From the NCBI RefSeq assembly GCF_007747215.1, contig NZ_CP036273.1, positions 5,316,322 to 5,380,321 on the forward strand: a stretch of 64,000 nt of DNA, read 5' to 3'. Below, piece by piece: positions 1 through 64,000 of this stretch. This stretch comes from Urbifossiella limnaea. GTDB lineage: Bacteria > Planctomycetota > Planctomycetia > Gemmatales > Gemmataceae. The notes under the pieces were generated by a model. The model was given only the letters and a program-made list of their open reading frames with translations, was not told where the DNA came from and did not search any database. Positions within the stretch are counted from its first letter, which is position 1, and the number at the start of each line of letters is the position of its first letter. The position numbers and the translations under genes are program-made.

Positions 1-252
1 AGCCCCCCGGAGGTGAAGCGGAAATGAGAGGGGGCGCGGCCCGTCATTCGGACCGGGTGCATTGTGTGTCACGTTCCCCCCCGGGGGGTCGAGGCACGCA
101 TTGAGTCAATGACACAGATTAGTGTTGGAGCGACACCGGGGGTGGCGTTCTGGTATACTTCTTCCCAACCCGCCCGCGGCGCCCAATATTCCGCCCCGGG
201 CGGCGAACCTCCAGAGTAAGAACCGGAGGACCGGTTTCGCACGGGGGCGCGC
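1..252. other. 5' intergenic stretch, no gene identified
   Basis: No convincing gene lies here. Open frames on the minus strand run into the kinase gene and look like GC-driven antisense frames. The segment presumably carries the promoter of the kinase that starts at 253. A GGAGG lies at 225-229, too far from the start to be an ordinary ribosome binding site; a G-run at 243-247 is closer. The gene to the left cannot be seen. Confidence 0.5.
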
Positions 253-1857
253 GTGGCGATGAAGTTCACCCACCGATCCGGACAGCGCCCGCTGGACGGG
301 TTCACCATCAAGCGCGGCGTCGGCCAGGGCGGCTTCGGCGAGGTCTATTTCGCCGTCTCCGACGCCGGCAAGGAAGTCGCGCTCAAGCTCCTGTTCCGCC
401 ACCAGGACGCCGAGCTCCGCGGCATCGCCCACTGCCTCAACCTCAAGCACCCGAACCTCGTTCACCTCTACGACCTCCGCACCGACGACCGCGGCGCGAA
501 GTGGGTGGTCATGGAGTACGTGTTCGGCGAGTCGCTCGCCCAGTGGATCAACCGGTACCCCACCGGCCTGCCGAGCGACCTGGTCCGCGAATGGTTCGCC
601 GCCATCGGCCGCGGCGTCGCCTACCTCCACGAGCAAGGCGTCGTCCACCGCGACCTGAAGCCGGCGAACATCTTCGTCGAGAACGGGCACCTCAAGATCG
701 GCGACTACGGCCTGTCGCGGCGGATCAGCCTGAGCCAGGGCGGCGAGCTGACGCAGGGCGTCGGCACCCCGCACTACATGGCTCCGGAGATCAAGAGCGG
801 CAACTACACCCAGTCGATCGACATCTACGCCTGCGGGGTCATGCTGTTCGAAATGCTGACCGGCCTGCCGCCGTTCGAGGGGCAGACGCCGATGGAGGTG
901 CTGGTCAAGCACCTCACGGACACGCCGGACCTGGCGAAGGTGCCGGCGGCGTACCGCGCGGTCGTCGGCCGGGCGCTGGAAAAAGACCCGGCCGTTCGCT
1001 ACCCGACGATGCGCGAGTTCGTGCGGGCGGTCGAGGAAGTCGGCTCCGACCCCGTGACGAAGGCCGTGCCCGTGGGCCTGCTGAAGACAACCGCCGTGCC
1101 GGTGGCATCACCACCCGCCGGGCCGCTGCCCGACGCGCGTGTCGCTCCGGTGGCGGCGCCTCCGTCGCCGCGGTTCGCCTCCGGCCCGATCCCGGTCGGC
1201 GTGCGGACGTGGCTGACGCAGCGGCTCGGGGCGTTCGCCCTGGCCCCGGTCGTGGCCGGCCTCTGCACCGCCCCGTTCGTGCTGTTCGGCGCGCCGCAGC
1301 CGTGGTCGCTGCTGGGGCGGATGATCCTGCTCTCCACCGCCCTGAGCTGGGGCGCACTCTCCGTCGCCCGCACGCCGAAGGACAAGGCTTCGGGCTGGGG
1401 CCGGAAGTTCCAGATGCTGTTGGTCGGCCTCGCGCTCGGCGGGTTCGCCTTCTGGCTCGACGGCTGGTCGGCGCCGAGCGCCGGCCCGGCGGTGGAGACG
1501 GGCCGCGACCTGACGCTCGGCTCGTGGGCGCGGGTGAGCCCGGAGCTGTTCAGCACGGCGACGCGGTACGCCCTGTACTACGGCCTGGCCGTGGCCGCGT
1601 GCCCGTGGTGGGGCATGACGAACCGCAACCGGAAGGAGCGGTTCAAGTTCGGCCGGGTGGTGCTGACGGGGTTGGCCGGCGGGGTGCTGCTGTTCCTGTG
1701 GCCGTGGGGCTACTCGTCGGCGATGCTGAGCGTGTTTCCCCTGGTGATCGCGTCGGTGGCCGTACAGGTGGTGAGCCCGTGGCAGGCGCCGCCTCCGCCC
1801 CCGCCGCGGCCGCAGGTGGTGCGCGGCCCGGCCCCGCGGCGCCGGCAGTACGCATAA
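253..1857 (+). CDS. Membrane-anchored serine/threonine protein kinase
   Basis: An N-terminal eukaryote-like kinase domain covers about residues 15-270. It has a glycine loop (GVGQGGFGEV, 22-31), an ATP-binding Lys in VALKLL (K45), the catalytic loop HRDLKPANI (132-140) and the metal-binding motif as DYG instead of DFG (151-153). A Pro/Ala-rich linker follows, then about four hydrophobic segments from about residue 320 to the C-terminus, which ends in a Pro/Arg-rich tail. The kinase therefore probably sits on the cytoplasmic side of a membrane. The start is GTG at 253; an in-frame ATG at 259 is equally plausible. A lipoprotein, a small membrane protein and an ECF-like sigma factor follow on the same strand, which suggests a signalling group. 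The substrate is unknown. Confidence 0.92.
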   Translation: MAMKFTHRSGQRPLDGFTIKRGVGQGGFGEVYFAVSDAGKEVALKLLFRHQDAELRGIAHCLNLKHPNLVHLYDLRTDDRGAKWVVMEYVFGESLAQWINRYPTGLPSDLVREWFAAIGRGVAYLHEQGVVHRDLKPANIFVENGHLKIGDYGLSRRISLSQGGELTQGVGTPHYMAPEIKSGNYTQSIDIYACGVMLFEMLTGLPPFEGQTPMEVLVKHLTDTPDLAKVPAAYRAVVGRALEKDPAVRYPTMREFVRAVEEVGSDPVTKAVPVGLLKTTAVPVASPPAGPLPDARVAPVAAPPSPRFASGPIPVGVRTWLTQRLGAFALAPVVAGLCTAPFVLFGAPQPWSLLGRMILLSTALSWGALSVARTPKDKASGWGRKFQMLLVGLALGGFAFWLDGWSAPSAGPAVETGRDLTLGSWARVSPELFSTATRYALYYGLAVAACPWWGMTNRNRKERFKFGRVVLTGLAGGVLLFLWPWGYSSAMLSVFPLVIASVAVQVVSPWQAPPPPPPRPQVVRGPAPRRRQYA

Positions 1858-1909
1858 GGCCACAACGCCGGACCCGTCAGATTGGGCGAGCTTTGCTCCG
1901 GAAGGCAGC

Positions 1910-2773
1910 ATGAACAGGATTCGCATTACCGCCGTCGCCCTGCTCGCCGCCCTTCTGGCCGGGTGCGGCGGGCCGCGTACCCCGGCCGACGGCGGGGCGC
2001 GCACGCCCAAGGCGCAGGAAAATCGCAGGCTGGCCGAGAACCTGGCCGTCGCCGCCGCAGTCGGCGCGGCCACGGCCGAGGTCGCGGCGCACCCGGAGTT
2101 GGAGAAGAAGACGCTGGCGTCGCGGGTGAAGGCCGGCATCGAGGTCTTCTTGCACCCGGAGCAGCGCGTGTCCACGCCGACCCCGGCGCCTCCGCCGGCG
2201 CCGACCCCACCGCCCGCCCCCACGCCGCCGCCGCCGCCGGAACAAGTCGTCCGCGTCGAGCTGGCGGTGAAGCCGGTGCCGCCCCCGAGCGGGTCGGTGC
2301 TGGTCCGGGAGCGGGTGGCGAGCGAGTTGCCGCTGCCGACCGAGGCCGAGGCCGAGGAGGCGACCATCCAGGCCGCCGCGACCCGCATCCGCGAGGCGTT
2401 CGCCAAGCTCGACCCGCCGCTGGACTACTCGCCGAGCCCGGCCGCGGTGAAGGCCGAGTTCCTCCGCGGCGAGCGCCGCGTCCGCCCGCCGACGGAGGCC
2501 GAGAAGACCGCCCTGGCCCGCGTCGGGTACGCGTCCGATCGGGTGTACGTGGAGTACACGCTGGAGGCGACGGCCGAGCAGGTGCGCGAGATCCGCGGCC
2601 GCGAGCGCGTGGCGGGGGGCCTGAAGCTGTTCGGGCTGCTGGCCGCGGCCGCCTCGGTCGGGTTCGTGTTCCTGCGGCTGGACGCGTGGTCGCAGGGGTA
2701 TCTCACGAGCTGGCTGGCGTTCGTCGCCGCGGCCCTGGCCGGCGGCGCGGTCGCGGCGTATGTGTTCGCCTGA
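1910..2773 (+). CDS. Lipoprotein with C-terminal membrane helices, function unknown
   Basis: The 287-residue product begins with a type II signal peptide with lipobox LLAGC (Cys about 19). A Pro-rich stretch lies around residues 85-110, followed by a charged, Glu-rich region. Two hydrophobic segments follow near the C-terminus (about 240-255 and 265-287), and the protein ends in them. I do not recognise a family. A lipoprotein with terminal membrane helices is unusual and might span the periplasm; alternatively the first segment is a simple membrane anchor. It lies 52 bases after the kinase and 21 bases before a small one-helix protein, so co-transcription with both is likely. Confidence 0.75.
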   Translation: MNRIRITAVALLAALLAGCGGPRTPADGGARTPKAQENRRLAENLAVAAAVGAATAEVAAHPELEKKTLASRVKAGIEVFLHPEQRVSTPTPAPPPAPTPPPAPTPPPPPEQVVRVELAVKPVPPPSGSVLVRERVASELPLPTEAEAEEATIQAAATRIREAFAKLDPPLDYSPSPAAVKAEFLRGERRVRPPTEAEKTALARVGYASDRVYVEYTLEATAEQVREIRGRERVAGGLKLFGLLAAAASVGFVFLRLDAWSQGYLTSWLAFVAAALAGGAVAAYVFA

Positions 2774-2794
2774 CCCTCCCGCCCGGGGGCACCG

Positions 2795-3046
2795 ATGGCG
2801 CGGCGGCTCCTCACCGTGCTTCCCGTGCCGGCCCTGCTCCGCGCCGCCGCCGAGGCGGACAGCCCCGACCGCGCCGCCACCTTCCGCGACACCGTCCGCG
2901 TCGTCGCCCCCGACGCCCTCGTGGCGGCCGCCGACCCCACCCGCGGCTACCGGTTCGCCGCCGTGTGGGCGGCGATCGCCCTCCTGAGCGTCGGCTGGCT
3001 CCTGTACCGCCGCCGCACCCACCCCGCACCCCGGGCCGCCCGATGA
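2795..3046 (+). CDS. Small single-helix membrane protein, unknown function
   Basis: An 83-residue protein with one clear hydrophobic helix near the C-terminus (about residues 52-70), followed by a basic tail (YRRRTHPAPRAAR) that should stay in the cytoplasm. The N-terminal part is Ala/Asp-rich and presumably outside. Its stop overlaps the start of the downstream sigma factor in an ATGA arrangement, which implies translational coupling. The size, topology and coupling would fit an anti-sigma or sensor partner, but no zinc-binding anti-sigma motif is visible, so this is only inference from context. Confidence 0.6.
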   Translation: MARRLLTVLPVPALLRAAAEADSPDRAATFRDTVRVVAPDALVAAADPTRGYRFAAVWAAIALLSVGWLLYRRRTHPAPRAAR

Positions 3047-3699
3047 CCACCGAGTCCGACCGCCTGCTGGTGCAGCGGGTGAAGGAGAACCCGCGTAAGA
3101 GCCGCGCCTACGAGGAGGCGTGGAACGAGCTGTTCACCCGCTACCGCGGCCGGCTCGCGGCGTACGTGCGGCGGCGGCTCAAGGACCAGGCCGCGGTCGA
3201 CGACGTGGTGCAGGAGACGTTCGTCGGCCTCGGCAACAGCCTGTCCAACTTCGACGACCGCCGCGACCTCCAGACGTGGCTCTTCACCATCGCCTCGCAC
3301 AAGGTGACGGACCACCTCCGCCGCGTCGGCCGGCGGCCGGTGCAGCCGGGTGGCGACGCCGAGGAAGAAGGCATGGACCGCGCTGCGGACGAGCGGCAGC
3401 GGCCGGCGAGCAGCCTGGCCCGCAGCGCCGAGCGCCGCGACAGTGAGGAGGAGGCACTCGGCCGGGCGCTGACGCTGCTGGTGCGCGAGTGGCTGACGAA
3501 GGGCGAGTTCGTGAGCGTGATGACGCTGGAGTTGCTGCTGGTGAAGGGGTGGGCGAACAAGGACGTGGCGGCCCGCGTGGGGATCACCGAGCAGCAGGTG
3601 GCGAACCTGAAGTTCCAGGCGAAGCGGCGGCTGCACGACACGCTCGCCGCGGCCCAGTTGTCGGCGGACGTGTTCCCGGAACTGCGGGCGGGAGAGTAA
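3043..3699 (+). CDS. RNA polymerase sigma-70 family factor, ECF-like
   Basis: A 218-residue sigma factor. Region 2 lies in the first 95 residues, with the core-binding segment containing DDVVQETFVGLG and a DNA-melting segment around TWLFTIASHKVTDHLRR. Region 4 is near the C-terminus, with a helix-turn-helix around NKDVAARVGITEQQVANLK. A linker rich in Glu, Asp and Arg separates them. The ATG at 3043 overlaps the preceding stop by four bases; the reading frame stays open far upstream, but sigma homology begins here. It would redirect RNA polymerase to a dedicated regulon. Its position behind a membrane kinase, a lipoprotein and a one-helix protein suggests envelope or kinase signalling controls it. 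A long hairpin follows directly. Confidence 0.88.
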   Translation: MTTESDRLLVQRVKENPRKSRAYEEAWNELFTRYRGRLAAYVRRRLKDQAAVDDVVQETFVGLGNSLSNFDDRRDLQTWLFTIASHKVTDHLRRVGRRPVQPGGDAEEEGMDRAADERQRPASSLARSAERRDSEEEALGRALTLLVREWLTKGEFVSVMTLELLLVKGWANKDVAARVGITEQQVANLKFQAKRRLHDTLAAAQLSADVFPELRAGE

Positions 3700-3700
3700 G

Positions 3701-3778
3701 GCGAGCGGCCCGCGTGAGCGGGCTGTTCCGAGGCGCTTGTAACGCCTACGGAACAGCCCGCTCACGCGGGCCGCTCGC
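3701..3778. terminator. Long perfect hairpin between convergent genes
   Basis: A 30-base left arm (3701-3730) is exactly complementary to 3749-3778. The pairing continues inward as AGGCG (3731-3735) with CGCCT (3743-3747), leaving one bulged A. It fills the space between the sigma-factor stop (3699) and the stop of the YTV-protein gene on the other strand (3785). It can act as a bidirectional terminator; there is no U-tract, so it could also be a REP-like repeat. Confidence 0.75.
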
Positions 3779-3784
3779 CGTGCG

Positions 3785-5599
3785 TTACTTGCACGGGCTC
3801 GGGCACGCCGGCGGCGGGCACGGGTCGCACGCCAGCCGCTGGCCGCACACCCGCTTGAAGAAGTCCCGCAGGGTGCCGTTGCCGTTCGAATCGCCCAGCA
3901 CGCACCGCATGCCGCAGCCGACCGAGCACGCGCACGGGGCGCACCCGCAGGCCGCGGCCTTCGTCAGGCACGGGCCGCACCCGCAGGCAGCCGCCTTCGT
4001 CGCGCGCGGGCCGCACGCGGACGCCGAGCCACACACCGGCCCGCACGGCACCCGCACCTCGCACGGCACGTCGCGCGTCACCACCACCGGCACGCACTTC
4101 GTCACGCACTCCGTCTTCATCACCGTGACCCGCTCCGGGACGCGGCGGACCACCTCCTCCGTCACCGTCTTGCACGTCGTCACCGGCACGCACTTCGTCA
4201 CCTCGGTCGGCACCATCCGCGTCACCTTCGTCGGGACGTGCTTCACGTCCTCGACCGGCACCTGGCGCGTCACCGTGTACGGCACGCGCCGCACTTCGGT
4301 GACCGGGTGGACCCGGGTGACGTGGTACGTCACCGACTTGGCAACGCGGGCGCCCTCGACGAACACGCGGCCGGGGCCGTCGGTGTCGTGGGTGACGGCG
4401 CCGGGGGCGAGGGCGGCGTCGCCGCCGCCGACCACCTTGGCCCCGCCCTTGGCGGCCGCGGCCGCGTCGCCGGCCAGCGAGGCGGCGTCGGCGTAGGCGC
4501 CGAGCGCGTTCCGCCGCACCGTCTCGGGCACCTTCTTCACCTCGGTGACGGGGACCATCTTGGTCACCGTGTGCGGTACCTTCACCGTCACCTCCTCGCG
4601 CACGGTCCGCAGTACCGTCACCGGCACCTTCTCGACCGTCGTCACCGGCACCTTCTTGTGGACGGTCTCGGTCACCTTCTCGCTGACGGTGCGGCGCTGG
4701 TACGTGGTCACCGGCACCTGCTCGACGACGGTGCGGTGGCGCGTCACCTGCCGGGTCTCGACGCGGTCGCAGTCGCGGACCCACACCGTCTTCGTGCCCG
4801 TCTGCTTCTGCACGGTGCCGCACGCGCACGGGTCGAACGCGCACTCGTACACGGGCACCGTCTGGCGCCGCAGCTTCCCCTTCACCACGACCGACTCGCA
4901 CACCGTCTCGGGCACCGACTTGCAGACGGCCCGGGTGCCGGCGACCGGCTCGCAGACCGTCTTGCACACGGTCTTCGTGACCTGCTCGCAGACGTCCTGG
5001 CAGGTCGTCTTGCGGACCTCGCGGTAGCACGTCTCGGGCACCTGCTTGCACACCACCTGCACGCAGTCCTTATAGTGCGTCTCGCGGACGGGGCACTGCG
5101 TCGTCGTCGCGCAGTCCTTCAGGACCGTCTCGCAGACCGGCTTGCACACCTGGAAGTACTCGGTCTTGCAGAACGGCTCCGTCGTGGTGCGGCACACCGT
5201 GACGGGGCACTCGCGGTAGTGCGTCTCCTCGACGGTCTTGCAGTGCGTGGTGCGGACCTCGCGCAGCACGGTTTCCGTCACCGGCTTCATCACCGTCTCG
5301 GTGACGGTGGTGTTCACCGTCTCGGGCACCTTGCGGGTGACGATCTCGCGGACCTCCTTCATCACCACCGTCTCGACCGGGCGCGTCACCTGCTCGGTCA
5401 CCTTCCGGTACACGGTCTCCTGCACCGGCCGGGTGGCCGGGCGGGCGGCGCCGCTCGCCGCCGCGGGCGGGGCGACGGGGATGGCGGTCGCCTTGGGAAT
5501 GTCGGGGAGGGTGCTCGGCGGGTCGGCCGCGCGGGCGGCGGCCAAGCCTACGAGCAGGCCGCCGAGGGCGACGGCCCGGCCCCATCGGCTGAGAGTCAT
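3785..5599 (-). CDS. Cysteine-rich YTV-type repeat surface protein
   Basis: A 604-residue secreted protein with a signal peptide ending near AAARAADP. It is made almost entirely of short degenerate repeats of the ETV/PVT/KVPxT kind, rich in Thr, Val, Lys and Cys. This matches the repeat proteins called YTV-type in planctomycetes, which are associated with the proteinaceous cell wall. About 45 cysteines occur in pairs and CxxC-like clusters, suggesting disulphide cross-linking. An Ala/Gly-rich segment (about 375-420) interrupts the repeats. The C-terminus carries DFFKRVCGQ, a CDPCP motif and a final Cys-Lys. The start at 5599 is set by an AGGAGG eight bases upstream; the frame stays open further upstream but without signal-peptide logic. 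A related protein lies at 31213-32382. Confidence 0.85.
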   Translation of the reverse strand: MTLSRWGRAVALGGLLVGLAAARAADPPSTLPDIPKATAIPVAPPAAASGAARPATRPVQETVYRKVTEQVTRPVETVVMKEVREIVTRKVPETVNTTVTETVMKPVTETVLREVRTTHCKTVEETHYRECPVTVCRTTTEPFCKTEYFQVCKPVCETVLKDCATTTQCPVRETHYKDCVQVVCKQVPETCYREVRKTTCQDVCEQVTKTVCKTVCEPVAGTRAVCKSVPETVCESVVVKGKLRRQTVPVYECAFDPCACGTVQKQTGTKTVWVRDCDRVETRQVTRHRTVVEQVPVTTYQRRTVSEKVTETVHKKVPVTTVEKVPVTVLRTVREEVTVKVPHTVTKMVPVTEVKKVPETVRRNALGAYADAASLAGDAAAAAKGGAKVVGGGDAALAPGAVTHDTDGPGRVFVEGARVAKSVTYHVTRVHPVTEVRRVPYTVTRQVPVEDVKHVPTKVTRMVPTEVTKCVPVTTCKTVTEEVVRRVPERVTVMKTECVTKCVPVVVTRDVPCEVRVPCGPVCGSASACGPRATKAAACGCGPCLTKAAACGCAPCACSVGCGMRCVLGDSNGNGTLRDFFKRVCGQRLACDPCPPPACPSPCK

Positions 5600-6335
5600 C
5601 GGTACTGCCTCCTGCGGACCGACGGCCGCCCCCGCGTCCTGCGGGAGGCGCGGGCGGCGGATGCGCCCGGGCCGGTGGTCCGTTCGGCTCTCGTATCGGA
5701 ACCGGACTTCCCGGCGGATGACGCGGCGACGCCGCATCCGGGCGGATCGGCGCGACCGGCTTTCGTGTTGTCGCGGGGTTGCCGCCGGGGGCGGTTGTGG
5801 CGGGTGTGAGTTGCGGGTGGGTGGTTGCAATTGGGAGGTTAGGACCGGCGCCGGGCAGCGGTGCCGTCGGCACATTCGGCGTGACCGAATCGAGCGGCGG
5901 CGGTCGGAATTCGTAACCGCTGCGACCCCGACAACCCACCCACGACCTCCAACCCTCAACCCCAAAAAGAGACGGGCCGGCTGGCTCGTCGGAGCCGCCG
6001 GCCGTTCGTGACAAGTCAGGTTGAAGGGCTCGGGGGTGTGGCCGACTCGGGGGCGCTCCCGGGTCGTCGGGGGGAAGTCGGTCGGATGCGCGTCAACACC
6101 GCAGGTCCGGTCCTGATCGCTCGCCGCCGGGTTGTGGTCGTTGACGACCGATATGAAAGCACGCCCCGTGCCAAACTGCCCAGACCGCCGCGGGATAGTT
6201 CCTCGACCCGTTCGGGCGGTGCGGGTCGTGCCGCGGGAAGCGGGTTTCCGCTTGACAGGCCGGCCCCAAACGGCGACGAATGGAAGGAGCGGGTTTCGCG
6301 CCCGCGGATTGGGATCGCCGAGGATCACGACCACC
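5600..6335. other. Divergent intergenic region, about 735 bases
   Basis: This region lies between the YTV-protein gene (minus) and a small cysteine-motif gene (plus). I see no protein with recognisable composition in it: the open frames on both strands are Arg/Pro/Ser-rich and look like noncoding GC-rich frames. It must hold at least two divergent promoters. Stretches around 5800-5990 are less GC-extreme than the genes. The unusual length, next to an abundant-type surface protein, suggests a long 5' leader or a complex control region. Confidence 0.5.
5608..5613 (-). promoter_or_regulatory. Ribosome binding site of the YTV-protein gene
   Basis: Reads AGGAGG on the minus strand, eight bases before the ATG at 5599. 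It decides the start against a long upstream open frame. Confidence 0.7.
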
Positions 6336-6638
6336 ATGCGCCACTTCTCTTGCGACCTGTGCGGCAAGGGCATCACCGCCGCGACCGGCCCCCGGATGGT
6401 CCTGAAGTTGGAGAGCTACCCCGCCCCGGACGAAGTCGATGCGGCGGACGACTTCGCCGAGACGGACGTGGTGGAGGAGGTGGCCCAACTCCTCCGAGAG
6501 GCGGAAGACGCGGGCGAGGACGTGCCGACGACGACCCGCAAGAGCGCCTTCGACCTGTGCGTGCCGTGCCACCGTAAGTTCCTGTCGAACCCACTCGGCC
6601 GCAGTCGCGTGGCGGCACCCCGCTTCAGCGGCAACTGA
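6336..6638 (+). CDS. Small zinc-ribbon-like protein, unknown function
   Basis: A 100-residue protein with CDLCGK at residues 6-11 and CVPCHRK near residue 78. This pair of CxxC knuckles probably binds one zinc. The middle is strongly acidic (Asp/Glu-rich, about 33-62). The arrangement resembles small bacterial zinc-finger proteins with one knuckle at each end. No enzyme motif is present. It stands alone between the long intergenic region and a secreted TIGR03000-type protein. The ATG at 6336 is chosen because the first knuckle starts immediately after it and the upstream extension has no protein-like composition. Confidence 0.7.
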   Translation: MRHFSCDLCGKGITAATGPRMVLKLESYPAPDEVDAADDFAETDVVEEVAQLLREAEDAGEDVPTTTRKSAFDLCVPCHRKFLSNPLGRSRVAAPRFSGN

Positions 6639-6730
6639 GTCTCCCCGGGTCGCAAGGGAAGCGGCCTTCCCAACGCGGGTAGCGCTGTTCCCACGGACTG
6701 GGCCGCACCCCCGCACCTCGGGGCCGTCCC

Positions 6731-7378
6731 ATGCGCCACCTGCTCCTCGGCTCACTGGCTGTCATCGCCACCACGACACCCGCCGGCGCCCAGTTTCGCG
6801 GCGGGCTCAGTCCGGGTCCGGGCTACCGCAGCGGGCCGGCGATGCGAGGCAACCTCGGCCCGCCCGCCGGCGGCGGGTTCCGCATGATTCAAGCGCCCCC
6901 GCCGCCGCGTTCGACCGGCTTCGGGTTGGGCGTGGGGGTCGGAACGCCCTACGGCATTGGCGGCGGCTTCCGGAGTGGCTACGGCTACGGGTACGGCGGC
7001 GTCTACTACGGCGGCGGATACCCGTTCACGCCGTACTACACGGCGCCACCTCCGATCGTGATCGGAGGTGGCGCCACGGTCGTGCCGGCTGAGCCATCCG
7101 GGGCGGCGTTGGTAAGCGGGATTCTGCCGGCGACGCTGGTGCTCGAGTATCCCGCGCCGGCGAAGGTGTGGCTGGACGGCGTCGAGGTGCCGGGTGACGC
7201 CGACACGACGTGGACGTTCACGTCGCGCGACCTGAAGCGTGGCGAGACGGTCACGTTCCGCGTCCGCGGCCGGTGGACCGCGAACGGGAAGACGTTCGAG
7301 TCGGAGCGCGAGGTGCCGCTCGGGCCGGGCGCGCGGTCGCGGCTGTTGGTCGTGTCGGGGACCGAGGTACGGGAGTGA
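6731..7378 (+). CDS. Secreted glycine-rich protein with TIGR03000-type domain
   Basis: A 215-residue protein with an N-terminal signal peptide (cleavage near PAGAQF). A low-complexity Gly/Tyr/Pro-rich region (about 20-115) is followed by a C-terminal domain of about 85 residues. It begins LVLEYPAPAKVWLDGVEVPG and contains TWTFTSRDLKRGETVTF and the strand REVPLGPGARSRL. That pattern fits the short beta-rich domain TIGR03000, known mainly from planctomycetes and of unknown function. It is presumably exported and may be surface-associated. A perfect 15-base hairpin is embedded in the coding sequence at 7042-7075. Confidence 0.75.
   Translation: MRHLLLGSLAVIATTTPAGAQFRGGLSPGPGYRSGPAMRGNLGPPAGGGFRMIQAPPPPRSTGFGLGVGVGTPYGIGGGFRSGYGYGYGGVYYGGGYPFTPYYTAPPPIVIGGGATVVPAEPSGAALVSGILPATLVLEYPAPAKVWLDGVEVPGDADTTWTFTSRDLKRGETVTFRVRGRWTANGKTFESEREVPLGPGARSRLLVVSGTEVRE
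7042..7075. repeat. Perfect intragenic hairpin
   Basis: Arms 7042-7056 and 7061-7075 are exactly complementary, with loop CGTG. It lies inside the low-complexity part of the TIGR03000-type gene and encodes an Ala-Pro-Ile-Val-Gly-rich stretch. Confidence 0.7.
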
Positions 7379-7680
7379 CGTGAGCGAGGCGAGCCGCCCG
7401 CCGCCGGAGGAACGGTCGGCACGCACGGATCACCGCCGCCGCGTCCACCTTAGACTGGCCCCGCCAGTGCGGCCGCGGCGACGATTCCAACCGCCCATCC
7501 GGGCACAAGCAGCGACGACGGTTGTCCGGTGTCGCCGATTCGGCGCAACAACCTGCCCGGCCGAGGTGTCCCGTCTCGGATCGCCACCATGGCGGGCCGT
7601 TTCGTCGGTCAAAACAGCAGGTCCGTTGGCCGGAGAGCGTGCCCGTGTCGGCAGCCACGACTACGCCGCTGCCGCGCTGG
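7379..7680. other. Convergent intergenic stretch, nothing recognised
   Basis: About 300 bases between two gene ends facing each other. No gene, no clear hairpin with U-tract and no repeat were seen. Confidence 0.5.
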
Positions 7681-8805
7681 CTACTCGTCTGACGTCCGCC
7701 GGCGTTCCAACTCCTCCTCGATCTCCGGCCGCACACCCGTCCGCCAGTCGGGCCGGTCGTACGTCACGAGCCGTACGTGGTTCGGCCCGCCGAGCCGCCG
7801 GGCGATGCCGCGGAACACCCGCCGCGCCGGGTAGCCGGGTACGTTCAGTTCGTCGATCGCCCACGCTTGCAGGTCGAGTTCGCCGTCGGTCACGAACCGC
7901 GCCCGCACTTCGGCCGGCAGCGTCTCGCCCGCCGTCTCGTCGAGCGTGATCCGCGCCCACGGCGTCGTCCCGGAGTACAGCGACATCGCCGGGTACGCGT
8001 CCCACCACCCGACGAAGCTGAACGCCGGCATCACCCCGAACAGCACGAGCAGCCCGCGGCCGACCCGCGACGCCGGCCACAGTATTCGCCGAGCCGCCAC
8101 GTCCGGCGACCGCGCGAACAGCACGACAACGAGCGCCGCCAGGGTGGCATTCCACGGCCAGACGACGGTGTTCCAGTTGTGCCCGGTCGGCCCCAGGCAG
8201 AACAGCAGCCCCAGGTGCATGACCACGACCATCGGCACGGCCACGAGCCGCAACCGCGGCACCAGCAGCAGCAGGCCGAGGCCAGACTCGCCGGCCGCGA
8301 CGAGATACCCCTGCCCTTCCAGCCAGGCGGCCACCCCTTCCGGCAGGTGCCGCTGCACCGGCGCGATCATCCACGGGTAGATGTCGGTGACGAACGACAC
8401 GTTCACCTTCTGGAGGCCGCTCCAGAAGTACGTTGCGGCCAGCACGAGGCGGCAGGCGTCGAGCGCGCCGTCGCGCGCGGCACCAACGGCCAGCAGAAAC
8501 GCGAGGTACTGGAGGAACCACGGCTGCCAGCGCGTCTGGTCCCACAGGCTCCAGAGCCCGGCGACCGCGACGAACGCCAGCACCGGCCAGCGCCGCCGCG
8601 GGAGCGCAACGACGAGTGCCAGCAGCGCGAGCAGTACGCCGAAGGCGACGCGCCCGCCGGCGGGAGGGATGTCGGGGAGCGCGTCCCAGACGGGGACGGT
8701 AGGGTAGGCGCGGGCCGACTGCCAGAGGTTCGGCGACAGCAGCAGCCCCGCGGCGAGGCCGGCCGCGACGACGGAGCGGACGAGCAGCAGGCGCACGGCG
8801 GGCAC
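7681..8805 (-). CDS. Polytopic membrane protein, HTTM/DoxX-like
   Basis: A 374-residue integral membrane protein with about eight hydrophobic segments in the first 280 residues and a soluble, Arg/Glu-rich C-terminal tail. Recognisable stretches are LWDQTRWQPWFLQY, YFWSGLQKVNVSF and PTGHNWNTVVWPW. Such motifs occur in bacterial HTTM or DoxX/MauE-like membrane proteins, some of which resemble vitamin-K-dependent carboxylase membrane cores. I cannot assign a reaction. The GTG at 8805 is the start; no better in-frame ATG precedes the first helix. A secreted CxxCH protein lies 21 bases upstream on the same strand, so they probably form a two-gene operon. Confidence 0.7.
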   Translation of the reverse strand: MPAVRLLLVRSVVAAGLAAGLLLSPNLWQSARAYPTVPVWDALPDIPPAGGRVAFGVLLALLALVVALPRRRWPVLAFVAVAGLWSLWDQTRWQPWFLQYLAFLLAVGAARDGALDACRLVLAATYFWSGLQKVNVSFVTDIYPWMIAPVQRHLPEGVAAWLEGQGYLVAAGESGLGLLLLVPRLRLVAVPMVVVMHLGLLFCLGPTGHNWNTVVWPWNATLAALVVVLFARSPDVAARRILWPASRVGRGLLVLFGVMPAFSFVGWWDAYPAMSLYSGTTPWARITLDETAGETLPAEVRARFVTDGELDLQAWAIDELNVPGYPARRVFRGIARRLGGPNHVRLVTYDRPDWRTGVRPEIEEELERRRTSDE

Positions 8806-8826
8806 CCGGGCGGAGGGGTGCGGGTG

Positions 8827-10155
8827 TTATAGCCCGGAGCGCCAGTACGCGGGCAGGTTCGGCTTCGTCGCCCGGAGGATGCCGAGCACCGCGGCCCGGT
8901 CCGCCGCCGACAGGTGTGCGAACGCCGGCTCCTGGTTCGCCCCGGTGAGCACGTCGTACAGCTTCTTCACGACGTACTCGCGCATGGGGTCCGGCATGCG
9001 GTCGAACGACTCGGTATAGATCAGGTAGCTGCACGGGTGGCGGAACAGTCGCGTCTTCAGGTCGAACTGGCGGAGCGACCGGCCGGCCGCGTCGACCGGG
9101 CCGCGGGCGGCGAAGTCGCGGGCGAACGTCGTCGTCCCCTCCACCGGGCCGGTCAGCTTGGCCTCGCCGCTGAACAGCAGCGCCTTCACGAGGTCGTCGC
9201 CGGCCGAGGCGATCCGGCCCTTCACCGAGTCGTAGCGCGTGCCCGGCGGCTCCTTGAGGGCGCGGTTCAACTCGTCCTGGTAGTACAGTGCCGCCCGCGT
9301 CTCCAGCGTCGCCCGCGCGATGCGGTTGTGGACGGCGGCCTGGTGGCCGAGCACCATGAGGGCCACCACGTCGCTGTGCGGCGTCGGGTAGGCGCCGGTC
9401 GTGAAGAACCGCCGCAGGTCGGTGACGTTCTGGCTCGCCGGCTCCTCCCGCTCGTCGTCGTACCGGCCGCGGTGGGTGCGGTTGCCCATGTGCTCGAACG
9501 GGTGCCGGCCGGTGACGTACCACCCGCCCCACCGCTGATCGAACGGGCTCGTGTCGTCGGTGCGGTAGCTGCCGGAGCCGAGCATCGGCTCGCCGGTGCG
9601 GTCCGGGTGAACGGACCGCAGCAGGTGGCCGGGGAAGCCGCGGTTGGCGGACGAGGCGTGGCAGATCAGACACTGCTCCGTGTGCCGGTTGAACCGCGGC
9701 CGGTCGGCCGGCTCCTGGTCCAGCGTGTAGAAGCTGGTGCCGAGCACCGGGTCGGCGACGGACACCTCCAGCACGTCGCCGCGCTGGCAGTAGCCGACGT
9801 AGACGTCGTCGTTGAAGTAGAGCGCGCGCGGGGTACGCGGCCCGATACGCGACCGCTGCAGGCTGGTCCGCGAGAAGACGAACAGTTGCGACGACTCGGG
9901 GACACCGAACGCCTTGAGTACGGACCGGAGGTAGCCCTGCTCGTCGTCGCGGGTGAGCGTGACGCGGCCAGCGGCGACGTCTTTTTGCACGCGCGTGACG
10001 ACGTTGTCCGGCGTGGCCGTCTCGTAGTTGATCGGCGGCTGGTTCAGGTCGGTCGCGGCGGCCGGCGCGGCGAGCGAGGCCACGACGGCGGCGGCGGCGA
10101 GGAGGTGGGAGGTGGTCACGAGGCGGGTTCCGGCGGCGGGGCGAAAATCGGACAC
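8827..10155 (-). CDS. Secreted protein with a single CxxCH haem-type motif
   Basis: A 442-residue product with a signal peptide ending near AAPAAATD and one CLICH motif (about residue 164), the signature of covalent c-type haem attachment. Several Met and His residues could serve as the sixth ligand. The rest is alpha-rich and matches no family I recognise. The ATG at 10155 leaves 12 residues before the hydrophobic part; a GTG at 10119 (Val13) would give a more standard signal peptide. It probably works outside the cytoplasmic membrane, together with the downstream membrane protein, with which it appears co-transcribed. Confidence 0.72.
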   Translation of the reverse strand: MSDFRPAAGTRLVTTSHLLAAAAVVASLAAPAAATDLNQPPINYETATPDNVVTRVQKDVAAGRVTLTRDDEQGYLRSVLKAFGVPESSQLFVFSRTSLQRSRIGPRTPRALYFNDDVYVGYCQRGDVLEVSVADPVLGTSFYTLDQEPADRPRFNRHTEQCLICHASSANRGFPGHLLRSVHPDRTGEPMLGSGSYRTDDTSPFDQRWGGWYVTGRHPFEHMGNRTHRGRYDDEREEPASQNVTDLRRFFTTGAYPTPHSDVVALMVLGHQAAVHNRIARATLETRAALYYQDELNRALKEPPGTRYDSVKGRIASAGDDLVKALLFSGEAKLTGPVEGTTTFARDFAARGPVDAAGRSLRQFDLKTRLFRHPCSYLIYTESFDRMPDPMREYVVKKLYDVLTGANQEPAFAHLSAADRAAVLGILRATKPNLPAYWRSGL

Positions 10156-10210
10156 GTTTGTCCGATTACATCATACCCGCGCCGCCGGGCCGGTCAAGGT
10201 GCTGGATCGG

Positions 10211-10684
10211 TTACGGGACGACCTCGCCGGTCTCCTTCTTGTTCGGCTGCCGGGTCGCGGCCTCGGCGGGCACGTCGAAGTCCTTCGTCTGGCTTTCCTT
10301 CGCCAGGTCCACGGTGAATTCGTAGCGGGGGAACAGCGCCTTGATGGTGACCTCGCCGGACGTGTCGCCCTTGTCCTTGCCGCCCGCGGCGCTCGGGTCG
10401 TAGCCCTCAATGGCGATGATGGCGGGGCCGCCGCCGAAGCCGCGCCCGCCGGACGCGGACGTGTCGTACACCCCGGCCTTGATGTCGGCGAACCCGGACG
10501 CGCCGGAATTCCCCTTGGACCCGTCGGGGCTGAAGTAGATTCTGCCGGCCGCGACCGGTTGCCCCTTGAACGTGACTTTCCCCTGGAGACGGTAGCCCTT
10601 CCCGTCACCGCAGCCGACGACGAGCACGGCCAGGGCCAGCGCGGGGAGGCTGGGGAAGAGTCGCGTGCGGACGACCGTGGTCAT
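10211..10684 (-). CDS. Small lipoprotein, carboxypeptidase-regulatory-like
   Basis: A 157-residue lipoprotein with lipobox LVVGC (Cys about 25). It is followed by GKVTFKGQPVAAGRIYFSPD, a pattern typical of planctomycete lipoproteins with a short beta-sandwich fold resembling carboxypeptidase regulatory domains. The C-terminus is Lys/Glu/Pro-rich. It lies directly downstream of a DUF1559 prepilin-like gene on the same strand (about 87 bases apart), a pairing common in planctomycete genomes. Function is unknown, probably at the cell envelope. Confidence 0.78.
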   Translation of the reverse strand: MTTVVRTRLFPSLPALALAVLVVGCGDGKGYRLQGKVTFKGQPVAAGRIYFSPDGSKGNSGASGFADIKAGVYDTSASGGRGFGGGPAIIAIEGYDPSAAGGKDKGDTSGEVTIKALFPRYEFTVDLAKESQTKDFDVPAEAATRQPNKKETGEVVP

Positions 10685-10771
10685 GCTGTTGCTCCCCGGC
10701 GGGGCCGGAGTGGGAGGGGTAGGAACGAAGGACCACGCCCGGCCGGGACCGGGCGGGGTCCGGGGGGCGGG

Positions 10772-11752
10772 TCACTGGTCGAGCGAGGCGACCTCGCCGG
10801 AGTTCATACTCGCGGACGCCTTGTAGATGGCGAGGTCGATCGAGTTTCGCAGGAATCGGACGGTGCCGTCGCCGAGGGCGACGTTGCACCCGCCGGTGTG
10901 GTTGCTGCCGAAGCTGAGTTCGTTGAAGTTGTTGCTCCCGTTGTACGTCGTCGAGTTGGGCGGGAACGAGACGCACTTCGCGGCCCCCGCCCCGCCGTTG
11001 TTCCCGCGGATCCAGGAGCGGTACTGGTTGACGTTATTCAGCGGGATGACCGAGATCTCTCCGACCATGATTGTGTTCGAGGTGCCGTCCCTCACGTCCG
11101 TGAGCCGGACGATCCGGTTCGTACTCACGCTGCCGGCGCTCTGCCGGACCTGACTCAGCATGCCGTGGGCCGACCACGCCCCGTTGGCGCCTACGTTTCC
11201 GACGGTGTAGCTGAAGGTCGATCCGTTCACCACGTTGGCGGTCGGGTTCGAGGCCCCGGCCGGCCCCATGACCCCGTAGTAGTGGGTGGACGGGTTCGTG
11301 GTCAGGTTCGTGTTCGGGTCGAGGAACTGCGACGGCGGCGGGCCGGACGGGCAGTAGTGCGTCGGGACGACGTTCGCCCCGACCGCGGCGTTCACCGGGT
11401 TGTTGTACGCGAGGGCGAAGTTGTACCGGGTGTAGAGCGCGTTCTGTTCCATGTAGGGGAGGTTGAACACCATCCAGCTGGTGCCCCGGATGAACGCCGT
11501 GTTGCCGGCCGGGTTCGGTACGGGCAACACGTCTTCTTGGGCACCGGGCGGTAACTGGTTGTTCGCGTCGTGGTACCCGTGTAGGGCGAGCGCGTGTTGC
11601 TTGAGGTTGTTCGCGCACTTGGCGCGGGCCGCGGCCTCGCGGACCTTCTGGACGGCCGGCAGGAGGAGCCCGATCAGGATGGCGATGATGGCGATGACGA
11701 CCAGCAACTCGATAAGCGTAAACGCACGTCGGCGGAATGTTGGAGAGCGCAT
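10772..11752 (-). CDS. DUF1559 prepilin-type N-terminal methylation protein
   Basis: A 326-residue protein that starts with a type IV pilin-like leader: RRRAFTLIELLVVIAIIAIL, with a hydrophobic helix and the conserved Glu five residues after the predicted processing site. LLPAVQKVREAAARAKCANN follows, then a beta-rich globular domain. The C-terminus contains DGTVRFLRNSID, the usual end of the DUF1559 family, which is greatly expanded in planctomycetes. Processing would need a prepilin peptidase, not seen here. It could form pseudopilin fibres or be a secreted envelope protein; the role is unproven. Confidence 0.9.
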   Translation of the reverse strand: MRSPTFRRRAFTLIELLVVIAIIAILIGLLLPAVQKVREAAARAKCANNLKQHALALHGYHDANNQLPPGAQEDVLPVPNPAGNTAFIRGTSWMVFNLPYMEQNALYTRYNFALAYNNPVNAAVGANVVPTHYCPSGPPPSQFLDPNTNLTTNPSTHYYGVMGPAGASNPTANVVNGSTFSYTVGNVGANGAWSAHGMLSQVRQSAGSVSTNRIVRLTDVRDGTSNTIMVGEISVIPLNNVNQYRSWIRGNNGGAGAAKCVSFPPNSTTYNGSNNFNELSFGSNHTGGCNVALGDGTVRFLRNSIDLAIYKASASMNSGEVASLDQ

Positions 11753-11925
11753 CCAGAACCTCGGAGATGGGAGACGAGTCGGAACGAGAACGGAGACCAG
11801 GAGGAAATTCTAACCCACGGTCCTCCGAGAGGAGAGCCCATTTTCATCATTTTTTTACGGCCCCCGGCCGCGGTTGACACGCCTCCCGCGGACCGGCTAC
11901 AGTCCCGCCCCACCCGGAGGGCGCC

Positions 11926-12978
11926 GTGCGGCCGGAGACGTTCCACGCCATCGTCCGCGGCGACCGGAGCGGGCCGCTGGCGGCGGCGGCCCGGCTCGGG
12001 CTGTGGGCGGCGAGCGGCCCGTACCGCCTCGGCGTGTGGTGGCGGAACCGCGGCTACGACCGCGGCCGCCGACCCGTCGTTCGCGCCGGCGTGCCGGTCG
12101 TGAGCGTCGGCAACCTGACGCTCGGCGGTACCGGGAAGACGCCGTGCGTCGAGTACGTGGCCGGGTTCTACCGCGACATCGGGTTGCAGGCGGCGATCCT
12201 GAGCCGCGGCTACGGCGCGGCCGCGGGGCCGAACGACGAGGCACTTGTTCTCGAAGAGAACCTGCCGGACGTGCCGCACCTGCAAGACGCCGACCGGGCC
12301 GCGGCGGCTCTGCGGGCGGTCGAGGAACTGGAGAGCGAGGTGCTGGTGCTCGACGACGGCTTCCAGCACCGCCGCCTGCACCGCGACCTTGACGTCGTGC
12401 TGATCGACGCCACGCTGCCGCCGCACCGCGACCGGATGTTCCCGCGCGGCACCCTGCGTGAGCCCGAGGCGAACTTGAAGCGTGCGGCGGTGGTGCTGCT
12501 GACGCGCTGCGACCAGGCGCCCGACGCGGACGCCACCCGCACCCGGCTGACGACACGCTTCCCGCACCTGACTGTGGCGACGAGCGAGCACCGGCCGATT
12601 GAACTGCTGGGAGGCGACGTACCCGAACCGGTCGAGAGCCTGCGCGGGAAGGTGGTGGCCGGGTTCGCCGGGATCGGCAGTCCGCCCGCCTTCCGCCGCA
12701 CGCTCGAATCGCTCGGCGCAACGGTGGCGGACTTCCGGGCCTACCCGGACCACCACCCGTACACCCGGGCCGACGTGGACGACCTGCGGGCGTGGGCGGC
12801 GCGGCTGCCCCCGGACGCCCTGGTGGCGACGACGCAGAAGGACTGGGTGAAGCTGCGGCTGCCCGAGTTGGCCGGCCGACCGCTGCGGGCGGTGCGCGTC
12901 GGCCTCGCGGTCCGCGACGGCCGGGACGCTTTCGAGGCGGCTCTCGCGCGCGTCGTAACCGGCGAGCGGCCGGAGTAA
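11926..12978 (+). CDS. lpxK: Tetraacyldisaccharide 4'-kinase (lipid A)
   Basis: LpxK phosphorylates the 4' position of the lipid A disaccharide at the inner face of the cytoplasmic membrane. The 350-residue product has the usual length. It carries the P-loop GGTGKTP (67-73), the segment ILSRGYG after it, VLDDGFQHRRLHRDLD as the family signature, and the late TTQKDWVKL block. The N-terminal hydrophobic stretch is the membrane anchor. It opens a same-strand block of envelope-sugar genes (hldE, waaF, two kinases, a WaaG-like transferase). This shows that the organism makes a lipid A-based outer layer; other lpx genes must lie elsewhere. Confidence 0.93.
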   Translation: MRPETFHAIVRGDRSGPLAAAARLGLWAASGPYRLGVWWRNRGYDRGRRPVVRAGVPVVSVGNLTLGGTGKTPCVEYVAGFYRDIGLQAAILSRGYGAAAGPNDEALVLEENLPDVPHLQDADRAAAALRAVEELESEVLVLDDGFQHRRLHRDLDVVLIDATLPPHRDRMFPRGTLREPEANLKRAAVVLLTRCDQAPDADATRTRLTTRFPHLTVATSEHRPIELLGGDVPEPVESLRGKVVAGFAGIGSPPAFRRTLESLGATVADFRAYPDHHPYTRADVDDLRAWAARLPPDALVATTQKDWVKLRLPELAGRPLRAVRVGLAVRDGRDAFEAALARVVTGERPE

Positions 12979-13011
12979 GTCGGCTGTTCCACCGCCCATG
13001 TGGTGTGCGAG

Positions 13012-14490
13012 ATGACCGACCTTATCGACCTGGTCCACCGGCTCGGCCGCCCGCGCGTGCTGGTGGTCGGCGACGTGATGCTCGACCGCTACGTCTGGGG
13101 CAACGCCGAGCGCATCAGCCAGGAAGCGCCGGTGATCCTGCTGCGCGCCGACCGCCGCGAGGAACGCCTCGGCGGCGCCAGCAGCGTCGCCACCATGCTC
13201 GCCGCGCTCGGCGCCGAGACGAGTCTGGTCGGCGTCGTCGGCCCGGACGCGGACGGCCTCCGTTCGCGGCAGATGCTCTCCGACCTGGGGATCGACGCGG
13301 ACGGCGTTCGCACCGACGCGAACCGGCCGACGACGGTGAAGGAGCGCTACATCGGCCGCGCCCAGGCCAAGCACCCGCAGCAGATGATCCGCGTGGACTA
13401 TGAGGATCGCTCGGCCCTCGACGCCGCCGTGGAGCGTGACCTGGCCGCGGTGCTGGAGGCGAAACTGCGGGCCACCGACATCGTGCTCGTGAGCGACTAC
13501 GACAAGGGCGTCTGCACCCCCGGCCTGCTCCAGAATCTGATCGCCGCCGCGAAGGCCCGCGGGGTGCGGGTGATCGCCGACCCGACCCGCGGCGGCGACT
13601 ACGCCAAGTACCGCGGTTGTGCCTCGATGACGCCGAACCGCCTCGAAGCCGGCCTCGCCGTCGGCCGAACGATCGAAACTCACGCCGACGCGCTGCGGGC
13701 CGCGGCCGACCTGCGCGACCGGCTCGGCCTCGAAGCCGGCATCGTCACACTGGACAAGGACGGCATGGCCCTGGCCCACGGCGACGGGCGTTCCGTCGTG
13801 TTCCCAACCCGGCCGCGGCAGGTGTACGACATCACCGGCGCCGGCGACATGGTGATGGCGACACTGGGCTTGGCCCTCGCCGCCGGCGCCGACTACGACC
13901 CGGCCATCCGCCTGGCGAACGTCGCGGGCGGCCTGGAAGTCGAGAAGATCGGCGTTGCCACGGTCAGCCGCGAGGAGATACTCGCCGACCTGTTCCGCAC
14001 CGCGGAGCGGGCGCCCGGCGCCGGCAAGTCGTTGCCGCTACCGCAGCTACTCACCGAGCTGGACCGCCGGCGGCAAGCCGGCCAGCGAGTCGCCTTCACC
14101 AACGGCTGCTTCGACGTGCTGCACGCCGGCCACGTCCAGTACCTGCACGAGGCCCGGGCGCAGGCCGACTGCCTGGTCGTCGGACTTAACAGCGACGCCA
14201 GCGTCCGACACCTGAAGGGGCCGACGCGCCCGGTGAACGCCGCCGACGCCCGCGCCCTGGTGTTGGCCGGGTTGCAGGACGTGGACTACGTGTGCGTGTT
14301 CGCCGAGGCGACGCCGCTCGCGCTGATTCGTGCCGTGCGGCCGGACGTGCTGGTGAAGGGGGCCGACTACCGCAAGGACGAGGTGGTCGGCGCCGACGTG
14401 GTGGAGGCGGCCGGCGGCCGCGTCCACCTCGCGGGGTTGCGGCCGGGCGTGTCCACGACGACGATCATCGACCGGATGCGGGCCGCGTAA
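13012..14490 (+). CDS. hldE: Bifunctional heptose-7-P kinase / heptose-1-P adenylyltransferase
   Basis: HldE makes ADP-heptose for the lipopolysaccharide inner core. The N-terminal PfkB-type kinase domain (about 1-325) has LVVGDVMLDRYVWG, the GG substrate signature LGGAS and the catalytic block DITGAGDM (Asp279 as general base; Met replaces the more usual Thr next to it). The C-terminal nucleotidyltransferase domain has TNGCFDVLHAGH (HxGH about 371-374) and GLNSDASVRHLKG. Length matches the fused form. An ATG at 13012 is chosen; GTG codons at 13000 and 13003 are alternatives. The D,D-heptose-1,7-bisphosphate phosphatase and the epimerase are not in this window. Confidence 0.93.
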   Translation: MTDLIDLVHRLGRPRVLVVGDVMLDRYVWGNAERISQEAPVILLRADRREERLGGASSVATMLAALGAETSLVGVVGPDADGLRSRQMLSDLGIDADGVRTDANRPTTVKERYIGRAQAKHPQQMIRVDYEDRSALDAAVERDLAAVLEAKLRATDIVLVSDYDKGVCTPGLLQNLIAAAKARGVRVIADPTRGGDYAKYRGCASMTPNRLEAGLAVGRTIETHADALRAAADLRDRLGLEAGIVTLDKDGMALAHGDGRSVVFPTRPRQVYDITGAGDMVMATLGLALAAGADYDPAIRLANVAGGLEVEKIGVATVSREEILADLFRTAERAPGAGKSLPLPQLLTELDRRRQAGQRVAFTNGCFDVLHAGHVQYLHEARAQADCLVVGLNSDASVRHLKGPTRPVNAADARALVLAGLQDVDYVCVFAEATPLALIRAVRPDVLVKGADYRKDEVVGADVVEAAGGRVHLAGLRPGVSTTTIIDRMRAA

Positions 14491-14514
14491 CGAAGTTGGC
14501 TCACGGGTTCACGG

Positions 14515-15585
14515 ATGAACCGGATCGCACTGTTCCTGCCGAACTGGGTCGGCGACGTGGTGATGGCCACGCCGGCGATCCGCGCCGTGCGCGCGGCCTA
14601 CCCCGCCGCCGAGTTGCTGGCGGTGTGCAAGCCCTACGTCGCCGACGTGGTCGCCGGCGCGCCGTGGTTCCGCGACGTGATCCGCTTCGACAAGTCGGGG
14701 CCACGCGACCAACGCTTCTGGGCCGTCGCCCGCCGACTCCGGTCCGAACGAATCGACGCCGCGCTGTTGTTCCCGAACTCCTTCCGCGCGGCACTCCTCG
14801 CCCGGCTCGGCGGCTGCGGCCGCGTCGTCGGCTTCAGCCGCTACGGCCGCGGCTTCCTCCTCAGTCCGCCGAAACTCGACGCGACGACGGAGCGCGGCCG
14901 GTTCGTGCCGACGCCGATCATCGACGACTACAACCGCCTCGCCGTGGCGCTCGGGTCGGCCGACCCCGGCCACCGCATGGAGCTGTTCACGACCCCCGCC
15001 GACGAGGCCACCGCGGACGCGGTGTGGAAGCAGTTCGGCCTCGGGCGGTACGGCCGCGTGGCGCTCTTGAACCCCGGGGCGGCGTTCGGCGCGGCGAAGT
15101 TCTGGCCCGGCGACTCGTTCGCCGCCCTGGCCCGGATGCTGGTGCAGCGCACCGGCGCCGGCGTGCTGGTGCTGTGCGGCCCGGCCGAGCGCGAGCTGGC
15201 CCGCCGCATCGCCGAGACGAGCCGCAGCCCGCACGTCTACTCGCTCGCTGACAATCCCCTGTCACTGGGCCTGACGAAGGCCGTCGTTCGCCGCTCCGAC
15301 CTGCTGGTGACGACGGACAGCGGCCCGCGGCACTTCGCTGCCGCGTTCGACCGGCCGGTGGTGACGATCTTCGGCCCGACGCACCTGGAGTGGACGGAGA
15401 CGTACTTCCCGAAAGCGGTCAACTTGCGGCTGAAGGTGCCGTGCGGGCCGTGTCAGCAGCGCGTCTGCCACCTCGACCACCGCTGCATGACGGGCATCAC
15501 ACCGGACGCGGTGTTCGCCGCCGCGGCCGGGTTGCTGGGTCGATTCCCACTGCCGCTGAGCGCGGAGGTGCGCCGTGCCGCCTAG
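14515..15585 (+). CDS. waaF: ADP-heptose:LPS heptosyltransferase (WaaF-like)
   Basis: A GT9-family transferase that adds heptose to the lipopolysaccharide inner core on the cytoplasmic face. The N-terminus has the typical PNWVGDVVMATPAIRAVRAA. The second Rossmann half carries LNPGAAFGAAKFWP and the sugar-nucleotide pocket TTDSGPRHFAAAF followed by TIFGPTHLEWT. A Cys-rich segment near the end (CGPCQQRVCHLDHRC) is seen in several WaaF proteins and may bind metal. Its C-terminus overlaps the next gene by 11 bases, so translation is coupled. Whether it acts as transferase I or II is not decided by sequence alone; the motifs favour II. Confidence 0.9.
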   Translation: MNRIALFLPNWVGDVVMATPAIRAVRAAYPAAELLAVCKPYVADVVAGAPWFRDVIRFDKSGPRDQRFWAVARRLRSERIDAALLFPNSFRAALLARLGGCGRVVGFSRYGRGFLLSPPKLDATTERGRFVPTPIIDDYNRLAVALGSADPGHRMELFTTPADEATADAVWKQFGLGRYGRVALLNPGAAFGAAKFWPGDSFAALARMLVQRTGAGVLVLCGPAERELARRIAETSRSPHVYSLADNPLSLGLTKAVVRRSDLLVTTDSGPRHFAAAFDRPVVTIFGPTHLEWTETYFPKAVNLRLKVPCGPCQQRVCHLDHRCMTGITPDAVFAAAAGLLGRFPLPLSAEVRRAA

Positions 15586-16894
15586 CGTGCTCGAAGCCCC
15601 GGCCCGCGCCGCCGGCTGGGTCGAGGTGCATCCCGACTTCGCCGACCGGCTCGAAGCTGCCACCGCGACCGAGCTGCTGGAGTTGCCCGGCGAGGTGGTG
15701 AGCGGCCACCCGGACCGGCACGTCGTGCGCGTCGAGCTGCCGGGCTGGGAGCGGCCGCTGTACCTGAAGCGGCAGCACCGCGTGACGTGGAAGGAACGCT
15801 TCCGGCAGTGGCGGGCCGGCTTCGGCTGGCGGTCGCGCTGCGGGCGGGAGGCGGAGCTGCTGAAGCAACTCGCGGCCGCGGGTCTGCCGGCGCCGCGCTG
15901 GGTGGCCCACGGCGAGGACGGCCGCGGGCGGGCGTTTCTCCTTGTCGAAGAATTGAGCGACGCGGTCGAGCTGCGGCAGGCACTTCACCCAGATGCAGGC
16001 GGGCTCGGCCGCGCGGTCGCCGCCCTCCACGACGCGGGGTTCGACACCCCTGACCTGACGGCGAAGCACGTGTTCATCGGTGAGGAAGTCACCCTGATCG
16101 ACTGGCAATCTGCCCACCGCGGGCCGGCTGTAGCTGTTGGGGCTCGGCTGCGAGCGATTGCGGCACTGCACGCCTCGCTCGCCGATTATCTGGCGACACC
16201 ACGGGAGCGCCTTCGGTTCCTGCGGGCGTACTCCCGAGCGGCCAATCTGCCGATCGACGCCCGCGCCGTCGAACGACTCGCCACTACTGCCCGGCAGCGC
16301 CGCTCGATCCGCGACCAACGACAACCCGTTGTCACCGCCGTTGGCCAGCGGCTCGTCTGGCTCGCGGGTGAGGCGGTGTGCGCCGTCCCCGCCGTCGCCG
16401 AGACGTGGCCCCGCCCCGCAGTGTGTGCCCCGTTCTACGGCGACGACGCGGGCATTCGGCGTGTCACGCTCCCGGACGGCCGCCCCGCCGAACTCGTCAC
16501 CGGAACGTCGTTTTCGCCGGCGGCCCGCTTTCGGGCTTGGCTGCGCGGAAGGCCCTGGCGATCGCCGGGTGCGACCCTCGGCCGCGTCCTGTTCCACCTG
16601 GAGCGGTACGGGCTGCCCGCGCCGCGGCTCCTCGCCTTCGGCCAGCGCCTCACCGGCCCCGCGTCCGCCGACTGGTTCGCGCTGTACGAGCCGCCAGCCG
16701 GTCAACCGCTCGCCGACTGGCTCGCCACGAGCCCGAGCGCCGAGCGCCGTGAAGCCGTAACCCGGCAGTGCGAGCGGCTGACGACCCAACTGCGTGACGC
16801 GAGTTGTGAACCGGCCGGCCCCGTGTTCTGGGTTGACGCCGACGGCCGCGTCACCGTCGGCGGCGTGCGGCACGTCCGGATCGTGAGAGGCTGA
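15575..16894 (+). CDS. LPS sugar kinase (InaA/Kdo-kinase-like), tandem lobes
   Basis: A 439-residue protein of the LPS kinase superfamily. The first half has LYLKRQHRVTWKERF, a predicted catalytic stretch LTAKHVFIGEEVTLIDWQSA and VEELSDAVEL as hinge. The second half (about 265-439) repeats the N-lobe pattern: RAWLRGRPWRSPGATLGR then YGLPAPRLLAFG, parallel to RAGFGWRSRCGREAELL and AGLPAPRWVAHG in the first half. It lacks an obvious catalytic Asp, so it looks like a degenerate second kinase. GTG start at 15575 overlapping waaF; it abuts the waaP-like gene. It probably phosphorylates a core sugar (Kdo or heptose); the substrate is inferred from context. Confidence 0.8.
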   Translation: MPPSVLEAPARAAGWVEVHPDFADRLEAATATELLELPGEVVSGHPDRHVVRVELPGWERPLYLKRQHRVTWKERFRQWRAGFGWRSRCGREAELLKQLAAAGLPAPRWVAHGEDGRGRAFLLVEELSDAVELRQALHPDAGGLGRAVAALHDAGFDTPDLTAKHVFIGEEVTLIDWQSAHRGPAVAVGARLRAIAALHASLADYLATPRERLRFLRAYSRAANLPIDARAVERLATTARQRRSIRDQRQPVVTAVGQRLVWLAGEAVCAVPAVAETWPRPAVCAPFYGDDAGIRRVTLPDGRPAELVTGTSFSPAARFRAWLRGRPWRSPGATLGRVLFHLERYGLPAPRLLAFGQRLTGPASADWFALYEPPAGQPLADWLATSPSAERREAVTRQCERLTTQLRDASCEPAGPVFWVDADGRVTVGGVRHVRIVRG

Positions 16895-17814
16895 TGGACC
16901 CGACCACGCGAACCCCGGCCTCCGCACGGTTCCTGCCGACCGTCCGCGACCCCGTCTCGTCGCTGTGGCACCGGCTCCGTAACGGCACGCGCCTCCTCCG
17001 CCACGAGCCCGACTGGAACCGCCTCGCCGGCGACGACTGGCCCGACCGCGTGATGACGGACCCGGTCACCGACCGGCTCCACGAGAAGCAGGGCCGCAGC
17101 ATCGGCCGGCTGATCCTGACGCAGGGCCGGTCGCGGCTCGGCGTGTACCTGAAGCGGCACTACCGCCTGGGCTGGGTCCGCGGCCTGCTGGCGACACTGT
17201 TCCCCAACCGGGCGTGGTCGCCGGGTCTCGAAGAGTGGCAGCGGCTGAAGTGGGCGCGCGACGCCGGCTTCCCGGTGCCGCGGGCCGTCGCCGCGGGGCA
17301 GTACGTCGGGCCGGGCTTCCGCTTGCAAGGGTTCCTCGCCGTCGAAGAGTTGTACGGCATGCTGCCGCTCCACGAGGCGGTCCCGCTCGCCGCCGAGCGC
17401 CTCGACGCGGCCGCGTTCGCCCGCTGGAAGTGCGGCCTGACCGCGGAACTGGTTCGACTGTCTCGCCGGCTGCACGACCAGAAGTGGTTCCACAAAGACC
17501 TGTACTTCTGCCACTTCTACGTGCCCGAGGATCTGACCCGCCGCGTGCCCGAGGGGTGGCCCGGCCGCGTGTTCATGATCGACCTGCACCGCTTGGACCG
17601 ACACCCGCTGCGGGCGCTGTGGTTCCGCATCAAAGACCTCGGCCAGCTGCTGTACTCGTCGGACGTGGCCGGCGTCACGGCGCGGGACCGGGTGCGGTTC
17701 TGGAAGCTGTACGGCGGCGGCTCACTCCTGCGGCGGTTCGTGACATGGAAGTGGAAGCTGTACCGCCGCAACCACCGGCGGCGGCAGTCGGTGGCCCCCC
17801 GGAGCGCGGCGTGA
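16894..17814 (+). CDS. waaP: LPS core heptose kinase, WaaP/RfaP-like
   Basis: A 306-residue kinase. It has LGVYLKRHYRLGWVRGLLA near the N-lobe, FLAVEELYGMLPLHEAV as hinge, the catalytic block WFHKDLYFCHFYV (closely matching WaaP proteins) and VFMIDLHRLDRHPL as the metal-binding segment. WaaP phosphorylates heptose I of the inner core, which stabilises the outer membrane through cation bridges. The ATG overlaps the previous stop by one base and its own stop overlaps the next ATG by one base (both TGATG), so the three genes are tightly coupled. Confidence 0.9.
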   Translation: MDPTTRTPASARFLPTVRDPVSSLWHRLRNGTRLLRHEPDWNRLAGDDWPDRVMTDPVTDRLHEKQGRSIGRLILTQGRSRLGVYLKRHYRLGWVRGLLATLFPNRAWSPGLEEWQRLKWARDAGFPVPRAVAAGQYVGPGFRLQGFLAVEELYGMLPLHEAVPLAAERLDAAAFARWKCGLTAELVRLSRRLHDQKWFHKDLYFCHFYVPEDLTRRVPEGWPGRVFMIDLHRLDRHPLRALWFRIKDLGQLLYSSDVAGVTARDRVRFWKLYGGGSLLRRFVTWKWKLYRRNHRRRQSVAPRSAA

Positions 17815-18980
17815 TGGACATCGCCCTCTGCTACGAGAGCGTGTTGCCGGCCCGCGGCGGGGCCGAGACGTACCTCGGCGACCTCGCCCGCCGGCTGGCC
17901 CGCGACGGCCACGCCGTCCACCTCTACGCCTGCCGGTGGGACGCCGCGTCGCTCCCGCCCAGCACGCACTTCCACCGCCTCGACGTGCCGAGTGGCCCGC
18001 GCTTCCTGCGGCCGTGGCGGTTCGGGGAGGCGTGTGAGGCGGCACTGCGCGGCGCGAACCACGACGTGACCGTCGGCTTCGACAAGACGTGGGGCCAGGA
18101 CGTGCTCTACCCGCAGGGCGGGCTCCACGCCGCGTCCGCGGCCCACAACCAGCTCAAGTTCGCCACCGGGATCGAACGCGCGGTCGCCACCGTGGGCAAG
18201 TGGTTCGACCCGGCCGCGTGGTCGTTCGCGCGGCTCGAACGGAAGCAATACCTCAGCCCGAAGCAGCCGCTGGTCGTCGTGAACAGCCGCATGGTGCGCG
18301 GGCACTTCGAGCGGTTCTACGGCGTGCCGCCGGAAGCGGTCCGCGTCGTCCACAGCGCCATCGACCCGCTGCGGTTCGCGGCCGACGACCGGCTCGTGCG
18401 GCGGCAGCACGAGCGCGACAGCTGGGGCGTCACGCCCGACACCACGGTCGGCCTGTTCGTCGCGATGAACTACCGCCTGAAGGGGCTCGCGCCACTGATC
18501 CGCTCACTGCCGCACGTCCCGCGTACGAAGCCGTTCGCGCTCGCCGTCGTGGGGCACCCGAAGTTCGAGCGCTACCGCCGGCTCGCCGAGCGGCTCGGCG
18601 TCGCCGACCGCGTGCGCTTCCTCGGCCACCGCGGCGACCCGAAGGACGCGTACTTCGCCGCCGACTTCCTCGTTCACCCGACCTTCTACGACCCGTGCTC
18701 GCTCGTCGCCCTGGAGGCGCTGGCGTGCGGGCTGCCGGTCGTCACCACGCGGTACAACGGCGCCTCCGAGCTGCTCTCCGCCGCCGACGGGGTGGTGATC
18801 GACGACCCGCACGACGCCCCGGCGCTGGGGGCGGCGATGGCCGGCCTGCTCGACCACGGCCGGCGGGCGCCGATGTCCGCGGCGGCGCGGGCGGCCGGCA
18901 CCCGCTGGACGTTCGAGCAGCACTACCGGGCGCTGCTCGACGTGTTCACCGAGGTTCGGCGGCTGAAGCGGGCGGCCTGA
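17814..18980 (+). CDS. waaG: LPS core glycosyltransferase, WaaG-like (GT4)
   Basis: A 388-residue GT-B glycosyltransferase. The N-terminus ESVLPARGGAETYLGDLARR has the acceptor-side Gly-Gly motif, and VGFDKTWGQDVLYPQGG matches the WaaG-type VGF-x-K block. The C-terminal half has the GT4 donor site with FLVHPTFYDPCSLVALEALA (an E-x7-E pattern) and GLPVVTTRYNGASELL. WaaG adds the first hexose to heptose II. The ATG at 17814 overlaps the waaP stop. Last gene of the LPS block; about 180 noncoding bases follow. The exact sugar cannot be read from sequence. Confidence 0.82.
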   Translation: MDIALCYESVLPARGGAETYLGDLARRLARDGHAVHLYACRWDAASLPPSTHFHRLDVPSGPRFLRPWRFGEACEAALRGANHDVTVGFDKTWGQDVLYPQGGLHAASAAHNQLKFATGIERAVATVGKWFDPAAWSFARLERKQYLSPKQPLVVVNSRMVRGHFERFYGVPPEAVRVVHSAIDPLRFAADDRLVRRQHERDSWGVTPDTTVGLFVAMNYRLKGLAPLIRSLPHVPRTKPFALAVVGHPKFERYRRLAERLGVADRVRFLGHRGDPKDAYFAADFLVHPTFYDPCSLVALEALACGLPVVTTRYNGASELLSAADGVVIDDPHDAPALGAAMAGLLDHGRRAPMSAAARAAGTRWTFEQHYRALLDVFTEVRRLKRAA

Positions 18981-19157
18981 CCACCTTCGGACCGAAATCC
19001 TTGTTTCCGGCCGAGGGGGGTCGATCTCCGGAAACATGTCACCGACTCATAAAAAAGTTCGTCTTCGTCTTGCCGCCGCCTGACGATTCGCCGCGCACCA
19101 CCGCCCGCCGTACACCAACCCGCGACGCCGTCTCACCGCCGCGCGGGGTGCCCGACC

Positions 19158-19739
19158 ATGCCGACCGCACTCAAGTCGTTGCACGTTCTCGCCCTCGGGC
19201 TGTGGGTCGGCGGGGCGGCGTTCTTCAACTTCGTGACCGCCCCGACCATCTTCGAGTCGTTCAAGCAAGTCGTGGAGGCCGGCCCGTCCGACCGCACGGC
19301 GTTCCAGCCGCTCGGCCGGCCGGGTGCGGACGCGAAGGACAAGGCGGCGCTGGCCAACGCACTGGCCGGCTCGGCGGTGGGGCCGGTGTTCCCGCGCTAC
19401 TTCCTGTGGCAACTCGTCTGCGGGGCGGTCGCTCTGACGACGGCGGCGGCGTGGTGGCGGCTCGGCGGCGTTCACCGCTGGCGGGTGGTCGTGATCGGCG
19501 GGGCGGTGGTGTGCGTGTCCGCGGGGTGGCCGCTGTCGGACGCGATCACGCGGCTGCGGGTGCAGCGCTTCGACCCGGACCGGGCGGTGGCGGAGGCCGC
19601 GGACGCGGCGTTCAAGGCGTGGCACCTGTGGAGTCTGGGGCTGAGCACCGTGACGGTGCTACTCGCAGGCGCGGGGCTAGCGATGGCGGCGAAGCTGCCG
19701 GCCGACGAGCGACCCGTTGGGGGCTCGGGTCCGTTCTAG
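19158..19739 (+). CDS. DUF4149 family membrane protein
   Basis: A 193-residue membrane protein with four hydrophobic segments. It begins LKSLHVLALGLWVGGAAFF and contains AGSAVGPVFPRYF followed by a second helix, and WHLWSLGLSTVTVLL near the end. This is the DUF4149/TMEM205-like layout, of unknown function. It is separated from the LPS operon by about 180 bases. Its stop marks the left edge of a lower-GC segment. A short AT-richer patch (19030-19060) precedes it. Confidence 0.85.
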   Translation: MPTALKSLHVLALGLWVGGAAFFNFVTAPTIFESFKQVVEAGPSDRTAFQPLGRPGADAKDKAALANALAGSAVGPVFPRYFLWQLVCGAVALTTAAAWWRLGGVHRWRVVVIGGAVVCVSAGWPLSDAITRLRVQRFDPDRAVAEAADAAFKAWHLWSLGLSTVTVLLAGAGLAMAAKLPADERPVGGSGPF

Positions 19740-19763
19740 GTCGGTATAAGTCGCCCTGTATTG

Positions 19764-19781
19764 CCACGACATTTGTCGTGG
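19764..19781. repeat. Short perfect inverted repeat at island edge
   Basis: CCACGACA (19764-19771) and TGTCGTGG (19774-19781) are separated by two T residues. It lies just after the DUF4149 stop, at the left side of the lower-GC segment. It could be a weak terminator or a trace of the junction. Confidence 0.4.
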
Positions 19782-19796
19782 TTCACCAGTCGATCA

Positions 19797-19880
19797 TGGG
19801 ACGCGTGATCGAGCCGGTGTTCTGGCAGGACGAGCCCGTGGAAGAAGCGAGGATGGTGATTCCGTTCAGGAAGCTGTAGG
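19797..19880 (+). pseudogene. Possible 3' remnant of a truncated gene
   Basis: A 27-codon frame from ATG 19797 to TAG 19880 ending in ARMVIPFRKL has a protein-like composition, unlike neighbouring noncoding frames. It lies between the DUF4149 gene and the low-GC cassette and overlaps the cassette's last stop on the other strand. It may be the tail of a gene broken when the island arrived, or chance. No homology can be claimed. Confidence 0.25.
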
Positions 19881-20597
19881 GTCGGCCCGTGGGGGTGACG
19901 GCATAGGTGCCCCGGTTCTCTTGCTCTTTAGCGAGTCATAAGCCTTATCGATGAGGTACTTGTCGCCCTTGACCTTTGTCGCCAATTCCTGATCCCCAGC
20001 TTCGTACCAGAAACCGGCTTCGGTAGCGTAACGACCGACGAACGTAGCCAGCCGTCCTTGCAGATATTTGGCCCCATCGTCCGTCAAGCACTTTACGCGA
20101 TTCTGTAAGAAATAGGCTCCCCAGGGGTCCTTTGCGAAGGACTGAACTTTGAGCAGGTCCGCCACAACTGCCGCATCGCCGATGGGCCGACCAAGATAGA
20201 TGAAACTGGCGTGGTCGGTGCCTTCCGTGATTGACCGCTTTACGTCCCACAAGACACAGGGCTCGTCATACTTCACGGCATCCCGGGCATCGACAACGAC
20301 AGATTCGAGTTTGAATATCCTTGCTACAGTCATGTAAGACTTGTGTTCGATGTCGCAATCCTGCGTAATGATCACACCGGGCTCGATGACTACTGGCAAA
20401 TCTGCGGCAACGACTGGTCTGCCTGCGGCCTTCTCCTTCGCCCTGCGAAACGACTCGGCGTCTTCCGCGCGGCACTTCGACTGACCCTGCTCCCCTTGTA
20501 TTTTGAGTTGCAGCGTCCTCGGGATGACGAAGAAGGGGACATCAGCGATGATGTCCCCTTGACCGAGAGGCCGCCCTGCTAAAGCGTCTTTGAGCAT
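19866..20597 (-). CDS. Unknown protein with TQDCD motif, low-GC cassette
   Basis: A 243-residue soluble protein. It contains QGDIIADVPFFVIP near the start and PGVIITQDCDIEH at about residue 75. A Gln/Ser-x-Cys-Asp motif of this kind occurs in a poorly characterised group of bacterial proteins, often beside mobile or defence genes; that association is recollection, not a search result. The C-terminal half has VKCLTDDGAKYLQGRL and a Lys-rich stretch. Base and codon use are clearly less GC-rich than the surrounding genome, so transfer is likely. Third gene of a minus-strand cassette, 13 bases after its neighbour. Function unknown. Confidence 0.7.
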   Translation of the reverse strand: MLKDALAGRPLGQGDIIADVPFFVIPRTLQLKIQGEQGQSKCRAEDAESFRRAKEKAAGRPVVAADLPVVIEPGVIITQDCDIEHKSYMTVARIFKLESVVVDARDAVKYDEPCVLWDVKRSITEGTDHASFIYLGRPIGDAAVVADLLKVQSFAKDPWGAYFLQNRVKCLTDDGAKYLQGRLATFVGRYATEAGFWYEAGDQELATKVKGDKYLIDKAYDSLKSKRTGAPMPSPPRADPTAS

Positions 20598-20610
20598 TCG
20601 TTCTTACCAG

Positions 20611-20958
20611 TTATTCGCCCTCGAACACCAGCAACTCTGCGTCGGGGTCGAGGATTTCGGAAGTCTGGCGGCGAGATCGTTCCTCTGGCACTGGAACGTC
20701 ATCCCTAAGGGCCGCTAGCGTTACCGCGTCGGCGATAAAAGCGACCTGCCCTGCCCGCGCTAGCGGTGGGACAATTTGGCGTGACTGGTCGTTCACTGCG
20801 CCACGCGAACCCGGCTTTTCAGCCCTCGAATACCGTTGTAGGGGCCGTGCGAACTTGCGCCGCTGGTATTTCGCGGCGCGGCCCCGCTCGTTGTAGAGTT
20901 CCCCGCCACGGCTTGAACACGCATCACGCTTCCGTGGGGGACAGTCGAGTTCCGGCAT
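20611..20958 (-). CDS. Small Arg-rich protein of the low-GC cassette
   Basis: A 115-residue protein. The N-terminal half is basic and Arg-rich (KYQRRKFARPLQRYSR), the C-terminal part acidic (ILDPDAELLVFEGE). No family is recognised. The ATG at 20958 lies two bases after the stop of the upstream cassette gene; a GTG at 20964 would overlap that stop. The gene is sandwiched between two others with the same lower GC, which suggests one transcript. It might be a DNA-binding or adaptor component, but nothing proves it. Confidence 0.55.
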   Translation of the reverse strand: MPELDCPPRKRDACSSRGGELYNERGRAAKYQRRKFARPLQRYSRAEKPGSRGAVNDQSRQIVPPLARAGQVAFIADAVTLAALRDDVPVPEERSRRQTSEILDPDAELLVFEGE

Positions 20959-20960
20959 GA

Positions 20961-21650
20961 TCACCCTTCCCCATTCTTCGGGGCGTCCAACTGATGGCGA
21001 TGCTTCAAAAGCGACAACTTCTGATCAAGTCGATCTAGCGCGTCACGGATGTCGTCAATGTCGTCCTCCGACAGCAACACCGAGACTTCCTCAAAGTCAT
21101 CCGACATACTCTTGTGAATGGTCATGCACATCGTGACTAGAGGAAGATATGTCACGATATCCGTAGCGTCTGCGTTGTAAACAGGACGAAGATCGCAAAC
21201 AGTGCGGAAACTGTGCAAGTGAGGGAGTGGACCTGTCTCCAAGCCCCGCAACTTGTCGGAATAGTCCCGGTTGGGAAAGTCAGAAAATAGCTCGACTATG
21301 AGCGATCTATTGTCCGTAATGAAGTTGGCAATACGCACCAGTTCTTCTTGTGACTCTTTGTTTTTCGGGAGTCGCTTCAGGAATTGAAGGAACTCGCCCG
21401 GGACGGACTCGGCCTCACGGCCCTGTCGCGTTCGCTGGGACTGAACCGAGTTAATCAGCGAGCAGAGACCTGCGGCGGCGTCATCGGAAATCGCCAAGAG
21501 GTCCGCCACTGCCGTATAGTAGCTAGACCTATGCGCATATTCGTTGTCATCGAAGTGCTTTCGCAGTGACCCGATCTGGTCCGCGCTCATCCTCGCGAGG
21601 ATGGCCAGGTCCTCTACGGCGTCGTCCGGCAAGTACAGCCAGTGAGCCAT
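20961..21650 (-). CDS. Unknown helical protein, first gene of low-GC cassette
   Basis: A 229-residue, probably all-alpha soluble protein. It starts HWLYLPDDAVEDLAILARM and ends with a likely coiled-coil (about 195-225) rich in Asp, Leu and Lys. It has no membrane segment and no enzyme signature I recognise. GC content is visibly lower than in the flanking genes. It opens a minus-strand three-gene cassette and its stop abuts the next gene. No clear Shine-Dalgarno precedes the ATG at 21650. Confidence 0.65.
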   Translation of the reverse strand: MAHWLYLPDDAVEDLAILARMSADQIGSLRKHFDDNEYAHRSSYYTAVADLLAISDDAAAGLCSLINSVQSQRTRQGREAESVPGEFLQFLKRLPKNKESQEELVRIANFITDNRSLIVELFSDFPNRDYSDKLRGLETGPLPHLHSFRTVCDLRPVYNADATDIVTYLPLVTMCMTIHKSMSDDFEEVSVLLSEDDIDDIRDALDRLDQKLSLLKHRHQLDAPKNGEG

Positions 21651-22070
21651 GTTGCGTTTTCGACCTCACGAACGACAACCCCTACCCCTCCCGGGGCGTC
21701 CTGCTCGTCTGGGGTAGCTGATCGGATTGGGATCAAGGTAGGGGCGGAGCCGGTCACCCGCAAGGAATTAGCGCAGAATACACCGCAGGAGTCCGCGCCG
21801 ACCACAACGACTTTTCCGATTGTGCAGGCTGCATCGACTCCGGTGCGCCGGGAATTCTGCCCTTTGGCTTGCGCCCCGTCCACCCCAATTATATGCGCCG
21901 CGATCAATCCCCCTGCGCTCCGCTGGGCCTGATCGCCTTCTTTTTCCGCCCTCGGATCAATCTGCTGCGTCGTCGTGGGCGGACCGGGCGCCTCTGGCAG
22001 AGGCGGGGTCGTGGGTAAGTTGTGCCACTCGCAAGCCGACCGCCCCGCCGTCGCTCCCCGAAGACTCGGC
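21651..22070. other. Intergenic region at the right edge of the low-GC island
   Basis: About 420 bases between the cassette and the agmatine deiminase gene. Short open frames exist on both strands (for example minus strand up to about 21907, starting with TTG), but none has a convincing start or composition. GC rises again near 21950. It probably carries the cassette promoter and a decayed junction. No integrase, direct repeats or tRNA were found here. Confidence 0.5.
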
Positions 22071-23126
22071 CTACGAAGCCCCCGAGCCCGCCGGTTCTTG
22101 CTGCGTCATGCAGTGGAGCGTGCCCAGCCCCCACACCAGGTCGACGCACGAGATGCCCACCACCTCGCGGCCCGAGAACAGCTCCGACAACACCCCCAGC
22201 GCCCGGCGGTCGGCGGGGTCGTTGAACGTCGGCACGATCACCACGCCGTTCGCGATGTAGAAGTTCGCGTAGCTCGCCGGGATGCGCATGCCGTCGTACA
22301 CCCGCAATGCCGGCATCGGCAGCTCCACCACCTCCAGCTTGCCGCCGTCCGCGTCCGTGAAGCCGCGCAGGCGGTCCAGGTTCTCCCGCAGCGGGGCGTA
22401 GTTGTCGTCCGCCTCGTTCTCCTCCACCACGGTCACGACCGTCGTCGGCGTCACGAAGCGGGCCAGGTCGTCCACGTGGCCGTGGGTGTCGTCGCCGGCG
22501 ATGCCGCGGTTCAGCCACAGCACCTTCCGCACGCCCAACTCCGCCGCGAACACCGCCTCGTAGTCCGACCGGTCGAACGGTGGGTTCCGCTCCTGCTGCT
22601 TGCTCAGCAGGCACTCCTCCGTCGTCAGCATCAGCCCGCGGCCGTTCACGTCGATGCTGCCGCCCTCCAGCACCACCCGCCAGCCGCGGTGCGTCGGCTG
22701 GCGGGTCGGAAGCCCCAGCTGTGCGGCGGCGAAGGCGGGGAGCTTGTCGTCGCGCGTCCAGTCGGGGTACTTGGCCCAGGCGTTGAAGTGCCAGTCGAGG
22801 GCCACGCGGTTGCCGGCGTCGTCTACCACGAAGATCGGCCCCGAGTCGCGGACCCAGCCGCGGTCGGTGGGGAGGACGAAGAACCGCACCCGCCCGAGGT
22901 CGACGCCGACGGTCGCCAGCAGCTTCGCGGCGCGGGCCTGCGTTTTGGGGCCGGGCACCACCAGGTTCACCGGCTCGTGCCGGCTCACGGCCCGCACGAT
23001 CTCGGTGTACACCCACGGGATGGGGCTGAACCGGCCGGGCCAGTCGGAGCGGCGGTGCGGCCAGGCCAGCCAGGTGGCGGCGTGCGGCTCCCACTCGGCG
23101 GGCATTCGGAACGGCGTGTCGGGCAT
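22071..23126 (-). CDS. Agmatine deiminase family protein
   Basis: A 351-residue guanidino-modifying enzyme that would convert agmatine to N-carbamoylputrescine in polyamine synthesis. It starts FRMPAEWEPHAATWLAWPH, the usual family N-terminus. It contains EGGSIDVNGRG, the catalytic His region GDDTHGHVDDLARF and the nucleophile Cys in WGLGTLHCMTQQ (about Cys339). Length is normal. The ATG at 23126 begins exactly at the conserved start. The usual partner, N-carbamoylputrescine amidohydrolase, is not adjacent. It points away from a receiver-domain gene, with 170 bases between them. Confidence 0.9.
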   Translation of the reverse strand: MPDTPFRMPAEWEPHAATWLAWPHRRSDWPGRFSPIPWVYTEIVRAVSRHEPVNLVVPGPKTQARAAKLLATVGVDLGRVRFFVLPTDRGWVRDSGPIFVVDDAGNRVALDWHFNAWAKYPDWTRDDKLPAFAAAQLGLPTRQPTHRGWRVVLEGGSIDVNGRGLMLTTEECLLSKQQERNPPFDRSDYEAVFAAELGVRKVLWLNRGIAGDDTHGHVDDLARFVTPTTVVTVVEENEADDNYAPLRENLDRLRGFTDADGGKLEVVELPMPALRVYDGMRIPASYANFYIANGVVIVPTFNDPADRRALGVLSELFSGREVVGISCVDLVWGLGTLHCMTQQEPAGSGAS

Positions 23127-23285
23127 GGCGTCGGAGTTTCGGATTATGCTGTGGGCGCAGACCGGGAAGGTTTTACGGCGCCGGGAAGGGCGGGGGCGTG
23201 GGAAAGGTTGGCGCCGGGCCGGCCGGGTGTTAGAGTGTGTTCCACGCTCACGGAAGAGCCCCCCGCACGGGGCGAAGGTTGCACC

Positions 23286-23290
23286 GGAGG
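23286..23290 (+). promoter_or_regulatory. Ribosome binding site of the receiver-domain gene
   Basis: GGAGG six bases before the GTG at 23297. It selects that start over an in-frame ATG at 23237, whose extension is Arg/His-rich and unlike a receiver domain. Confidence 0.65.
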
Positions 23291-23296
23291 CACCAC

Positions 23297-23701
23297 GTGT
23301 CCGCCCGTCCGACCGTTCTCCTGGCCGAGTCCGACCCCGCCGTTTACCGCACCGTGTCGGCCCTGCTCCGCCGGCAGGGGTACGCGGTCGAACACGCCCG
23401 CACCGCCGCCGAGGCCGAGGGCCGGCTCCGCGAAGCGCTGCCCGACCTGCTGGTGGCCGAGTTCCTGATGCCCGGCGGCTGCGGCGTCCGCGTCGCCGAG
23501 CTGGCCAAGGCGCTGTCCGACGACCGGGTGCCCGTGGTGATGCTGAGCGCGCTGGCGGCCGGCGCCCACCTCGACTTCGCGCGGGCGGCCGGGGCCGACG
23601 AGGTGCTGGCGAAGCCGTTTCAGGCGTCGGACCTGCTGGCGGCGGTCGGCCGGCTGTGCCCGGTGCCGCGGGCCGTCGTACAATTCGCGGAAGCGGTGTA
23701 G
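23297..23701 (+). CDS. Stand-alone receiver domain with Glu at phospho-site
   Basis: A 134-residue receiver domain with no output domain. The acidic pair is Glu11/Asp13 in VLLAESDPA, and the conserved Lys is K106 in LAKPF. The residue expected to be phosphorylated is Glu55 (LLVAEFLMPGG) instead of Asp. Glu at this position can mimic the phosphorylated state, so the protein may be constitutively active or a pseudo-receiver. It probably works by protein-protein contact. No kinase is adjacent; an orphan histidine kinase lies about 3.2 kb away on the other strand. A long hairpin follows the stop. Confidence 0.85.
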   Translation: MSARPTVLLAESDPAVYRTVSALLRRQGYAVEHARTAAEAEGRLREALPDLLVAEFLMPGGCGVRVAELAKALSDDRVPVVMLSALAAGAHLDFARAAGADEVLAKPFQASDLLAAVGRLCPVPRAVVQFAEAV

Positions 23702-23713
23702 CGCCGCGTCGGC

Positions 23714-23783
23714 AACGTAGTAGGCACACTCCGTGTGCCGTTGTCCGGCACAGCGACGGCACACGGAGTGTGCCTACTACGTT
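23714..23783. repeat. Long perfect inverted repeat
   Basis: Arms 23714-23740 and 23757-23783 are exactly complementary over 27 bases, with a 16-base loop. It lies between the receiver gene and the YqeY-family gene, both on plus, so it is not simply a convergent terminator. It may attenuate read-through or be a REP-like repeat. Confidence 0.75.
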
Positions 23784-23806
23784 GAAGCCGCTGTCTGGAG
23801 CCGCCC

Positions 23807-24247
23807 GTGAGTCTGCACGACGACCTGAAAGCCCGCGTCAACGCCGCCGTGAAGGCCGGCGACGCCGCGACCCGCGACACCCTCCGGACCGTGCTCGGCG
23901 AGGCGCAGATGGAAGCCCTCCGCCGCAAGGCCGAGGTGTCGGACGAGGTCGTGCTCGGCGTCGTCAAGAAGGGCGTGGCCGGGCTGAAGGAGACCATCCC
24001 GCTGGCCAAGAAGGCCGGCCGCGACACCGCGGCGCAGGAGACGGAACTGGCGTTGCTGGAGGGGTTGCTTCCCAAGGCGTGGGACCGGGCGGCGATCACC
24101 GCGGCGCTGGAGGCGGTGCGGGACGAGCTGCGGGCGGCGAAGAACGACGGGCAGGCGATGGGCGTGGCGATGAAGGCGCTGAAGGCGGCCGGGGCCGTCA
24201 CCACGCCGGACGACGTGAAGGCGGTGGTGGCGGCGGCCCGCGCCTGA
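23807..24247 (+). CDS. GatB/YqeY domain protein
   Basis: A 146-residue YqeY-family protein. It has the pattern LHDDLKARVNAAVKAGD, RDTLRTVLGEAQMEALRR, ETELALLEGLLPKAWDRAAI and a Gly-containing KNDGQAMGVAMKALKAAG. It corresponds to the tail domain of the amidotransferase subunit GatB, which helps recruit tRNA. Stand-alone YqeY proteins are widespread but their role is not settled. GTG start at 23807, directly after the long hairpin. A strong hairpin terminator follows at 24261-24298. Confidence 0.9.
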   Translation: MSLHDDLKARVNAAVKAGDAATRDTLRTVLGEAQMEALRRKAEVSDEVVLGVVKKGVAGLKETIPLAKKAGRDTAAQETELALLEGLLPKAWDRAAITAALEAVRDELRAAKNDGQAMGVAMKALKAAGAVTTPDDVKAVVAAARA

Positions 24248-24260
24248 GGCACCACCCGAA

Positions 24261-24298
24261 ACGCGAACGCCCGGGGGAATCACCCCGGGCGTTCGCGT
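24261..24298. terminator. GC-rich hairpin terminator between convergent genes
   Basis: Arms 24261-24276 and 24283-24298 are exactly complementary over 16 bases, with a 6-base loop. It lies 14 bases after the YqeY stop and before the stop of the 99-residue minus-strand gene. Confidence 0.75.
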
Positions 24299-24314
24299 TG
24301 ATGCGGGTTTCACC

Positions 24315-24614
24315 TTACCGCCAGCGGACGGCAAAAGTGGCGTTGCCGGTCATCACCAGCTCGCGCTCCGCGAAGCCGTGGGCCTCCAGGCAGTCGAGCA
24401 GGTCTTCGGCCGCGCTCAGGTCGTCCACGCAGGTCAGCTGCCACTCGGCCGGGCGGGTCGCGTAGCGGTCGTCGGCCACGGTATCGCTGGCGGCGTCAGA
24501 CAGCCCGACCACCGTGTCTTGCGACGCCAGCGCCGGGTGAACACCGGAGCGGGTGGCGACGATGCCGGCGACCGTGAGGCCGGCGGCGGCGAAGACCAGT
24601 GCGGTGATGGCCAT
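24315..24614 (-). CDS. Small secreted or anchored protein, unknown function
   Basis: A 99-residue product with an N-terminal hydrophobic helix (MAITALVFAAAGLTVAGIVAT), then a soluble part with DDLSAAEDLLDCLEAHGF and a C-terminal beta-like ELVMTGNATFAVRWR. Two cysteines are separated by about 12 residues. The leader could be a signal peptide or a membrane anchor. No family is recognised. It lies convergent to the YqeY gene, separated by a strong hairpin. ATG at 24614 follows a plausible GAGAGG on the minus strand. Confidence 0.65.
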   Translation of the reverse strand: MAITALVFAAAGLTVAGIVATRSGVHPALASQDTVVGLSDAASDTVADDRYATRPAEWQLTCVDDLSAAEDLLDCLEAHGFAERELVMTGNATFAVRWR

Positions 24615-24885
24615 GTCGGCCTTCCTCTCGGGGTCGCTCGGTGCTGATTGTAATCCCTAGAACACGTCCCGCCGGGCGTGCGCCGAAAAACCGGAATAAT
24701 TCCACCCGATCGGCGGACGGGCGACTGGGTTCAGGGCGGGGCGAAACCGAGCGGCTCGTTCCTGACACGACTGGCATCGGACGGCCGCGCCGGCCGGGGC
24801 GAACAAAGGGAAGCGAAAATGACTTGCTGTGTCCCCCCGGCACGAAGCCGGGGGGGTCGTTTCCGTCGGTCCGGCTGAGCCTATT
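24615..24885. other. Intergenic region with hairpin
   Basis: About 270 bases upstream of the 99-residue gene and downstream of htpG. It includes GGAATAATTCC (24693-24703), also found at 31033-31043, and a strong hairpin with arms 24833-24841 and 24847-24855 that could terminate htpG transcription. A 19-codon ATG frame with a purine-rich leader begins in front of and crosses this hairpin; it is not claimed as a gene. Confidence 0.45.
24833..24855. terminator. Hairpin terminator downstream of htpG
   Basis: Nine-base arms of C6GGC/GCCG6 type with a five-base loop (ACGAA), about 30 bases beyond the htpG stop. On the plus strand it is followed by GTCGTTTCC. Confidence 0.55.
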
Positions 24886-26757
24886 CTACCGCGCCGCGTC
24901 GCGGGCGATCAACTCGTTGACCCGGGCCGCCAGCGCCGTCGGGTCGGCGACCTTCGATCCCTCGGCGATGACCGCCTGCTCGTGGAAGAGCCGGGCGTAG
25001 ACCGCGACTCGCGGGTCGTCGGCGGACTTGGAATGCAGTTCCCGTGCCGCCTGAACCGCCGGGTGGTCGGGGTTCAGCTCCAGGACGCGCTTCCCCTTCC
25101 CCTCGCCGCGGCCCATCCGCTCCATGAGCCGCTCCATGTGCGCGCTCGTGCCGTGCTCCTCGGCCACGAGCACCGCGGCGCTCTCCGTCAGCCGCTTCGT
25201 CAGCCGCACGTCGGCGGTCTCGGGGAGCGTCGCCTTGAAGGCGGCTACCAGCGGCGCGAACTGCTCTTTCACGTCGGCGGGGATGTCGTCCGCCGTCGGG
25301 GCCGCGCCGCGGTCGGCCGCGTGGAGTTTCTTCCCCTTGTACTCGCCGAGCTGCGGCAGGGCGAACTCGTCGATCGGGTCGGACAGCAGCAGCACGTCCT
25401 GCCCCTTCGCCCGGAACGCCTCCAGGTACGGCGACCGCCGCAGCGGCTCGACGTCCTCGCCGATGAGGTAGAAGATGTCCGTCTGCCCCTCGGGCATCTT
25501 CTCGACGTACTCGGCGAGCGTGGTCAGTTGCCCGGCCGGCGTGTTGGCGCTCTCGAACAGGAGCAGGTCGGCGATCTTCTCGCGGTTCATGAAGTCGCGG
25601 GTGAGCCCCTCCTTGAGCACCGGCCCGAGCCCGGCGTAGAACTCGCGGTACTTCTCGAACTCGACGTTTTTCATGCCGGCGAGGGCGTCCAGCACGTTCT
25701 TCACGACGCTCTTCTGGATCGTCGTCAGGATCGGGTTCTGCTGCAAAATCTCGCGGCTGACGTTGAGCGGCAGGTCGGCCGAGTCCACCACGCCCTTCAC
25801 GAACCGCAGGTAGAACGGCAGCACCTCCTCGCAGCGTTCCATGATGAGGACGCGCTGCACGTACAGCCGCAGGCCGGCCTTCGGCTCCTCCCAGTCGAAG
25901 CTGAACGGCTTCTTGGCCGGCACGAAGCACAGCACCTTGAACTCGGTGTTTCCCTCGGCGGCGTAGTGGATCGTCGTCAGCGGCGGGTCGCTGTCGTGGC
26001 TGATCTGCTTGTAGAACTCGGCGTACTCGTCCGGCTTCACCTCCGCCTTGTTCCGCAGCCAGACCGCCTTGCGGCTGTTCAGCGTCTCCTCGGTCGTGGT
26101 CTTCTCGCCGTCCTTCTCCGTCACCTCGTCCATGACGACGGGGTGTTCGATGAAGTCGGAGAACTTGCGGACCAGCGAGCGGAGCTTCCACGGGTCGAGG
26201 AACTCGGCGGCGTCCTCCTTCAGGTGGAGGATCACGTCGGTGCCGCGGCCCGGCTTCTCGACCGCCTCCACGGTGAAGGCGCCCTGCCCGTCGGACACCC
26301 ACTTCGTGCCGTCGGCCGGCGTGCCCGGGCCGCGGGTGACGACGGTGACCGTGTCGGCGACCATGAACGCGGAGTAGAAGCCGACGCCGAACTGGCCGAT
26401 GAGCCCGGGGCCGGCGCCCTGGGCGCTGGCCTTCGCGGCTTCGAGGAAGGCGCGGGTGCCGCTCTGGGCGACGGTGCCGAGGTGGTCGATGACCTCCTGT
26501 CGGGTCATACCGATGCCGTTGTCCGAGATGGTGAGCGTCTTCGCCTCCTTGTCGGGGGCGATCTTGATCTTCCAGTCGGTGTTCCCTTCGAGCTTGTCGG
26601 CGTTGGCGAGGGCGTCGAAGCGGACCTTGTTGACCGCGTCGGAGGCGTTCGAGATCAGTTCGCGGAGGAAGATCTCGCGGTCGGAGTAGAGCGAGTGCGT
26701 GATGAGGCGGAGGAGCTGTTTGAGCTCGGCCTTGAACTCCAGCGTCTCGGCGGGCAT
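24886..26757 (-). CDS. htpG: Molecular chaperone HtpG (Hsp90)
   Basis: A 623-residue cytosolic ATP-dependent chaperone of normal bacterial length. The N-terminal GHKL ATPase domain has the metal-binding RELISNASDA, the Asp/Gly loop ISDNGIGMT and the lid GQFGVGFYSAFMVAD. The middle domain has LYVQRVLIMERCEEVLPFYL and the conserved catalytic-loop Arg in PLNVSREILQQN. The C-terminal dimerisation domain is complete. The ATG at 26757 matches the family N-terminus (ETLEFKAELKQLLRLITHS). It is a single gene flanked by a hairpin downstream and a long inverted repeat upstream, so it is probably monocistronic. Confidence 0.97.
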   Translation of the reverse strand: MPAETLEFKAELKQLLRLITHSLYSDREIFLRELISNASDAVNKVRFDALANADKLEGNTDWKIKIAPDKEAKTLTISDNGIGMTRQEVIDHLGTVAQSGTRAFLEAAKASAQGAGPGLIGQFGVGFYSAFMVADTVTVVTRGPGTPADGTKWVSDGQGAFTVEAVEKPGRGTDVILHLKEDAAEFLDPWKLRSLVRKFSDFIEHPVVMDEVTEKDGEKTTTEETLNSRKAVWLRNKAEVKPDEYAEFYKQISHDSDPPLTTIHYAAEGNTEFKVLCFVPAKKPFSFDWEEPKAGLRLYVQRVLIMERCEEVLPFYLRFVKGVVDSADLPLNVSREILQQNPILTTIQKSVVKNVLDALAGMKNVEFEKYREFYAGLGPVLKEGLTRDFMNREKIADLLLFESANTPAGQLTTLAEYVEKMPEGQTDIFYLIGEDVEPLRRSPYLEAFRAKGQDVLLLSDPIDEFALPQLGEYKGKKLHAADRGAAPTADDIPADVKEQFAPLVAAFKATLPETADVRLTKRLTESAAVLVAEEHGTSAHMERLMERMGRGEGKGKRVLELNPDHPAVQAARELHSKSADDPRVAVYARLFHEQAVIAEGSKVADPTALAARVNELIARDAAR

Positions 26758-26778
26758 GGGAGTGGTACTCCTCAGACA

Positions 26779-26894
26779 GATTGGCCACGAGAAGGCACAA
26801 AAAAGCACAAAAAAGGAAGACGGAACAGAACCTGACCTCGGTCTTGGCTCGGTCTTACTTTTTGTGTCTTTTTGTGCCTTTTCGTGGCCAATCT
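26779..26894. repeat. Long near-perfect inverted repeat upstream of htpG
   Basis: The left arm (about 26779-26816) begins AGATTGGCCACGAGAAGGCA and continues with A-rich CACAAAAA units. The right arm (about 26858-26894) is its near-exact complement, with one or two mismatches. The roughly 40-base spacer is less GC-rich. The arms are A/T-rich for this genome. It lies between htpG and the histidine kinase gene, both on minus, and could be a small mobile repeat. Confidence 0.7.
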
Positions 26895-26919
26895 CCGGGT
26901 TCGGGTTTGTGTCGTTAGC

Positions 26920-28263
26920 TTATGACGGGAACGCGACTCGGAACACCGTCCGGCCGCCCTCGCGGCCCCACGTCAGGGCCGCGCCGTGGGCGTCGGCGGC
27001 ACGCTTCGCCACGGCCAGGCCCAGGCCGATCCCCTCGGGCTTGCCCGTCACGAACGGCTCGAACAGTTTGGCCGCCAAGTCCGCCGGCGGCCCCGCGCCG
27101 CTGTCGCTCACCACGACCACGCCGGCGGCGAGTGACACCGCCACGTCACCGCCCGGCCCGGCGGCGTCGGCGGCGTTGTCGATGAGGTTGCCGAACAGGT
27201 GGGCGAGCTGCGCGGGGTCGCCGGCGAAGGCGTGCGGCGGCGGCGGGTCGAAGTGGAGCGTGATGCCGGCGTGCTGGCAGCGGGGGCGGGCCAGCTCGAC
27301 GGCCTGCGCCAGCAGTTCCGCGAGGTCGCACGGGCGGGGGTCGAACGGCGGCGGCTTCCCGGCGGTGAGGAACTGCCGCAGGTTCGCCTCGATGCGGGCC
27401 AGTTGCCGCAGCGCCACCCGTAACGGCTCCGGGTCGGCGGCCGGGTTCTCCGTCAGGAACAGCTCGATGGACAGCTTCGCCCCCGCGGCCGCGTTGCGGA
27501 GCTGGTGCGCCAGGCCGCCGGCGAACTGACCCAGCACGCGGAGCCGCTCGGCGCGGGCCAGGGCGTCGCGGTACTCGGCGAGCTGCCCGGCCATCGCGTT
27601 CACTGCCCGGTACAGGTCGGCGACCTCGTCGGCGGGGCCGGGCACGGGCACCGGCGTGAAGTCGCCGCCCGCGATGCGGCGGGTGTGGCCGTCGAGGGTG
27701 TGCAACCGGCGCACGAGGCCCGTTCCCAGCGCCAGCGCCAGCGCCACGGCGACGAGCCCGCCGGCACCGCCGAGCACGATCAGCGGCCGGGCGGCGGCCT
27801 GCACGGCGGTGCGGCGGCGCTCCTCGGGCAGCAGGATGTACAGCTCACCGCGCGACGGCCCGGGGTCGGCCAGCCGGCGGCTCAGTGGCAACCGCAGGCA
27901 CCGGTACTCGACGCCGCCGACGAGGACCGGCGGGCCGAGGTGGTCGTCCTCGTCGCGCGGCGCGGGAGGCACGTCGGCCGGGGGCGGCGTGGCGGGGTCG
28001 GCGAGCGTGCCGACGGGTGCGGCGCCGGGCCGGTCGAGGATGAACTCGGCGCCGCTGAAGCCCTTCATCAGGTGCAGCACGCGCTCGGAGAGGGGGTAGC
28101 CGGGCGGCTCGGTGACGGTGGTGGCGACGGCCCACAGCTGCGCCGCGAGTTGGCGTTCCGCGGCGCGGGCGGCGCCGGCGGCGGCCCACGCGGTCGCGGC
28201 CACGTCGCCGGCCAGGAGCAGCGTCAGCGGCAGCAGTAGACGGTAGCGGAGGGACAGCCGCAT
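26920..28263 (-). CDS. Orphan sensor histidine kinase
   Basis: A 447-residue membrane kinase. It has an N-terminal helix (about 8-28), a periplasmic sensor part rich in Pro/Asp, a second helix (about 160-182), a HAMP-like segment and the phosphoacceptor block GGLAHQLRN (His253). The ATPase domain has an N box at FGNLIDNAADAA, then VVVSDSGAGPP and GIGLGLAVAKRAADAHG. The HQLRN form resembles the NtrB/HELRN class. No response regulator is adjacent, so its partner is unknown; the nearest receiver (23297-23701) has Glu instead of the phosphorylated Asp. Confidence 0.9.
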   Translation of the reverse strand: MRLSLRYRLLLPLTLLLAGDVAATAWAAAGAARAAERQLAAQLWAVATTVTEPPGYPLSERVLHLMKGFSGAEFILDRPGAAPVGTLADPATPPPADVPPAPRDEDDHLGPPVLVGGVEYRCLRLPLSRRLADPGPSRGELYILLPEERRRTAVQAAARPLIVLGGAGGLVAVALALALGTGLVRRLHTLDGHTRRIAGGDFTPVPVPGPADEVADLYRAVNAMAGQLAEYRDALARAERLRVLGQFAGGLAHQLRNAAAGAKLSIELFLTENPAADPEPLRVALRQLARIEANLRQFLTAGKPPPFDPRPCDLAELLAQAVELARPRCQHAGITLHFDPPPPHAFAGDPAQLAHLFGNLIDNAADAAGPGGDVAVSLAAGVVVVSDSGAGPPADLAAKLFEPFVTGKPEGIGLGLAVAKRAADAHGAALTWGREGGRTVFRVAFPS

Positions 28264-28280
28264 GGGGTATGGTGGGCTTC

Positions 28281-28354
28281 GGCTCAGGGGCTCCGCCGCT
28301 CGCGGCTTGGCGGCGTGTACGCCGCCAAGCCGCGAGCGGCGGAGCCCCTGAGCC
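28281..28354. repeat. 36-base perfect inverted repeat, divergent promoter area
   Basis: Arms 28281-28316 and 28319-28354 are exactly complementary with only a two-base loop. It sits between the divergently transcribed histidine kinase (minus) and sulfatase (plus) genes, so it cannot be an ordinary terminator. If transcribed it would form a very stable structure in the 5' leader of either gene. Confidence 0.75.
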
Positions 28355-28366
28355 CCGGAGCAACAG

Positions 28367-30118
28367 ATGCGCTACGCCCTCTCCATCCTATGCGGCCTCG
28401 CCGCCGGCACGCCCGCCCTCGCGCAGCAGCGGCCGAACGTGCTCCTCGTCATCACCGACGACCAGGGCTTCGGCGACCTCGGCGCCCACGGCAACCCCGT
28501 CGTCCGCACCCCCAACCTCGACGCCTTCACGAAGCAGTCCGCGTGGCTGAAGAACTTCCACGTCTCGCCGGTGTGCTCGCCCACACGCGCGGCGCTCCTG
28601 AGCGGCCAGTACAACTACCGCACCGGCGTCGTGGACACGTTCATCGGCCGGTCGCTGATGCGGCCGGACGTCACGATCCTGCCGCAACTGCTCGCCGGCG
28701 CCGGCTACCGCACCGGGCTGTTCGGCAAGTGGCACCTCGGCGACAACTACCCGCTCCGCCCCGAGGACCGCGGCTTCCAGGACACGCTCTGGTCCCGCGG
28801 CGGCGGCCTGGCCCAGCCCAGCGACCACCCCGACAGCACCTTCGCCACCGCCTACTTCGACCCGTTCCTCACCCGGAACGGCAAGGAGGAACGCACCAAG
28901 GGCTACTGCACCGACGTGTTCACCGACGCGGCCGTGCGCTTCGTGGGGGCGAAGTCGGAGCGGCCGTTCTTCGCCTACGTGGCGTACAACGCGCCGCACG
29001 GCCCGTACCAGGTGCCGCCGGCGCTCGTCGCGCCGTACCGCGGCCGCGACCTGAGCGCCACCGGCTTCCCGCAGATCGGCCAGCCGTGGGCCGGGAAGAA
29101 GGACAACGCCGAGGACATCGCCCGCGCCTACGCCATGATCGAGAACGTCGACACGAACTTCGCCCGGCTGCTGAAGGCGATCGAGGACGCGGGCCAGGCG
29201 CAGAACACAATCGTGATTTTCTTGACGGACAACGGCCCCGGCGACACGCGGTTCAACGCCGGCCTGCGCAACCGTAAGGGCACCGTCTACGAGGGCGGCA
29301 CCCGTGTGCCGTGCTACGTACGCTGGCCGGGCCGCGTCACCCCCGGCCACGTCGTCGAGACGCCGCTGGCACACGTCGACATCGTGCCGACGCTGATCGA
29401 CGCCTGCGCCGTGCCGCTGCCGGACATCAAGCTGCCGCTCGACGGCGTCAGTGCGCTCGGCCTCCTGACGGGGCGTAACGTGGACCTGCCGGCGCGGACG
29501 CTGTTCGTGCAGTGGCACCGCGGCGACGTGCCGGAGCGGTACCGGGCGTTTGCGGCGCGCGGGCCGCGCTTCAAGTTGGTGCAAGCCAACGGCGTCGCCC
29601 CGGACGCGAAGTGGACGCCGCGCTACGAGCTGTTCGACATCCCCGCCGACCCGTTCGAGCAGCGCGACCTGGCGGCCGAGAAGCCGGACGAGGTGGCACG
29701 GCTGAAGGCCGCCTACGACGCCTGGTTCACCGACGTGACGAAGCGCGGCTTCGACCCGGCGCGGATCGTGGTCGGCAGCGAGAAGGAGAACCCGGTGCGG
29801 CTGAGCCGGCAGGACTGGCGCGGCTCGAAGGCCGGCTGGGCCGCGGATAGCGTCGGGCACTGGGAGGTACGGGTGGAACGTCCCGGCCGGTACCGGCTCG
29901 GGGTGCGGGCGGCGCGGCCGTTCACGGCCTGTGCCGGGGCGGTCGGTGGCCGGCGGGTCGAGCTGCGGTCCGCAGACCCCCTGGCGGTGATGACCACGAC
30001 GATCGAGTTGCCCGCCGGCGACGCCCGCGTCGAATTGACCCTCGGCGACGGGGACGGCGCGACCCGCCGCGGGCCGACCTACGTGGAGCTCGAATTCTTG
30101 GGTCCGGTCCCGAAGTGA
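28367..30118 (+). CDS. Secreted sulfatase (formylglycine-dependent)
   Basis: A 583-residue arylsulfatase-type hydrolase with a signal peptide ending near ALAQQ. It has metal ligands in PNVLLVITDDQGFGD (Asp31/Asp32), the modification motif CSPTRAALLSG (Cys70, to become formylglycine), GKWHLGD and the late metal site LTDNGPGD. Such enzymes release sulfate from sulfated polysaccharides; planctomycetes carry many. The C-terminal extension (about 480-583) looks like an added beta-sandwich, perhaps carbohydrate-binding. The maturase is not in the window. Convergent with a DUF1080 gene across a hairpin. Confidence 0.93.
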   Translation: MRYALSILCGLAAGTPALAQQRPNVLLVITDDQGFGDLGAHGNPVVRTPNLDAFTKQSAWLKNFHVSPVCSPTRAALLSGQYNYRTGVVDTFIGRSLMRPDVTILPQLLAGAGYRTGLFGKWHLGDNYPLRPEDRGFQDTLWSRGGGLAQPSDHPDSTFATAYFDPFLTRNGKEERTKGYCTDVFTDAAVRFVGAKSERPFFAYVAYNAPHGPYQVPPALVAPYRGRDLSATGFPQIGQPWAGKKDNAEDIARAYAMIENVDTNFARLLKAIEDAGQAQNTIVIFLTDNGPGDTRFNAGLRNRKGTVYEGGTRVPCYVRWPGRVTPGHVVETPLAHVDIVPTLIDACAVPLPDIKLPLDGVSALGLLTGRNVDLPARTLFVQWHRGDVPERYRAFAARGPRFKLVQANGVAPDAKWTPRYELFDIPADPFEQRDLAAEKPDEVARLKAAYDAWFTDVTKRGFDPARIVVGSEKENPVRLSRQDWRGSKAGWAADSVGHWEVRVERPGRYRLGVRAARPFTACAGAVGGRRVELRSADPLAVMTTTIELPAGDARVELTLGDGDGATRRGPTYVELEFLGPVPK

Positions 30119-30127
30119 AATTGCCGC

Positions 30128-30161
30128 TTGCGGCTTCGCGCTTCCCGGCGCGAAGCCGCAA
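30128..30161. terminator. Hairpin between convergent sulfatase and DUF1080 genes
   Basis: Fourteen-base arms (30128-30141 and 30148-30161) of perfect complementarity with a six-base loop. The element occupies nearly the whole 52-base gap between the two stop codons and can terminate both transcripts. Confidence 0.7.
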
Positions 30162-30170
30162 CCGTTCAGG

Positions 30171-30911
30171 CTACTTGGCCAGCGGCTTCCACTCCACCTT
30201 CTTGAACGTCACCACGGTGCCCGGGTCGTGCCCCTGCAGGGCGAAGCGGCCCTTCGTGTGGGTGTTGTTCGGGTCGGTGAAGTCCACCGTCTTCTTGCCG
30301 TTCACGAAGATCTGGATGTGCGCCCCCTCGGCCACCACCTCCTGCACGAACCACTCGTCCGGCCCGTGCGGGGCCTTGTTCATCACGGTGATGTCCTTCT
30401 TGAACTGCGTCAGCTTGGTGCGGCCGTCCGGGTACAGGCTGCCGGTGCGGATCGGGTCGCCGCCGGTGGCGTTGATCTGCGCCTCGTAGCCCGGCGGGAA
30501 CCCGGGGGCGAGCGTGGCCCGCGAGTACTGGCCGCTGTTCCCCTTGTCGTTGATCTTCGCCTCCACCCGGTAGCGGAAGTCGGTGAAGTCGTCCTTCACG
30601 GTGAACAGGTGGCTGTGCGGGCCGCTGCCGATCAGCAGCCCGTCCTTGACCTGCCACAGCGGGATGAGCTTGCCGTCCTTCGCCTCGCCGCTGAACCCGA
30701 CGACGGCGCCGCCCGCGTCCTTCACGGGCACCACCGACTGGTAGGCGCCGGGATTCGGGTTCGGGTGAGTAATCCAGCCCGTGAGGGTCCGGCCGTTGAA
30801 CAGCGGCATCCAGCCGTCGGAGCTCTTGGAGTCTTGGGCGTGGCTACTGCCGGCGAGGAAGCCCAGGCAGATTGCGCCGGAAAGGCAGACGGGGCGGAAC
30901 AGGGGTTGCAT
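30171..30911 (-). CDS. DUF1080 (3-keto-disaccharide hydrolase-like) secreted protein
   Basis: A 246-residue protein with a signal peptide ending near SSHAQDS. It has the family blocks DGWMPLFNGRTLTGWI, WQVKDGLLIGSG, NSGQYSRATLAPGFPPGYEAQI and RFALQGHDPGTVVTFKKVEWKPL. DUF1080 has a concanavalin-like fold; some members hydrolyse 3-keto-glycosides and many accompany sugar dehydrogenases. It is very common in planctomycetes, where its substrate is usually unknown. The start at 30911 fits the signal peptide. Confidence 0.9.
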   Translation of the reverse strand: MQPLFRPVCLSGAICLGFLAGSSHAQDSKSSDGWMPLFNGRTLTGWITHPNPNPGAYQSVVPVKDAGGAVVGFSGEAKDGKLIPLWQVKDGLLIGSGPHSHLFTVKDDFTDFRYRVEAKINDKGNSGQYSRATLAPGFPPGYEAQINATGGDPIRTGSLYPDGRTKLTQFKKDITVMNKAPHGPDEWFVQEVVAEGAHIQIFVNGKKTVDFTDPNNTHTKGRFALQGHDPGTVVTFKKVEWKPLAK

Positions 30912-31032
30912 GGCAGTCGCTCCGGATGCAGGGGGAGGAGGGCCGGCGTCCGGCCGCCGGGTGATGCTACCCGGCCCGGCGCGCGTCGGCCAGAGCCCGC
31001 CCGACCGGCCTGTACAACCTGACCGGCGCGGC

Positions 31033-31059
31033 GGAATAATTCCCCCCAAACTGCTCAGA
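31033..31059 (+). promoter_or_regulatory. Possible ECF-type promoter of the YTV gene
   Basis: GGAAT (31033-31037) and TCAGA (31055-31059) are spaced by 17 bases, resembling ECF sigma -35/-10 boxes. It is about 155 bases upstream of the ATG at 31213. This is a pattern match only. Confidence 0.25.
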
Positions 31060-31201
31060 TTGCGTTGTCGTCGCGGGTGACGACGGGTAACTTGACGCCG
31101 ATGCGGCAGGATAGGGGCTCTGGGCGGACCGCCCGGCCACGCCCGCCCCGCCCGGCGAACCGAACGGACGCACCCCGCACCTGGTTTCACACCGTTGTTC
31201 C

Positions 31202-31205
31202 GGAG
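31202..31205 (+). promoter_or_regulatory. Ribosome binding site selecting start 31213
   Basis: GGAG seven bases before the ATG at 31213. It favours this start over a TTG at 31195. Confidence 0.55.
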
Positions 31206-31212
31206 ACTCGTA

Positions 31213-32382
31213 ATGACGACTCGTCGCCTGTTCGGGCTGGGGGCTGCGGCCGCCGCGGCCGCGCTGCTGGTTCTGGCCCAGGACGCCTCGGCGTTCGGCA
31301 AGCGGAAGCGGGGCTGCGACGCCCCCAGCTGCGAGCCGGCCTGCGCCACCCCGTGCGCCACCGCCGTGACCTACGTCGACCAGAAGGTCACCTGCTACAA
31401 GACCGAGTGGAAGACGAAGAAGGTCGAGATGGACGTGGTGGAGAACAAGTGGGTGGACCAGAAGTACAAGTACACCGTCTGCGAGGCCGTCAGCACGAAG
31501 GAGAAGGTCAAGGTCACCGAGTTCGTGGCGAGCCAGCAGAAGTACACGTACATGGTCAACGAGATCGTGGCGGTCAAGGAGAAGGTCAAGGTCTGCGAGA
31601 TGGTCGCGTCCAAGCAGGCCTTCAAGTACACGGTCAACGAAATCGTGGCGGTCAAGGAGAAGGTCAAGGTCGCCGAGACGAAGTGGACGGTGCAGGATCA
31701 GAAGTACACGTGCCACGAGCCGGTGTACACGAAGTCGACGGTGATGAAGACGGTGTGCGAGACGGTGTGCGTGCCGACCCAGGTCGCCTGCGCCCCGGCC
31801 GCCGCCCCGAGCTGCGACACCGGCCGTAAGGGTCTGTTCAGCCGGCTGTGCAAGAAGCCGTCGTGCGACCCGTGCCCGACCGCCTGCGCCGCCCCGTGTG
31901 CCGACGCCTGCGCCACCCCGTGCATGAAGACGGTGATGGTCCGCCAGGTCGTCACCAAGCAGGTCCCGGTCGAAGTGACCACCTGCTCGATGGTGGCGAA
32001 GGAGGGCACCCGCAAGGTGAACGTCCCGACCACGACGTGGGTCGAGAAGGAAGTCACCGTGAGCAAGTGCGTCCCGGTCGAGAAGGCGGGCGAGCGGATC
32101 GTCCACACCCCGACGTGGGTCGAGAAGGAAGTCACCGTGAGCAAGTGCGTCCCGGTGAGCAAGGAGGGCACGCGCACGGTGATGGTGCCGACGCAGGTCG
32201 AGCGCGAAGTCACCGTCACCCGGATGGTCCCGGTCGAGAAGGAAGGCACCCGCAAGGTGTGCGTCCCGACGACGACCAAGAAGACGGTCGACGTGTCGTA
32301 CTGCGAGCGCGTCGCCTACGTGACGACGATCAAGGTGCCGGTCGCGGCCCCGTGCGCCCCGGCCCCGGTCTGCTGCCACTAA
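31213..32382 (+). CDS. Cysteine-rich YTV-type repeat surface protein (second copy)
   Basis: A 389-residue secreted protein with a signal peptide ending near QDASAFG. It has blocks of charged repeats of about 23 residues (for example around KYTVNEIVAVKEKVK, occurring in tandem at about 110-160), then longer Thr/Val repeats containing TWVEKEVTVSKCVPV. About 25 cysteines occur singly and in pairs. A central module GLFSRLCKKPSCDPCP matches the C-terminal DFFKRVCGQ...CDPCP of the protein at 3785-5599, so the two belong to one family. It is probably cross-linked into the protein cell wall. An intrinsic terminator follows. Confidence 0.83.
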   Translation: MTTRRLFGLGAAAAAAALLVLAQDASAFGKRKRGCDAPSCEPACATPCATAVTYVDQKVTCYKTEWKTKKVEMDVVENKWVDQKYKYTVCEAVSTKEKVKVTEFVASQQKYTYMVNEIVAVKEKVKVCEMVASKQAFKYTVNEIVAVKEKVKVAETKWTVQDQKYTCHEPVYTKSTVMKTVCETVCVPTQVACAPAAAPSCDTGRKGLFSRLCKKPSCDPCPTACAAPCADACATPCMKTVMVRQVVTKQVPVEVTTCSMVAKEGTRKVNVPTTTWVEKEVTVSKCVPVEKAGERIVHTPTWVEKEVTVSKCVPVSKEGTRTVMVPTQVEREVTVTRMVPVEKEGTRKVCVPTTTKKTVDVSYCERVAYVTTIKVPVAAPCAPAPVCCH

Positions 32383-32406
32383 GCGGCACGGCCTGAGCAA
32401 ACGCGG

Positions 32407-32443
32407 CCGGCCCCGGGTTTCCCCCGGGGCCGGTTCGTTTTTC
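32407..32443 (+). terminator. Intrinsic terminator of the YTV gene
   Basis: An 11-base perfect GC hairpin (32407-32417 with 32423-32433) is followed by TTCGTTTTTC. This is the clearest classical rho-independent terminator in the window. Confidence 0.85.
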
Positions 32444-32471
32444 CCACCGCGAACGTGTTCTACGCTTCGGC

Positions 32472-33656
32472 ATGAACTTGCGCCGCCTCCTGTCCGCCGC
32501 CGGCGTCGCGCTGGCCGCCGTGCTGCTGGTCGGGCAAGTGCGCCAGCTACTCGCCGACCCATCCGTCTGGCCGCCGGACGACTTCGTCGAGTACTGGGCC
32601 GCCGCCCGCCTGACGCTGACCGGCGGCAACCCCTACGACGCCGAACAACTCCTGCCGCTGCAAGTCGCCGCCGGCCGGGCCACCGACGAAGCCGTCATGA
32701 TGTGGAACCCGCCCTGGGCGCTGTCGGCCGTGCTGCCACTCGGGCTCCTGCCGGCGCGCGAGGCGCAACTGCTGTGGCTCGCCGTGAACCTCGTCGCGGC
32801 CGGGTGGTGCGGCGACCGCCTGTGGCTCCGCTTCGGCGGCGACCCGGCGCGCCGCTGGGCCGGCTGGGCGGCGGCGCTGGCGTTCGTGCCGACGCTGTTC
32901 GCCCTGCAATCGGGCCAGATCGGGCCGCTACTGCTGCTCGGGGCCGTGCTGTTCCTCGAAGCCGAGCGCCGCGGCTGGTACGCACTCGCCGGCGCGGCGA
33001 CGGTGCTGCTCGCGATCAAGCCGCACCTCGCGTACCTCGTGTGGCTCGCCATCGGCGTGCTGTGGCTGACGCGGCGCGACCGGGCGTCCACGCGCATGCT
33101 GCTCGGCGGGGCGCTCGCCGGCGGGCTGGCGACGGCAGTGCCGCTGGTGTTCGCGCCGCACGTGTTGACGCAGTACGGCGACGCGATGGGGAACCGGCCG
33201 CCGGAGCAGTGGGTGTCGCCGACGCTGGGCACGGTGCTGCGACTGGTGTTCGGCGAGGGGCGGTTCGGGTTGCAGTTCGTGCCGGTGGCGGCGGGGCTGG
33301 CCTGGTTCGCGTGGCACTGGCGGCGCGCCGGGCGGACGTGGGACTGGGCCGAGCAACTGCCGCTGCTGCTGCTGGTGTCGTTCGTGACGGCCCCGTATGG
33401 GGCGTGGCCGTTCGACCTCGTGCTGCTGCTGCCGGCGGTGGTTCGACTCCTGGCCGGCGGGGCGCCGCGGCCGGTGCTCGCCGGACTCCTGGCGGTGAAC
33501 GCGGCCTGTCTGGCGATGAACCTGATGCAGACTGGCTCGTTCCCGTTCTTGTGGGTCGCACCGGCGCTGTTGGGGGTGTACGTCGTGGGCGTGAACTCCC
33601 GGCGAGCCCCGGGCATCAGCCCGGGGATTCCCCGGGGTGTCGGGGCGACGGCATGA
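32472..33656 (+). CDS. DUF2029-like (GT87) polytopic membrane protein
   Basis: A 394-residue integral membrane protein with about ten hydrophobic segments. The N-terminal external loop has DDFVEYWAAARLTLTGGNPYD, followed by WNPPWAL. This is the layout of GT87/DUF2029 polyprenyl-phosphate-sugar-dependent transferases, in which an acidic residue in the first loop is catalytic. It probably transfers a sugar to an envelope or protein acceptor. The C-terminal tail is encoded by a GC-rich repeat-like sequence (about 33601-33645). Its stop overlaps the next start (ATGA). Confidence 0.75.
   Translation: MNLRRLLSAAGVALAAVLLVGQVRQLLADPSVWPPDDFVEYWAAARLTLTGGNPYDAEQLLPLQVAAGRATDEAVMMWNPPWALSAVLPLGLLPAREAQLLWLAVNLVAAGWCGDRLWLRFGGDPARRWAGWAAALAFVPTLFALQSGQIGPLLLLGAVLFLEAERRGWYALAGAATVLLAIKPHLAYLVWLAIGVLWLTRRDRASTRMLLGGALAGGLATAVPLVFAPHVLTQYGDAMGNRPPEQWVSPTLGTVLRLVFGEGRFGLQFVPVAAGLAWFAWHWRRAGRTWDWAEQLPLLLLVSFVTAPYGAWPFDLVLLLPAVVRLLAGGAPRPVLAGLLAVNAACLAMNLMQTGSFPFLWVAPALLGVYVVGVNSRRAPGISPGIPRGVGATA
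33605..33642. repeat. REP-like hairpin overlapping the 3' end of a gene
   Basis: GCCCCGGG (33605-33612) and CCCGGGG (33620-33626) pair, and GGGG/CCCC tracts continue to 33637. It encodes the last dozen residues of the DUF2029-like protein, suggesting a repeat inserted near the gene end and extended the frame. Confidence 0.5.
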
Positions 33657-35131
33657 CGCGCCGCGTCGGCCCCGGGGCCGTGGCCTTCGTCGCCCTGTTC
33701 GTACTGCTCCTGGCCGCCGGCCGCAGCAGCTTCTTCCGCGACCCCGGCACGTTCTGGCACGTCACCACCGGCGACCGCATCCTCGCCGACGGCTTCCTCC
33801 GCGCCGACCCGTACACGTTCACCTTCGGCGGCACGTGGTGGGTGCCGTACCAGTGGCTCGGCGAGGTGGCGATGGCGCTGGCCCACCGGTGCGGCGGGTT
33901 CGACCTGCTTCTCGTCGGCGCGTGCGCGATGCTCGCCGGCACGTTCGCGGTGCTGTACGCCCGGCTGCACGGCACGGGGTTGAACCCGGCCGCGGCCGGC
34001 GTTGTGCTGCTGATCGGCCTTGCGGCGGCGGCGTCGCACTTCCACGTCCGCCCGCACCTCGCCACCATCGCCGGGATGACCGGCACCATGCTTCTGCTCG
34101 TGGCGGTCGACGGCGGCCGCGCGCCGGTGCGGCGGCTATTGTGGCTCGTGCCGGCGTTCGTGCTCTGGACCAACGTCCACGGCGGCGTCCTGGCCGGCAT
34201 GGGGACGGTGGGGTTGACCGTCGCCGGCTGGCTGACACTCGCGGTGATCGGCCGCGGGCCGCTCCGGTCCCGCCGGGACGCGGTTCTGGCCTGCGCCGCC
34301 GCCGCGGGCTGCGTCCTGAGCGCGCTCGTGAACCCGTACGGGCTCGACCTGCTGAAGACGTGGCACGTCATCATGGGCGAGCCGGCGCTGAAGGCGATCG
34401 TGCAGGAGCACAGCGCCCTCGACCCCGCCGCGCCGTACGCGTGGCCGGTGTTCGCACTCGCGGCGGTGTACCTCGCCGTGCTCGCGGGTGTGCACCGCGG
34501 CGAACTCCGTGTGTCGTGGTTCCTGCCGGCGGTGTGGTTCGTCCTCACCCTGGACCGCGTCCGCCACGCCCCGCTGTTCGCGGTCGCGGGGCTGGTCGTG
34601 GTCGCGGCGGCGTGGCCGCACACGCGCTGGGCCGCGTGGCTGGCGGAACACCGGCCCGACGTGTACCGGCCGCGCGACGGCGGCACCGGCTTCTGGCGGA
34701 ACGTGTGGCTCCCGGCCGTGCTGGTGATCGCGGTGGCGCTGGTGCCGATCCGATGGGCGCGGCTCGACCCGGCGCACTGGCCGGTGGAGCTGCTGCCGGA
34801 GTTGCGCGAATTCGAGCCGCGGTCGCCGGCCGACCCGCACCGCATATTCAACGGCTACATCGACGGCGGGTTCGTGATCTACCACGCCCCCGGCTACAAG
34901 GTGTTCGTGGACGACCGCTGCGAGGTGTTCGGCGGCGACTGGCTGCTGGCGTTCGTCCGCGCCGATTCGGAGGGCACCGCCGACGCGATGGCCGGCTGGG
35001 AGGAACGGTACGGCCGGTTCGACTTCGCGCTGGTGCGTGCGGGCACCGGCTTCGAGGCGTACGTCCGCACGGCGCCGGGCTGGGAGTTGGTGAAGCGCAC
35101 GGACGTGGCGAGCTTCTACCGGCGGCGGTAG
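33653..35131 (+). CDS. Polytopic membrane protein, probable glycosyltransferase-like
   Basis: A 492-residue membrane protein with about ten hydrophobic segments and a large C-terminal soluble region (about 370-492). The first loop has FRDPGTFWHVTTGDRILADG and YQWLGEVAMA, as in GT-C-type bacterial membrane transferases and related unannotated planctomycete proteins. The soluble end contains FNGYIDGGFVIYHAPG and KVFVDDRCEVFGG. The ATG at 33653 overlaps the upstream stop by four bases, so it is coupled with the DUF2029-like gene. Substrate unknown. Confidence 0.75.
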   Translation: MTRRVGPGAVAFVALFVLLLAAGRSSFFRDPGTFWHVTTGDRILADGFLRADPYTFTFGGTWWVPYQWLGEVAMALAHRCGGFDLLLVGACAMLAGTFAVLYARLHGTGLNPAAAGVVLLIGLAAAASHFHVRPHLATIAGMTGTMLLLVAVDGGRAPVRRLLWLVPAFVLWTNVHGGVLAGMGTVGLTVAGWLTLAVIGRGPLRSRRDAVLACAAAAGCVLSALVNPYGLDLLKTWHVIMGEPALKAIVQEHSALDPAAPYAWPVFALAAVYLAVLAGVHRGELRVSWFLPAVWFVLTLDRVRHAPLFAVAGLVVVAAAWPHTRWAAWLAEHRPDVYRPRDGGTGFWRNVWLPAVLVIAVALVPIRWARLDPAHWPVELLPELREFEPRSPADPHRIFNGYIDGGFVIYHAPGYKVFVDDRCEVFGGDWLLAFVRADSEGTADAMAGWEERYGRFDFALVRAGTGFEAYVRTAPGWELVKRTDVASFYRRR

Positions 35132-35147
35132 CAGTAACGGTTCGGCA

Positions 35148-35217
35148 GCCGCTTGCGGCGTAGACGCCGCTACGCCGCTACGCCGCTACGCCGCTACGCC
35201 GCTACGCCGCAAGCGGC
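35148..35217. repeat. Hairpin with tandem 8-base repeats between convergent genes
   Basis: Fifteen-base arms (35148-35162 and 35203-35217) flank five exact tandem copies of TACGCCGC (35171-35210) preceded by one copy with a G at the first position (35163-35170). It lies between the membrane protein stop (35131) and the thioredoxin stop (35231). The copy number may vary between strains. Confidence 0.8.
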
Positions 35218-35230
35218 ACAGCAGCGAGCG

Positions 35231-36079
35231 TCAGTAGATGAGGTTCCGCAGCCGGCCGCGGTAGTCGTCGGCCTCGGGGCTGCGCGGCCCGATGGCGTTG
35301 AAGATGCGCACCATCAGTTCCCGCACCGGGCCGCGGCCCAGCGCCGAATCCAGCTCGGCGGCGGCGATCAGTTCGTCCATCGCCGGCACGTACTCGCCGC
35401 GGGCCGCCAGCACCGTCGCCAGCGGGACGCGACTCGCCGCGTCGTCCGGCTTCACGCCCGCCCGAGCCGCGGCCAGGTCCGCGTCGGCGTGCGGCGGCTC
35501 GCGGAGCGCGATCACGGCCCGCAGCCGGTCCGCCTCGGCGAGTTCGTCGCCGCTATCGACCGGGGCCAGCAGGTTCGTCGCCTCCGCCTCGCCGCCGGGC
35601 TTCGTGAGCAGCAGCCGGGCCAGGGCGACGCGGGCGGCGGGGTCGTCGGGGTTCGCCGCGAACCGCTCGCGGTAGGTGAACAGCGCCGCGGCCGGGTCGC
35701 GGGCCTCGGCCTCGCGCGGGTCTTCGGCCGGCACAGCGTTCGGCAGCAACTTCTCGACGAACTGCCGCACCTGGGCTTCGGGCAGGGCGCCCGTGAACTG
35801 ATCGACGAGCTGGCCGTCCTTGATGGCGAAGACGGCCGGGATGCCGTTCACACCGAACGCCCCGGGGAGTTCCTGCTCCTCGTCGGTGTTCACCTTGGCG
35901 AGGACGAACGCCCCGCCCTTCTCGGCGGCGAGGCTCTCCAGGACGGGGCCGAGCGCCCGGCACGGCCCGCACCACGGCGCCCAGAAGTCCACGACGACCG
36001 GCACCTCGCGGGACTTGTCCATCACCTCCTGCTGGAAGGTGTCGGCCGTCACCTCGACCACCCACGCGGACGCCGCCAT
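35231..36079 (-). CDS. Thioredoxin with C-terminal TPR region (YbbN/CnoX-like)
   Basis: A 282-residue cytosolic protein. The thioredoxin domain (about 1-110) has the active site FWAPWCGPCRALGPVLE (Cys37, Cys40) and the cis-Pro motif GIPAVFAIKDG. A helical C-terminal part (about 125-282) has TPR-like repeats (VALARLLLTKPGGEAEA, LATVLAARGEYVPAMDELI). This is the YbbN/CnoX architecture, a thioredoxin-fold holdase that works with chaperonins. Unlike many YbbN proteins the CxxC is intact, so redox activity is expected. It is preceded by a clear GGGAGG ribosome binding site. Confidence 0.9.
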   Translation of the reverse strand: MAASAWVVEVTADTFQQEVMDKSREVPVVVDFWAPWCGPCRALGPVLESLAAEKGGAFVLAKVNTDEEQELPGAFGVNGIPAVFAIKDGQLVDQFTGALPEAQVRQFVEKLLPNAVPAEDPREAEARDPAAALFTYRERFAANPDDPAARVALARLLLTKPGGEAEATNLLAPVDSGDELAEADRLRAVIALREPPHADADLAAARAGVKPDDAASRVPLATVLAARGEYVPAMDELIAAAELDSALGRGPVRELMVRIFNAIGPRSPEADDYRGRLRNLIY

Positions 36080-36122
36080 GACCCACCTCCCGGTTGAAGG
36101 GGTGTTATAGCGGCCGGCCCGG

Positions 36123-38261
36123 TCACTCCGCGGCGAAGTCCCACAGCCCGAGCCGCGTCTGGGCGCCGTTCGGCTCTAGCACCGCGAGCACCGGCCGCGA
36201 CGGGTGGAACGCCAGCGCCGTCACCCGGCCGGGCCACGAGCGGATCACCTTTCCCGTCGTCGTGTCCCAGACCGCGAACCGCGGCTCGCCGGCCTTGAGC
36301 TCCGTCGGCGGCAGTCCCGGGAACCCGCCCTTGCGGGGGGGTAGTTCACGCTTCTCGAACCGGACATACGACGCCGCGAGGAGCCGGCCGTCGCCCGAGA
36401 ACGCAGCGGTCATCCGGGTGGCGTCGACCAGGTCCACGCCCTCCAGGGCCGGGAGTAGCTTCTCGGCCGTCGGGGCGACCAGGACCAGCTTGCTGACCCC
36501 GCAGCCGAAGAGCACCCGCCCGCCGTCCCGCGAGGCGACCAACAGCGGGTCGGTGCCGGAGTTCTCGACCTGCTCGATGTCGCTCCCCACATACCAGCGG
36601 TTCTCAGTGCCGACGGTCAGTCTGGCGACGGAGGGGTTCGGCCCATCGACTTTCATGCTGACCACCTGTTTGCCGTCGGCGGTGAGTCGGACTGCGCGGA
36701 ACGGGCCGCCGCTAACCCCGCCGAGGGACTCGATCGTCTTTCCGGTTTCGGTACTCACTCGGCGGATTTCCGCCTCGCGGATGTTCCGGTCGTCGCGGCG
36801 GGTCATGACCAGCGTCGTGTAGCTCTTGCCGTCCGCGGCGAAGGCGAAGTCGTCGGTCTGCTCGTTGTCGAGCGGGAAGCGCTTCGGGGACGGCACGAGC
36901 GACAGCGCCGGCCCGGCCGGGCCGGCGCCACCTTCGGCGCCCTCCGGCTCGACCGGAGGGCCGCCGAGAAGCCCGCCTGGGCCGGGCCGGCCGATGTTGC
37001 CGAACACGTAGAACGACGCCAGGTGCCGGCCGCTCACCAGCCCTTGCTCGCGGCGCACCAGCAGCAGTTCCTTGCCGTCCGGCGTGAAGCCGGCAAACCG
37101 CTCCGGGTCGTGCCCGTTCGTCGTGCCGTAGACGTGCGGCCCCTTCGGCCCCGCGAAGTCGATGACCATCAGCGCCTCACCCGTCCACTCGCCGCCGGGT
37201 GCCGCCACAGCTCCCGGGCCGGGCTCCGGAGGGAAGGTGACGACGAAGCGGTCGCCGGCCGGGCTCCACACCACGCGCCGGCCGTTCCGCACCGGCAGGT
37301 CGAGCGCCTCCTGCAACCGCGGGGCGCCGACCGCAGCGGCCTTCGCCTTCGGCCCCTTCGCCTCGGCCGGCGGTTGCTGCGGCTCCTCGGCCGCGGCAAC
37401 CACCGAAGGCGCCGGATTCGGGACGGCCGCGGGGTTCGGCCCCGAGCCGGCGATCACGACCCCGGCGACGAGCGACAGCGCCAGCACGCCGCCGAGTAAG
37501 ACGGTTCTCACGGGAAATCCTCCGGCCGCGAGGCGGAGCACGGACGCCGGCACGGCCGCCCCGGCCGCCCACGCCGCCACCACCCCACAGGTGTGTTGAA
37601 CCAACGCTTCGGGGACCGCCGCCCTGCCCTCCGCCACCACCGCCGGCACGCCCACCGCCGACAGCGCCACGCCGCGGCGGGTGAGTCGCTCGGCCAGCTT
37701 CTTCCGCCCGTTCGCCAGCCGGCTGGACAGCGTCCCCTCGGGAACGCCCAGCGCCCGCGCCGCCTCCGCGCGGCTGGCCCCTTGCAGGTCGCACAGCACG
37801 ATCGGTTCGCGGTAGTGCGCCGGCAGCGCGGCGAGCTCCTCGTGCAGCGCCGGGCCGATGTCGGCGGGCGGCGCAACGTCCGGGGCGGCGGGGTCCGGCG
37901 GGTCCACGGCCTGCACCTCCCGCACGCGCCGCCGGGCGGCGGCGCGCCTGGCGCGGCTCGCCACCTTCGCGGCCACGCCATAGAGCCAGTTGCCGAGCCG
38001 GCCGGGGTCGCGGAGCCCGCCAGCCTTCCGGGCGAGCACCAGGAACACGGCCTGGAAGGCGTCCTCGGCGTCCTGCGGGTGGCCGCACACGCGGCGGCAC
38101 ACGGCCAGAACGAGCGGCCCGTGCCGGCGGACGAGGGCGGCGAACGCGGCCGGGTCGCGGTCGGCGGCGAACCGGGCCAGGAGCGGCCCGTCGTCGGGGT
38201 CGGGCGGGGCCAGCCGCCGCAGCAACTGGCCCGGTCGGGTCGCGGACATCGGCCCCTCCAC
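36123..38261 (-). CDS. ECF sigma factor fused to membrane helix and propeller-like domain
   Basis: A 712-residue fusion. Residues about 20-100 form sigma region 2 (FAALVRRHGPLVLAVCRRVC, then DAEDAFQAVFLVLARKA and LGNWLYGVAAKVA). Residues about 140-195 form region 4 (LPAHYREPIVLCDLQGASRA, ARALGVPEGTLSSRLANGRKKL). A hydrophobic helix follows (about 251-271), then an Ala/Pro-rich linker and a C-terminal domain of about 390 residues. That domain has WD40/propeller-like repeats (VVWSPAGDRFVVTF, FTPDGKELLLV, VRLTADGKQVVSM, ALAFHPSRPVLAV). The sigma part would be cytoplasmic and the propeller outside. Such fusions occur in planctomycetes. The shorter start MSATRP at 38249 is possible. Confidence 0.87.
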   Translation of the reverse strand: MEGPMSATRPGQLLRRLAPPDPDDGPLLARFAADRDPAAFAALVRRHGPLVLAVCRRVCGHPQDAEDAFQAVFLVLARKAGGLRDPGRLGNWLYGVAAKVASRARRAAARRRVREVQAVDPPDPAAPDVAPPADIGPALHEELAALPAHYREPIVLCDLQGASRAEAARALGVPEGTLSSRLANGRKKLAERLTRRGVALSAVGVPAVVAEGRAAVPEALVQHTCGVVAAWAAGAAVPASVLRLAAGGFPVRTVLLGGVLALSLVAGVVIAGSGPNPAAVPNPAPSVVAAAEEPQQPPAEAKGPKAKAAAVGAPRLQEALDLPVRNGRRVVWSPAGDRFVVTFPPEPGPGAVAAPGGEWTGEALMVIDFAGPKGPHVYGTTNGHDPERFAGFTPDGKELLLVRREQGLVSGRHLASFYVFGNIGRPGPGGLLGGPPVEPEGAEGGAGPAGPALSLVPSPKRFPLDNEQTDDFAFAADGKSYTTLVMTRRDDRNIREAEIRRVSTETGKTIESLGGVSGGPFRAVRLTADGKQVVSMKVDGPNPSVARLTVGTENRWYVGSDIEQVENSGTDPLLVASRDGGRVLFGCGVSKLVLVAPTAEKLLPALEGVDLVDATRMTAAFSGDGRLLAASYVRFEKRELPPRKGGFPGLPPTELKAGEPRFAVWDTTTGKVIRSWPGRVTALAFHPSRPVLAVLEPNGAQTRLGLWDFAAE

Positions 38262-38405
38262 CCCGTACTCCCCGGCCGACCCGGGGCGCGTCGCGCGTCA
38301 GTGTACCAGCCCGCGAACGGATCCAACCCGTTGCGGCCGGTCGAGTTTGTTGGTTTAATCAGACTTAGCCCCGACTCGCACCCTCCCCCGCCCCGGAGCC
38401 CCGTC

Positions 38406-39878
38406 ATGAGCGTGTTCGACCGTCGTGAGTTCCTCGACCGCGCCGCCATCCTGTCAGCCGCCGCCGCTGCCCTCGGTGGCACCGCCGCCGCGCAGGACGC
38501 GCCTCGCTCCGCCGCCGCCGCCACGGCCCGCGGGGCCAGCGACAAGCTGCGCGTCGCCGTCGTCGGCGTCCGCGGCCGCGGCATGAGCCACGTGTCCGGG
38601 TTCCTCGGCAAGAACAACTGCGAGATCACCACCGTCTGCGACTGCGACGAGGCCGTCATCGGCAACGCCATGCGGTCGATCGAGAAGGTCCAGGGCCGCG
38701 CCCCGACCTACGTGAAGGACATCCGCCGCGTCGTCGAAGACCGCAACGTCGACATCGTGAGCATCGCCACGCCGAACCACTGGCACGCGCTGATGGCGAT
38801 CTGGGCCATGCAGAACGGCAAGGACGTGTACTGCGAGAAGCCGGCGACGCACAACGTGAAGGAAGGCGCGCTGATGACCGCGGCGGCCCGGAAGTACGGC
38901 CGCATCTGCCAGGTCGGCACGCAGAGCCGCAGCAACCCCGGGATGCGGCAGTCGATCGAGGCGGTGCAGACGAAGATCGGCACCGTCGACCTGGCGATCG
39001 GCCTGTGCTACAAGAACCGCCCGAGCATCGGGAAGGTGGACGGCCCGCAGGCGCCGCCGGCGACGATGGACTACGACCTGTGGTGCGGCCCGGCCCCGGC
39101 CGACGCGCCGCGGCGGAAGACCGGCAACGGCACCGTCCACTACGACTGGCACTGGGTCTGGAACTACGGCAACGGCGACCTCGGCAACCAGGGCGTGCAC
39201 GAGATGGACAAGGCCCGCTGGGGCCTCCGCAAGGGGATGCCGAACAGCGTGTGCGCGGTCGGCGGTCGGTTCGGCTACACCGACGACGGCCAGACGCCGA
39301 ACACCCAGGTCTGCCTGTTCGACTACGGCGAGTCGAAGATGGTGTTCGAGGTCCGCGGGATGAAGAGCCCGGCGTTCAAGGGCGCGGGCATCGGCAACAT
39401 CTGGGTCGGCAGCACCGGCATGGTGGTGTGCCCGAACTACGCCGGCGGCATCCAGTACGACAAGGACGGCCGCGAGGTGGCCCGGTTCAACGGCGGCGGC
39501 GACCAGTTGCACTTCGACAACTTCGTGAAGGCCGTCCGCAGCCGGCGGGTGGCGGACCTGAACTGCGACATCGCCGAGGGCCACATCTCGGCGGCGCTGT
39601 GCCACCTGGCGAACATCAGCTACCGGCTGGGGAACGAGGCCCCGATCGGCGACGTGGCCGGGTTCGCCGGCTCGCCGGCCGCGGCCGACGCCCTGACGCG
39701 GATGCGCGAGCACCTGCGCGAGCACAAGGTGGACCCGATGACGGTCGCGGGCCGGGCCGGGCCGAAGCTGACGTTCGACCCGGCGACGGAGCGGTTCACC
39801 GGCGCCCGCGCGGCCGAGGCGAACGCGATGCTGTTCCGCGAGTACCGCCGCGGGTTCGAGGTCCGCGAGTCGGTGTGA
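38406..39878 (+). CDS. Gfo/Idh/MocA family oxidoreductase, exported by Tat
   Basis: A 490-residue NAD(P)-dependent sugar dehydrogenase-like protein. The N-terminus DRREFLDRAAILSAAAAALGG looks like a Tat leader. The Rossmann part has LRVAVVGVRGRGMSHVSGF and the family Lys motif DVYCEKPATHNV; the C-terminal domain contains DWHWVWNYGNGDLGNQGVHEMD. Planctomycetes have many such Tat-exported homologues acting on unknown sugars. It stands alone, with an AT-containing promoter-like stretch at about 38340-38370 upstream and a hairpin after the stop. Confidence 0.92.
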   Translation: MSVFDRREFLDRAAILSAAAAALGGTAAAQDAPRSAAAATARGASDKLRVAVVGVRGRGMSHVSGFLGKNNCEITTVCDCDEAVIGNAMRSIEKVQGRAPTYVKDIRRVVEDRNVDIVSIATPNHWHALMAIWAMQNGKDVYCEKPATHNVKEGALMTAAARKYGRICQVGTQSRSNPGMRQSIEAVQTKIGTVDLAIGLCYKNRPSIGKVDGPQAPPATMDYDLWCGPAPADAPRRKTGNGTVHYDWHWVWNYGNGDLGNQGVHEMDKARWGLRKGMPNSVCAVGGRFGYTDDGQTPNTQVCLFDYGESKMVFEVRGMKSPAFKGAGIGNIWVGSTGMVVCPNYAGGIQYDKDGREVARFNGGGDQLHFDNFVKAVRSRRVADLNCDIAEGHISAALCHLANISYRLGNEAPIGDVAGFAGSPAAADALTRMREHLREHKVDPMTVAGRAGPKLTFDPATERFTGARAAEANAMLFREYRRGFEVRESV

Positions 39879-39883
39879 GTTTT

Positions 39884-39931
39884 CCGCCGCTTGCGGCTCC
39901 GCGGCGTGCCGCGCGAAGCCGCAAGCGGCGG
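39884..39931. terminator. Hairpin downstream of the oxidoreductase gene
   Basis: Fifteen-base perfect arms (39884-39898 and 39917-39931) enclose an 18-base GC-rich loop. It begins five bases after the stop. The arm CCGCTTGCGGCT recurs in similar form at 30125-30135 and 35149-35158, marking a related repeat family. Confidence 0.65.
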
Positions 39932-39959
39932 CTGATCTTCGCACCAAGTTGTGACACCG

Positions 39960-40121
39960 ATGCCCGAAAAACACGAGCCGCTGCCGCCGCTCACCGACGC
40001 CAAGCGACAGGAGTTGGCCCGCCGGCTGGCGGACGCCGACGCCAACCCCGGCGACGTCGTCCCGTGGGAAGTGGTGGAGGCTGCGGCACGCGCGCGGTTC
40101 GACGGCTCGGGGCTTCCGTAG
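39960..40121 (+). CDS. Small antitoxin-like protein (addiction-module type)
   Basis: A 53-residue protein. Its core LTDAKRQELARRLADADANP and the segment VPWEVVEAAARARF resemble small putative addiction-module antidotes, which have a helical N-terminus and a Pro-Trp-Glu-x-Val motif near the C-terminus. No toxin gene lies next to it; the following gene is a zinc-ribbon membrane protein. It could be an orphan antitoxin or a chance frame; the amphipathic composition favours a real gene. Start ATG at 39960, no strong Shine-Dalgarno. Confidence 0.55.
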   Translation: MPEKHEPLPPLTDAKRQELARRLADADANPGDVVPWEVVEAAARARFDGSGLP

Positions 40122-40166
40122 GTCGGGTCGAGTCTTCGAGGCCCGACGTGGGGTGCCGGAGGCCGC

Positions 40167-40634
40167 ATGGGATTCGTGGTAGCCTGCCCGTGCGGCCGCA
40201 GTGTCGATGTTACGTCCGGCGACGCAGGCACAACCGTCGGCTGTCAGTGCGGCCGGCCGGTAGCAGTTCCGACGCTCGGCGAGCTCCGGCGATCCGTCCC
40301 ACCGCCCCCGGTCGTGCCGCCGAAGTGGGAGTGCCCGCGGTGCAACTCCACTGCGGTCGTCCGGCTCCCGCCGAGCGCGATCACACCTCACCCGGGCTAC
40401 AAATGCCGTGGCTGCGGGGCGAAACTCCGGGCATGTGGCATGGGAGTGGTATACGGCATCATCCTGGTTCTCGGTGCCGTGTTGTTCGCGTTCTTCGCCA
40501 GCGGGGACCGACCCCCGTTGAAAGCGCTCGGAATCGCCGCTCTCTGTTCGGTGTTCTCCGCGATCCAGCTGTTCCGGCCGGTTCCGCGCCGACACGCTAC
40601 CCAAGCCGAGTCGGAATCCGTCGGGCTAGAATAA
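40167..40634 (+). CDS. Zinc-ribbon membrane protein, unknown function
   Basis: A 155-residue product with CPCGR and CQCGR at the N-terminus (about 8-29), then CPRC and CRGCG (about 55-82), giving four cysteine knuckles able to hold two zinc ions. Two hydrophobic segments follow (about 93-111 and 117-136). The zinc domain should be cytoplasmic. No enzyme motif is present. Its stop is one base from the next ATG, so the genes are probably coupled. Confidence 0.7.
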   Translation: MGFVVACPCGRSVDVTSGDAGTTVGCQCGRPVAVPTLGELRRSVPPPPVVPPKWECPRCNSTAVVRLPPSAITPHPGYKCRGCGAKLRACGMGVVYGIILVLGAVLFAFFASGDRPPLKALGIAALCSVFSAIQLFRPVPRRHATQAESESVGLE

Positions 40635-40635
40635 C

Positions 40636-41796
40636 ATGACCTTCCTCGCCGGCACTGCCATGACCCCGCGCCTCCCGCTCACCCGCCGGTCCGCCCTCCG
40701 CCTGGCGGCCGCCGGCGGCGTCGCCGGGTTCCTCGGCTGGGCCGGCCACGACGCCCCGGCGCAGGTCGATCCGCGCGCCCCAGACGCCGCCGGCAACGAC
40801 TTCGTAACCCCCGAGGCGCAGGCCGCCATCGACCGCGGCCTCGGGTTCCTCGCGGGCGCGCAGCTCGACGACGGCTCCCTCGCGTCCGACCGCGTCGGCG
40901 GCGGCCGGGCCAGCGGCATCACCGCACTCGCCGGCCTCGCCCTCATGGCCGGCGGCCACCAGCCCGGCCGCGGCCGCTACGCCCGCACCGTGTCCCGAAT
41001 CGTCGACTACCTGCTCGGCTGCGCGTCCGGCGCCACCCCCGGGTTCGTCGTGTCGCCCGACGCCCAGCGCGGGTTCCGCGGCGGCCAGAACCAGGAGGCC
41101 ATGTACTCGCACGGGTTCGCCTGCCTGTTCCTCAGCGAGGTGTCCGGGATGCTGCCCGACCCCGCCCGGCAGCGGCAGGTGAAGGCCGCACTCGAGCAGG
41201 CCGTGGCGTTCACCGTGCGGGCGCAGAACAAGGAGGGCGGGTGGCGGTACGAGCCGCAGCCGCAGCAGGCCGACGTGTCCGTCACGGTGGCCCAGATGAT
41301 GGCCCTGCGGGCGGCCCGCAACGCCGGCCTGTTCGTCCGCAAGAGCGTGGTGGACGCCGGCGTCGACTTCCTGAAGGGGTGCCAGCAGCCGGACGGCGGG
41401 TTCGGCTACACCCGCAGCCAGATGCCGTACTCGATGTTCGCCCGCAGCGCCGCCAGCCTCGTGGGGCTGTTCAGCGCCGGCCAGTACTCCGGCCCGCCGA
41501 TCGAGCGCGGGCTGCGGTACGTCATGCAGTTCCTGCCGAGCAAGCGGTTCTCCTTCCGCGAGATCCCCGCCCACCACTACTACTACGGGCACTACTACGC
41601 CGCGCTGGCGATGTGGACGGCCGGCGGCGAGCACTGGGCGCAGTGGTTCCCCGCGGCGCGGGAGGAGTTGCTCGGCCGGGTCCGCGGCGCCGGCGGCGTG
41701 TGGTCGGACGACCACTACGGCCCCGCCTACGCCACGGCCATGAGCCTGATCGTGCTGCAGTTGCCGAACAACTACCTTCCCATCTTGCAGAAGTAG
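40636..41796 (+). CDS. Tat-exported squalene-cyclase/prenyltransferase-repeat protein
   Basis: A 386-residue protein. It has a Tat-type leader (TRRSALRLAAAGGVAGFLG) and an alpha-alpha toroid of prenyltransferase/squalene-oxidase repeats: GLGFLAGAQLDDGSLA, NKEGGWRYEPQPQQADV and GCQQPDGGFGYT. Such proteins have the barrel of terpene cyclases but no DxDD catalytic motif is visible, so enzymatic cyclase activity is unlikely. In planctomycetes they are common and uncharacterised. ATG at 40636 is chosen; ATG at 40660 sits closer to the Tat leader. Confidence 0.8.
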   Translation: MTFLAGTAMTPRLPLTRRSALRLAAAGGVAGFLGWAGHDAPAQVDPRAPDAAGNDFVTPEAQAAIDRGLGFLAGAQLDDGSLASDRVGGGRASGITALAGLALMAGGHQPGRGRYARTVSRIVDYLLGCASGATPGFVVSPDAQRGFRGGQNQEAMYSHGFACLFLSEVSGMLPDPARQRQVKAALEQAVAFTVRAQNKEGGWRYEPQPQQADVSVTVAQMMALRAARNAGLFVRKSVVDAGVDFLKGCQQPDGGFGYTRSQMPYSMFARSAASLVGLFSAGQYSGPPIERGLRYVMQFLPSKRFSFREIPAHHYYYGHYYAALAMWTAGGEHWAQWFPAAREELLGRVRGAGGVWSDDHYGPAYATAMSLIVLQLPNNYLPILQK

Positions 41797-41886
41797 AATG
41801 GGGACAGCGGGGCCGGTGGTTGCCGATCCCGCACCCCGATCTTCCTGGTACCGTCATCCCGCTCTCCCCGAGTCGAACGGTCCCAA

Positions 41887-43059
41887 ATGCACCCGCTCAT
41901 TCTGTCCGCCGCGCGCACCCCGGTCGGGAAGTTCCTCGGCGGCCTCGCCGAGCTCCCGGCCCCGAAGCTCGGCGCGCTCGCCGTCGCGGAAGCCGTCCGC
42001 CGCGCCGCCGTCGCCCCGCAACAGGTCGAAGAAGTGATCCTCGGCACCGTCGTGCAGGCGGGCCAGGGGCAGGCGCCGGCGCGGCAGGCGGCGCTCGGCG
42101 CGGGGCTGCCCGACACCGTCCCGGCCGTCACCGTCAACAAGGTGTGCGGGTCCGGGCTGAAGGCCGTGATGCTCGCCGCGCAGGCGATCAAGGCCGGCGA
42201 CGCGAGCGTCGTCGTGGCCGGCGGCATGGAGTGCATGAGCCGCGCGCCGTACCTCCTGCCGGGCGCCCGCACCGGCTTCAAGTACGGCGACCAGCCCGCC
42301 GTCGATTCGCTCGTCCGCGACGGCCTGTGGTGCCCGTTCGAGAACCGCGCCATGGGCGACGCCGCCGAGTACACCGCCGCGACGTGCGGCGTCTCCCGCG
42401 CCGACCAGGACCGCTTCGCGGCGCAGAGCCACCGCCGCGCCGCGGCCGCGTGGGAGCGCGGCGACTTCGCCGCCGAGGTCGTGCCGGTCACGGTGCCGGG
42501 CCGCACGCCGGTGGTGGTGTCGAAGGACGAGGGGATCCGCGCCGACACGACGGCCGAGGGACTCGCGAGGCTGAAGCCGGCGTTCCAGAAGGACGGCACG
42601 GTGACGGCCGGGAACGCCTCACAATTGTCCGACGGCGCCGCGGCGCTGGTGGTGGCGTCGCCCGCGGCGGCCGAGCGGATCGGCACGGCGCCGCTGGCGC
42701 GAATCCTCGCCTACGCCACGAGTGGGGTGGCGCCGAAGGACATCTTCGTGGCCCCGGTGTCGGCCGTCCGGCTGGTGCTGGAGAAGGCGGGGCTGAAGCC
42801 CGGCGACATCGACCTGTTCGAGTTGAACGAGGCGTTCGCGGCGCAGATGCTGGCGTGCGGCGGCCACTTGGGGCTGGACGAGTCGAGGGTGAACGTGAAC
42901 GGCGGGGCGATCGCGCTCGGGCACCCGATCGGCGCCAGCGGGGCGCGGGTACTGACGACGCTGGTGTACGCCCTGCGCGCCCGCGGCGGCCGGTACGGGC
43001 TGGCAAGTCTGTGCCTGGGCGGCGGCAACGCCGTGGCGATGGTCGTGGAGCGGGTGTAG
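41887..43059 (+). CDS. Acetyl-CoA acetyltransferase (thiolase)
   Basis: A 390-residue thiolase that condenses two acetyl-CoA or cleaves beta-ketoacyl-CoA. The nucleophile Cys87 is in VNKVCGSGLKAV. The second block NGGAIALGHPIGASGARVL holds the active-site His, and CLGGGNAVAM holds the acid/base Cys. Length is typical. It has no adjacent fatty-acid oxidation genes, so whether it acts in synthesis (for isoprenoids) or degradation is open. Its stop is one base before an open frame of a Uma2-family gene. Confidence 0.95.
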   Translation: MHPLILSAARTPVGKFLGGLAELPAPKLGALAVAEAVRRAAVAPQQVEEVILGTVVQAGQGQAPARQAALGAGLPDTVPAVTVNKVCGSGLKAVMLAAQAIKAGDASVVVAGGMECMSRAPYLLPGARTGFKYGDQPAVDSLVRDGLWCPFENRAMGDAAEYTAATCGVSRADQDRFAAQSHRRAAAAWERGDFAAEVVPVTVPGRTPVVVSKDEGIRADTTAEGLARLKPAFQKDGTVTAGNASQLSDGAAALVVASPAAAERIGTAPLARILAYATSGVAPKDIFVAPVSAVRLVLEKAGLKPGDIDLFELNEAFAAQMLACGGHLGLDESRVNVNGGAIALGHPIGASGARVLTTLVYALRARGGRYGLASLCLGGGNAVAMVVERV

Positions 43060-43090
43060 CATGGCACGGCAGAAGACCCCGGGAGGCGCC

Positions 43091-43795
43091 ATGATCCGGC
43101 CGCCGCGCGCGCAGCCGCGCAACGACTACCCCACCTCGGACGGCAAGCCCATGGCCGAAACCGACTTGCACCGCGACCTGATGGCGGAGGTGATTCAGAC
43201 GCTGAAGTGGTGGTTCCGCGACCGCGCCGACGTGTACGTTTCTGGCAACCTGTTGGTCTATTACGAGAAGGGGAACAAGCGCATCCACGTCGCGCCGGAC
43301 GCCTTCGTCGTCCCCGGCATCGGCAACCACCTTCGCGAGAACTACCTGCTCTGGCAGGAGGGCCGGGGGCTCGACTTCGTGGTCGAACTCACCTCGAAGA
43401 CGACGATGATGGAGGACATCGAGACGAAGTACAACCTGTACGTCGAGAAACTGGCGGTGAAGGAGTACGTGCTGTTCGACCCGCGGGAGGAGTACCTGAC
43501 GCCGTCGTTCCAGATGTACCGCCGGTTCGGCGCCGGCTTCCGCCACGTGAAGCCGACCACCGGCCGGTTCACGAGCCGGGTGCTCGGCCTGGGGTTGGAG
43601 CGCCACGGGACGAGCCTGCGCTTCCGCGACCCGGCGACGGGCGAGTTGCTGCCGACGCCGACCGAACGGGCGGACGCGGAATCGCACCGGGCGAGCGCGG
43701 AGGCTGTGCGGGCCGACACCGCGGAAGCGGAGATCGCCCGTCTGAAGCGCGAACTGGCCAGGCTCAGGGGCGAGCGGAACGGCGGCGGGGGGTAG
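43091..43795 (+). CDS. Uma2 family protein (PD-(D/E)XK nuclease fold)
   Basis: A 234-residue Uma2 protein. It has TDLHRDLMAEVIQTLKWWF, KRIHVAPDAFVVPGIG (Asp of the nuclease-fold core), LDFVVELTSKTTMMEDIETK (Glu-x-Thr-Ser-Lys, core catalytic residues) and YVEKLAVKEYVLFDPR. A Glu/Ala/Arg-rich coiled coil ends the protein. Uma2 proteins are widespread in planctomycetes and cyanobacteria, with no established role. The ATG at 43091 has GGGAGG just upstream; an in-frame ATG at 43061 next to the thiolase stop is an alternative. Confidence 0.85.
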   Translation: MIRPPRAQPRNDYPTSDGKPMAETDLHRDLMAEVIQTLKWWFRDRADVYVSGNLLVYYEKGNKRIHVAPDAFVVPGIGNHLRENYLLWQEGRGLDFVVELTSKTTMMEDIETKYNLYVEKLAVKEYVLFDPREEYLTPSFQMYRRFGAGFRHVKPTTGRFTSRVLGLGLERHGTSLRFRDPATGELLPTPTERADAESHRASAEAVRADTAEAEIARLKRELARLRGERNGGGG

Positions 43796-43826
43796 AAACG
43801 AGCACGCCGGCCGAGCGGCCGGCGAG

Positions 43827-43897
43827 AGCGGGATAGGGGAGTCGAACCCCTCTCACAGCCTTGGGAAGGCTGGGCACAACCGATATACCAATCCCGC
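43827..43897 (-). tRNA. tRNA-Gly (anticodon CCC)
   Basis: The minus strand folds into a complete cloverleaf. The acceptor stem is GCGGGAT/ATCCCGC with U as discriminator, as expected for glycine. The D stem has weak G-U pairs, the anticodon stem CAGCC/GGCTG encloses loop TTCCCAA, and the T arm has TTCGACT. It is 71 bases long; CCA is not encoded. It reads GGG codons, which are used in this high-GC genome. Confidence 0.93.
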
Positions 43898-43953
43898 AAC
43901 ACTCCCGATTCTAACAACCCGCCGCGGCCCGGCAAGGCGCTTTTGTCGCACCG

Positions 43954-45168
43954 ATGACCCCACCCCTGCCCCCCGACCGCACCACCCTGCCGCTGCTCCG
44001 CGCGGCCGCGCTCGTGGGGCTCGCCCTCACCGCCTGGCCGGCCTTCGCCGCCGACCCGCCGCGCTGGGCGTGGCTCGCCGCCTTCGCCGCCGGCGTCGCC
44101 GTCACGTTCGTGTACCGCCACCCGTTCCAAACCCTCGGCTACGTCCCGTACGGGCTCACGCTCGGCGCCGGCGCGGCTGTCGTCGCCCGATTCTGGGGCT
44201 GGGGCGACGTCGGCGCCGGGTTCGCCGGCTTCGGCCTCGGGCTCGCCGCGGGGGCGTTCCTGGAGCCGCGCCCGGCCGCCCGGCTCGCCGACGTGCCGGG
44301 GTGGGTGGTCGGCCTCGGCTACTGGCTGGCGGCACTGCTGGGCGTGCTGCCGGTCGTCGCGGTGCGGGCCGGGTGGGCCGACGCCGACCGGCTCCGCGGG
44401 ACGTTCACCCTCGGCGCCGTCGTCGCACTCCTCCCGGCAGCCGCGCTCGCGTGGGCGCGGCTGGTGCGGCCGCTGGTCGAGCTGACGGTCGTTCCGCTGC
44501 TGGCGCTGTCGTACCGCATTCGCGTCACCGGCCCGGGGCTGGCCGACTTCCCGCGCACGGGCGCGTGCGTCGTCATCGCCAACCACGCCTGCTGGTTCGA
44601 CCCGGTGTTCCTCGGCCGGGTGCTGCCGCGGCCGATCACGCCGATGATGACGAGCGAGTTCTACGACCTGCCGGGCATCCGCTGGCTGATGGTCCACGTG
44701 TTCGGCACCATCCGCGTGCCCGAGAAGCAGATGAAGAAGGAGACGCCGGCCGAGATCGTCGAGGCGATCGCGGCGCTGGACCGCGGCGACTGTCTGGTAC
44801 TGTTCCCCGAGGGCTACCTGCGGCGGACCGACGACCGGCCGATGAGGCGGTTCGGCCGCGGCATCTGGCACATCCTCGCCGCCCGGCCGGACGTGCCGGT
44901 GTACGCCTGCTGGATCGAGGGGGCGTGGGGCAGCTTCACGTCGTACCGCGGCGGCCGGCCGACGAAGAACAAGCGGCCCGACGTTCTCCGCCCGATCGCC
45001 GTGGGCGTGCCGCTGCCGGAGACGATCCCTGCGGCGGAGTTGGAGACGCACCTGACGACCCGGTTGGGGCTGATGAACCGCGTGGCCGCGTCGCGGCTGC
45101 TGCTCGGGCTACCGCCGCTGCCGGAGTACGAGGTGCCCGAGCGCGGCGACGACAAGGACGAGGGGTGA
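43954..45168 (+). CDS. 1-acyl-glycerol-phosphate acyltransferase-like (PlsC) membrane protein
   Basis: A 404-residue protein with an N-terminal set of about six hydrophobic segments (about 15-200), followed by a PlsC-type acyltransferase domain. It has motif I NHACWFDP (HxxxxD form) and motif III CLVLFPEGYLRRTDDRPM. Motif I His and Asp are intact. Such domains transfer acyl chains to lysophospholipids. The multi-helix N-terminal extension is longer than in classical PlsC and may have its own role. It starts shortly after the tRNA gene. Confidence 0.83.
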   Translation: MTPPLPPDRTTLPLLRAAALVGLALTAWPAFAADPPRWAWLAAFAAGVAVTFVYRHPFQTLGYVPYGLTLGAGAAVVARFWGWGDVGAGFAGFGLGLAAGAFLEPRPAARLADVPGWVVGLGYWLAALLGVLPVVAVRAGWADADRLRGTFTLGAVVALLPAAALAWARLVRPLVELTVVPLLALSYRIRVTGPGLADFPRTGACVVIANHACWFDPVFLGRVLPRPITPMMTSEFYDLPGIRWLMVHVFGTIRVPEKQMKKETPAEIVEAIAALDRGDCLVLFPEGYLRRTDDRPMRRFGRGIWHILAARPDVPVYACWIEGAWGSFTSYRGGRPTKNKRPDVLRPIAVGVPLPETIPAAELETHLTTRLGLMNRVAASRLLLGLPPLPEYEVPERGDDKDEG

Positions 45169-45192
45169 CCCACCAACCTGTCGTGACGAGTG

Positions 45193-45645
45193 ATGGAAAC
45201 GTCTTGCTACTTCTGTCGGGCGCCTCGACCGCGGGGCGCCGCCCGGTGTCACTGCGGGTACGAGTACGCCCCGTCGCCGCGCCCCGGCCCCCACGCCCCC
45301 ACCGACCCCGAGTTCGTCCACGACGGGATGCCGACGATTCACCCTGGCAGTCTTTTCGACGCCTTGATGCTGCTCGTCATGACCGGAATTAACGCGACCT
45401 CCGTGGCCGTGGTCGGGATGGCCGCCTTGATCACCGCCGTAGCCGTGGCCGGGTTAGAGGTCGGTGGGGGCTGGATCGCCTTGACGTTCGGCGCAGCGAC
45501 AATCGGGTGCGATTTGCTGAGCCGTCGGATGCTCCGCGCTTCACTCTGGGACACCACGCGCGGGAGTGAAATGCTCAAGGTGCCGGCATGGAACATCGGT
45601 GCACTCATCTTCGTCGTCGCGGGCGCGATCCTGATAATTGATTAA
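45193..45645 (+). CDS. Small membrane protein with cysteine knuckles
   Basis: A 150-residue protein. The N-terminus has SCYFCRAPRPRGAARCHCGYEY, two CxxC-like pairs suggesting a zinc ribbon. Three hydrophobic segments follow (about 55-73, 74-92, 132-150). No family is recognised. It resembles in plan the zinc-ribbon membrane protein at 40167-40634. GTG at 45190 is an alternative start. Confidence 0.6.
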   Translation: METSCYFCRAPRPRGAARCHCGYEYAPSPRPGPHAPTDPEFVHDGMPTIHPGSLFDALMLLVMTGINATSVAVVGMAALITAVAVAGLEVGGGWIALTFGAATIGCDLLSRRMLRASLWDTTRGSEMLKVPAWNIGALIFVVAGAILIID

Positions 45646-45653
45646 TGCGAGCG

Positions 45654-46865
45654 TCACGGCCCGTCGTAGAACCACACCTCGACCGCCTCCCCCGCTGCCA
45701 TCTCCTCCCGCGCCGCCGGCACCAGCGCGAACCCGTCCGCGACAACCGCGCCGCTCAGGTTCGACGCCCCGCCCCCGAGCGGCACCGCGCCGCCACCCTC
45801 GACACGCACACGCACGTAATCCACCCGCCCCACCGCGGACGCCACCGCCGCCGCGAGCGGCAGCACCGCCGACCGGTACGGCAGCGCTACCGGCCGGCCG
45901 CCGAGCCGACGCACCGCCCGGCCGGCGAACAGGTCGTAGGCGCACAGGCACGACACCGGGTTCCCCGGCAGCAGAAACACCGCCCGCCCGCCGACGAAGC
46001 CCACGCCGGTCGGACCGGCCGGCTTCACGCCGATGCCGTGAACGGCCAGTTCGCCCACATCGGCGAGCGCCCGCGGGGCGTGGTCCTCGGTGCCGACCGA
46101 CGTACCGCCGGTCACCAGGATCACGTCTGCGGTCGCATCCCGAAGCGCGGCGTGGGTCGTGTCGAAGTCGTCGGGCAGGTAGCGCGTCGGCTCGCAGTCG
46201 CCGCCGTCGCGCGCCACCAGCGCCGCGAGCATGGGCGAGTTGCTGTCCACGATGCGTGAGCCGTCCGGCGTCGAACCGGGCGGCAGGAGTTCGTCGCCGG
46301 TCGCCAGCACCGCGACCCGCGGCCGTCGCACGACATCAACGCGACTGACGCCGATCGACGCGAGGAGCCCCACGTCCTGCGGGCGAAGGACGCGGCCGGC
46401 CGGGAGCACTTCGCGGCCCGCGGCCACGTCCTCGCCGACCCGGCCGACGTGCTTGCCGGCCGGCACCGCCGACCGCGCCGTAATCGTGTCGCCGGCCGCG
46501 TCCGCCAGCTCGGCCATCAACACCGCTTCGGCGCCGGTCGGGAGCGCAGCACCGGTCGTCACCCGGACGCACTCGCCGTCGTGTACCACACCTGAAAACG
46601 GCCGACCGGGGTACGCCGCACCCACGAGGCGGCGCGGACCGGAGTCGGCGGCTCGGACCGCATAGCCGTCCATCATGCAGCGCGGGACGGCGGGCACGTC
46701 CACGGCCGAGGTGACGGCCGCGGCCAGCACGCGCCCCGCGGCGGCCGTCACGGTTACGACTCCTGACGAGAGGGGCGGAACGCGGGCGTCGAGAAGGGCG
46801 AGTACGTCGGCGACGGGGCTGCGAGCGGCGAACCCGGTCATGCGGACATCTCGGAACGGCAGCAT
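45654..46865 (-). CDS. moeA: Molybdopterin molybdenumtransferase MoeA
   Basis: A 403-residue enzyme that inserts molybdate into molybdopterin. It has the N-terminal VPAVPRCMMDGYAVRA (family MDGYA motif), VAVLATGDELLPPG, VILVTGGTSVGTED (MoaB-like domain) and LPGNPVSCLCAYD. Length is normal. ATG at 46865 or ATG at 46841 (MTGFAARSP) are both possible. It is not linked to other molybdenum genes here, although a MoeB/ThiF-like protein lies about 3.2 kb away on the same strand. Confidence 0.93.
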   Translation of the reverse strand: MLPFRDVRMTGFAARSPVADVLALLDARVPPLSSGVVTVTAAAGRVLAAAVTSAVDVPAVPRCMMDGYAVRAADSGPRRLVGAAYPGRPFSGVVHDGECVRVTTGAALPTGAEAVLMAELADAAGDTITARSAVPAGKHVGRVGEDVAAGREVLPAGRVLRPQDVGLLASIGVSRVDVVRRPRVAVLATGDELLPPGSTPDGSRIVDSNSPMLAALVARDGGDCEPTRYLPDDFDTTHAALRDATADVILVTGGTSVGTEDHAPRALADVGELAVHGIGVKPAGPTGVGFVGGRAVFLLPGNPVSCLCAYDLFAGRAVRRLGGRPVALPYRSAVLPLAAAVASAVGRVDYVRVRVEGGGAVPLGGGASNLSGAVVADGFALVPAAREEMAAGEAVEVWFYDGP

Positions 46866-47017
46866 GACGCACCCGGACGCGACAAGGCTCCACCAGGGGA
46901 ACTGTAACGCCACACGGGAGCGACCGGCCAGACTTGCCGGGAATATCGGCCTGCCGGCGGGATCACAGGTGTGCCGATCCGTTCGTTCGGCTCCCTTTCC
47001 CACGTCCGAGGTGGCCC

Positions 47018-48607
47018 ATGTCCTGCCACTGGCCGTTGTGTCTCCGCCGTTTCATCCCGGCCGCCGTCCTCGCGACCCTCGGCATCGCCGTCGCCGGCTG
47101 CGGGGACAGGTTCAAGATGGGTGCCCCGGCGGGAGACGCCCCCGCCGGCGCCGAGCGGAAGAGCGCCACCTCGCCCGAGGCCAAGGCCGGCGACCCGGCG
47201 AAGACCGGTGAAGCCTACGCCAGCATCGTCGAGAACCCGTTCCGGCTCGCGCAGGCTGCCCCGCTCAGCACGTTCTCCGCGGACGTGAACTCGGCCAGTT
47301 ACAGCAACGTCCGCCGCTTCCTCACCAACGGCAGCCTGCCGCCGCGCGACGCCGTGTTCCTCGCCGAGCTGGTGAACTACTTCACCTACCGCTACCCGCA
47401 GCCGGCCGGTGACGCCCCGGTGTCACTGACGCTCGACCTGGCCCCGTGCCCGTGGAAGGCAGACCACCAGCTCGCCCGCGTCGGGGTGCGCGCGAAGTCG
47501 TTCGAGCCCGGCGAGGCGCCGCGGCGGAACCTCGTGTTCCTCGTGGACACGTCCGGCAGCATGAGCCCCGAGAACCGCCTGCCGCTCGTGAAGCAGTCGC
47601 TCGAGCTCCTCGTCCACCAGCTCCGCGACGACGACCAGGTGTCGGTCGTCACCTACGCCGGCGACTCGCGCGTCGCCCTGATGCCGACCCCGGGGAGCAA
47701 GAAGGACGCCATCCTGGCCGCGCTGCACGGGCTCCGCGCCGCCGGCGGCACGAACGGCGCCGGCGGCATCACCAAGGCCTACGAGCTGGCCCGCGCCAGC
47801 TTCGTCGGGGGCGGCACGAACCGCGTCGTCCTCTGCACCGACGGCGACTTCAACGTCGGCGTCGTCAGCCCGAGCGAGCTGGACCAGATGATCGAGCGCG
47901 AGCGGAACTCGCAGGTGTTCCTGACCGTCCTCGGCTTCGGCATGGGGAACCTGAAGAACGACCGGCTCGAAAGCTTGGCCCGCAAGGGGAACGGCCACTA
48001 CGGCTACATCGACACGCTGGACGAGGCGCGGCGCGTCTTCGTGGAGCAGGGCGCGGCCCTGAGCGTGGTGGCGAAGGACGTGAAGTTCCAGGTGGAGTTC
48101 AACCCGGCGCGGGTGGCGGCGTACCGGCTCCTCGGCTACGAGAACCGCCTCCTCCGCGACGAGGACTTCAAGAACGACAAGGTGGACGCCGGCGACCTCG
48201 GCAGCGGCCACACGGTGACGGCGCTGTACGAGATCGTTCCCGTCGGCGTGTCGGTGGAGGTGCCGGGCGTGGACCCGCTGAAGTACCAGGCGCCGCCGCA
48301 GCCGGCCGGCCCGGCCGACGAGTGGCTGACGGTGCGGATGCGCTACAAGGCGCCGCTCGGCGAGACGAGCAAGGAACTGTCGGCGGCGCTGCGGGGGTCG
48401 GGCGGGCCGGCGGCCGAGGACTTCGCGTTCGCGGCGGCGGTGGCCGAGTGGGGGCTGGTGCTCCGGCAGTCGGAGTACCGCGGCGGGGCGAACGCGGCGG
48501 CGGCGCTGGCCCGCGCCGAGGCGGCGTGCGGGTACGACCCCGGCGGCCACCGGCACGCGTTCCTGGACCTGGTGCGGAAGACGATGGCGCTGGCCGCGAA
48601 GGAGTGA
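47018..48607 (+). CDS. VWA-domain lipoprotein, YfbK-like
   Basis: A 529-residue lipoprotein with lipobox AVAGC (Cys about 28). The N-terminal domain has LSTFSADVNSASYSNVRRFL and AVFLAELVNYFTYRYPQP, typical of YfbK. The von Willebrand A domain has the metal site VFLVDTSGSMS and later TDGDFNVGVVSP. The C-terminal domain (about 400-529) is the DUF3520-type extension. It probably mediates adhesion or complex assembly outside the cytoplasm. A GAGGTGG ribosome binding site supports the ATG at 47018. Confidence 0.88.
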   Translation: MSCHWPLCLRRFIPAAVLATLGIAVAGCGDRFKMGAPAGDAPAGAERKSATSPEAKAGDPAKTGEAYASIVENPFRLAQAAPLSTFSADVNSASYSNVRRFLTNGSLPPRDAVFLAELVNYFTYRYPQPAGDAPVSLTLDLAPCPWKADHQLARVGVRAKSFEPGEAPRRNLVFLVDTSGSMSPENRLPLVKQSLELLVHQLRDDDQVSVVTYAGDSRVALMPTPGSKKDAILAALHGLRAAGGTNGAGGITKAYELARASFVGGGTNRVVLCTDGDFNVGVVSPSELDQMIERERNSQVFLTVLGFGMGNLKNDRLESLARKGNGHYGYIDTLDEARRVFVEQGAALSVVAKDVKFQVEFNPARVAAYRLLGYENRLLRDEDFKNDKVDAGDLGSGHTVTALYEIVPVGVSVEVPGVDPLKYQAPPQPAGPADEWLTVRMRYKAPLGETSKELSAALRGSGGPAAEDFAFAAAVAEWGLVLRQSEYRGGANAAAALARAEAACGYDPGGHRHAFLDLVRKTMALAAKE

Positions 48608-48691
48608 CCCCGGGCCGCGCTTTCCCGGTTGCCGGCCGCGGCGCGGGGGCTTACATTCGGGAGCAACCCACCCCCGAACGGAAGCCCCCTC

Positions 48692-49984
48692 ATGGCTCAC
48701 GCCGCGTCCGGCAGTTCGTCCGCCCCGCCGCTCGACCCGCTCGTCCGCGGGCAGCTCTCGGTCATGATGTTCCTCCAGTTCGCCGTCTGGGGGTCGTGGT
48801 TCGTCGTCTTCTTCCCGTACCTGCTGAACCTGAAGTTCACCGGCGAGCAGACCGGCGCCATCTTCGGGAACATGGCCCTCGGGGCGATCTTCTCCACCAT
48901 CTTCGCCGGGTACGTCGCCGACCGGTTCATCGACAGCGAGAAGTTCATGGGCCTGTGCCACCTGCTCGGGGCCGGGTTCTTGTACCTCATCGCCACCACC
49001 CAGGACCCCGGCCAGTACTGGACCCTGTTCGCCCTCACGTTCGGGTACGCGCTGCTGTACAACCCGACGCTGGTCCTGGCGAATTCCATCACCTTCCGTC
49101 ACGTGCCGGACGGCCAGCGCGACTTCCCCGGCGTCCGCGTCATGGGCACCCTCGGGTGGATCGCCGCCGGGTTCGCCATCGACTTCGTGTTCGCCCGCGA
49201 CGGCGGCAAGGCGTCGGACACGAACGGCCCGCTGCTGCTGGCCGCCGGCCTGTCCGGCGTACTGGGCGTGTACAGCTTCCTCCTCCCGAAGACGCCGCCG
49301 ACCGCCAAGGCCGGCGACGCCGTGCCGTTCGTCCAGGCGCTGGGGCTGTTCAAGGACTTCTCGTTCGCCGTGTTCTTCCTCGTGTCGCTGGCGATCACCG
49401 TGGTACTCGCCTTCTACTACTCCATCACCGGCAACTTCCTGGAGAAGGCGTGCGGGGTGACGAAGACCGGCTCGACGATGCTCATCGGCCAGGTGTGTGA
49501 GACGGTGTTCTTGCCGCTGCTGCCGCTGTTCCTCTTCCGGATCGGGATGAAGGGCGTGCTCGTGCTCGGCATGGCCTGCTGGGGGATTCGCTACCTGTGC
49601 TTCGCCCACGCCGGGCCGGAGGGGGTCGGGTTCGCGCTGGCGATCGTCGGCGTCGCGCTACACGGGTTCTGCTTCGACTTCTTCTTCGCGGCCGGGTTCA
49701 TCCACTGCGACAACGAGGCGCCGAAGGAGATCCGCGCCAGCGCCCAGGCGCTGTTCAGCTTCCTCACCTACGGCGTCGGGATGTGGCTCGGCAGCGTCCT
49801 GAGCGGCGTCCTGCTCGACCGCTACACCGACCCCGCGACGAAGGCCGTGGACTGGAACGGCTTCTGGATGGTGCCGAGCATCGGCGTGTTCGTGTGCCTG
49901 GCGGTGTTCGTGGTGCTGTTCCGCATGACGCCGAAGCGCCCGCCGGCCCCGGCGGAAACGGATGAGGAAAAGTGGGGAGCGTGA
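48692..49984 (+). CDS. Nucleoside:H+ symporter-like MFS transporter
   Basis: A 430-residue transporter with twelve predicted helices. It begins with the NUP-family signature MMFLQFAVWGSWFVVFFPYL, and MALGAIFSTIFAGYVADRF corresponds to the loop after helix two. YYSITGNFLEKACGV and FCFDFFFAAGFIHCDN also fit this family. Probably imports nucleosides by proton symport; the substrate is inferred from the family. ATG at 48692 is chosen because the upstream open part has no transmembrane character. Confidence 0.85.
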   Translation: MAHAASGSSSAPPLDPLVRGQLSVMMFLQFAVWGSWFVVFFPYLLNLKFTGEQTGAIFGNMALGAIFSTIFAGYVADRFIDSEKFMGLCHLLGAGFLYLIATTQDPGQYWTLFALTFGYALLYNPTLVLANSITFRHVPDGQRDFPGVRVMGTLGWIAAGFAIDFVFARDGGKASDTNGPLLLAAGLSGVLGVYSFLLPKTPPTAKAGDAVPFVQALGLFKDFSFAVFFLVSLAITVVLAFYYSITGNFLEKACGVTKTGSTMLIGQVCETVFLPLLPLFLFRIGMKGVLVLGMACWGIRYLCFAHAGPEGVGFALAIVGVALHGFCFDFFFAAGFIHCDNEAPKEIRASAQALFSFLTYGVGMWLGSVLSGVLLDRYTDPATKAVDWNGFWMVPSIGVFVCLAVFVVLFRMTPKRPPAPAETDEEKWGA

Positions 49985-49996
49985 ACCGGAAGCCGG

Positions 49997-50087
49997 GAAT
50001 GACCAACTCCCGATGACCCACCAATGACCAGGGAAGACACGGCTGGCCTTCCTTGGTCATTGGTGGGTCATCGGGAATTGGTCATTC
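49997..50087. repeat. Long inverted repeat at a convergent gene end
   Basis: The central arms 50008-50030 and 50054-50076 are exactly complementary over 23 bases, and outer segments 49997-50006 and 50078-50087 also pair, with single-base bulges. It lies between the transporter stop (49984) and the MoeB-like stop (50088). It probably terminates both transcripts. Confidence 0.75.
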
Positions 50088-51272
50088 TCAGTATTTAGGC
50101 ATCCCCGGGTCCACCTTCTCGGCCCACCCCAGGATGCCGCCGGTGAGGTTGAGCAGGCGCGTGTACCCCTGCCCCGTCAGGAACTCGATCGCCTTGGCGC
50201 TGCGCATCCCGCTCTTGCAATGGACCACGACCTCGCGGTCCTTCGGCACCTCGGCGTAGCGCGCCGGCAGCTCCGGCAACGGCAACAGCACCGTGCCCGG
50301 GATGCGGCAGATCTGGAACTCGTTCGGGTTCCGCACGTCCAGCACGTACACCGCCTCGCCGGCATCGACCCGCTTCTTCAACTGCTCGGGCGTGATCTCC
50401 CCGACGCCGCCCGCCGGCGGTGCAGCTACCCCACGCACGCCGCAGAACTGTTCGTAGTCGATGAGCCCCTTCACGGTCGGGTGCGGCTCGCCGACCGGCC
50501 ACTTGGGGTCGCGGCGAATCTTGTACGTCTTGAACGTCATGTTCAGGGCGTCGTAGTGGAGCAGCCGGCCGATCAGCGGCTCGCCGATGCCCAGGATCAG
50601 CTTCACGGTTTCGGTCGCCTGGATGCAGCCGATGACGCCGGGGAGGATGCCCAGCACCCCGCCCTCGGCGCAGCTCGGCACCTCGCCCGGGGGGGGCGGC
50701 TCGGGGTACAGGCAGCGGTAGCTCGGCCCCACCGCCGGGTGGAACACCGTCGCCTGCCCGTCGAACCGGAAGATACTGCCGTACACGTTCGGCTTGTTCA
50801 GCAGCACGCACACGTCGTTCACGAGGTAGCGCGTCGGGAAGTTGTCGGTGCCGTCCACGACGATGTCGTAGTCACGCACGATCGCTTCTGCGTTCTTTGA
50901 CGTGAACCGCTCCTCGTGGAGCACGACGGTGATGTCGGGGTTAATGTCGCGGAGTTTGTCCGCGGCGGACTGGCACTTCGAGCGGCCGATGTCCTTCGAA
51001 CCGTGGATGATCTGCCGCTGAAGGTTGGAGGCGTCCACGGTGTCGAAATCGACGAGGCCGAGGGTGCCGACGCCGGCGGCGGCGAGGTACAGAGCCAGCG
51101 GCGAGCCGAGCCCGCCGGTGCCGATGACGAGCACCCTGGCGGCCTTCAGCTTCCGCTGCCCGTCGAGCCCGACCTCGGGCATGATGACGTGCCGGGAGTA
51201 GCGGGCGTACTCGCTCTGCGTGAGGGCCACGTCGGGCCACCGGCCGGCGAGCAGGTCGGGGAGGGGCATCAA
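50088..51272 (-). CDS. MoeB/ThiF-like adenylyltransferase with C-terminal rhodanese
   Basis: A 394-residue two-domain protein. The adenylyltransferase part (about 15-265) has the nucleotide loop VLVIGTGGLGSPLALYLAAA, DFDTVDASNLQRQI and the catalytic Cys in PSCAEGGVLG. The rhodanese domain (about 290-394) has its nucleophile in VVVHCKSGMRSAKA. It activates the C-terminal glycine of a MoaD/ThiS-type sulphur carrier and supplies sulphur. The zinc-binding cysteine pairs of classic MoeB are missing: SYRC replaces CxxC in the first, and WPVG stands where the second pair should be. It may serve molybdopterin or another sulphur carrier. Confidence 0.88.
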   Translation of the reverse strand: MMPLPDLLAGRWPDVALTQSEYARYSRHVIMPEVGLDGQRKLKAARVLVIGTGGLGSPLALYLAAAGVGTLGLVDFDTVDASNLQRQIIHGSKDIGRSKCQSAADKLRDINPDITVVLHEERFTSKNAEAIVRDYDIVVDGTDNFPTRYLVNDVCVLLNKPNVYGSIFRFDGQATVFHPAVGPSYRCLYPEPPPPGEVPSCAEGGVLGILPGVIGCIQATETVKLILGIGEPLIGRLLHYDALNMTFKTYKIRRDPKWPVGEPHPTVKGLIDYEQFCGVRGVAAPPAGGVGEITPEQLKKRVDAGEAVYVLDVRNPNEFQICRIPGTVLLPLPELPARYAEVPKDREVVVHCKSGMRSAKAIEFLTGQGYTRLLNLTGGILGWAEKVDPGMPKY

Positions 51273-51298
51273 CTCGTCTCGTGGGAAAGAGCCTTATT

Positions 51299-51730
51299 CT
51301 ACGCCGCCGACCACGCGCGATTCGCGTCGGCCGCGACCCGCTTCCCGAGGCGCTCCGTCAGCCGCAGCCGCACCCACGGGGCCGCCGCCGTGCGGAATTC
51401 GAGCCACGACCCGTACCACTTCCGCACGAATTCCGCGGACTTGATTTCAACCCACGGGATGAACAGCGGCCGGTGCCCCGGTCGGAACGGGAGCATGACC
51501 GCAAGGTACAGGCCGTCGGCGTTGCTGCCGACGGTGACGCACCCGCCGTAGTTGCTCCAACCCAGGCTGACGTGCTGGAAGCGGTGGGTGTGGCCGTGGA
51601 ACGGGCCGGCGAGGTGGTAGTGGTGGGCGAGCGTGCGCCAGCCGGTCCACCAGGATACCGACCAGATCAGGACCACCCACCAGACGGCGACGCCGAGGAT
51701 CGTGACGGCGACGATCGCTTCATCGGGCAT
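51299..51730 (-). CDS. Small membrane protein, unknown function
   Basis: A 143-residue product with one N-terminal hydrophobic helix (IVAVTILGVAVWWVVLIWSV), then a His/Trp-rich soluble part (YHLAGPFHGHTHRFQHVSLG) and beta-like strands around YLAVMLPFRPGHRPLFIP. No family is recognised; it resembles small planctomycete membrane proteins with a PH-like beta domain. It sits between the MoeB-like gene and fabF on the same strand, 26 bases from the first. ATG at 51730. Confidence 0.65.
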   Translation of the reverse strand: MPDEAIVAVTILGVAVWWVVLIWSVSWWTGWRTLAHHYHLAGPFHGHTHRFQHVSLGWSNYGGCVTVGSNADGLYLAVMLPFRPGHRPLFIPWVEIKSAEFVRKWYGSWLEFRTAAAPWVRLRLTERLGKRVAADANRAWSAA

Positions 51731-51748
51731 GGGCTGCCCCGAATACGA

Positions 51749-52999
51749 CTACACCGCCGCCAGCGCGAGCGAGCAGTTGTGGCCGCCGAAGCCGAAGCTG
51801 TTCGACAGCACACGCCGCACGCGGGCGTCGCGGGCCACGTTCGGCACGTAGTCCAGGTCGCACCCGCCGGCCACGTCCTGCTGCGTCAGGTTCGCCGTCG
51901 GGTGCACCTTCCCCTGCTGGATGCTCAGGGCGCACGCGATCGCCTCGACGCCGCCGCTCGCGCCGAGCAGGTGGCCGATCATGCTCTTGGTGCTCGACAT
52001 CATCAGCTTCTTGGCGTGGTCGCCGAAGACGTGCTTCACCGCCTTCGTCTCGGCCACGTCGCCCAGCGGCGTGCTCGTGCCGTGGGCGTTGATGTAGTCC
52101 ACGTCGGTCGGGTTCCAGCCGGCCTCGGCCAGCGCCGCCCGCATCGCCGCGGCCGCGCCGGCGCCGTCCTCGTGCGGGGCCGTGATGTGGTACGCGTCCG
52201 CCGTGTTCCCGCAGCCGACCACTTCCGCGTAAATCTTCGCGCCGCGGGCCTTCGCGTGCTCCAACTCCTCAATGACGAGGATGCCGGCCCCCTCGGCGAG
52301 TACGAAGCCGTCGCGGCCGGCGTCGAACGGGCGGCTGGCGTGGGCCGGGTCGTCGTTGCGCTCCGACAGCGCCCGGCAGGCGATGAACCCGCCCAGGCCC
52401 ATCGGCGTGATCGCGGCCTCGGTGCCGCCGGTGACCATCACGTCGGCGAACCCGTAGGCGATCTGCCGCATGGCGTCGCCGATGGCGTGCGCCGCCGACG
52501 AGCACGCGGTGCTGACCGTGGTGTTCGGCCCCTGGAGGTGGTACCGGATCGAGATGTTCCCGGCCGCCGAGTTGGCGATCATCTTGGGGATGATGAACGG
52601 GCTGAGCCGGTTCGGCCCCTTGGCGGGGTTCAGCAGGTCGTGGTGGCCGCTCTCGAACTCGGCCAGCCCGCCGATGCCGCTGCCGATGATCACGCCGCAG
52701 CGAAACGGGTCGGCCTTCGAGACGTCGAACCCGCTGTCCTTGATGGCCTCGTCGGCGGCGACCATGCCGAGCTGGACGACGCGGTCGAGCCGCTTGGCGG
52801 CGCGGGCGTCGATCACCGGGGCGGGGGTGAAGTTCTTGACCTCGCCGCCGATGCGGACCTTGTAGGCGGACGCGTCGAAGAGCGTGATCGGGGCGATGCC
52901 GGACTGTGCGGCGAGAAGCGCCCGCCAGTACGCGGGCACGTCGTGGGCCAGCGGGTTGACGGTCCCGAGGCCGGTGATGACCACCCGGCGGCGTGTCAT
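51749..52999 (-). CDS. fabF: 3-oxoacyl-ACP synthase II (FabF)
   Basis: A 416-residue elongating ketosynthase of type II fatty acid synthesis. The nucleophile Cys166 is in TVSTACSSAAHAIG. The two catalytic histidines are in INAHGTSTPLGD and SMIGHLLGASG. It condenses malonyl-ACP with acyl-ACP. It follows acpP with a short gap (20 bases), so the two are co-transcribed, as in most bacteria. ATG at 52999 matches the family N-terminus RRRVVITGLGTVNPLA. Confidence 0.97.
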   Translation of the reverse strand: MTRRRVVITGLGTVNPLAHDVPAYWRALLAAQSGIAPITLFDASAYKVRIGGEVKNFTPAPVIDARAAKRLDRVVQLGMVAADEAIKDSGFDVSKADPFRCGVIIGSGIGGLAEFESGHHDLLNPAKGPNRLSPFIIPKMIANSAAGNISIRYHLQGPNTTVSTACSSAAHAIGDAMRQIAYGFADVMVTGGTEAAITPMGLGGFIACRALSERNDDPAHASRPFDAGRDGFVLAEGAGILVIEELEHAKARGAKIYAEVVGCGNTADAYHITAPHEDGAGAAAAMRAALAEAGWNPTDVDYINAHGTSTPLGDVAETKAVKHVFGDHAKKLMMSSTKSMIGHLLGASGGVEAIACALSIQQGKVHPTANLTQQDVAGGCDLDYVPNVARDARVRRVLSNSFGFGGHNCSLALAAV

Positions 53000-53019
53000 G
53001 GGTGCGGGCACCTGAGTCG

Positions 53020-53268
53020 TCAGCCCTGGGGCTTGTTCTTGAGGGCGGCCTCGATGAAGTCGACGGCCTCGCCGACCGTCTTGATCTTCTCGGCCTGGTC
53101 GTCGGGGATCTGGATGTCGAACTCCTCCTCGAGTTCCATCACCAGCTCGACGATGTCGAGGGAGTCGGCCCCGATGTCCTCGATGAACTTGGTGGTGCGG
53201 CTGACCTGGTCCTTCTGGACGGCCAGGTGCTCGCAGACGATCTCGGTGACGCGCTGCTCGACGGACAC
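53020..53268 (-). CDS. acpP: Acyl carrier protein
   Basis: An 82-residue carrier with Ser36 in IGADSLDIVELVM, the phosphopantetheine attachment site. The sequence is acidic, as usual (ELEEEFDIQIPDDQAEKI). It supplies acyl chains to fabF and to lipid A synthesis. GTG start at 53268 with a G-rich leader. The C-terminus KNKPQG is slightly longer than in E. coli. Confidence 0.97.
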   Translation of the reverse strand: MSVEQRVTEIVCEHLAVQKDQVSRTTKFIEDIGADSLDIVELVMELEEEFDIQIPDDQAEKIKTVGEAVDFIEAALKNKPQG

Positions 53269-53471
53269 GGTTACACCCTCCGGCGGCGGGCGGCCCCGCC
53301 GAGCCCCGCGGACCGGCTCCGACCGGCCGCCGCGGCAATGGGAACGGTATGGCTTCGGCCCGCGGCGGCCAGCGGAGGGCCGGGCGGATCACTCCTCGAC
53401 TCCCGAAAGCCGGGCGGACACGACAGATACTAGCGATCCCGCGGGCGAACGGACACCCGCGGGCGTCGCGC

Positions 53472-53550
53472 GGAAGCCCGAAATTCGAAATCCGAAGCCC
53501 GAAATCCGAAACCGGCGGTGTGGCTCGAATGTCGGCTTTCGGACTTCGGC
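53472..53550. repeat. Direct and inverted AT-rich repeats in the fab gap
   Basis: GAAGCCCGAAAT occurs at 53473 and, with one changed first base, again at 53494, with GAAATCCGAA units between and after. AATGTCGG...CGGCATT forms a short inverted repeat at 53528-53553. It lies between acpP and fabD and is locally less GC-rich. Confidence 0.5.
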
Positions 53551-53551
53551 A

Positions 53552-54460
53552 TTATGCCGTCACGTTGGTGAAGTCGGCCTTGCGGTGGACGCGCTTCATG
53601 AGCCCGGCCAGCACCCGCCCGGGGCCGACCTCGTAGAACCGCTCCACGCCGGCCGCCATCAGCCCGCGCAGCGTGTCCTCCCAGCGCACCGGCGACAGCA
53701 CCTGACGCACCAGCAGTTCCCGGATTTCGGCCGGGTCGGTGTGCGGCCGCGCGTCCACGTTCGACCACACGGGGGTCGTCGGCGGCTTGAGCTCGACGCC
53801 CGCCAGGGCCGCCGCCAGTGCGTCGTCGGCGGGCTTCATCAAGGCGGTGTGGAACGCCCCGGCCACGGCCAGCCGGGCGGTGCGGATGCCGCCCTTCTCC
53901 TGGCACAGCTGTTCGAGCCGGTCGAGCGCCGGCAGCACGCCGGACGCGACCGTGTTCCCCGGGCAGAGGTAGTTCGCCACTTCCAGGGTTCCGGCGGCCC
54001 GCGCCTCGGCCACCAGCGCCTCCACGTCCGGGGCGTCGACGCCGAGCACCGCGACCATTCCCGACGGCGTGGCAACCGCGGCCGCCTGCATGGCCGCGCC
54101 GCGGGCCTTCACGACCTTCAGGCCGTCGTCGAACGACAGCGCCCCGGCGAAGACGAGGGCGGTGTACTCCCCGAGGCTGAGGCCGGCGGTCGCGGTGACG
54201 GCCGACAGCGCCTCCGGCTGCGTAGCGCGGAGTTGGTCGAGGGCGGCGAGGCTGGCGACGAAGATGGCCGGCTGGCTGACGTCGGTGGCGTTGAGCCGCT
54301 CCGCCGGGCCGTTGACGCACACGTCCAGCAGGTCGTACCCCAGGGCGGCCGAGGCGTGCTGGAACAGGTCGTGGGCCGGCGGGTGACTCTGGCACAGCGC
54401 GCCGGCCATGCCGACGGCCTGGGCACCCTGGCCGGGGAAGAGGAGAGCGGTGTTCGGCAT
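53552..54460 (-). CDS. fabD: Malonyl-CoA:ACP transacylase (FabD)
   Basis: A 302-residue transacylase that loads malonyl onto ACP. The N-terminus TALLFPGQGAQAVGMAG forms the oxyanion part. The nucleophile Ser95 is in GLSLGEYT and the catalytic His is in GAFHTALM (about residue 200). Length is typical. A 283-base gap with repeats separates it from acpP, and 66 bases separate it from rpmF. The usual neighbours fabH and fabG are missing. Confidence 0.96.
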   Translation of the reverse strand: MPNTALLFPGQGAQAVGMAGALCQSHPPAHDLFQHASAALGYDLLDVCVNGPAERLNATDVSQPAIFVASLAALDQLRATQPEALSAVTATAGLSLGEYTALVFAGALSFDDGLKVVKARGAAMQAAAVATPSGMVAVLGVDAPDVEALVAEARAAGTLEVANYLCPGNTVASGVLPALDRLEQLCQEKGGIRTARLAVAGAFHTALMKPADDALAAALAGVELKPPTTPVWSNVDARPHTDPAEIRELLVRQVLSPVRWEDTLRGLMAAGVERFYEVGPGRVLAGLMKRVHRKADFTNVTA

Positions 54461-54526
54461 CGGGAGGGGTCCGCGTCGGAGGTCGGGCCTCGGAGGCGCG
54501 GCCCGACCGACGAGCCGCGGGCCGCG

Positions 54527-54721
54527 TTACTTCGCGTCGTCGCCGGCGTCCATGTTGATGACCTCGCGGCCCTGGTAGGAGCCGCAGTTCGGGCACAGGC
54601 GGTGCGGCATCACCGCCTCGTTGCACTTCGGGCAGTACTGCACCTGCACCGGCGTGACGTGGTGGTGGCTGCGGCGGGTGCCCTTGCGGGACCGCGACGT
54701 GCGGCGCTTCGGAACGGCCAT
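54527..54721 (-). CDS. rpmF: Ribosomal protein bL32
   Basis: A 64-residue ribosomal protein. It starts MAVPKRRTSRSRKGTRRSHH and carries a zinc knuckle with CPKC (about 31-34) and CPNC (about 44-47). The C-terminus is acidic (INMDAGDDAK). rpmF next to fatty-acid genes is the usual bacterial arrangement, though plsX and fabH, which normally separate it from fabD, are absent. Confidence 0.96.
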   Translation of the reverse strand: MAVPKRRTSRSRKGTRRSHHHVTPVQVQYCPKCNEAVMPHRLCPNCGSYQGREVINMDAGDDAK

Positions 54722-54788
54722 CTCTAACCCCCAGCCGGAGCGGTGGACGGAAACAAGACGGATATCGTAGGACCGCGGCCGGGGGGCG

Positions 54789-55790
54789 TCAACGCGCAGG
54801 CCCGGGTCCGACGCCACACTCCAACAGGGTGATCGACCCCGCCGGGTGACACACCGCCGCCCCCGACGACGCCGGCAACAGCACCACATCCCCGACCGAC
54901 ACCGGCGTGCGCGTCCCGTTCACCAACTCGCCCGACCCCGCCACGCACACGACCAGCCGGCAGAGCCCGTTCTCCCCGACGACGAACGGCGTCTCGCTCG
55001 TCTGCCGGAACAACGTGAAATACTGGCAGTCGGCCAGCCACTCCACCGGTTCCCGGCGGGCCGACACCCGCCGCCGGGTCGGCGTGACCGGTGGGCACGG
55101 GCCGCGGGTGAAGTCGGCGCACGCCAGCCCCTGCTCGACGTGCAGCTCGCGCGGCTGCTTCGTCTTCTCGTCCACCCGGTCCCAGTCGTACAGCCGGTAC
55201 GTGATGTCGCACGTCTGCTGCACCTCGAACACGACCAGTTCGGCCCCGATGGCGTGGACGGTGCCGGCCTCCAGGAAGACGCAGTCGCCGGGCGCCGGCG
55301 TGAAGCAGTGGAGCGTCTGCGGCACCGTTTTCGTCACCAGGGCGGCGCGGAAGTCGGCGGCCGTGACGCCCTCGCGGAAGCCGGCGTAGACGCGGCTCGT
55401 GTCCGGGTTCGTGCGGAGGATGACCCACGCTTCCGTCTTGCCGTTCGCCCCCGGCTGAGCAGCCGCGGCCTGGGCGTCGTCCGGGTGGACCTGCACCGAC
55501 AGTTCCTGCCGGGCGTCGATGAACTTCAGCAGCAGCGGGAAGCGGCCGTTGACGAGCGGGGCGCTGCCGAGAATGGCGCGGGCGTCGGCCGCGAGTAGCT
55601 GGCGGAGGGTCTTACCGGCGTGGGGGCCGTCGGCAACGATGCTGGGGCTGCCGTCCACGTCCGAGAGCACCCACGCCTCACCGATCGCTCCCGCGCGCGG
55701 AGCCGGGCGGCGGAGGAAGGCGGGGAGCCGGCTGCCACCCCAGAGGTTTTCCTTGAAGATCGGCTCGAACCGGAGCGGCGGCAGCGACAT
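54789..55790 (-). CDS. manA: Type I phosphomannose isomerase
   Basis: A 333-residue enzyme that interconverts mannose-6-phosphate and fructose-6-phosphate. It has the zinc-ligand segments ELSVQVHPDDAQA, GKTEAWVIL and EAGTVHAIGAE in a cupin fold. The N-terminus is PLRFEPIFKENLWGGSRL. It supplies mannose for glycans and possibly the envelope. ATG at 55790; convergence of the frame upstream is not meaningful. It lies between rpmF and a methyltransferase on the same strand. Confidence 0.94.
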   Translation of the reverse strand: MSLPPLRFEPIFKENLWGGSRLPAFLRRPAPRAGAIGEAWVLSDVDGSPSIVADGPHAGKTLRQLLAADARAILGSAPLVNGRFPLLLKFIDARQELSVQVHPDDAQAAAAQPGANGKTEAWVILRTNPDTSRVYAGFREGVTAADFRAALVTKTVPQTLHCFTPAPGDCVFLEAGTVHAIGAELVVFEVQQTCDITYRLYDWDRVDEKTKQPRELHVEQGLACADFTRGPCPPVTPTRRRVSARREPVEWLADCQYFTLFRQTSETPFVVGENGLCRLVVCVAGSGELVNGTRTPVSVGDVVLLPASSGAAVCHPAGSITLLECGVGPGPAR

Positions 55791-55867
55791 CGGGGCATCC
55801 TGACCGGGAGGGGCTTTGGAAGGATACCTCACGCCCGGCGGGGGCACCACCCGACCCGGCCGCCGGC

Positions 55868-56557
55868 CTACTTCGTGAAGTGGAGGGACACGTAAAACTC
55901 GTCCCGGTACAGCACCTCGGCCAGCGCCACCCCGCGGGCCGCGAGACGGCCCGTCATCCACGACAGCGGCTCGGGGTGGTCGAACTCGCCGATGTGGCTG
56001 ACGAACTGCTCGCGCTCGTCGGGCGTGGCCGCGACCCAGGCGGTGCGCACCTCCACGAACAACCGGGCGAGGAACGCTTCCCGCGACTCCCCTTCCCGGC
56101 GGTAGGTGTCGGTCCAAACGAACCACCCGCCGGGGGCCAGCACGCGGGCGGTGTCGCCGAGAACACCGGCCTTCCGGTCCGTCGGGAAGTGGTGGAGTGA
56201 GAAGCCGGCGAGGACGAGGTCGAACCCGCCGGCGGGTAGGGTGGCAAGCGTGCCGGCGATGTCGCCGCAGATGAGCCGTCGCGTGGCGGTGAGGCAGGAC
56301 CCGGGCGCGGGCCGGCGGGCGTGCAGGTCGAGTGCGCCTTCGGACAGATCGACGCCGACGTAATCGCTCACCCGGCTCGCGGCGAGCACGTCGGCCGCCA
56401 CGCGGCCGTCGCCGCAGCCCAGATCAAGCACGCGGAGCGGGCCGGCCCGCCGGGCGAGGGCCGCCCGGACGGCGGCCTCCGTCTCGGCGTGCTTCATGTG
56501 GTTGGCGCGGGTGATGCGGTCGTACAGCTCCCACCCGCGGAACAGCTCGGCGGACAC
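55868..56557 (-). CDS. SAM-dependent methyltransferase, class I
   Basis: A 229-residue protein with the SAM-binding motif RVLDLGCGDGRVAADVL, followed by YVGVDLSEGALDLHARR, LAGFSLHHFPTDRKAGVL and LAPGGWFVWTDTY. The class is clear but the substrate is unknown. The start is a GTG at 56557, two bases after the stop of the upstream PQQ-propeller gene; no ATG precedes the SAM motif closely. The frame stays open far upstream in antisense-like sequence, which is ignored. Confidence 0.87.
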   Translation of the reverse strand: MSAELFRGWELYDRITRANHMKHAETEAAVRAALARRAGPLRVLDLGCGDGRVAADVLAASRVSDYVGVDLSEGALDLHARRPAPGSCLTATRRLICGDIAGTLATLPAGGFDLVLAGFSLHHFPTDRKAGVLGDTARVLAPGGWFVWTDTYRREGESREAFLARLFVEVRTAWVAATPDEREQFVSHIGEFDHPEPLSWMTGRLAARGVALAEVLYRDEFYVSLHFTK

Positions 56558-56559
56558 GG

Positions 56560-57831
56560 CTACTTCGCGCCGAAGCAGTACAGGTGGTCCCATGTGCGGA
56601 CGTACAGCCGGCCGTTGGCGACCGCCGGCGACGCGTACACCTTCTCCTTCAGGTCGTTCGTGGCCAGGACCTTGAACTCCGGCCCGGCCTGGATCACGAA
56701 CCCGACCCCCTCCCGGCCGACGATCAGAATCTTCCCGTCGGCGTGGACCATGTTGCCGCGGTAGATCTGCTTCGCCGGCAGGGACTGCCGGTACAGTTGC
56801 TTGCCGGTGCCGGCGTCGAGCGCGGTCAGCCCGCCGTTGTCGGAGTTGAGCGTGTACACGATGTTGCCGACCCGGAGCGGCGAGACGACGTCCGGCGTCT
56901 CCTTGTGCCGCCACTTCTCGGCCGGATTCCCGGGGCTGATCGACCCCGTCGCCCCGACCGGGTTGAACGCCACGAGCGGCCCGTTCTTGCACGACGGCAC
57001 CAGGATCAGGTCCGGGGTGACCAGCGGGCACGACACGAACCGCCACGCCCCGTTGGTGGTCGGGTTCAGCCCGGCCACGCGCCACACCTCTGCGCCGGTG
57101 TCGAGCCGGTGGCCGGTGCAGTAGTCGTTTCCATGGGCCACGAGCAGCGCCTCGCCGCCCGGCCCTTCCCAGACGAATGCCGAGGCGTACACGTCCGGGC
57201 TCTCGCCCTTGCTGTACCCCGGCCGCTCGACCGCCCACAGCTCCTTGCCCGTCGCGGCGTCCAGCGCCACCACCTTCTGGGCGTTCTTGTGCATCACCTG
57301 GAGGAACAGCTTGTCCTTGTACAGGACCGGGGTCCAGTGGATCCCGAACTGGATCCCCCGGGTGCCGACCTTGCCGTACTTGTCCAGGTCGACCGACCAC
57401 GTCTCGCGGCCGGCCATGTCGAAGCACGCGAGTTTCATGTTACCGGCGAAGGCCCAGACGTGCTTGCCGTCGGTGCTGCACGACGCCGAGGCGTCGTTCC
57501 CCTCGTCCCCGCGGCCGCCGCGGCCGGACGGGCCGCCGAGGCTCGCCTTCCACTTCTCCACCCCGTCGGCGCCGAAGCACAGGAGCGAGGTGCCCGCCGC
57601 GTCGAGGGAGGTGATGAAGATCTTGTCCTCCCAGACGCACGGGGTGGACGACCCGCGGCCGGGGAGCTTGACCTTCCAGACGACGTTCTTGTCCGGCCCC
57701 CACTCGGTCGGGGCCGGGCCGGCGGCGTGGCCGTCGTTCTTGACGCCGCGCCACTGCGGCCAGTTGTCGGCGGCAACGGGGGCGGTGAGGAGGGCCGCGG
57801 CGATCGCGGCCAGCGGGAGGCGGGTCAGCAC
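56560..57831 (-). CDS. PQQ-like beta-propeller secreted protein
   Basis: A 423-residue secreted protein with signal peptide LPLAAIAAALLTAPVAAD, then propeller repeats with the pattern VVALDAATGKELW, LTALDAGTGKQLYRQ and DNWPQWRGVKNDG at the front. PQQ-binding-like repeats of this kind are abundant in planctomycetes; PQQ binding itself is not proven. GTG at 57831 has GGAG nine bases upstream and directly precedes the signal peptide; a TTG at 57858 extends it by nine residues. The downstream methyltransferase starts two bases after the stop. Confidence 0.87.
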   Translation of the reverse strand: MLTRLPLAAIAAALLTAPVAADNWPQWRGVKNDGHAAGPAPTEWGPDKNVVWKVKLPGRGSSTPCVWEDKIFITSLDAAGTSLLCFGADGVEKWKASLGGPSGRGGRGDEGNDASASCSTDGKHVWAFAGNMKLACFDMAGRETWSVDLDKYGKVGTRGIQFGIHWTPVLYKDKLFLQVMHKNAQKVVALDAATGKELWAVERPGYSKGESPDVYASAFVWEGPGGEALLVAHGNDYCTGHRLDTGAEVWRVAGLNPTTNGAWRFVSCPLVTPDLILVPSCKNGPLVAFNPVGATGSISPGNPAEKWRHKETPDVVSPLRVGNIVYTLNSDNGGLTALDAGTGKQLYRQSLPAKQIYRGNMVHADGKILIVGREGVGFVIQAGPEFKVLATNDLKEKVYASPAVANGRLYVRTWDHLYCFGAK

Positions 57832-57900
57832 GGGGACGGGCTCCGGGCGGGAGTGCAAGGGCGGGAATGCGGACCAGCGTATCCGAACCCGCCCGCGGGT

Positions 57901-59658
57901 TCAACGCACCAGTTCGGGCAGGTACTTCACCGGCAGCGTGCCGTGGCTCAACACCTGCTCGTGGAACGTGCCAAGCACGAAGCCGTCGCCGCGGCGGCGC
58001 TGCACGTCCTGCCGCAGCCGGTAGAACGCCGTCCGGCCCACGAAGTACGTCGAGAGCTGCGTGCTGCTCTGCTTCGCCCGCGCCACCTTCGCCACGGCTT
58101 CGGCCTCGGTCTGGAAGCCCCGACCCATCAGCAGCGCCAGCGCCTGCTCGTCGGTCATGCCGGCGCAGTGCATGCGGTGGTCGAGGATCGCATTGAGCAC
58201 CGCCCGCAGGTAGAACTTCAGCTGGTGCAGCCGCAGCGACAGGTCGCCGGCGCCGTAGCCCTGGTCGAGCATCATCTGCTCGGTGTACACCGCCCACCCC
58301 TCGGCGAAGACGCCGGACGACAGCACCTTCCGCACCAGCGACGGGCAGCGGTTCGAGTACGCCAGCTGGACGTAGTGCCCGGGGTACGCCTCGTGGATGG
58401 TCAGCACCTGGAGCATCGGCGTGTTGTACTCCCGGAAGAACGTCGCCACCCGCTCGGCGCTCCAGTCCCGCGGCGGCGGGGCGACGGCGTACAGGCTGTC
58501 CGCCTTCGGGTCGAGGGGCGGGGCCGGGTTCAGGTACGCGGCCGAGAACCCGCGCTGGAACTCCGGCATCTCCACGATCTTGCACGTGTCCGGGTCCGGC
58601 AGCGTCAGGATCTTCTTCTCGCGGATGAAGGTGCGGATGCCGTCCACGGTCTTGCGCACGTCGGCGAGGAGGTTCTCCGGCTTGCCGTGGTCCTTGCCCA
58701 GCTCGGCGAGCACGGCGGCGGTGGTAGCGCGGCGGCCGTCGGCGTCGTCGGGCGGGAGCACGCGGCCGGGGAACAGTTTCGACCACAGCTGCTTGGCGAC
58801 GTAATACATCTCGCGCTCGACGCGGTCGGCCTCACCCTCGGCGAGTTTCAGCACCTCGGCCGCGGTCAGGCCGGCGTCGAGTTCCAGTTCGAGCTTCTTG
58901 GCGAACTTCGCCTCGCCGAGCCGCCATTCACCCGTGGAGCGCGGCAGCAGGTCGGTTTCGAGCCACGTTTGGTAGTCCTTCAGCGCCGCGACGGCGGCGC
59001 GGCACGGCGTCGCCAGCGGCTCGCTGCCGGGCGTCTCGCCGGCGAACTCCCAGATGTCCTTCTCGTAGAAGGCGATCGCCCCCTTGTTCCGGCGGATCGT
59101 CACCTCGGTGAGAATCTTGGGCGGGTTCTTCAGGCCGGCCTTCGCGGCGGCAACCACCTGCGGCACCGCGGCGACGCGCTTCGCGGCGTTCTGCACGTTC
59201 CGCTCGCGCGGCAGCGTGGACTGCGTGAACAACAGGAACACGCTGTCGGTGAGGAACTCGCCGTACACTCGCGGGTCGAACTCGAAGCGGTTGTCGTTCG
59301 CAACGCTCCACAGCGAGTAGTCGAGGCTGTGGGTGAACACCTCGAAGTCGATGCGGCCGTCGCGGGACAGCTTCTTGGGGTCGATCTCCTTCTTCACGTC
59401 GGCGAGCGTCTTGCGGGTGAGCTCCACGTCCTTGGCGCGGGCCGCGGGCGAGAGGTCGTCCATGCGGTCGTCGTGGTCGTGGTTCCCCTGCTGCGTCGCG
59501 TAGACCGGGTGGAGCCGGAACTGCTGGTCGAGATAGCTCTGGAAGAAGTTGGCGAGGCGGGCGTCCTCGGCGCTCACGGCGGCCGGCGGCTGGGCGGCGG
59601 GGGTGGCCATGACGGCGATTCCCAGGAGGACCAGGGCGGCGGGGGCGGCGAATCGCAT
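57901..59658 (-). CDS. DUF885 family secreted metallopeptidase-like protein
   Basis: A 585-residue protein with a signal peptide ending near ATPAAQPP. The C-terminal half has HEAYPGHYVQ (about residue 421, HExxxGH zinc-site type) and EGWAVYTEQMMLDQGYG, the two signatures of DUF885, a presumed zinc peptidase. Alpha-helical throughout. It probably hydrolyses peptides outside the cytoplasm; no substrate is known. It lies 17 bases after a small unknown gene on the same strand. Confidence 0.88.
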   Translation of the reverse strand: MRFAAPAALVLLGIAVMATPAAQPPAAVSAEDARLANFFQSYLDQQFRLHPVYATQQGNHDHDDRMDDLSPAARAKDVELTRKTLADVKKEIDPKKLSRDGRIDFEVFTHSLDYSLWSVANDNRFEFDPRVYGEFLTDSVFLLFTQSTLPRERNVQNAAKRVAAVPQVVAAAKAGLKNPPKILTEVTIRRNKGAIAFYEKDIWEFAGETPGSEPLATPCRAAVAALKDYQTWLETDLLPRSTGEWRLGEAKFAKKLELELDAGLTAAEVLKLAEGEADRVEREMYYVAKQLWSKLFPGRVLPPDDADGRRATTAAVLAELGKDHGKPENLLADVRKTVDGIRTFIREKKILTLPDPDTCKIVEMPEFQRGFSAAYLNPAPPLDPKADSLYAVAPPPRDWSAERVATFFREYNTPMLQVLTIHEAYPGHYVQLAYSNRCPSLVRKVLSSGVFAEGWAVYTEQMMLDQGYGAGDLSLRLHQLKFYLRAVLNAILDHRMHCAGMTDEQALALLMGRGFQTEAEAVAKVARAKQSSTQLSTYFVGRTAFYRLRQDVQRRRGDGFVLGTFHEQVLSHGTLPVKYLPELVR

Positions 59659-59675
59659 GGGGGTTCTCGCGGGGG

Positions 59676-60173
59676 CTACGGGACTGCTAGCCAGCGGTCG
59701 GGGTCGAAGCGGAGAATCGTGACGCCCTCGGGGGCGACGGCTTCCGTCGTGCCGACGACGACGAGCACCGCCACGGCGTACCCGGCGGTACGGTAGCGCG
59801 TCAGAGCCGTCAGGTCGACGGCGAGTGCGTCGGTGTTAGTTCCGCTGACGAAGCACAGGGCCGCGAGCGGGCGGTCGGCGGCGCCGTGTTCGCCGAGCTG
59901 CCAGACGAGTAAATCCGGCTGCCGACCCGGCGGCGGGGCGGGGTCGGGCTGAATGACGACGTGCCCAAGCCCGAGCCGCACCGGCAGCGCCTTGTCCCAC
60001 AGCCGGCGGAACTGGTGGTAGAACTCGCGGACGAACGGCCGCTCGCGCTCCTTGCGGGCGGCCGCGGGGCCGTCGGCGTCGCCCGGCGGGTAGGCGAGCG
60101 CCCCCTTGCCTGCGAAGCGCGGGTGGAGCTGGTTCAGCGCCTCGGTGGCGAGGTCGAGAAACGGGTGGCTCAC
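59676..60173 (-). CDS. Small protein coupled to the C1 enzyme, unknown
   Basis: A 165-residue soluble protein. It has LNQLHPRFAGKGALAYPPGD at the start, FVREFYHQFRRLWDKALP in the middle and beta-strands such as YAVAVLVVVGTTEAV towards the end. The GTG at 60173 overlaps the stop of the upstream gene by four bases (GTGA), so translation is coupled to the C1 enzyme. No family is recognised. The long frame upstream of 60173 is shadow of that gene. Coupling to a C1 gene suggests a related role, but this is inference. Confidence 0.7.
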   Translation of the reverse strand: MSHPFLDLATEALNQLHPRFAGKGALAYPPGDADGPAAARKERERPFVREFYHQFRRLWDKALPVRLGLGHVVIQPDPAPPPGRQPDLLVWQLGEHGAADRPLAALCFVSGTNTDALAVDLTALTRYRTAGYAVAVLVVVGTTEAVAPEGVTILRFDPDRWLAVP

Positions 60174-60868
60174 CCCAGCGCCTCTTTCCACTTCTTGACG
60201 CGGCTCTTGTCGATGACCCCGTCGCGCTTGCCGCCGGCGCACGCCGACCCGCGCACCGCGAAGTAGTCCGGCACCACGCCCTTCAGCTTCGGCAGCTGCT
60301 CCGGCTTCAGCGACCCGCCGACCGCCACCTTGGTGTACACCCGCTTGAGCCCGTCCACCAGCTCCGCCAGCTCGGCCGGCTTGATGAAGTCCAGCAGCGT
60401 CTTGCTGTCCTTCACACACGTGTCGATGAGCACCGCCCGGAAGCGGAACCGCTTGGCGAACTTCGCCACCTCCGCCGGCGGGATCGACTTCGCCCGCTCC
60501 CAGTCGGCGTAGGCCACCGCGACCATCTCCATGCCGGCCGGGAGGCTGCGGCGGGCGTCGAGCAGGTCTTCGCCCCAGCCCGGCGTGTGGGCGTAGCCGG
60601 CGAGCCCCCACTTCACGTAGTCGAGCTTCAACTCCAGGTGCCAGTGCGCTTCCGTCAGTGCGTTCGGCCCCCACTCGCCGAGGGCGGCGCTCACGGGCAC
60701 GCGGCGCTTCACCTTCTCGACGACGGCCCCGACCACCTCCGGCTCGGCGACGCCGAGCGGGCCGCGGGCCGGCTCCTTCACGTCGATCAGGTCGGCGCCG
60801 CCGGCGATGGCGTCGTCCACCTCGTCGGCCGAGCGGACGCTGACGAGCAGACCGGGGGTGTCGGGCAT
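60170..60868 (-). CDS. mfnB: (5-formylfuran-3-yl)methyl phosphate synthase
   Basis: A 232-residue TIM-barrel enzyme that condenses two glyceraldehyde-3-phosphates into the furan precursor of methanofuran. It has LLVSVRSADEVDDAIAGGAD, LIDVKEPARGPLG (catalytic Lys at about residue 31), LKLDYVKWGLAGY and a C-terminal VPDYFAVRGSACAGGKRDGV. These match the archaeal MfnB/DUF556 family, also found in planctomycetes with tetrahydromethanopterin-linked C1 transfer. Other C1 genes are not in this window. ATG at 60868; the next gene overlaps its stop. Confidence 0.9.
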   Translation of the reverse strand: MPDTPGLLVSVRSADEVDDAIAGGADLIDVKEPARGPLGVAEPEVVGAVVEKVKRRVPVSAALGEWGPNALTEAHWHLELKLDYVKWGLAGYAHTPGWGEDLLDARRSLPAGMEMVAVAYADWERAKSIPPAEVAKFAKRFRFRAVLIDTCVKDSKTLLDFIKPAELAELVDGLKRVYTKVAVGGSLKPEQLPKLKGVVPDYFAVRGSACAGGKRDGVIDKSRVKKWKEALG

Positions 60869-60887
60869 GGCGCGAATTCCTTTCGGG

Positions 60888-61331
60888 TCAAAGCCCGGGG
60901 ACGGCCGTCCCCGGGCTTTCGGCGGTGCTGTCCGGCACACGGAAGAACATGGTGAACCCCGGCAGCCGGCGGAACGGCAGCGGCCGGGCGGCTCGGAACT
61001 CAAACCCGTGCAGCCTCGGCGGAGCGAACCAACCGGGGTCGTTCAGGTGCCGGCCGGCGTCCGCGGCGAAGGCGTCGGCCGAGTCGTAGGTCCGGCAGCC
61101 GACCAGTTCCGCCTCGCCGACGATGCCGCCGCGCTGCCGGGCAGCCTCCTCCAATTCCGGGGTGGTCACCTGCTCCCACGCCTGGGGCCGGTCGTCGGGT
61201 ACGAGCCCGGCGTGTATCAGCACCCGGCCGCGGCGACGCGTGGCCCACGTCCGCACCTCCACCAGCTTCACTCCGGCCACGAGCAGGGCGGCCCACGGCT
61301 GTTTCACCGACAGCGCAAAGGCATTGCTCAT
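60888..61331 (-). CDS. ASCH-domain protein
   Basis: A 147-residue protein with the ASCH signature near its start (LSVKQPWAALLVAGVKLVEV, then RTWATRRRGRVLIHAG) and a later GEAELVGCRTY. ASCH domains resemble PUA folds and bind RNA or are linked to coactivators. It is upstream of mfnB on the same strand by 20 bases. The end of the gene overlaps a 30-base perfect palindrome (60890-60919). Confidence 0.83.
   Translation of the reverse strand: MSNAFALSVKQPWAALLVAGVKLVEVRTWATRRRGRVLIHAGLVPDDRPQAWEQVTTPELEEAARQRGGIVGEAELVGCRTYDSADAFAADAGRHLNDPGWFAPPRLHGFEFRAARPLPFRRLPGFTMFFRVPDSTAESPGTAVPGL
60890..60919. repeat. Perfect 30-base palindrome at the ASCH gene end
   Basis: AAAGCCCGGGGACGG (60890-60904) pairs exactly with 60905-60919, with no loop. 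It spans the last codons of the ASCH gene and lies 21 bases before the mfnB start. It may act as an attenuator or terminator between the two genes. Confidence 0.65.
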
Positions 61332-61493
61332 GGCAGCTCACCCGGGGTCCGGTTCGGGCGGTTTTGCCGGGCGGACCGGCGCTTTGAGTTTTTGCCAAAC
61401 CCCGGGGGGTGAGCTAAAGGATACGTACGCCCGTAGCCCCGGCAGCGCCGGCGGCCCGCCCCGTTAACTCCCGCGCACCCGTACCGGCGAGTC

Positions 61494-64000
61494 ATGGCTG
61501 TCAAGCTGGTCAGCAACGAAGAACCGCTGCCCGGTTACCGGCTCCAGGAGCGGCTCGGCCGCGGCGGGTTCGGCGAGGTGTGGCGCGTCGAGGCACCCGG
61601 CGGTCTCCTCAAGGCCATGAAGTTCGTCTTCGGCGACCTCGACGCCGCCGACGAGGACAGCCGCCCGGCGGAACAGGAGCTCAAGGCGCTCAAGCGCGTC
61701 CAGACCATCCGCCACCCCTACGTCCTGTCGCTCGAGCGGTACGACATCATCGACGGCCAGCTCATGATCGTCATGGAGCTGGCCGACGAGAACCTGTGGG
61801 ACCGGTTCCGCCGGTGCCGCAGCCAGGGCCTCCCGGGCATCCCCCGGGACGAGCTCCTCCGCTACATGGAGGAGACGGCCGAGGCCCTGGACCTGATGAA
61901 CAACCACTACCAGATTCAACACCTGGACGTGAAGCCGCAGAACCTCTTCATCGTGTTCAACCACGTGAAGGTCGGCGACTTCGGCCTCGCCAAGCTGCTC
62001 GAGGGCGTGCGGGCCACGGTGACCGGCGGCGTCACGCCGGTGTACGCCGCGCCCGAGACGTTCGAGGGCTACGTCTCGCGGTTCTCCGACCAGTACAGCC
62101 TCGCCATCGTCTTCCAGGAGCTGCTGACCGGCGCGCGGCCGTTCACCGGGGCGAACACCCGCCAGCTGCTCATGCAGCACCTCAACGGCACCCCGGAGCT
62201 GAACTCGCTGCCGGTCGGCGACCGGGCGGTGATCGCGCGGGCGCTCAGCAAGAAGCCCGATGACCGCTGGCCGAGTTGCTCCGAGATGGTGCGGGCGCTC
62301 AAGAACTCCGGCTTGCCCGCCCCCCCGCAGACGCCGTCCCCGGACCAGACGCCTCGGCGTCGGCCGCCCGACTCCGAGTTGCCGGCGTCCGAGTGGGCGA
62401 CCCGCGTGCAGGTCGGCGGGTCCGGCCGGCTCGGCCACGACGCCGCGGCGAAAGACCCGACACCCGCCCCGCGCCCGACCGGGCCGCTCGGCCCGATGCC
62501 GGGGCTGGTCACCGTCGGCCCTGCGGGGACGGTGGTGCCGCGGCTCGTCACCCCGGGGTCGTCGGCGCTCGGCCCCGCGCCAGCAGTCACGCTCCAGAAG
62601 CCGGACGTCGTGCAGACGCAGTTGATGAACGCGATCGGCCTGGCGCCGCCGGAGAAGGCCGGCGACGGCGTGCTGTTCCCCGCGCTGGTCGTTGCCGTGG
62701 GTGGCATCGGCCGTCAGATCGCCGACCAACTCCGACAGGTGATCGCCGACCGCTACGGGAACACCGACAAGGTGCCGAACATCCGCTTCGTCGCCATCGA
62801 CACTGACCCCGCGGTCGCCGACCAACTGGGCGACGCCGCCAGCACCCGCGGCCTCGTGCTGGCACGGCTCAACCGGTCCGTCCATTACCTACAGCGAGAC
62901 GGCCTCCCGCCGGTCGACCAGTGGCTGCCGCCAGGGGTGCTGTACAAGCTGCCGCGAAGCCCGGTCGCCGCGGCCGGGGTTCGGGCGTTCGGCCGGCTCG
63001 CGCTCGTCGATCACTACAAGGCCATCGCCCAGCGCCTCCGCCAGGAGATCGGCAACTTCCAGACCGACGAGCCGTTGGCGAAGGCCGAGAAGGCGACGCA
63101 GTTGGGCCTCCGCACGAACCGCCCGCGGGCCTACGTCCTCGCCGGCCTCGGCGGCGGCACCGGCGGCGGCATGTTCCTCGACCTGGCGTTCATCATCCGG
63201 CAGGAACTCCGGGCCGTGGGGTACGTCCGGCCCGAGGTCGCCGGCGTGTTCCTGGTGCCGCCGGCGGAGAAGAACGCCCCGCGGACCGCGGCCCTCGGCA
63301 ACACCCACGCCGCGCTCACGGAGCTGTACCACTACCAGGCTCGCAAGACGAAGTACGTCACCACGTTCGACCGGAGCGAGCCGCCGATCCAGGACGGCGA
63401 CGCCCCGTTCGCCCGCGTCGCCGTGCAGGTGCTCCCCAAGGGCGTGGACCCGAAGGGCCGGGCGCTGGCCGCCGGCCGCGCCGCCCGCGCCCTGTTCAAC
63501 GAGATGCTGACGCCCGCCGGCCGCGTCACCGACGAGCTCCGCGACATCCACCGCAACGCCTTCCCGAGTCCGACCCCGGTCTGCCAGTCGTTCGGCCTGT
63601 TCCGGCTGACGTGGCCGCGGCCCGAGGTGCTGTCGGCGGCGACCCGGCGGTTCGCCATGCGGCTGACGAAGCAGTGGGCGGCGAAGGACGCGGGCGGCCT
63701 CAAGGAGCCGATCCGGGCGTGGCTCGACAGCCAGTGGGCCGAGCGGAAGTTGGCATTCGAGCACGTCGTCGAGGCGTTCGAGGCGGCCGCCCGCAACCAC
63801 CTCCGCGAGGAGCCCGAGCGAGTCATCGACGCGTTCATCGACCCGCTCCGCACCCGCACCCCGTCCGGCTCGCGGATGGAGGTCAACGCCGTGCTCCCGG
63901 TCGTCGAGCAACTGCTGGCGATGGTCGGCCGGCCGGACGCCGAGGACGACGCCCAGCGCGGCGTCCTCCACGCCCCGCTGATGGCCCAGTTCGAGAAGTG
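61494..64000 (+). CDS. Ser/Thr kinase fused to tubulin/FtsZ-like domain, cut by window end
   Basis: At least 835 residues, cut off by the window end. The kinase domain (about 14-275) has a glycine loop LGRGGFGEVWRV, Lys43 in KAMKFV, the catalytic loop HLDVKPQNLFI (143-153, Leu instead of Arg) and DFGLAK (from 162). A Pro/Thr-rich linker (about 280-395) follows. The second domain begins with VVAVGGIGRQIADQL, a Rossmann-like GTP-binding start, and reaches GLGGGTGGGMFLDLAFIIRQ (553-559 is GGGTGGG, the phosphate-binding signature of tubulin and FtsZ). This matches the tubulin-like class. It may link kinase signalling to a cytoskeletal filament. Confidence 0.86.
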   Translation, partial: MAVKLVSNEEPLPGYRLQERLGRGGFGEVWRVEAPGGLLKAMKFVFGDLDAADEDSRPAEQELKALKRVQTIRHPYVLSLERYDIIDGQLMIVMELADENLWDRFRRCRSQGLPGIPRDELLRYMEETAEALDLMNNHYQIQHLDVKPQNLFIVFNHVKVGDFGLAKLLEGVRATVTGGVTPVYAAPETFEGYVSRFSDQYSLAIVFQELLTGARPFTGANTRQLLMQHLNGTPELNSLPVGDRAVIARALSKKPDDRWPSCSEMVRALKNSGLPAPPQTPSPDQTPRRRPPDSELPASEWATRVQVGGSGRLGHDAAAKDPTPAPRPTGPLGPMPGLVTVGPAGTVVPRLVTPGSSALGPAPAVTLQKPDVVQTQLMNAIGLAPPEKAGDGVLFPALVVAVGGIGRQIADQLRQVIADRYGNTDKVPNIRFVAIDTDPAVADQLGDAASTRGLVLARLNRSVHYLQRDGLPPVDQWLPPGVLYKLPRSPVAAAGVRAFGRLALVDHYKAIAQRLRQEIGNFQTDEPLAKAEKATQLGLRTNRPRAYVLAGLGGGTGGGMFLDLAFIIRQELRAVGYVRPEVAGVFLVPPAEKNAPRTAALGNTHAALTELYHYQARKTKYVTTFDRSEPPIQDGDAPFARVAVQVLPKGVDPKGRALAAGRAARALFNEMLTPAGRVTDELRDIHRNAFPSPTPVCQSFGLFRLTWPRPEVLSAATRRFAMRLTKQWAAKDAGGLKEPIRAWLDSQWAERKLAFEHVVEAFEAAARNHLREEPERVIDAFIDPLRTRTPSGSRMEVNAVLPVVEQLLAMVGRPDAEDDAQRGVLHAPLMAQFEK

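What the first reader, a model, noticed from the sequence alone, without database searches (positions are those of the whole stretch)
19740..22000. Lower-GC three-gene cassette of unknown function
Between GC-rich housekeeping genes, base composition drops abruptly and returns. The cassette encodes a helical protein, a small Arg-rich protein and a protein with a TQDCD motif, tightly spaced on one strand. It looks horizontally acquired and could be a defence or toxin-related system.
Basis: partly seen in the sequence, partly recalled or inferred. Interest (0 to 1): 0.65.

Follow-up and report, generated by a model that had tools for sequence, protein, structure and literature searches.

The report
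COMMD-like three-gene cassette in Planctomycetota
A small, recently inserted three-gene unit in a planctomycete chromosome pairs a bacterial relative of COMMD proteins, known mainly from eukaryotic endosomal sorting, with a small linker protein and a probable MazF-like toxin, in the slot layout of a wider group of toxin and defence-linked cassettes.

Summary
Between 19.74 and 21.95 kb GC falls from 0.71 to about 0.56, GC3 from mostly 0.92-0.97 to 0.65, and three genes lie tightly spaced on the minus strand. Four relatives of the same genus have the flanking genes adjacent (68-139 bp apart instead of 2.4 kb), so the cassette is an insertion.

Gene A (first gene, 229 aa) is a COMMD-like protein. 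Its profile matches the solved bacterial COMMD-like protein 9q6a (E=1e-8). Its AlphaFold2 model (pLDDT 82) best matches 9q6a and human COMMD chains.

A-family genes are the first of three in every complete locus found (12 of 12, Planctomycetota). The later genes vary: a HEAT-like plus a cysteine-protein gene, DUF7689, or (here) gene B plus the TQDCD protein.

TIGR04255, an unrelated family, occupies the same first slot before the same modules (DUF7689, TQDCD) and before PIN and MazF toxins. One A cassette sits between pglX and pglY of a BREX-2 locus.

The TQDCD family aligns along its length with MazF/PemK (hhalign 37%, far above controls); its fold prediction failed.

Best reading: a tripartite toxin-antitoxin-like module with the COMMD-like protein as control component. 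Structure and context are shown; function is inferred.

The parts
20961..21650 (-). Gene A: COMMD-like protein, 229 aa, first gene of the cassette
   Evidence: Profile of 12 homologues vs PDB: 9q6a COMMD-like protein E=1e-8. AF2 pLDDT 82, pTM 0.58. Foldseek best hits 9q6a/9q6c and human CCC/Commander COMMD chains, E 7e-8 to 2e-4.
21234..21620 (-). Helical N-terminal (HN-like) region of A, residues 11-139, 8 predicted helices
   Evidence: DSSP of the model; COMMD9 N-terminal domain 4oe9 Z 6.9 over 112 residues.
20988..21221 (-). COMM-like domain of A, residues 144-221: three strands and a long C-terminal helix
   Evidence: Model; 6bp6 COMMD9 COMM domain Z 8.4, 77 residues, 3.0 A.
21177..21197 (-). 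Family motif CDLRPV[FY], residues 152-158 of A
   Evidence: C152, D153, R155, P156 invariant in 12 sequences; D153 and R155 also kept in 9q6a and two more distant homologues.
20611..20958 (-). Gene B: 115 aa, 17 Arg, acidic C-terminal tail; probable linker/antitoxin-position gene
   Evidence: ORF, strong SD, coupled to A's stop; best of six frames. No homologue found.
19866..20597 (-). Gene C: TQDCD-family protein, 243 aa; probable MazF/PemK-like toxin-position gene
   Evidence: Homologue L059 E=6e-6; shares QGDI...P.VI.(T/S)QDCD with L047/L050/L057/L058; hhalign to MazF 37.4%, score 29.8, controls at most 21.7.
20352..20366 (-). TQDCD motif of C, residues 78-82
   Evidence: Q79, C81, D82 invariant in 8 aligned sequences.
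19740..22070 (.). Insert: the whole low-GC stretch including the ~420 bp leader upstream of A
   Evidence: Empty site in four same-genus genomes; GC profile. No direct repeats or tRNA at the ends.

Best explanation
The stretch is a mobile three-gene cassette of the toxin-antitoxin type with a third, controlling component. Gene C is the effector: a divergent MazF/PemK-like protein, probably an RNA-cutting or otherwise growth-stopping toxin. Gene B is a small fast-diverging partner in the antitoxin position. Gene A is a COMMD-like protein that probably forms an oligomer, as COMM domains do, and holds B (or B-C) in the inactive state. When A is titrated or disturbed, for instance by a phage component, B is lost and C is released. 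In related cassettes the TIGR04255 family takes A's place. Shown here: A's fold and homology, the operon layout, the exchange of A with TIGR04255 in front of the same modules, the insertion, and the defence neighbourhood of some relatives. Inferred: toxicity of C, antitoxin role of B, holding or sensing role of A, and phage as the trigger.
For: A homology. A as first gene of three same-strand genes in 12/12 complete loci. Exchange: L003 (A) and L062 (TIGR04255) carry the same downstream pair at 43% and 46% identity; TQDCD follows TIGR04255 in L047, L050, L057/L067, L058, L059/L069 and A in the window. Toxins in the third slot: PemK/MazF E=2e-13, PIN E=8e-8 to 6e-19. C vs MazF. Defence context: BREX-2 pglX and pglY flank the A cassette in L014; DUF499/HmaC and DUF1156/HmaB beside L070, L072, L073; abortive infection gene beside L050. 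Insertion.
Against: No function tested. The AF2 model of C failed (pLDDT 37), and the MazF match is only 37% probable; the MazF RNase residues were not shown to be kept. B has no detectable relative. Ten of twelve A cassettes carry a HEAT-like plus cysteine-protein pair, not a classical toxin. No defence genes were recognised beside the window's own cassette. A is found with a TQDCD gene only in this one genome.
Confidence: 0.5

Rival explanations
1. It is a stand-alone anti-phage system, not a toxin-antitoxin module: the COMMD-like ring recognises an infection signal and directly activates the third protein, with B as an adaptor. There is no antitoxin and no addiction.
For: BREX-2 and Hma-like neighbourhoods; variable third gene behind a conserved first gene, as in sensor-effector systems; sporadic distribution.
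Against: Third-slot PIN and MazF families are classical type II toxins, and second genes of the PIN cassettes share a C-terminal segment of antitoxin look.
Confidence: 0.25
2. A is a regulatory or scaffolding protein of a metabolic or envelope function, and B and C are enzymes or cargo unrelated to toxicity; the cassette is simply mobile.
For: Most A operons carry a cysteine protein with NlpC/P60-like motifs (weak Pfam hit, E=0.25) that could act on envelope or lipids; eukaryotic COMMDs work in trafficking (PMC10187114).
Against: Exchange with TIGR04255 in front of PIN and MazF toxins; one location inside a defence operon; sporadic, mobile distribution.
Confidence: 0.17
3. Decayed or chance ORFs in a low-GC island.
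For: B has no relatives and an odd composition; C's fold could not be predicted.
Against: A is found by its family profile at E=3e-62 (the profile includes it) and has the family fold; C has homologues in the same operon slot; start and stop junctions are tightly coupled.
Confidence: 0.04

Closest known systems
Bacterial COMMD-like protein MBK5214510 from a Flavobacteriaceae bacterium (PDB 9q6a, 9q6c, 9q6d)
   Same: Full-length homologue of A: helical N-domain plus COMM-like domain, shared D-x-R...F motif, profile E=1e-8, VIA Z 12.0 over 205 residues.
   Different: About 15% identity; its gene neighbourhood and function could not be examined here, and no paper on it is in the searched library.
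Eukaryotic COMMD1-10 of the Commander/CCC complex
   Same: HN + COMM architecture and fold (architecture in PMC10187114).
   Different: The tryptophan described as strictly conserved in COMMDs is absent from A's COMM-like domain; single gene in a bacterial operon rather than ten paralogues with CCDC22/93.
TIGR04255 family cassettes (NCBIfam 'sporadTIGR04255')
   Same: First gene of same-strand cassettes, commonly of three genes, with a small second gene and an exchangeable third gene, including TQDCD and DUF7689.
   Different: Protein unrelated to A by profile comparison (hhalign 0.6%); no paper in the library names it.
Toxin-antitoxin-chaperone (TAC) systems, e.g. the M. tuberculosis HigBA1 module with its SecB-like chaperone, and CmdTAC (PMC5105189, PMC11618068)
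   Same: Three genes; a component that is neither toxin nor antitoxin controls the antitoxin; phage sensing shown for CmdTAC.
   Different: The third component there is a SecB-like chaperone; A is COMMD-like.
MazF/PemK toxins (PF02452)
   Same: Collinear profile match of the TQDCD family; a true PemK sits in the same slot in L064.
   Different: No Pfam-level hit for C; extra insertions; TQDCD in place of the usual S-x-D-x-x-N; catalytic residues not established.

Membership tests
Bacterial COMMD-like proteins (9q6a type) | Full-length sequence homology to the solved protein | tested here: met
   Profile of 12 A-family sequences: E=1e-8, profile 16-223 vs chain 21-228.
Bacterial COMMD-like proteins (9q6a type) | Helical N-domain followed by three strands and a C-terminal helix | tested here: met
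   Model: helices within 11-139, strands 144-158/165-179/186-193, helix 195-221; Z 12.0 to 9q6a.
Bacterial COMMD-like proteins (9q6a type) | Oligomer (octamer in 9q6a) | not testable with these tools
   Only monomer prediction available.
Eukaryotic COMMD family | COMM domain fold | tested here: met
   6bp6 COMM domain Z 8.4, 77 residues, 3.0 A; human chains E 2e-7 to 2e-4.
Eukaryotic COMMD family | Strictly conserved Trp in the COMM domain (PMC10187114) | tested here: not met
   No Trp in the COMM-like region of A or of the aligned homologues.
Eukaryotic COMMD family | Curated Pfam COMM_domain score (PF07258) | tested here: not met
   No hit for window A; one of 12 members at E=0.27, below cut-off.
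TIGR04255 family | A belongs to the TIGR04255 family | tested here: not met
   No NCBIfam TIGR04255 hit for A; hhalign 0.6%; 0 matches in the window's genome.
MazF/PemK toxin | Pfam PF02452 match | tested here: not met
   No hit for C or for L047 and L109.
MazF/PemK toxin | Profile-profile homology along the length | tested here: inconclusive
   37.4%, score 29.8 over 109 columns; best of 100 column shuffles 13.5, reversed 18.6, unrelated families up to 21.7.
MazF/PemK toxin | MazF fold in a structure model | tested here: inconclusive
   AF2 model of C unusable, pLDDT 37.
MazF/PemK toxin | RNA cleavage and growth arrest | not testable with these tools
   Needs bench work.
TAC (toxin-antitoxin-chaperone) | Three-gene operon with toxin and antitoxin | tested here: inconclusive
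   Three coupled genes; toxin and antitoxin identity inferred from slot and weak homology only.
TAC (toxin-antitoxin-chaperone) | SecB-like third component | tested here: not met
   A is homologous to COMMD-like proteins by profile and its best fold matches are COMMD proteins.

The most novel reading that the evidence does not exclude
Bacterial COMMD-like proteins are the control (holding or infection-sensing) component of mobile tripartite toxin/defence cassettes, exchangeable with TIGR04255 proteins, and the COMMD family of the eukaryotic Commander complex descends from such prokaryotic conflict systems.
Probability: 0.25. Interest if true: 0.88.

Novelty: new variant of a known kind. Interest (0 to 1): 0.68.

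Why it matters
COMMD proteins are studied almost wholly as eukaryotic endosome factors, and where they came from is open. A bacterial COMMD-like structure was deposited in 2025, but I found no published function. This finding gives the bacterial family a genomic setting: same-strand three-gene operons, exchange with TIGR04255 in front of toxin-like modules, and one copy inside a BREX-2 locus. That makes a function directly testable with three small genes. It also points to a wider class of TIGR04255 cassettes that seems undescribed in the searched literature.

Tried and rejected
Pfam, PADLOC, NCBIfam and PHROGs with A, B, C: nothing above cut-off. Single-sequence searches of genome contigs, viral contigs, phages and plasmids with C, and of viral contigs and plasmids with A: nothing. 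A two-sequence A alignment in viral contigs: nothing. A weak COMM_domain Pfam hit (E=0.27) was only a lead until the model and PDB profile search; Pfam over 12 members gave 1 hit. SecB-like nature of TIGR04255: a profile vs PDB sequences found no SecB; not pursued. A and TIGR04255 as homologues: rejected. DUF7689 and the cysteine proteins as one family: no profile match (hhalign 0.1%). B as homologue of other second genes: none. Ends of the insert: no direct repeats and no tRNA there; mechanism of insertion unknown. Literature on TIGR04255 or bacterial COMMD: none found.

Full report
Observation. The window lies in a 7.8-Mb planctomycete chromosome (Planctomycetota by its relatives). Composition falls from 0.71 GC to about 0.56 between 19.65 and 21.8 kb, the only long dip in the window. 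The three genes read A -> B -> C on the minus strand. B starts (ATG 20958) 2 nt after A's stop behind GGGGAAGGG; C starts 13 nt after B's stop. GC3 is 0.64-0.66 against 0.83-0.97 for neighbours, and fit to host codon usage is 0.30-0.34 against 0.54-0.85.

Insertion. The flanking genes (DUF4149 and a PAD_porph deiminase) were located in five genomes of the same genus. In four of them both lie on one contig and are adjacent; the window flanks at 19704 and 22083 align 68, 120, 121 and 139 bp apart there instead of 2.4 kb. C is absent from those five genomes. So the cassette was gained in this lineage (or lost in four). No repeats or tRNA mark its ends.

What A is. Searches with A alone found one convincing relative (L003); a two-sequence profile added two more. 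The shared motif CDLRPVFD, scanned over 84,980 species genomes, matched 26 stretches; eight encode true relatives by alignment, and all eight are Planctomycetota. A 12-sequence profile added two more distant ones. The model of A (pLDDT 82, pTM 0.58) has eight helices, three strands and a long last helix. Foldseek's first 20 PDB hits are all COMMD proteins: the bacterial 9q6a/9q6c (E from 7e-8) and human Commander chains. VIA-align gives Z 12.0 to 9q6a (205 residues, 4.1 A) and 8.4 to the isolated COMMD9 COMM domain (77 residues, 3.0 A). Independently, the sequence profile finds 9q6a at E=1e-8, with nothing else significant. A is therefore a bacterial COMMD-like protein. It is not a canonical COMMD: the Trp reported as strictly conserved (PMC10187114) is missing, and Pfam does not recognise it.

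Operon anatomy of A. In all 12 loci with enough sequence (window, L003, L014, L015, L025, L027, L028, L036, L040, L043, L107, L108) A is followed on the same strand by two more genes, most of them overlapping or within 60 bp. In ten, these are a 240-400 aa protein (HEAT-like in appearance) and a 220-270 aa protein with conserved His and 'SC(V/A)xFV' motifs that looks like a permuted NlpC/P60 or LRAT-like protein (my reading of motifs; weak Pfam hit only). In L003 they are a 165 aa protein and DUF7689 (E=6e-41). In the window they are B and the TQDCD protein.

What C is. TQDCD proteins share QGDI near the start and P.VI.(T/S)QDCD some 30-60 residues on. In L047, L050, L057, L058 and L059 the TQDCD gene follows a TIGR04255 gene, in most cases with a small gene between. 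L050 is a Methylocystis plasmid with an abortive-infection gene nearby. The C-family profile aligns with 19 planctomycete MazF/PemK-type sequences over 109 columns: GDI with RGDV, IVLTQDCD with (A/V)VVSxDxxN, VAPLYN with VVPIT, and the last helix. Probability is 37%, score 29.8; unrelated families score at most 21.7, a reversed profile 18.6 and 100 column shuffles at most 13.5. This favours a MazF-like fold without proving it; the structure model failed.

The exchange. A survey of TIGR04255 in 199 Planctomycetota genomes (30 positive) shows it as the first gene of similar cassettes whose third gene is a PemK/MazF (L064), a PIN protein (L068, L070, L072, L083), a T/S-Q/H-x-CD protein (L065, L066, L067, L069, L074, L075, L081), DUF7689 (L062) or other recurrent families. 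Not all positive loci show this pattern. L062 and L003 have the same second and third genes (43% and 46% identity) but different first genes: TIGR04255 in one, the COMMD-like protein in the other. The window and the five TQDCD loci repeat this exchange for another third gene. A and TIGR04255 are unrelated by profile comparison. Two proteins without detectable homology thus occupy one slot.

Defence links. In L014 the A cassette lies between the end of pglX and pglY of a BREX-2 locus, all on one strand. TIGR04255 cassettes L070, L072, L073 precede HmaB/HmaC-like (DUF1156/DUF499) defence genes. The window's own cassette stands alone among housekeeping genes.

Mechanism proposed. By analogy with toxin-antitoxin-chaperone systems, in which a third protein guards the antitoxin and, in CmdTAC, phage capsid protein displaces it (PMC5105189, PMC11618068), A would guard B, and B would restrain C. 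COMM domains are obligate dimers that build rings (PMC10187114) and 9q6a is an octamer by its title, so A is likely oligomeric and could hold several B-C units. Only fold, homology, layout, exchange and insertion are shown; each functional step is inference.

Limits. Sampling is of hundreds of planctomycete genomes plus pattern scans, not exhaustive; the CDLRPVFD pattern would miss diverged members elsewhere (9q6a itself lacks it). Function is untested. 'Novel' rests on a library of open papers without subscription journals or bioRxiv.

Noticed in passing
L062-L091 (TIGR04255 loci): TIGR04255 is the first gene of many cassettes with PIN, MazF, DUF7689, TQxCD or other recurrent third genes in Planctomycetota; a possibly undescribed tripartite toxin-antitoxin class. 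Several second genes carry a hydrophobic stretch (L066, L068, L070, L075).
   Followed up: partly
L079, L085, L088, L089, L091: Recurrent TIGR04255 cassette with a ~150-180 aa 'WDSYG' second gene and a ~140 aa 'LWRRVHP' third gene of unknown function.
   Followed up: no
L014 4400-8252: COMMD-like cassette plus a 95-aa ORF lying between pglX and pglY of a BREX-2 operon.
   Followed up: partly
L107 2955-5075 and L108 3134-5205: A diverged COMMD-like subfamily (ADVRPLF / TDVRPVF) with its own second gene and a cysteine protein with an LTCASFVLAVF motif.
   Followed up: partly
L076, L084: TIGR04255 loci with a shared ~135 aa downstream protein (KPxAFLP...ASEPP...W), not identified.
   Followed up: no
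window 26451-26950: A second, short GC dip (0.59) at the start of htpG and its upstream region.
   Followed up: no

Follow-up and report, generated by a model that had tools for sequence, protein, structure and literature searches.

Urbifossiella limnaea carries, at the edge of the stretch of DNA analysed here (64,000 nucleotides of contig NZ_CP036273.1, hereafter the window), a gene that raises the question of whether a protein kinase is built into a bacterial cytoskeletal polymer. Its reading frame opens with an ATG at 61494 on the forward strand and has no stop up to the window's end; the original prediction held that this frame joins a complete serine/threonine kinase domain to a domain of the tubulin superfamily and that its C-terminus lies outside the window. 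Both statements hold. In the whole genome the gene ends at 5381375, which is window coordinate 65054, and the full gene (L009:4816-8376) encodes a product of 1186 amino acids. Residues 15-258 (61536..62267, forward strand, as are all features below) match the Pfam profile Pkinase (PF00069) with an E-value of 3e-31 and 109 bits against a cut-off of 31.7, and residues 398-724 (62685..63665) match Tubulin_2, the FtsZ-like 1 domain (PF13809), with an E-value of 8e-35 and 121 bits against a cut-off of 27; both lie far above their thresholds, and fold models agree. Between them lies a linker rich in proline, serine and threonine (residues 259-397; 62268..62684), read from the sequence, in which a Pfam search gave no matches. 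Over the whole protein, Pfam matches at E-values up to 0.001 are confined to Tubulin_2, Pkinase and PK_Tyr_Ser-Thr; FtsZ_C (PF12327) has no match at that threshold, the classical Tubulin profile (PF00091) reaches 19.9 bits, under its cut-off of 33, and an NCBIfam search returns kinase models only, all far under their cut-offs. Judged by its sequence, the gene encodes a planctomycete FtsZ-like 1 (FtsZl1) protein with an N-terminal Hanks-type serine/threonine kinase in one chain.

The fusion itself is already known. Planctomycete FtsZl1 proteins with an N-terminal kinase were reported by Makarova & Koonin in 2010 (PMC2875224), the accessible parts of two later papers state the same fusion again in 2023 (PMC9871819) and 2024 (PMC11032199), and PMC4672568 lists FtsZl1 for Gemmata massiliana; novelty of the fusion was therefore rejected. 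In the main text of PMC5147048, the terms “FtsZ-like” and “FtsZl” are absent. The window protein resembles the published FtsZl1 proteins (PMC2875224) in domain order, phylum, GTP-binding loop, coiled coil and helical C-terminal part, and it has the same architecture as the cytoplasmic serine/threonine kinases of Planctomycetota with a tubulin-like domain (PMC11032199). In the accessible sections of that survey, a tubulin-like domain is the commonest partner of cytoplasm-only kinases, and such proteins are counted only. Among the matches listed in a search of the open-access literature, which leaves most subscription journals and all bioRxiv preprints outside, no biochemical work on the fused protein was found; apparently it is known but unstudied.

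How constant is the pairing of the two domains? In the genome of U. limnaea and 40 relatives (41 genomes), Tubulin_2 occurs in 34, with 80 matches in total. A kinase lies in the same frame in 77 of these (68 of 69, and nine of 11 read later), and the three Tubulin_2 frames without one, L213 and L219 among them, all begin at a contig edge; the pairing is therefore not due to chance. When individual loci were examined, all 58 from planctomycetes proved to be fused (56 by a kinase motif, two by Pfam), a set that overlaps in genomes with the 80 matches and so is not independent of them. These 58, together with eight cyanobacterial or armatimonad loci, make up the 66 of 76 loci examined for fusion; left out were L118, L126, L157, L158, L161, L162 and L164, which match only in part or are truncated at a contig edge, and L176, L178 and L180. 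Two alignments, A2 (55 sequences) and A3 (48), were built from a choice of these loci. Across 294 genomes sampled from the whole phylum, Tubulin_2 finds a match in 25, and in 22 of these it exceeds the cut-off. The family profile matches 21 of the 26 loci L181-L206, and 16 of those 21 are fused; of the five unfused ones, L181 begins at a contig edge, three come from outside the class (L182 and L206, both from one genome, and L184), and L185 lies inside it. None of the eight cyanobacterial or armatimonad loci has a kinase-sized stretch before its tubulin part, and a kinase profile made from the fused family found no kinase at E-values up to 1e-5 in 11 loci from cyanobacteria and Armatimonadota. 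The window protein is like these kinase-free FtsZl1 proteins (L169, L170, L172-L180) in that Tubulin_2 and the C-terminal part align, and unlike them in having a kinase in front.

The kinase half is strongly conserved. In an alignment of 67 homologues (the 69 frames minus two shorter than 1000 amino acids, the 11 later-read matches being outside its counts), K43, E62, H143, D145, K147, N150, D162-F163-G164 and E188 are identical in every row, and the HRD motif is replaced by HLD in 66 rows and by HMD in one, the window protein having HLD. The Pkinase profile and the catalytic residues, by which Hanks-type serine/threonine kinases are recognised, are both present in the window protein, and the conserved residues make it very probable that the kinase is active. 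Similar kinase architectures are thought to have several origins, according to the part of PMC11032199 that is available. The kinase tree computed here, a quick tree of 97 rows (86 fused) with long branches present, needs two changes in the fused label and is compatible with the fusion having arisen once.

The second half required structural evidence, and here Makarova & Koonin had reached a limit: in the available part of their paper (PMC2875224), FtsZl1 could be aligned reliably to FtsZ only as far as helix H5, and T6-H7 and a tubulin-like C-terminal domain were not identifiable. We modelled with AlphaFold2 the 799-residue part from the tubulin domain to the end of an orthologue, L106, which is 76% identical to the window protein, using the 55 sequences of A2; the complete-fold model is thus that of the orthologue and not of the window gene. 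Its mean pLDDT is 92.5 and its pTM 0.82. Of the 50 matches listed by Foldseek against the PDB, all but 12dl are to structures whose titles name tubulin, microtubules, cilia, CetZ or FtsZ, although the E-values are modest (best 1e-4) and the TM-scores by target are 0.29-0.50 among these matches. The exception, 12dl, is a cytoplasmic lattice whose matching chain carries no name. With VIA-align the model superposes on CetZ (3zid) with Z 25.7 and an rmsd of 3.8 over 297 of 342 residues (model range 5-784), on BtubB with Z 22.5 over 316 of 391 residues (model range 6-799) and on Aquifex FtsZ (2r6r) with Z 21.6 over 290 of 323 residues (model range 6-799), the sequence identity in these structural alignments being just 10-18%. 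A search of viral folds put phage FtsZ/tubulins on top (E 4e-4) and found nothing closer. At the level of sequence, the family profile found no tubulin, CetZ or FtsZ among the sequences of solved structures, its best match (E 0.083) being a kinetochore protein, followed by mostly helical chains. The original prediction had named a model without a tubulin-like fold as the result that would count against it; the models show such a fold, and that objection fails.

The alignments run to the last residues of the model, and so the end of the protein takes part in the fold. The piece of the protein visible in the window, modelled without its C-terminus (residues 390-835, pLDDT 85.8), matches mainly the GTPase domain: it aligns with CetZ2 over 200 residues (chain 1-226, Z 18.0), compared with 309 residues (chain 1-341, Z 24.1) for the L106 model. 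Similarly, the two blocks that cover the strand at 308-318 (301-310 and 311-320) have a pLDDT of 93 and 94 in the L106 model versus 78 and 54 in the window piece. This comparison is to be read with care, since the first alignment row of the window piece has an rmsd of 21 and several rows also extend to chain residues 339-373, so that not every row discriminates between the complete model and the one lacking the C-terminus. In the L106 model the tubulin-like domain starts with a strand (8-13) and a helix (14-32); a helical insert occupies 341-712, with two long helices at 470-519 and 527-586 and further helices, one of them at 438-465; and the remaining strands and helices of the C-terminal domain follow at 716-781. 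The model thus shows the coiled coil and, behind it, the largely helical C-terminal region by which FtsZl1 proteins are recognised, the coiled coil as suggested by helix lengths. The simplest reading of the model is a GTPase domain followed by the beginning of a C-terminal domain (its first strand and helix), a helical insert of about 370 residues, and the remaining strands and helices. Transferred to the window protein by alignment, the insert would span about residues 729-1100, beginning at 63678 and filling the window to 64000, and the last beta elements (about residues 1103-1186) would lie past the window, up to coordinate 65054. The models suggest, in short, that the second half carries a complete two-domain tubulin/FtsZ fold, whose C-terminal domain seems to be split by the coiled-coil insert, with the last 85 or so residues of the protein completing it. 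This predicted split fold is new in this analysis, and the insert-split C-terminal domain that the models place here sets the protein apart from the description of FtsZl1 available in PMC2875224.

Archaeal CetZ proteins (3zid, 4b46, 4b45) occupy the top rows of the fold comparison, with Z 24-26 over about 300 residues, yet share only 13-18% identity with the model; with chains of 330-360 residues, CetZ can contain neither a kinase nor the insert. FtsZ likewise has the same fold (model against 2r6r), whereas the window protein lacks a match to the FtsZ_C profile and stays under the cut-off of PF00091.

Does the tubulin-like domain retain the loops with which its relatives bind and hydrolyse nucleotide? 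The stretch VVAVGGIGRQIADQL (residues 399-413; 62688..62732), which the original prediction took for a separate nucleotide-type start at the N-terminus, is indeed there, but it is not an element of its own: in the secondary structure of the models it supplies strand 1, the T1 loop and helix 1 of the tubulin-like domain, and hhalign places it at the equivalent position of E. coli FtsZ, in a weak match over 38 columns (E 7e-4, probability 27). The predicted GGGTGGG loop is present at residues 553-559 (63150..63170), as the phosphate-binding (T4) loop of the tubulin superfamily; it differs from the FtsZ-like 1 motif given in PMC2875224, GGGTG(S/T)G, by a G for S/T. G403 and G559 are invariant in the 67 homologue rows, and a DTD motif (residues 436-438; 62799..62807) stands, by alignment to FtsZ, at the place of its NTD, with D436 in 66 and D438 in 64 of the 67. 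Asn603 (63300..63302) is near-invariant (64 of 67 rows, and all sequences of A2 and A3); the analogy with N206 of tubulin makes it a candidate for contacting guanine. The catalytic T7 motif of the tubulin/FtsZ superfamily is NxDxxD/E. A convincing NxDxxD was not found in the window protein; the candidate region TPAGRVTDELR (residues 673-683; 63510..63542), whose placement is putative, has no NxD and lies at the junction of two helices preceding the model strand 308-318. Its acidic residue, 680, is kept as D or E by 54 of the 67 homologues, whereas six of seven homologues from outside the planctomycetes have K.

The T4 loop also separates the paralogues. U. limnaea has three Tubulin_2 genes, all of them kinase fusions: the window copy, which belongs to clade A, a clade B copy and a clade C copy, the third gene, about 22 kb downstream of the window copy. 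Loss of the loop in homologues had been named beforehand as a finding that would speak against a tubulin-type domain, and a shortening is seen in clade C, where all 17 rows from the window's own family, the Gemmataceae, are one residue short; the window copy and its closest relatives show no such loss. The loop has its full length in the 50 other rows (five clade C rows from the order's other family and 45 outside clade C), although in 13 of those 45 the sequence does not fit the pattern GGTG[GS]G in its strict form. Since the shortening is confined to Gemmataceae clade C rows, the deletion is probably a derived and retained feature of one paralogue, as far as the alignment tells.

Clades A and B are tandem neighbours in several related genomes, and for this reason we consider that the three copies probably work together. 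In seven genomes (L045, L049, L069, L074, L084, L136 and L164) the clade B gene lies immediately before scpA, the distance from its end to the beginning of the tblastn match ranging from -16 to 76 bases; ScpA is confirmed by Pfam in five of them (L049, L069, L084, L136 and L045) and by tblastn in the other two. L132, L137 and L145 duplicate contigs already represented by L069, L084 and L074 and were not counted separately, and looser cases have gaps of 864 (L130) and 194 bases (L146). Of the rows whose best match is the clade B profile, 42 are followed by 1000 bases or more of sequence, and only 10 of these have scpA there; some of the 42 repeat a single genome, and 12 are distant, at less than 400 bits. 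In U. limnaea, scpA is not beside the window copy but about 200 kb away; with scpA elsewhere in most relatives too, the link to clade B is not general. Downstream of the window copy the genes lie on the opposite strand. A conserved operon for this copy was sought and not found; divergent upstream genes for ASCH and 4HFCP_synth recur at many clade A loci, in what looks like plain synteny. Genes for vWA, GTPase and OmpA proteins, frequent but not defining neighbours of FtsZl1, are not evident beside the window copy in gene calls, few neighbours having been profiled. No GTPase was recognised there, while two stand downstream of the genome's clade B copy, a DUF697 GTPase and a dynamin/HSR1 GTPase, neither with a DO-GTPase assignment; adjacent genes for a DO-GTPase and for GAP1 are the mark of the conflict systems considered below. 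A conserved operon with these GTPases was rejected, as tblastn found them at no other among the 139 loci searched.

How might such a protein work? We propose that the tubulin-like domain binds GTP and assembles head to tail into filaments or small arrays, from which the helical insert would stick out. Through the flexible proline-rich linker, assembly would cluster the kinase domains, which may then phosphorylate one another, the linker or bound partners; phosphorylation may also act back on the polymer and determine its state. Copies A, B and C would cooperate, clade C possibly as a partner or cap with altered nucleotide handling. Taken as a whole, a kinase-FtsZl1 fusion with a complete, insert-split tubulin fold whose GTP-dependent filaments gather kinases and whose paralogues cooperate is a proposal to which we give an even chance of being right.

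The closest competing explanation is a signalling scaffold under nucleotide control that forms no filaments, a monomer or small oligomer whose binding of GTP or GDP switches the attached kinase; we regard it as possible, if doubtful, and the roles in defence and division discussed below as less likely. The missing clear T7 motif speaks for it, as does clade C, where the T4 loop is shortened and the kinase residues are retained, so that kinase function seems to persist where nucleotide handling is no longer canonical. Makarova & Koonin, in the part of PMC2875224 at hand, also allow, as the less likely case, that the FtsZl1 family forms no filaments. The apparently complete tubulin-type fold with its C-terminal domain, the long coiled-coil insert predicted by the model and the tandem paralogues all argue against a scaffold of this kind, although each is compatible with a protein that does not polymerise.

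We think it quite improbable that the gene belongs to an anti-phage conflict system of the GTPase/tubulin type described by Kaur et al. in 2020 (PMC7159879). As far as the accessible text of that study goes, known systems pair tubulin-like proteins with GTPases, and some with kinases, which recalls the two GTPases that follow the clade B copy; the window kinase, moreover, partly matches an antiphage kinase model, as it does other kinase models, with 97 bits against a cut-off of 460. However, the same text limits the tubulin theme to firmicutes and actinobacteria, PADLOC gives no match for the tubulin-like part of two copies and matches the neighbouring GTPases weakly, those GTPases recur at none of the other loci searched, and a family found in 34 of 41 genomes, with clades common to several genera, looks more like housekeeping than patchy defence.

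A replacement of FtsZ in the division of these FtsZ-less bacteria, which would fit the presence of FtsZ_C in just one of the 41 genomes and a U. limnaea genome without FtsZ_C (PF12327) or PF00091 matches, in which the three Tubulin_2 genes are the sole tubulin-superfamily genes found, is the least likely of all, because seven of the 40 relatives, including one Gemmataceae genome estimated to be 100% complete, have neither family, Tubulin_2 is restricted to those 25 of the 294 phylum genomes, kinase-free FtsZ-like 1 exists in cyanobacteria, and FtsZl1 typically coexists with FtsZ, according to the part of PMC2875224 available.

The proposal of kinase-gathering filaments can be carried further, at a price in likelihood. 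In the FtsZ-less Gemmataceae, paired A and B subunits might form a kinase-carrying filament of the tubulin type, with C as a non-exchanging partner or cap, tied to chromosome organisation through the link of clade B to scpA. With scpA absent beside the window copy and distant in the genome, we keep that link for this bolder version only, which we hold to be improbable.

What was originally observed at this locus is thus confirmed, and its interpretation as a whole is partly supported: profiles and fold uphold the pairing of a kinase with a tubulin-superfamily domain, and polymer formation, GTPase activity and a direct connection of signalling with the cytoskeleton are proposals. The complete, split tubulin fold seen in the models weakens one stated reason to doubt that FtsZl1 proteins form tubulin-like filaments, and it names residues that can be mutated. 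Given these fold models, a bacterial filament that carries kinases becomes a concrete idea. If the fused protein polymerises, a kinase would be built into the filament itself, providing a direct route from the cytoskeleton to signalling; and if the bolder version were true, the filament would be a cytoskeletal element in bacteria that either signals on chromosome segregation or is switched by it.

Head-to-head with the kinase-tubulin gene in the window lie, both on the minus strand, an ASCH-domain gene (60888-61331) and a 4HFCP_synth gene (60170-61003), each recognised by its domain match, and in the locus comparison many further members of the family also have one of these genes, or both, on their upstream side. 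At L045, L049, L069, L074, L084, L136 and L164 a clade B kinase-tubulin gene is followed directly by scpA. Downstream of the genome's own clade B copy lie a DUF697 GTPase (L011:12259-13443) and a dynamin/HSR1-like GTPase (L011:13552-15126), neither of which was found at the other loci searched.

Some 22 kb downstream from the gene in the window lies the third paralogue, a clade C copy (L010:7474-11283). Its phosphate loop is shorter by one residue, and within the window's family every clade C row shows the same shortening (17/17). Convergent to this gene is a frame of 1118 aa (L010:11503-14859, minus strand), for which a Pfam search returned no match.

Among the 41 genomes, the profile search yielded a sole FtsZ_C match (G030:C335:170-445, locus L044); it sits in a 223-aa frame close to a contig end and is perhaps contamination.

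Two genomes that belong to a single family, one of them Pan216 judging by its contig, carry a ParA-type ATPase gene upstream of the fusion (L086:7737-8588 and L101:13346-14137). FHA domains read phosphothreonine. FHA-EAL proteins (L082:5778-6896 and L103:7062-8267) are encoded near kinase-tubulin genes in two genomes from other families of the class, which places a phosphothreonine reader close to a kinase fusion.
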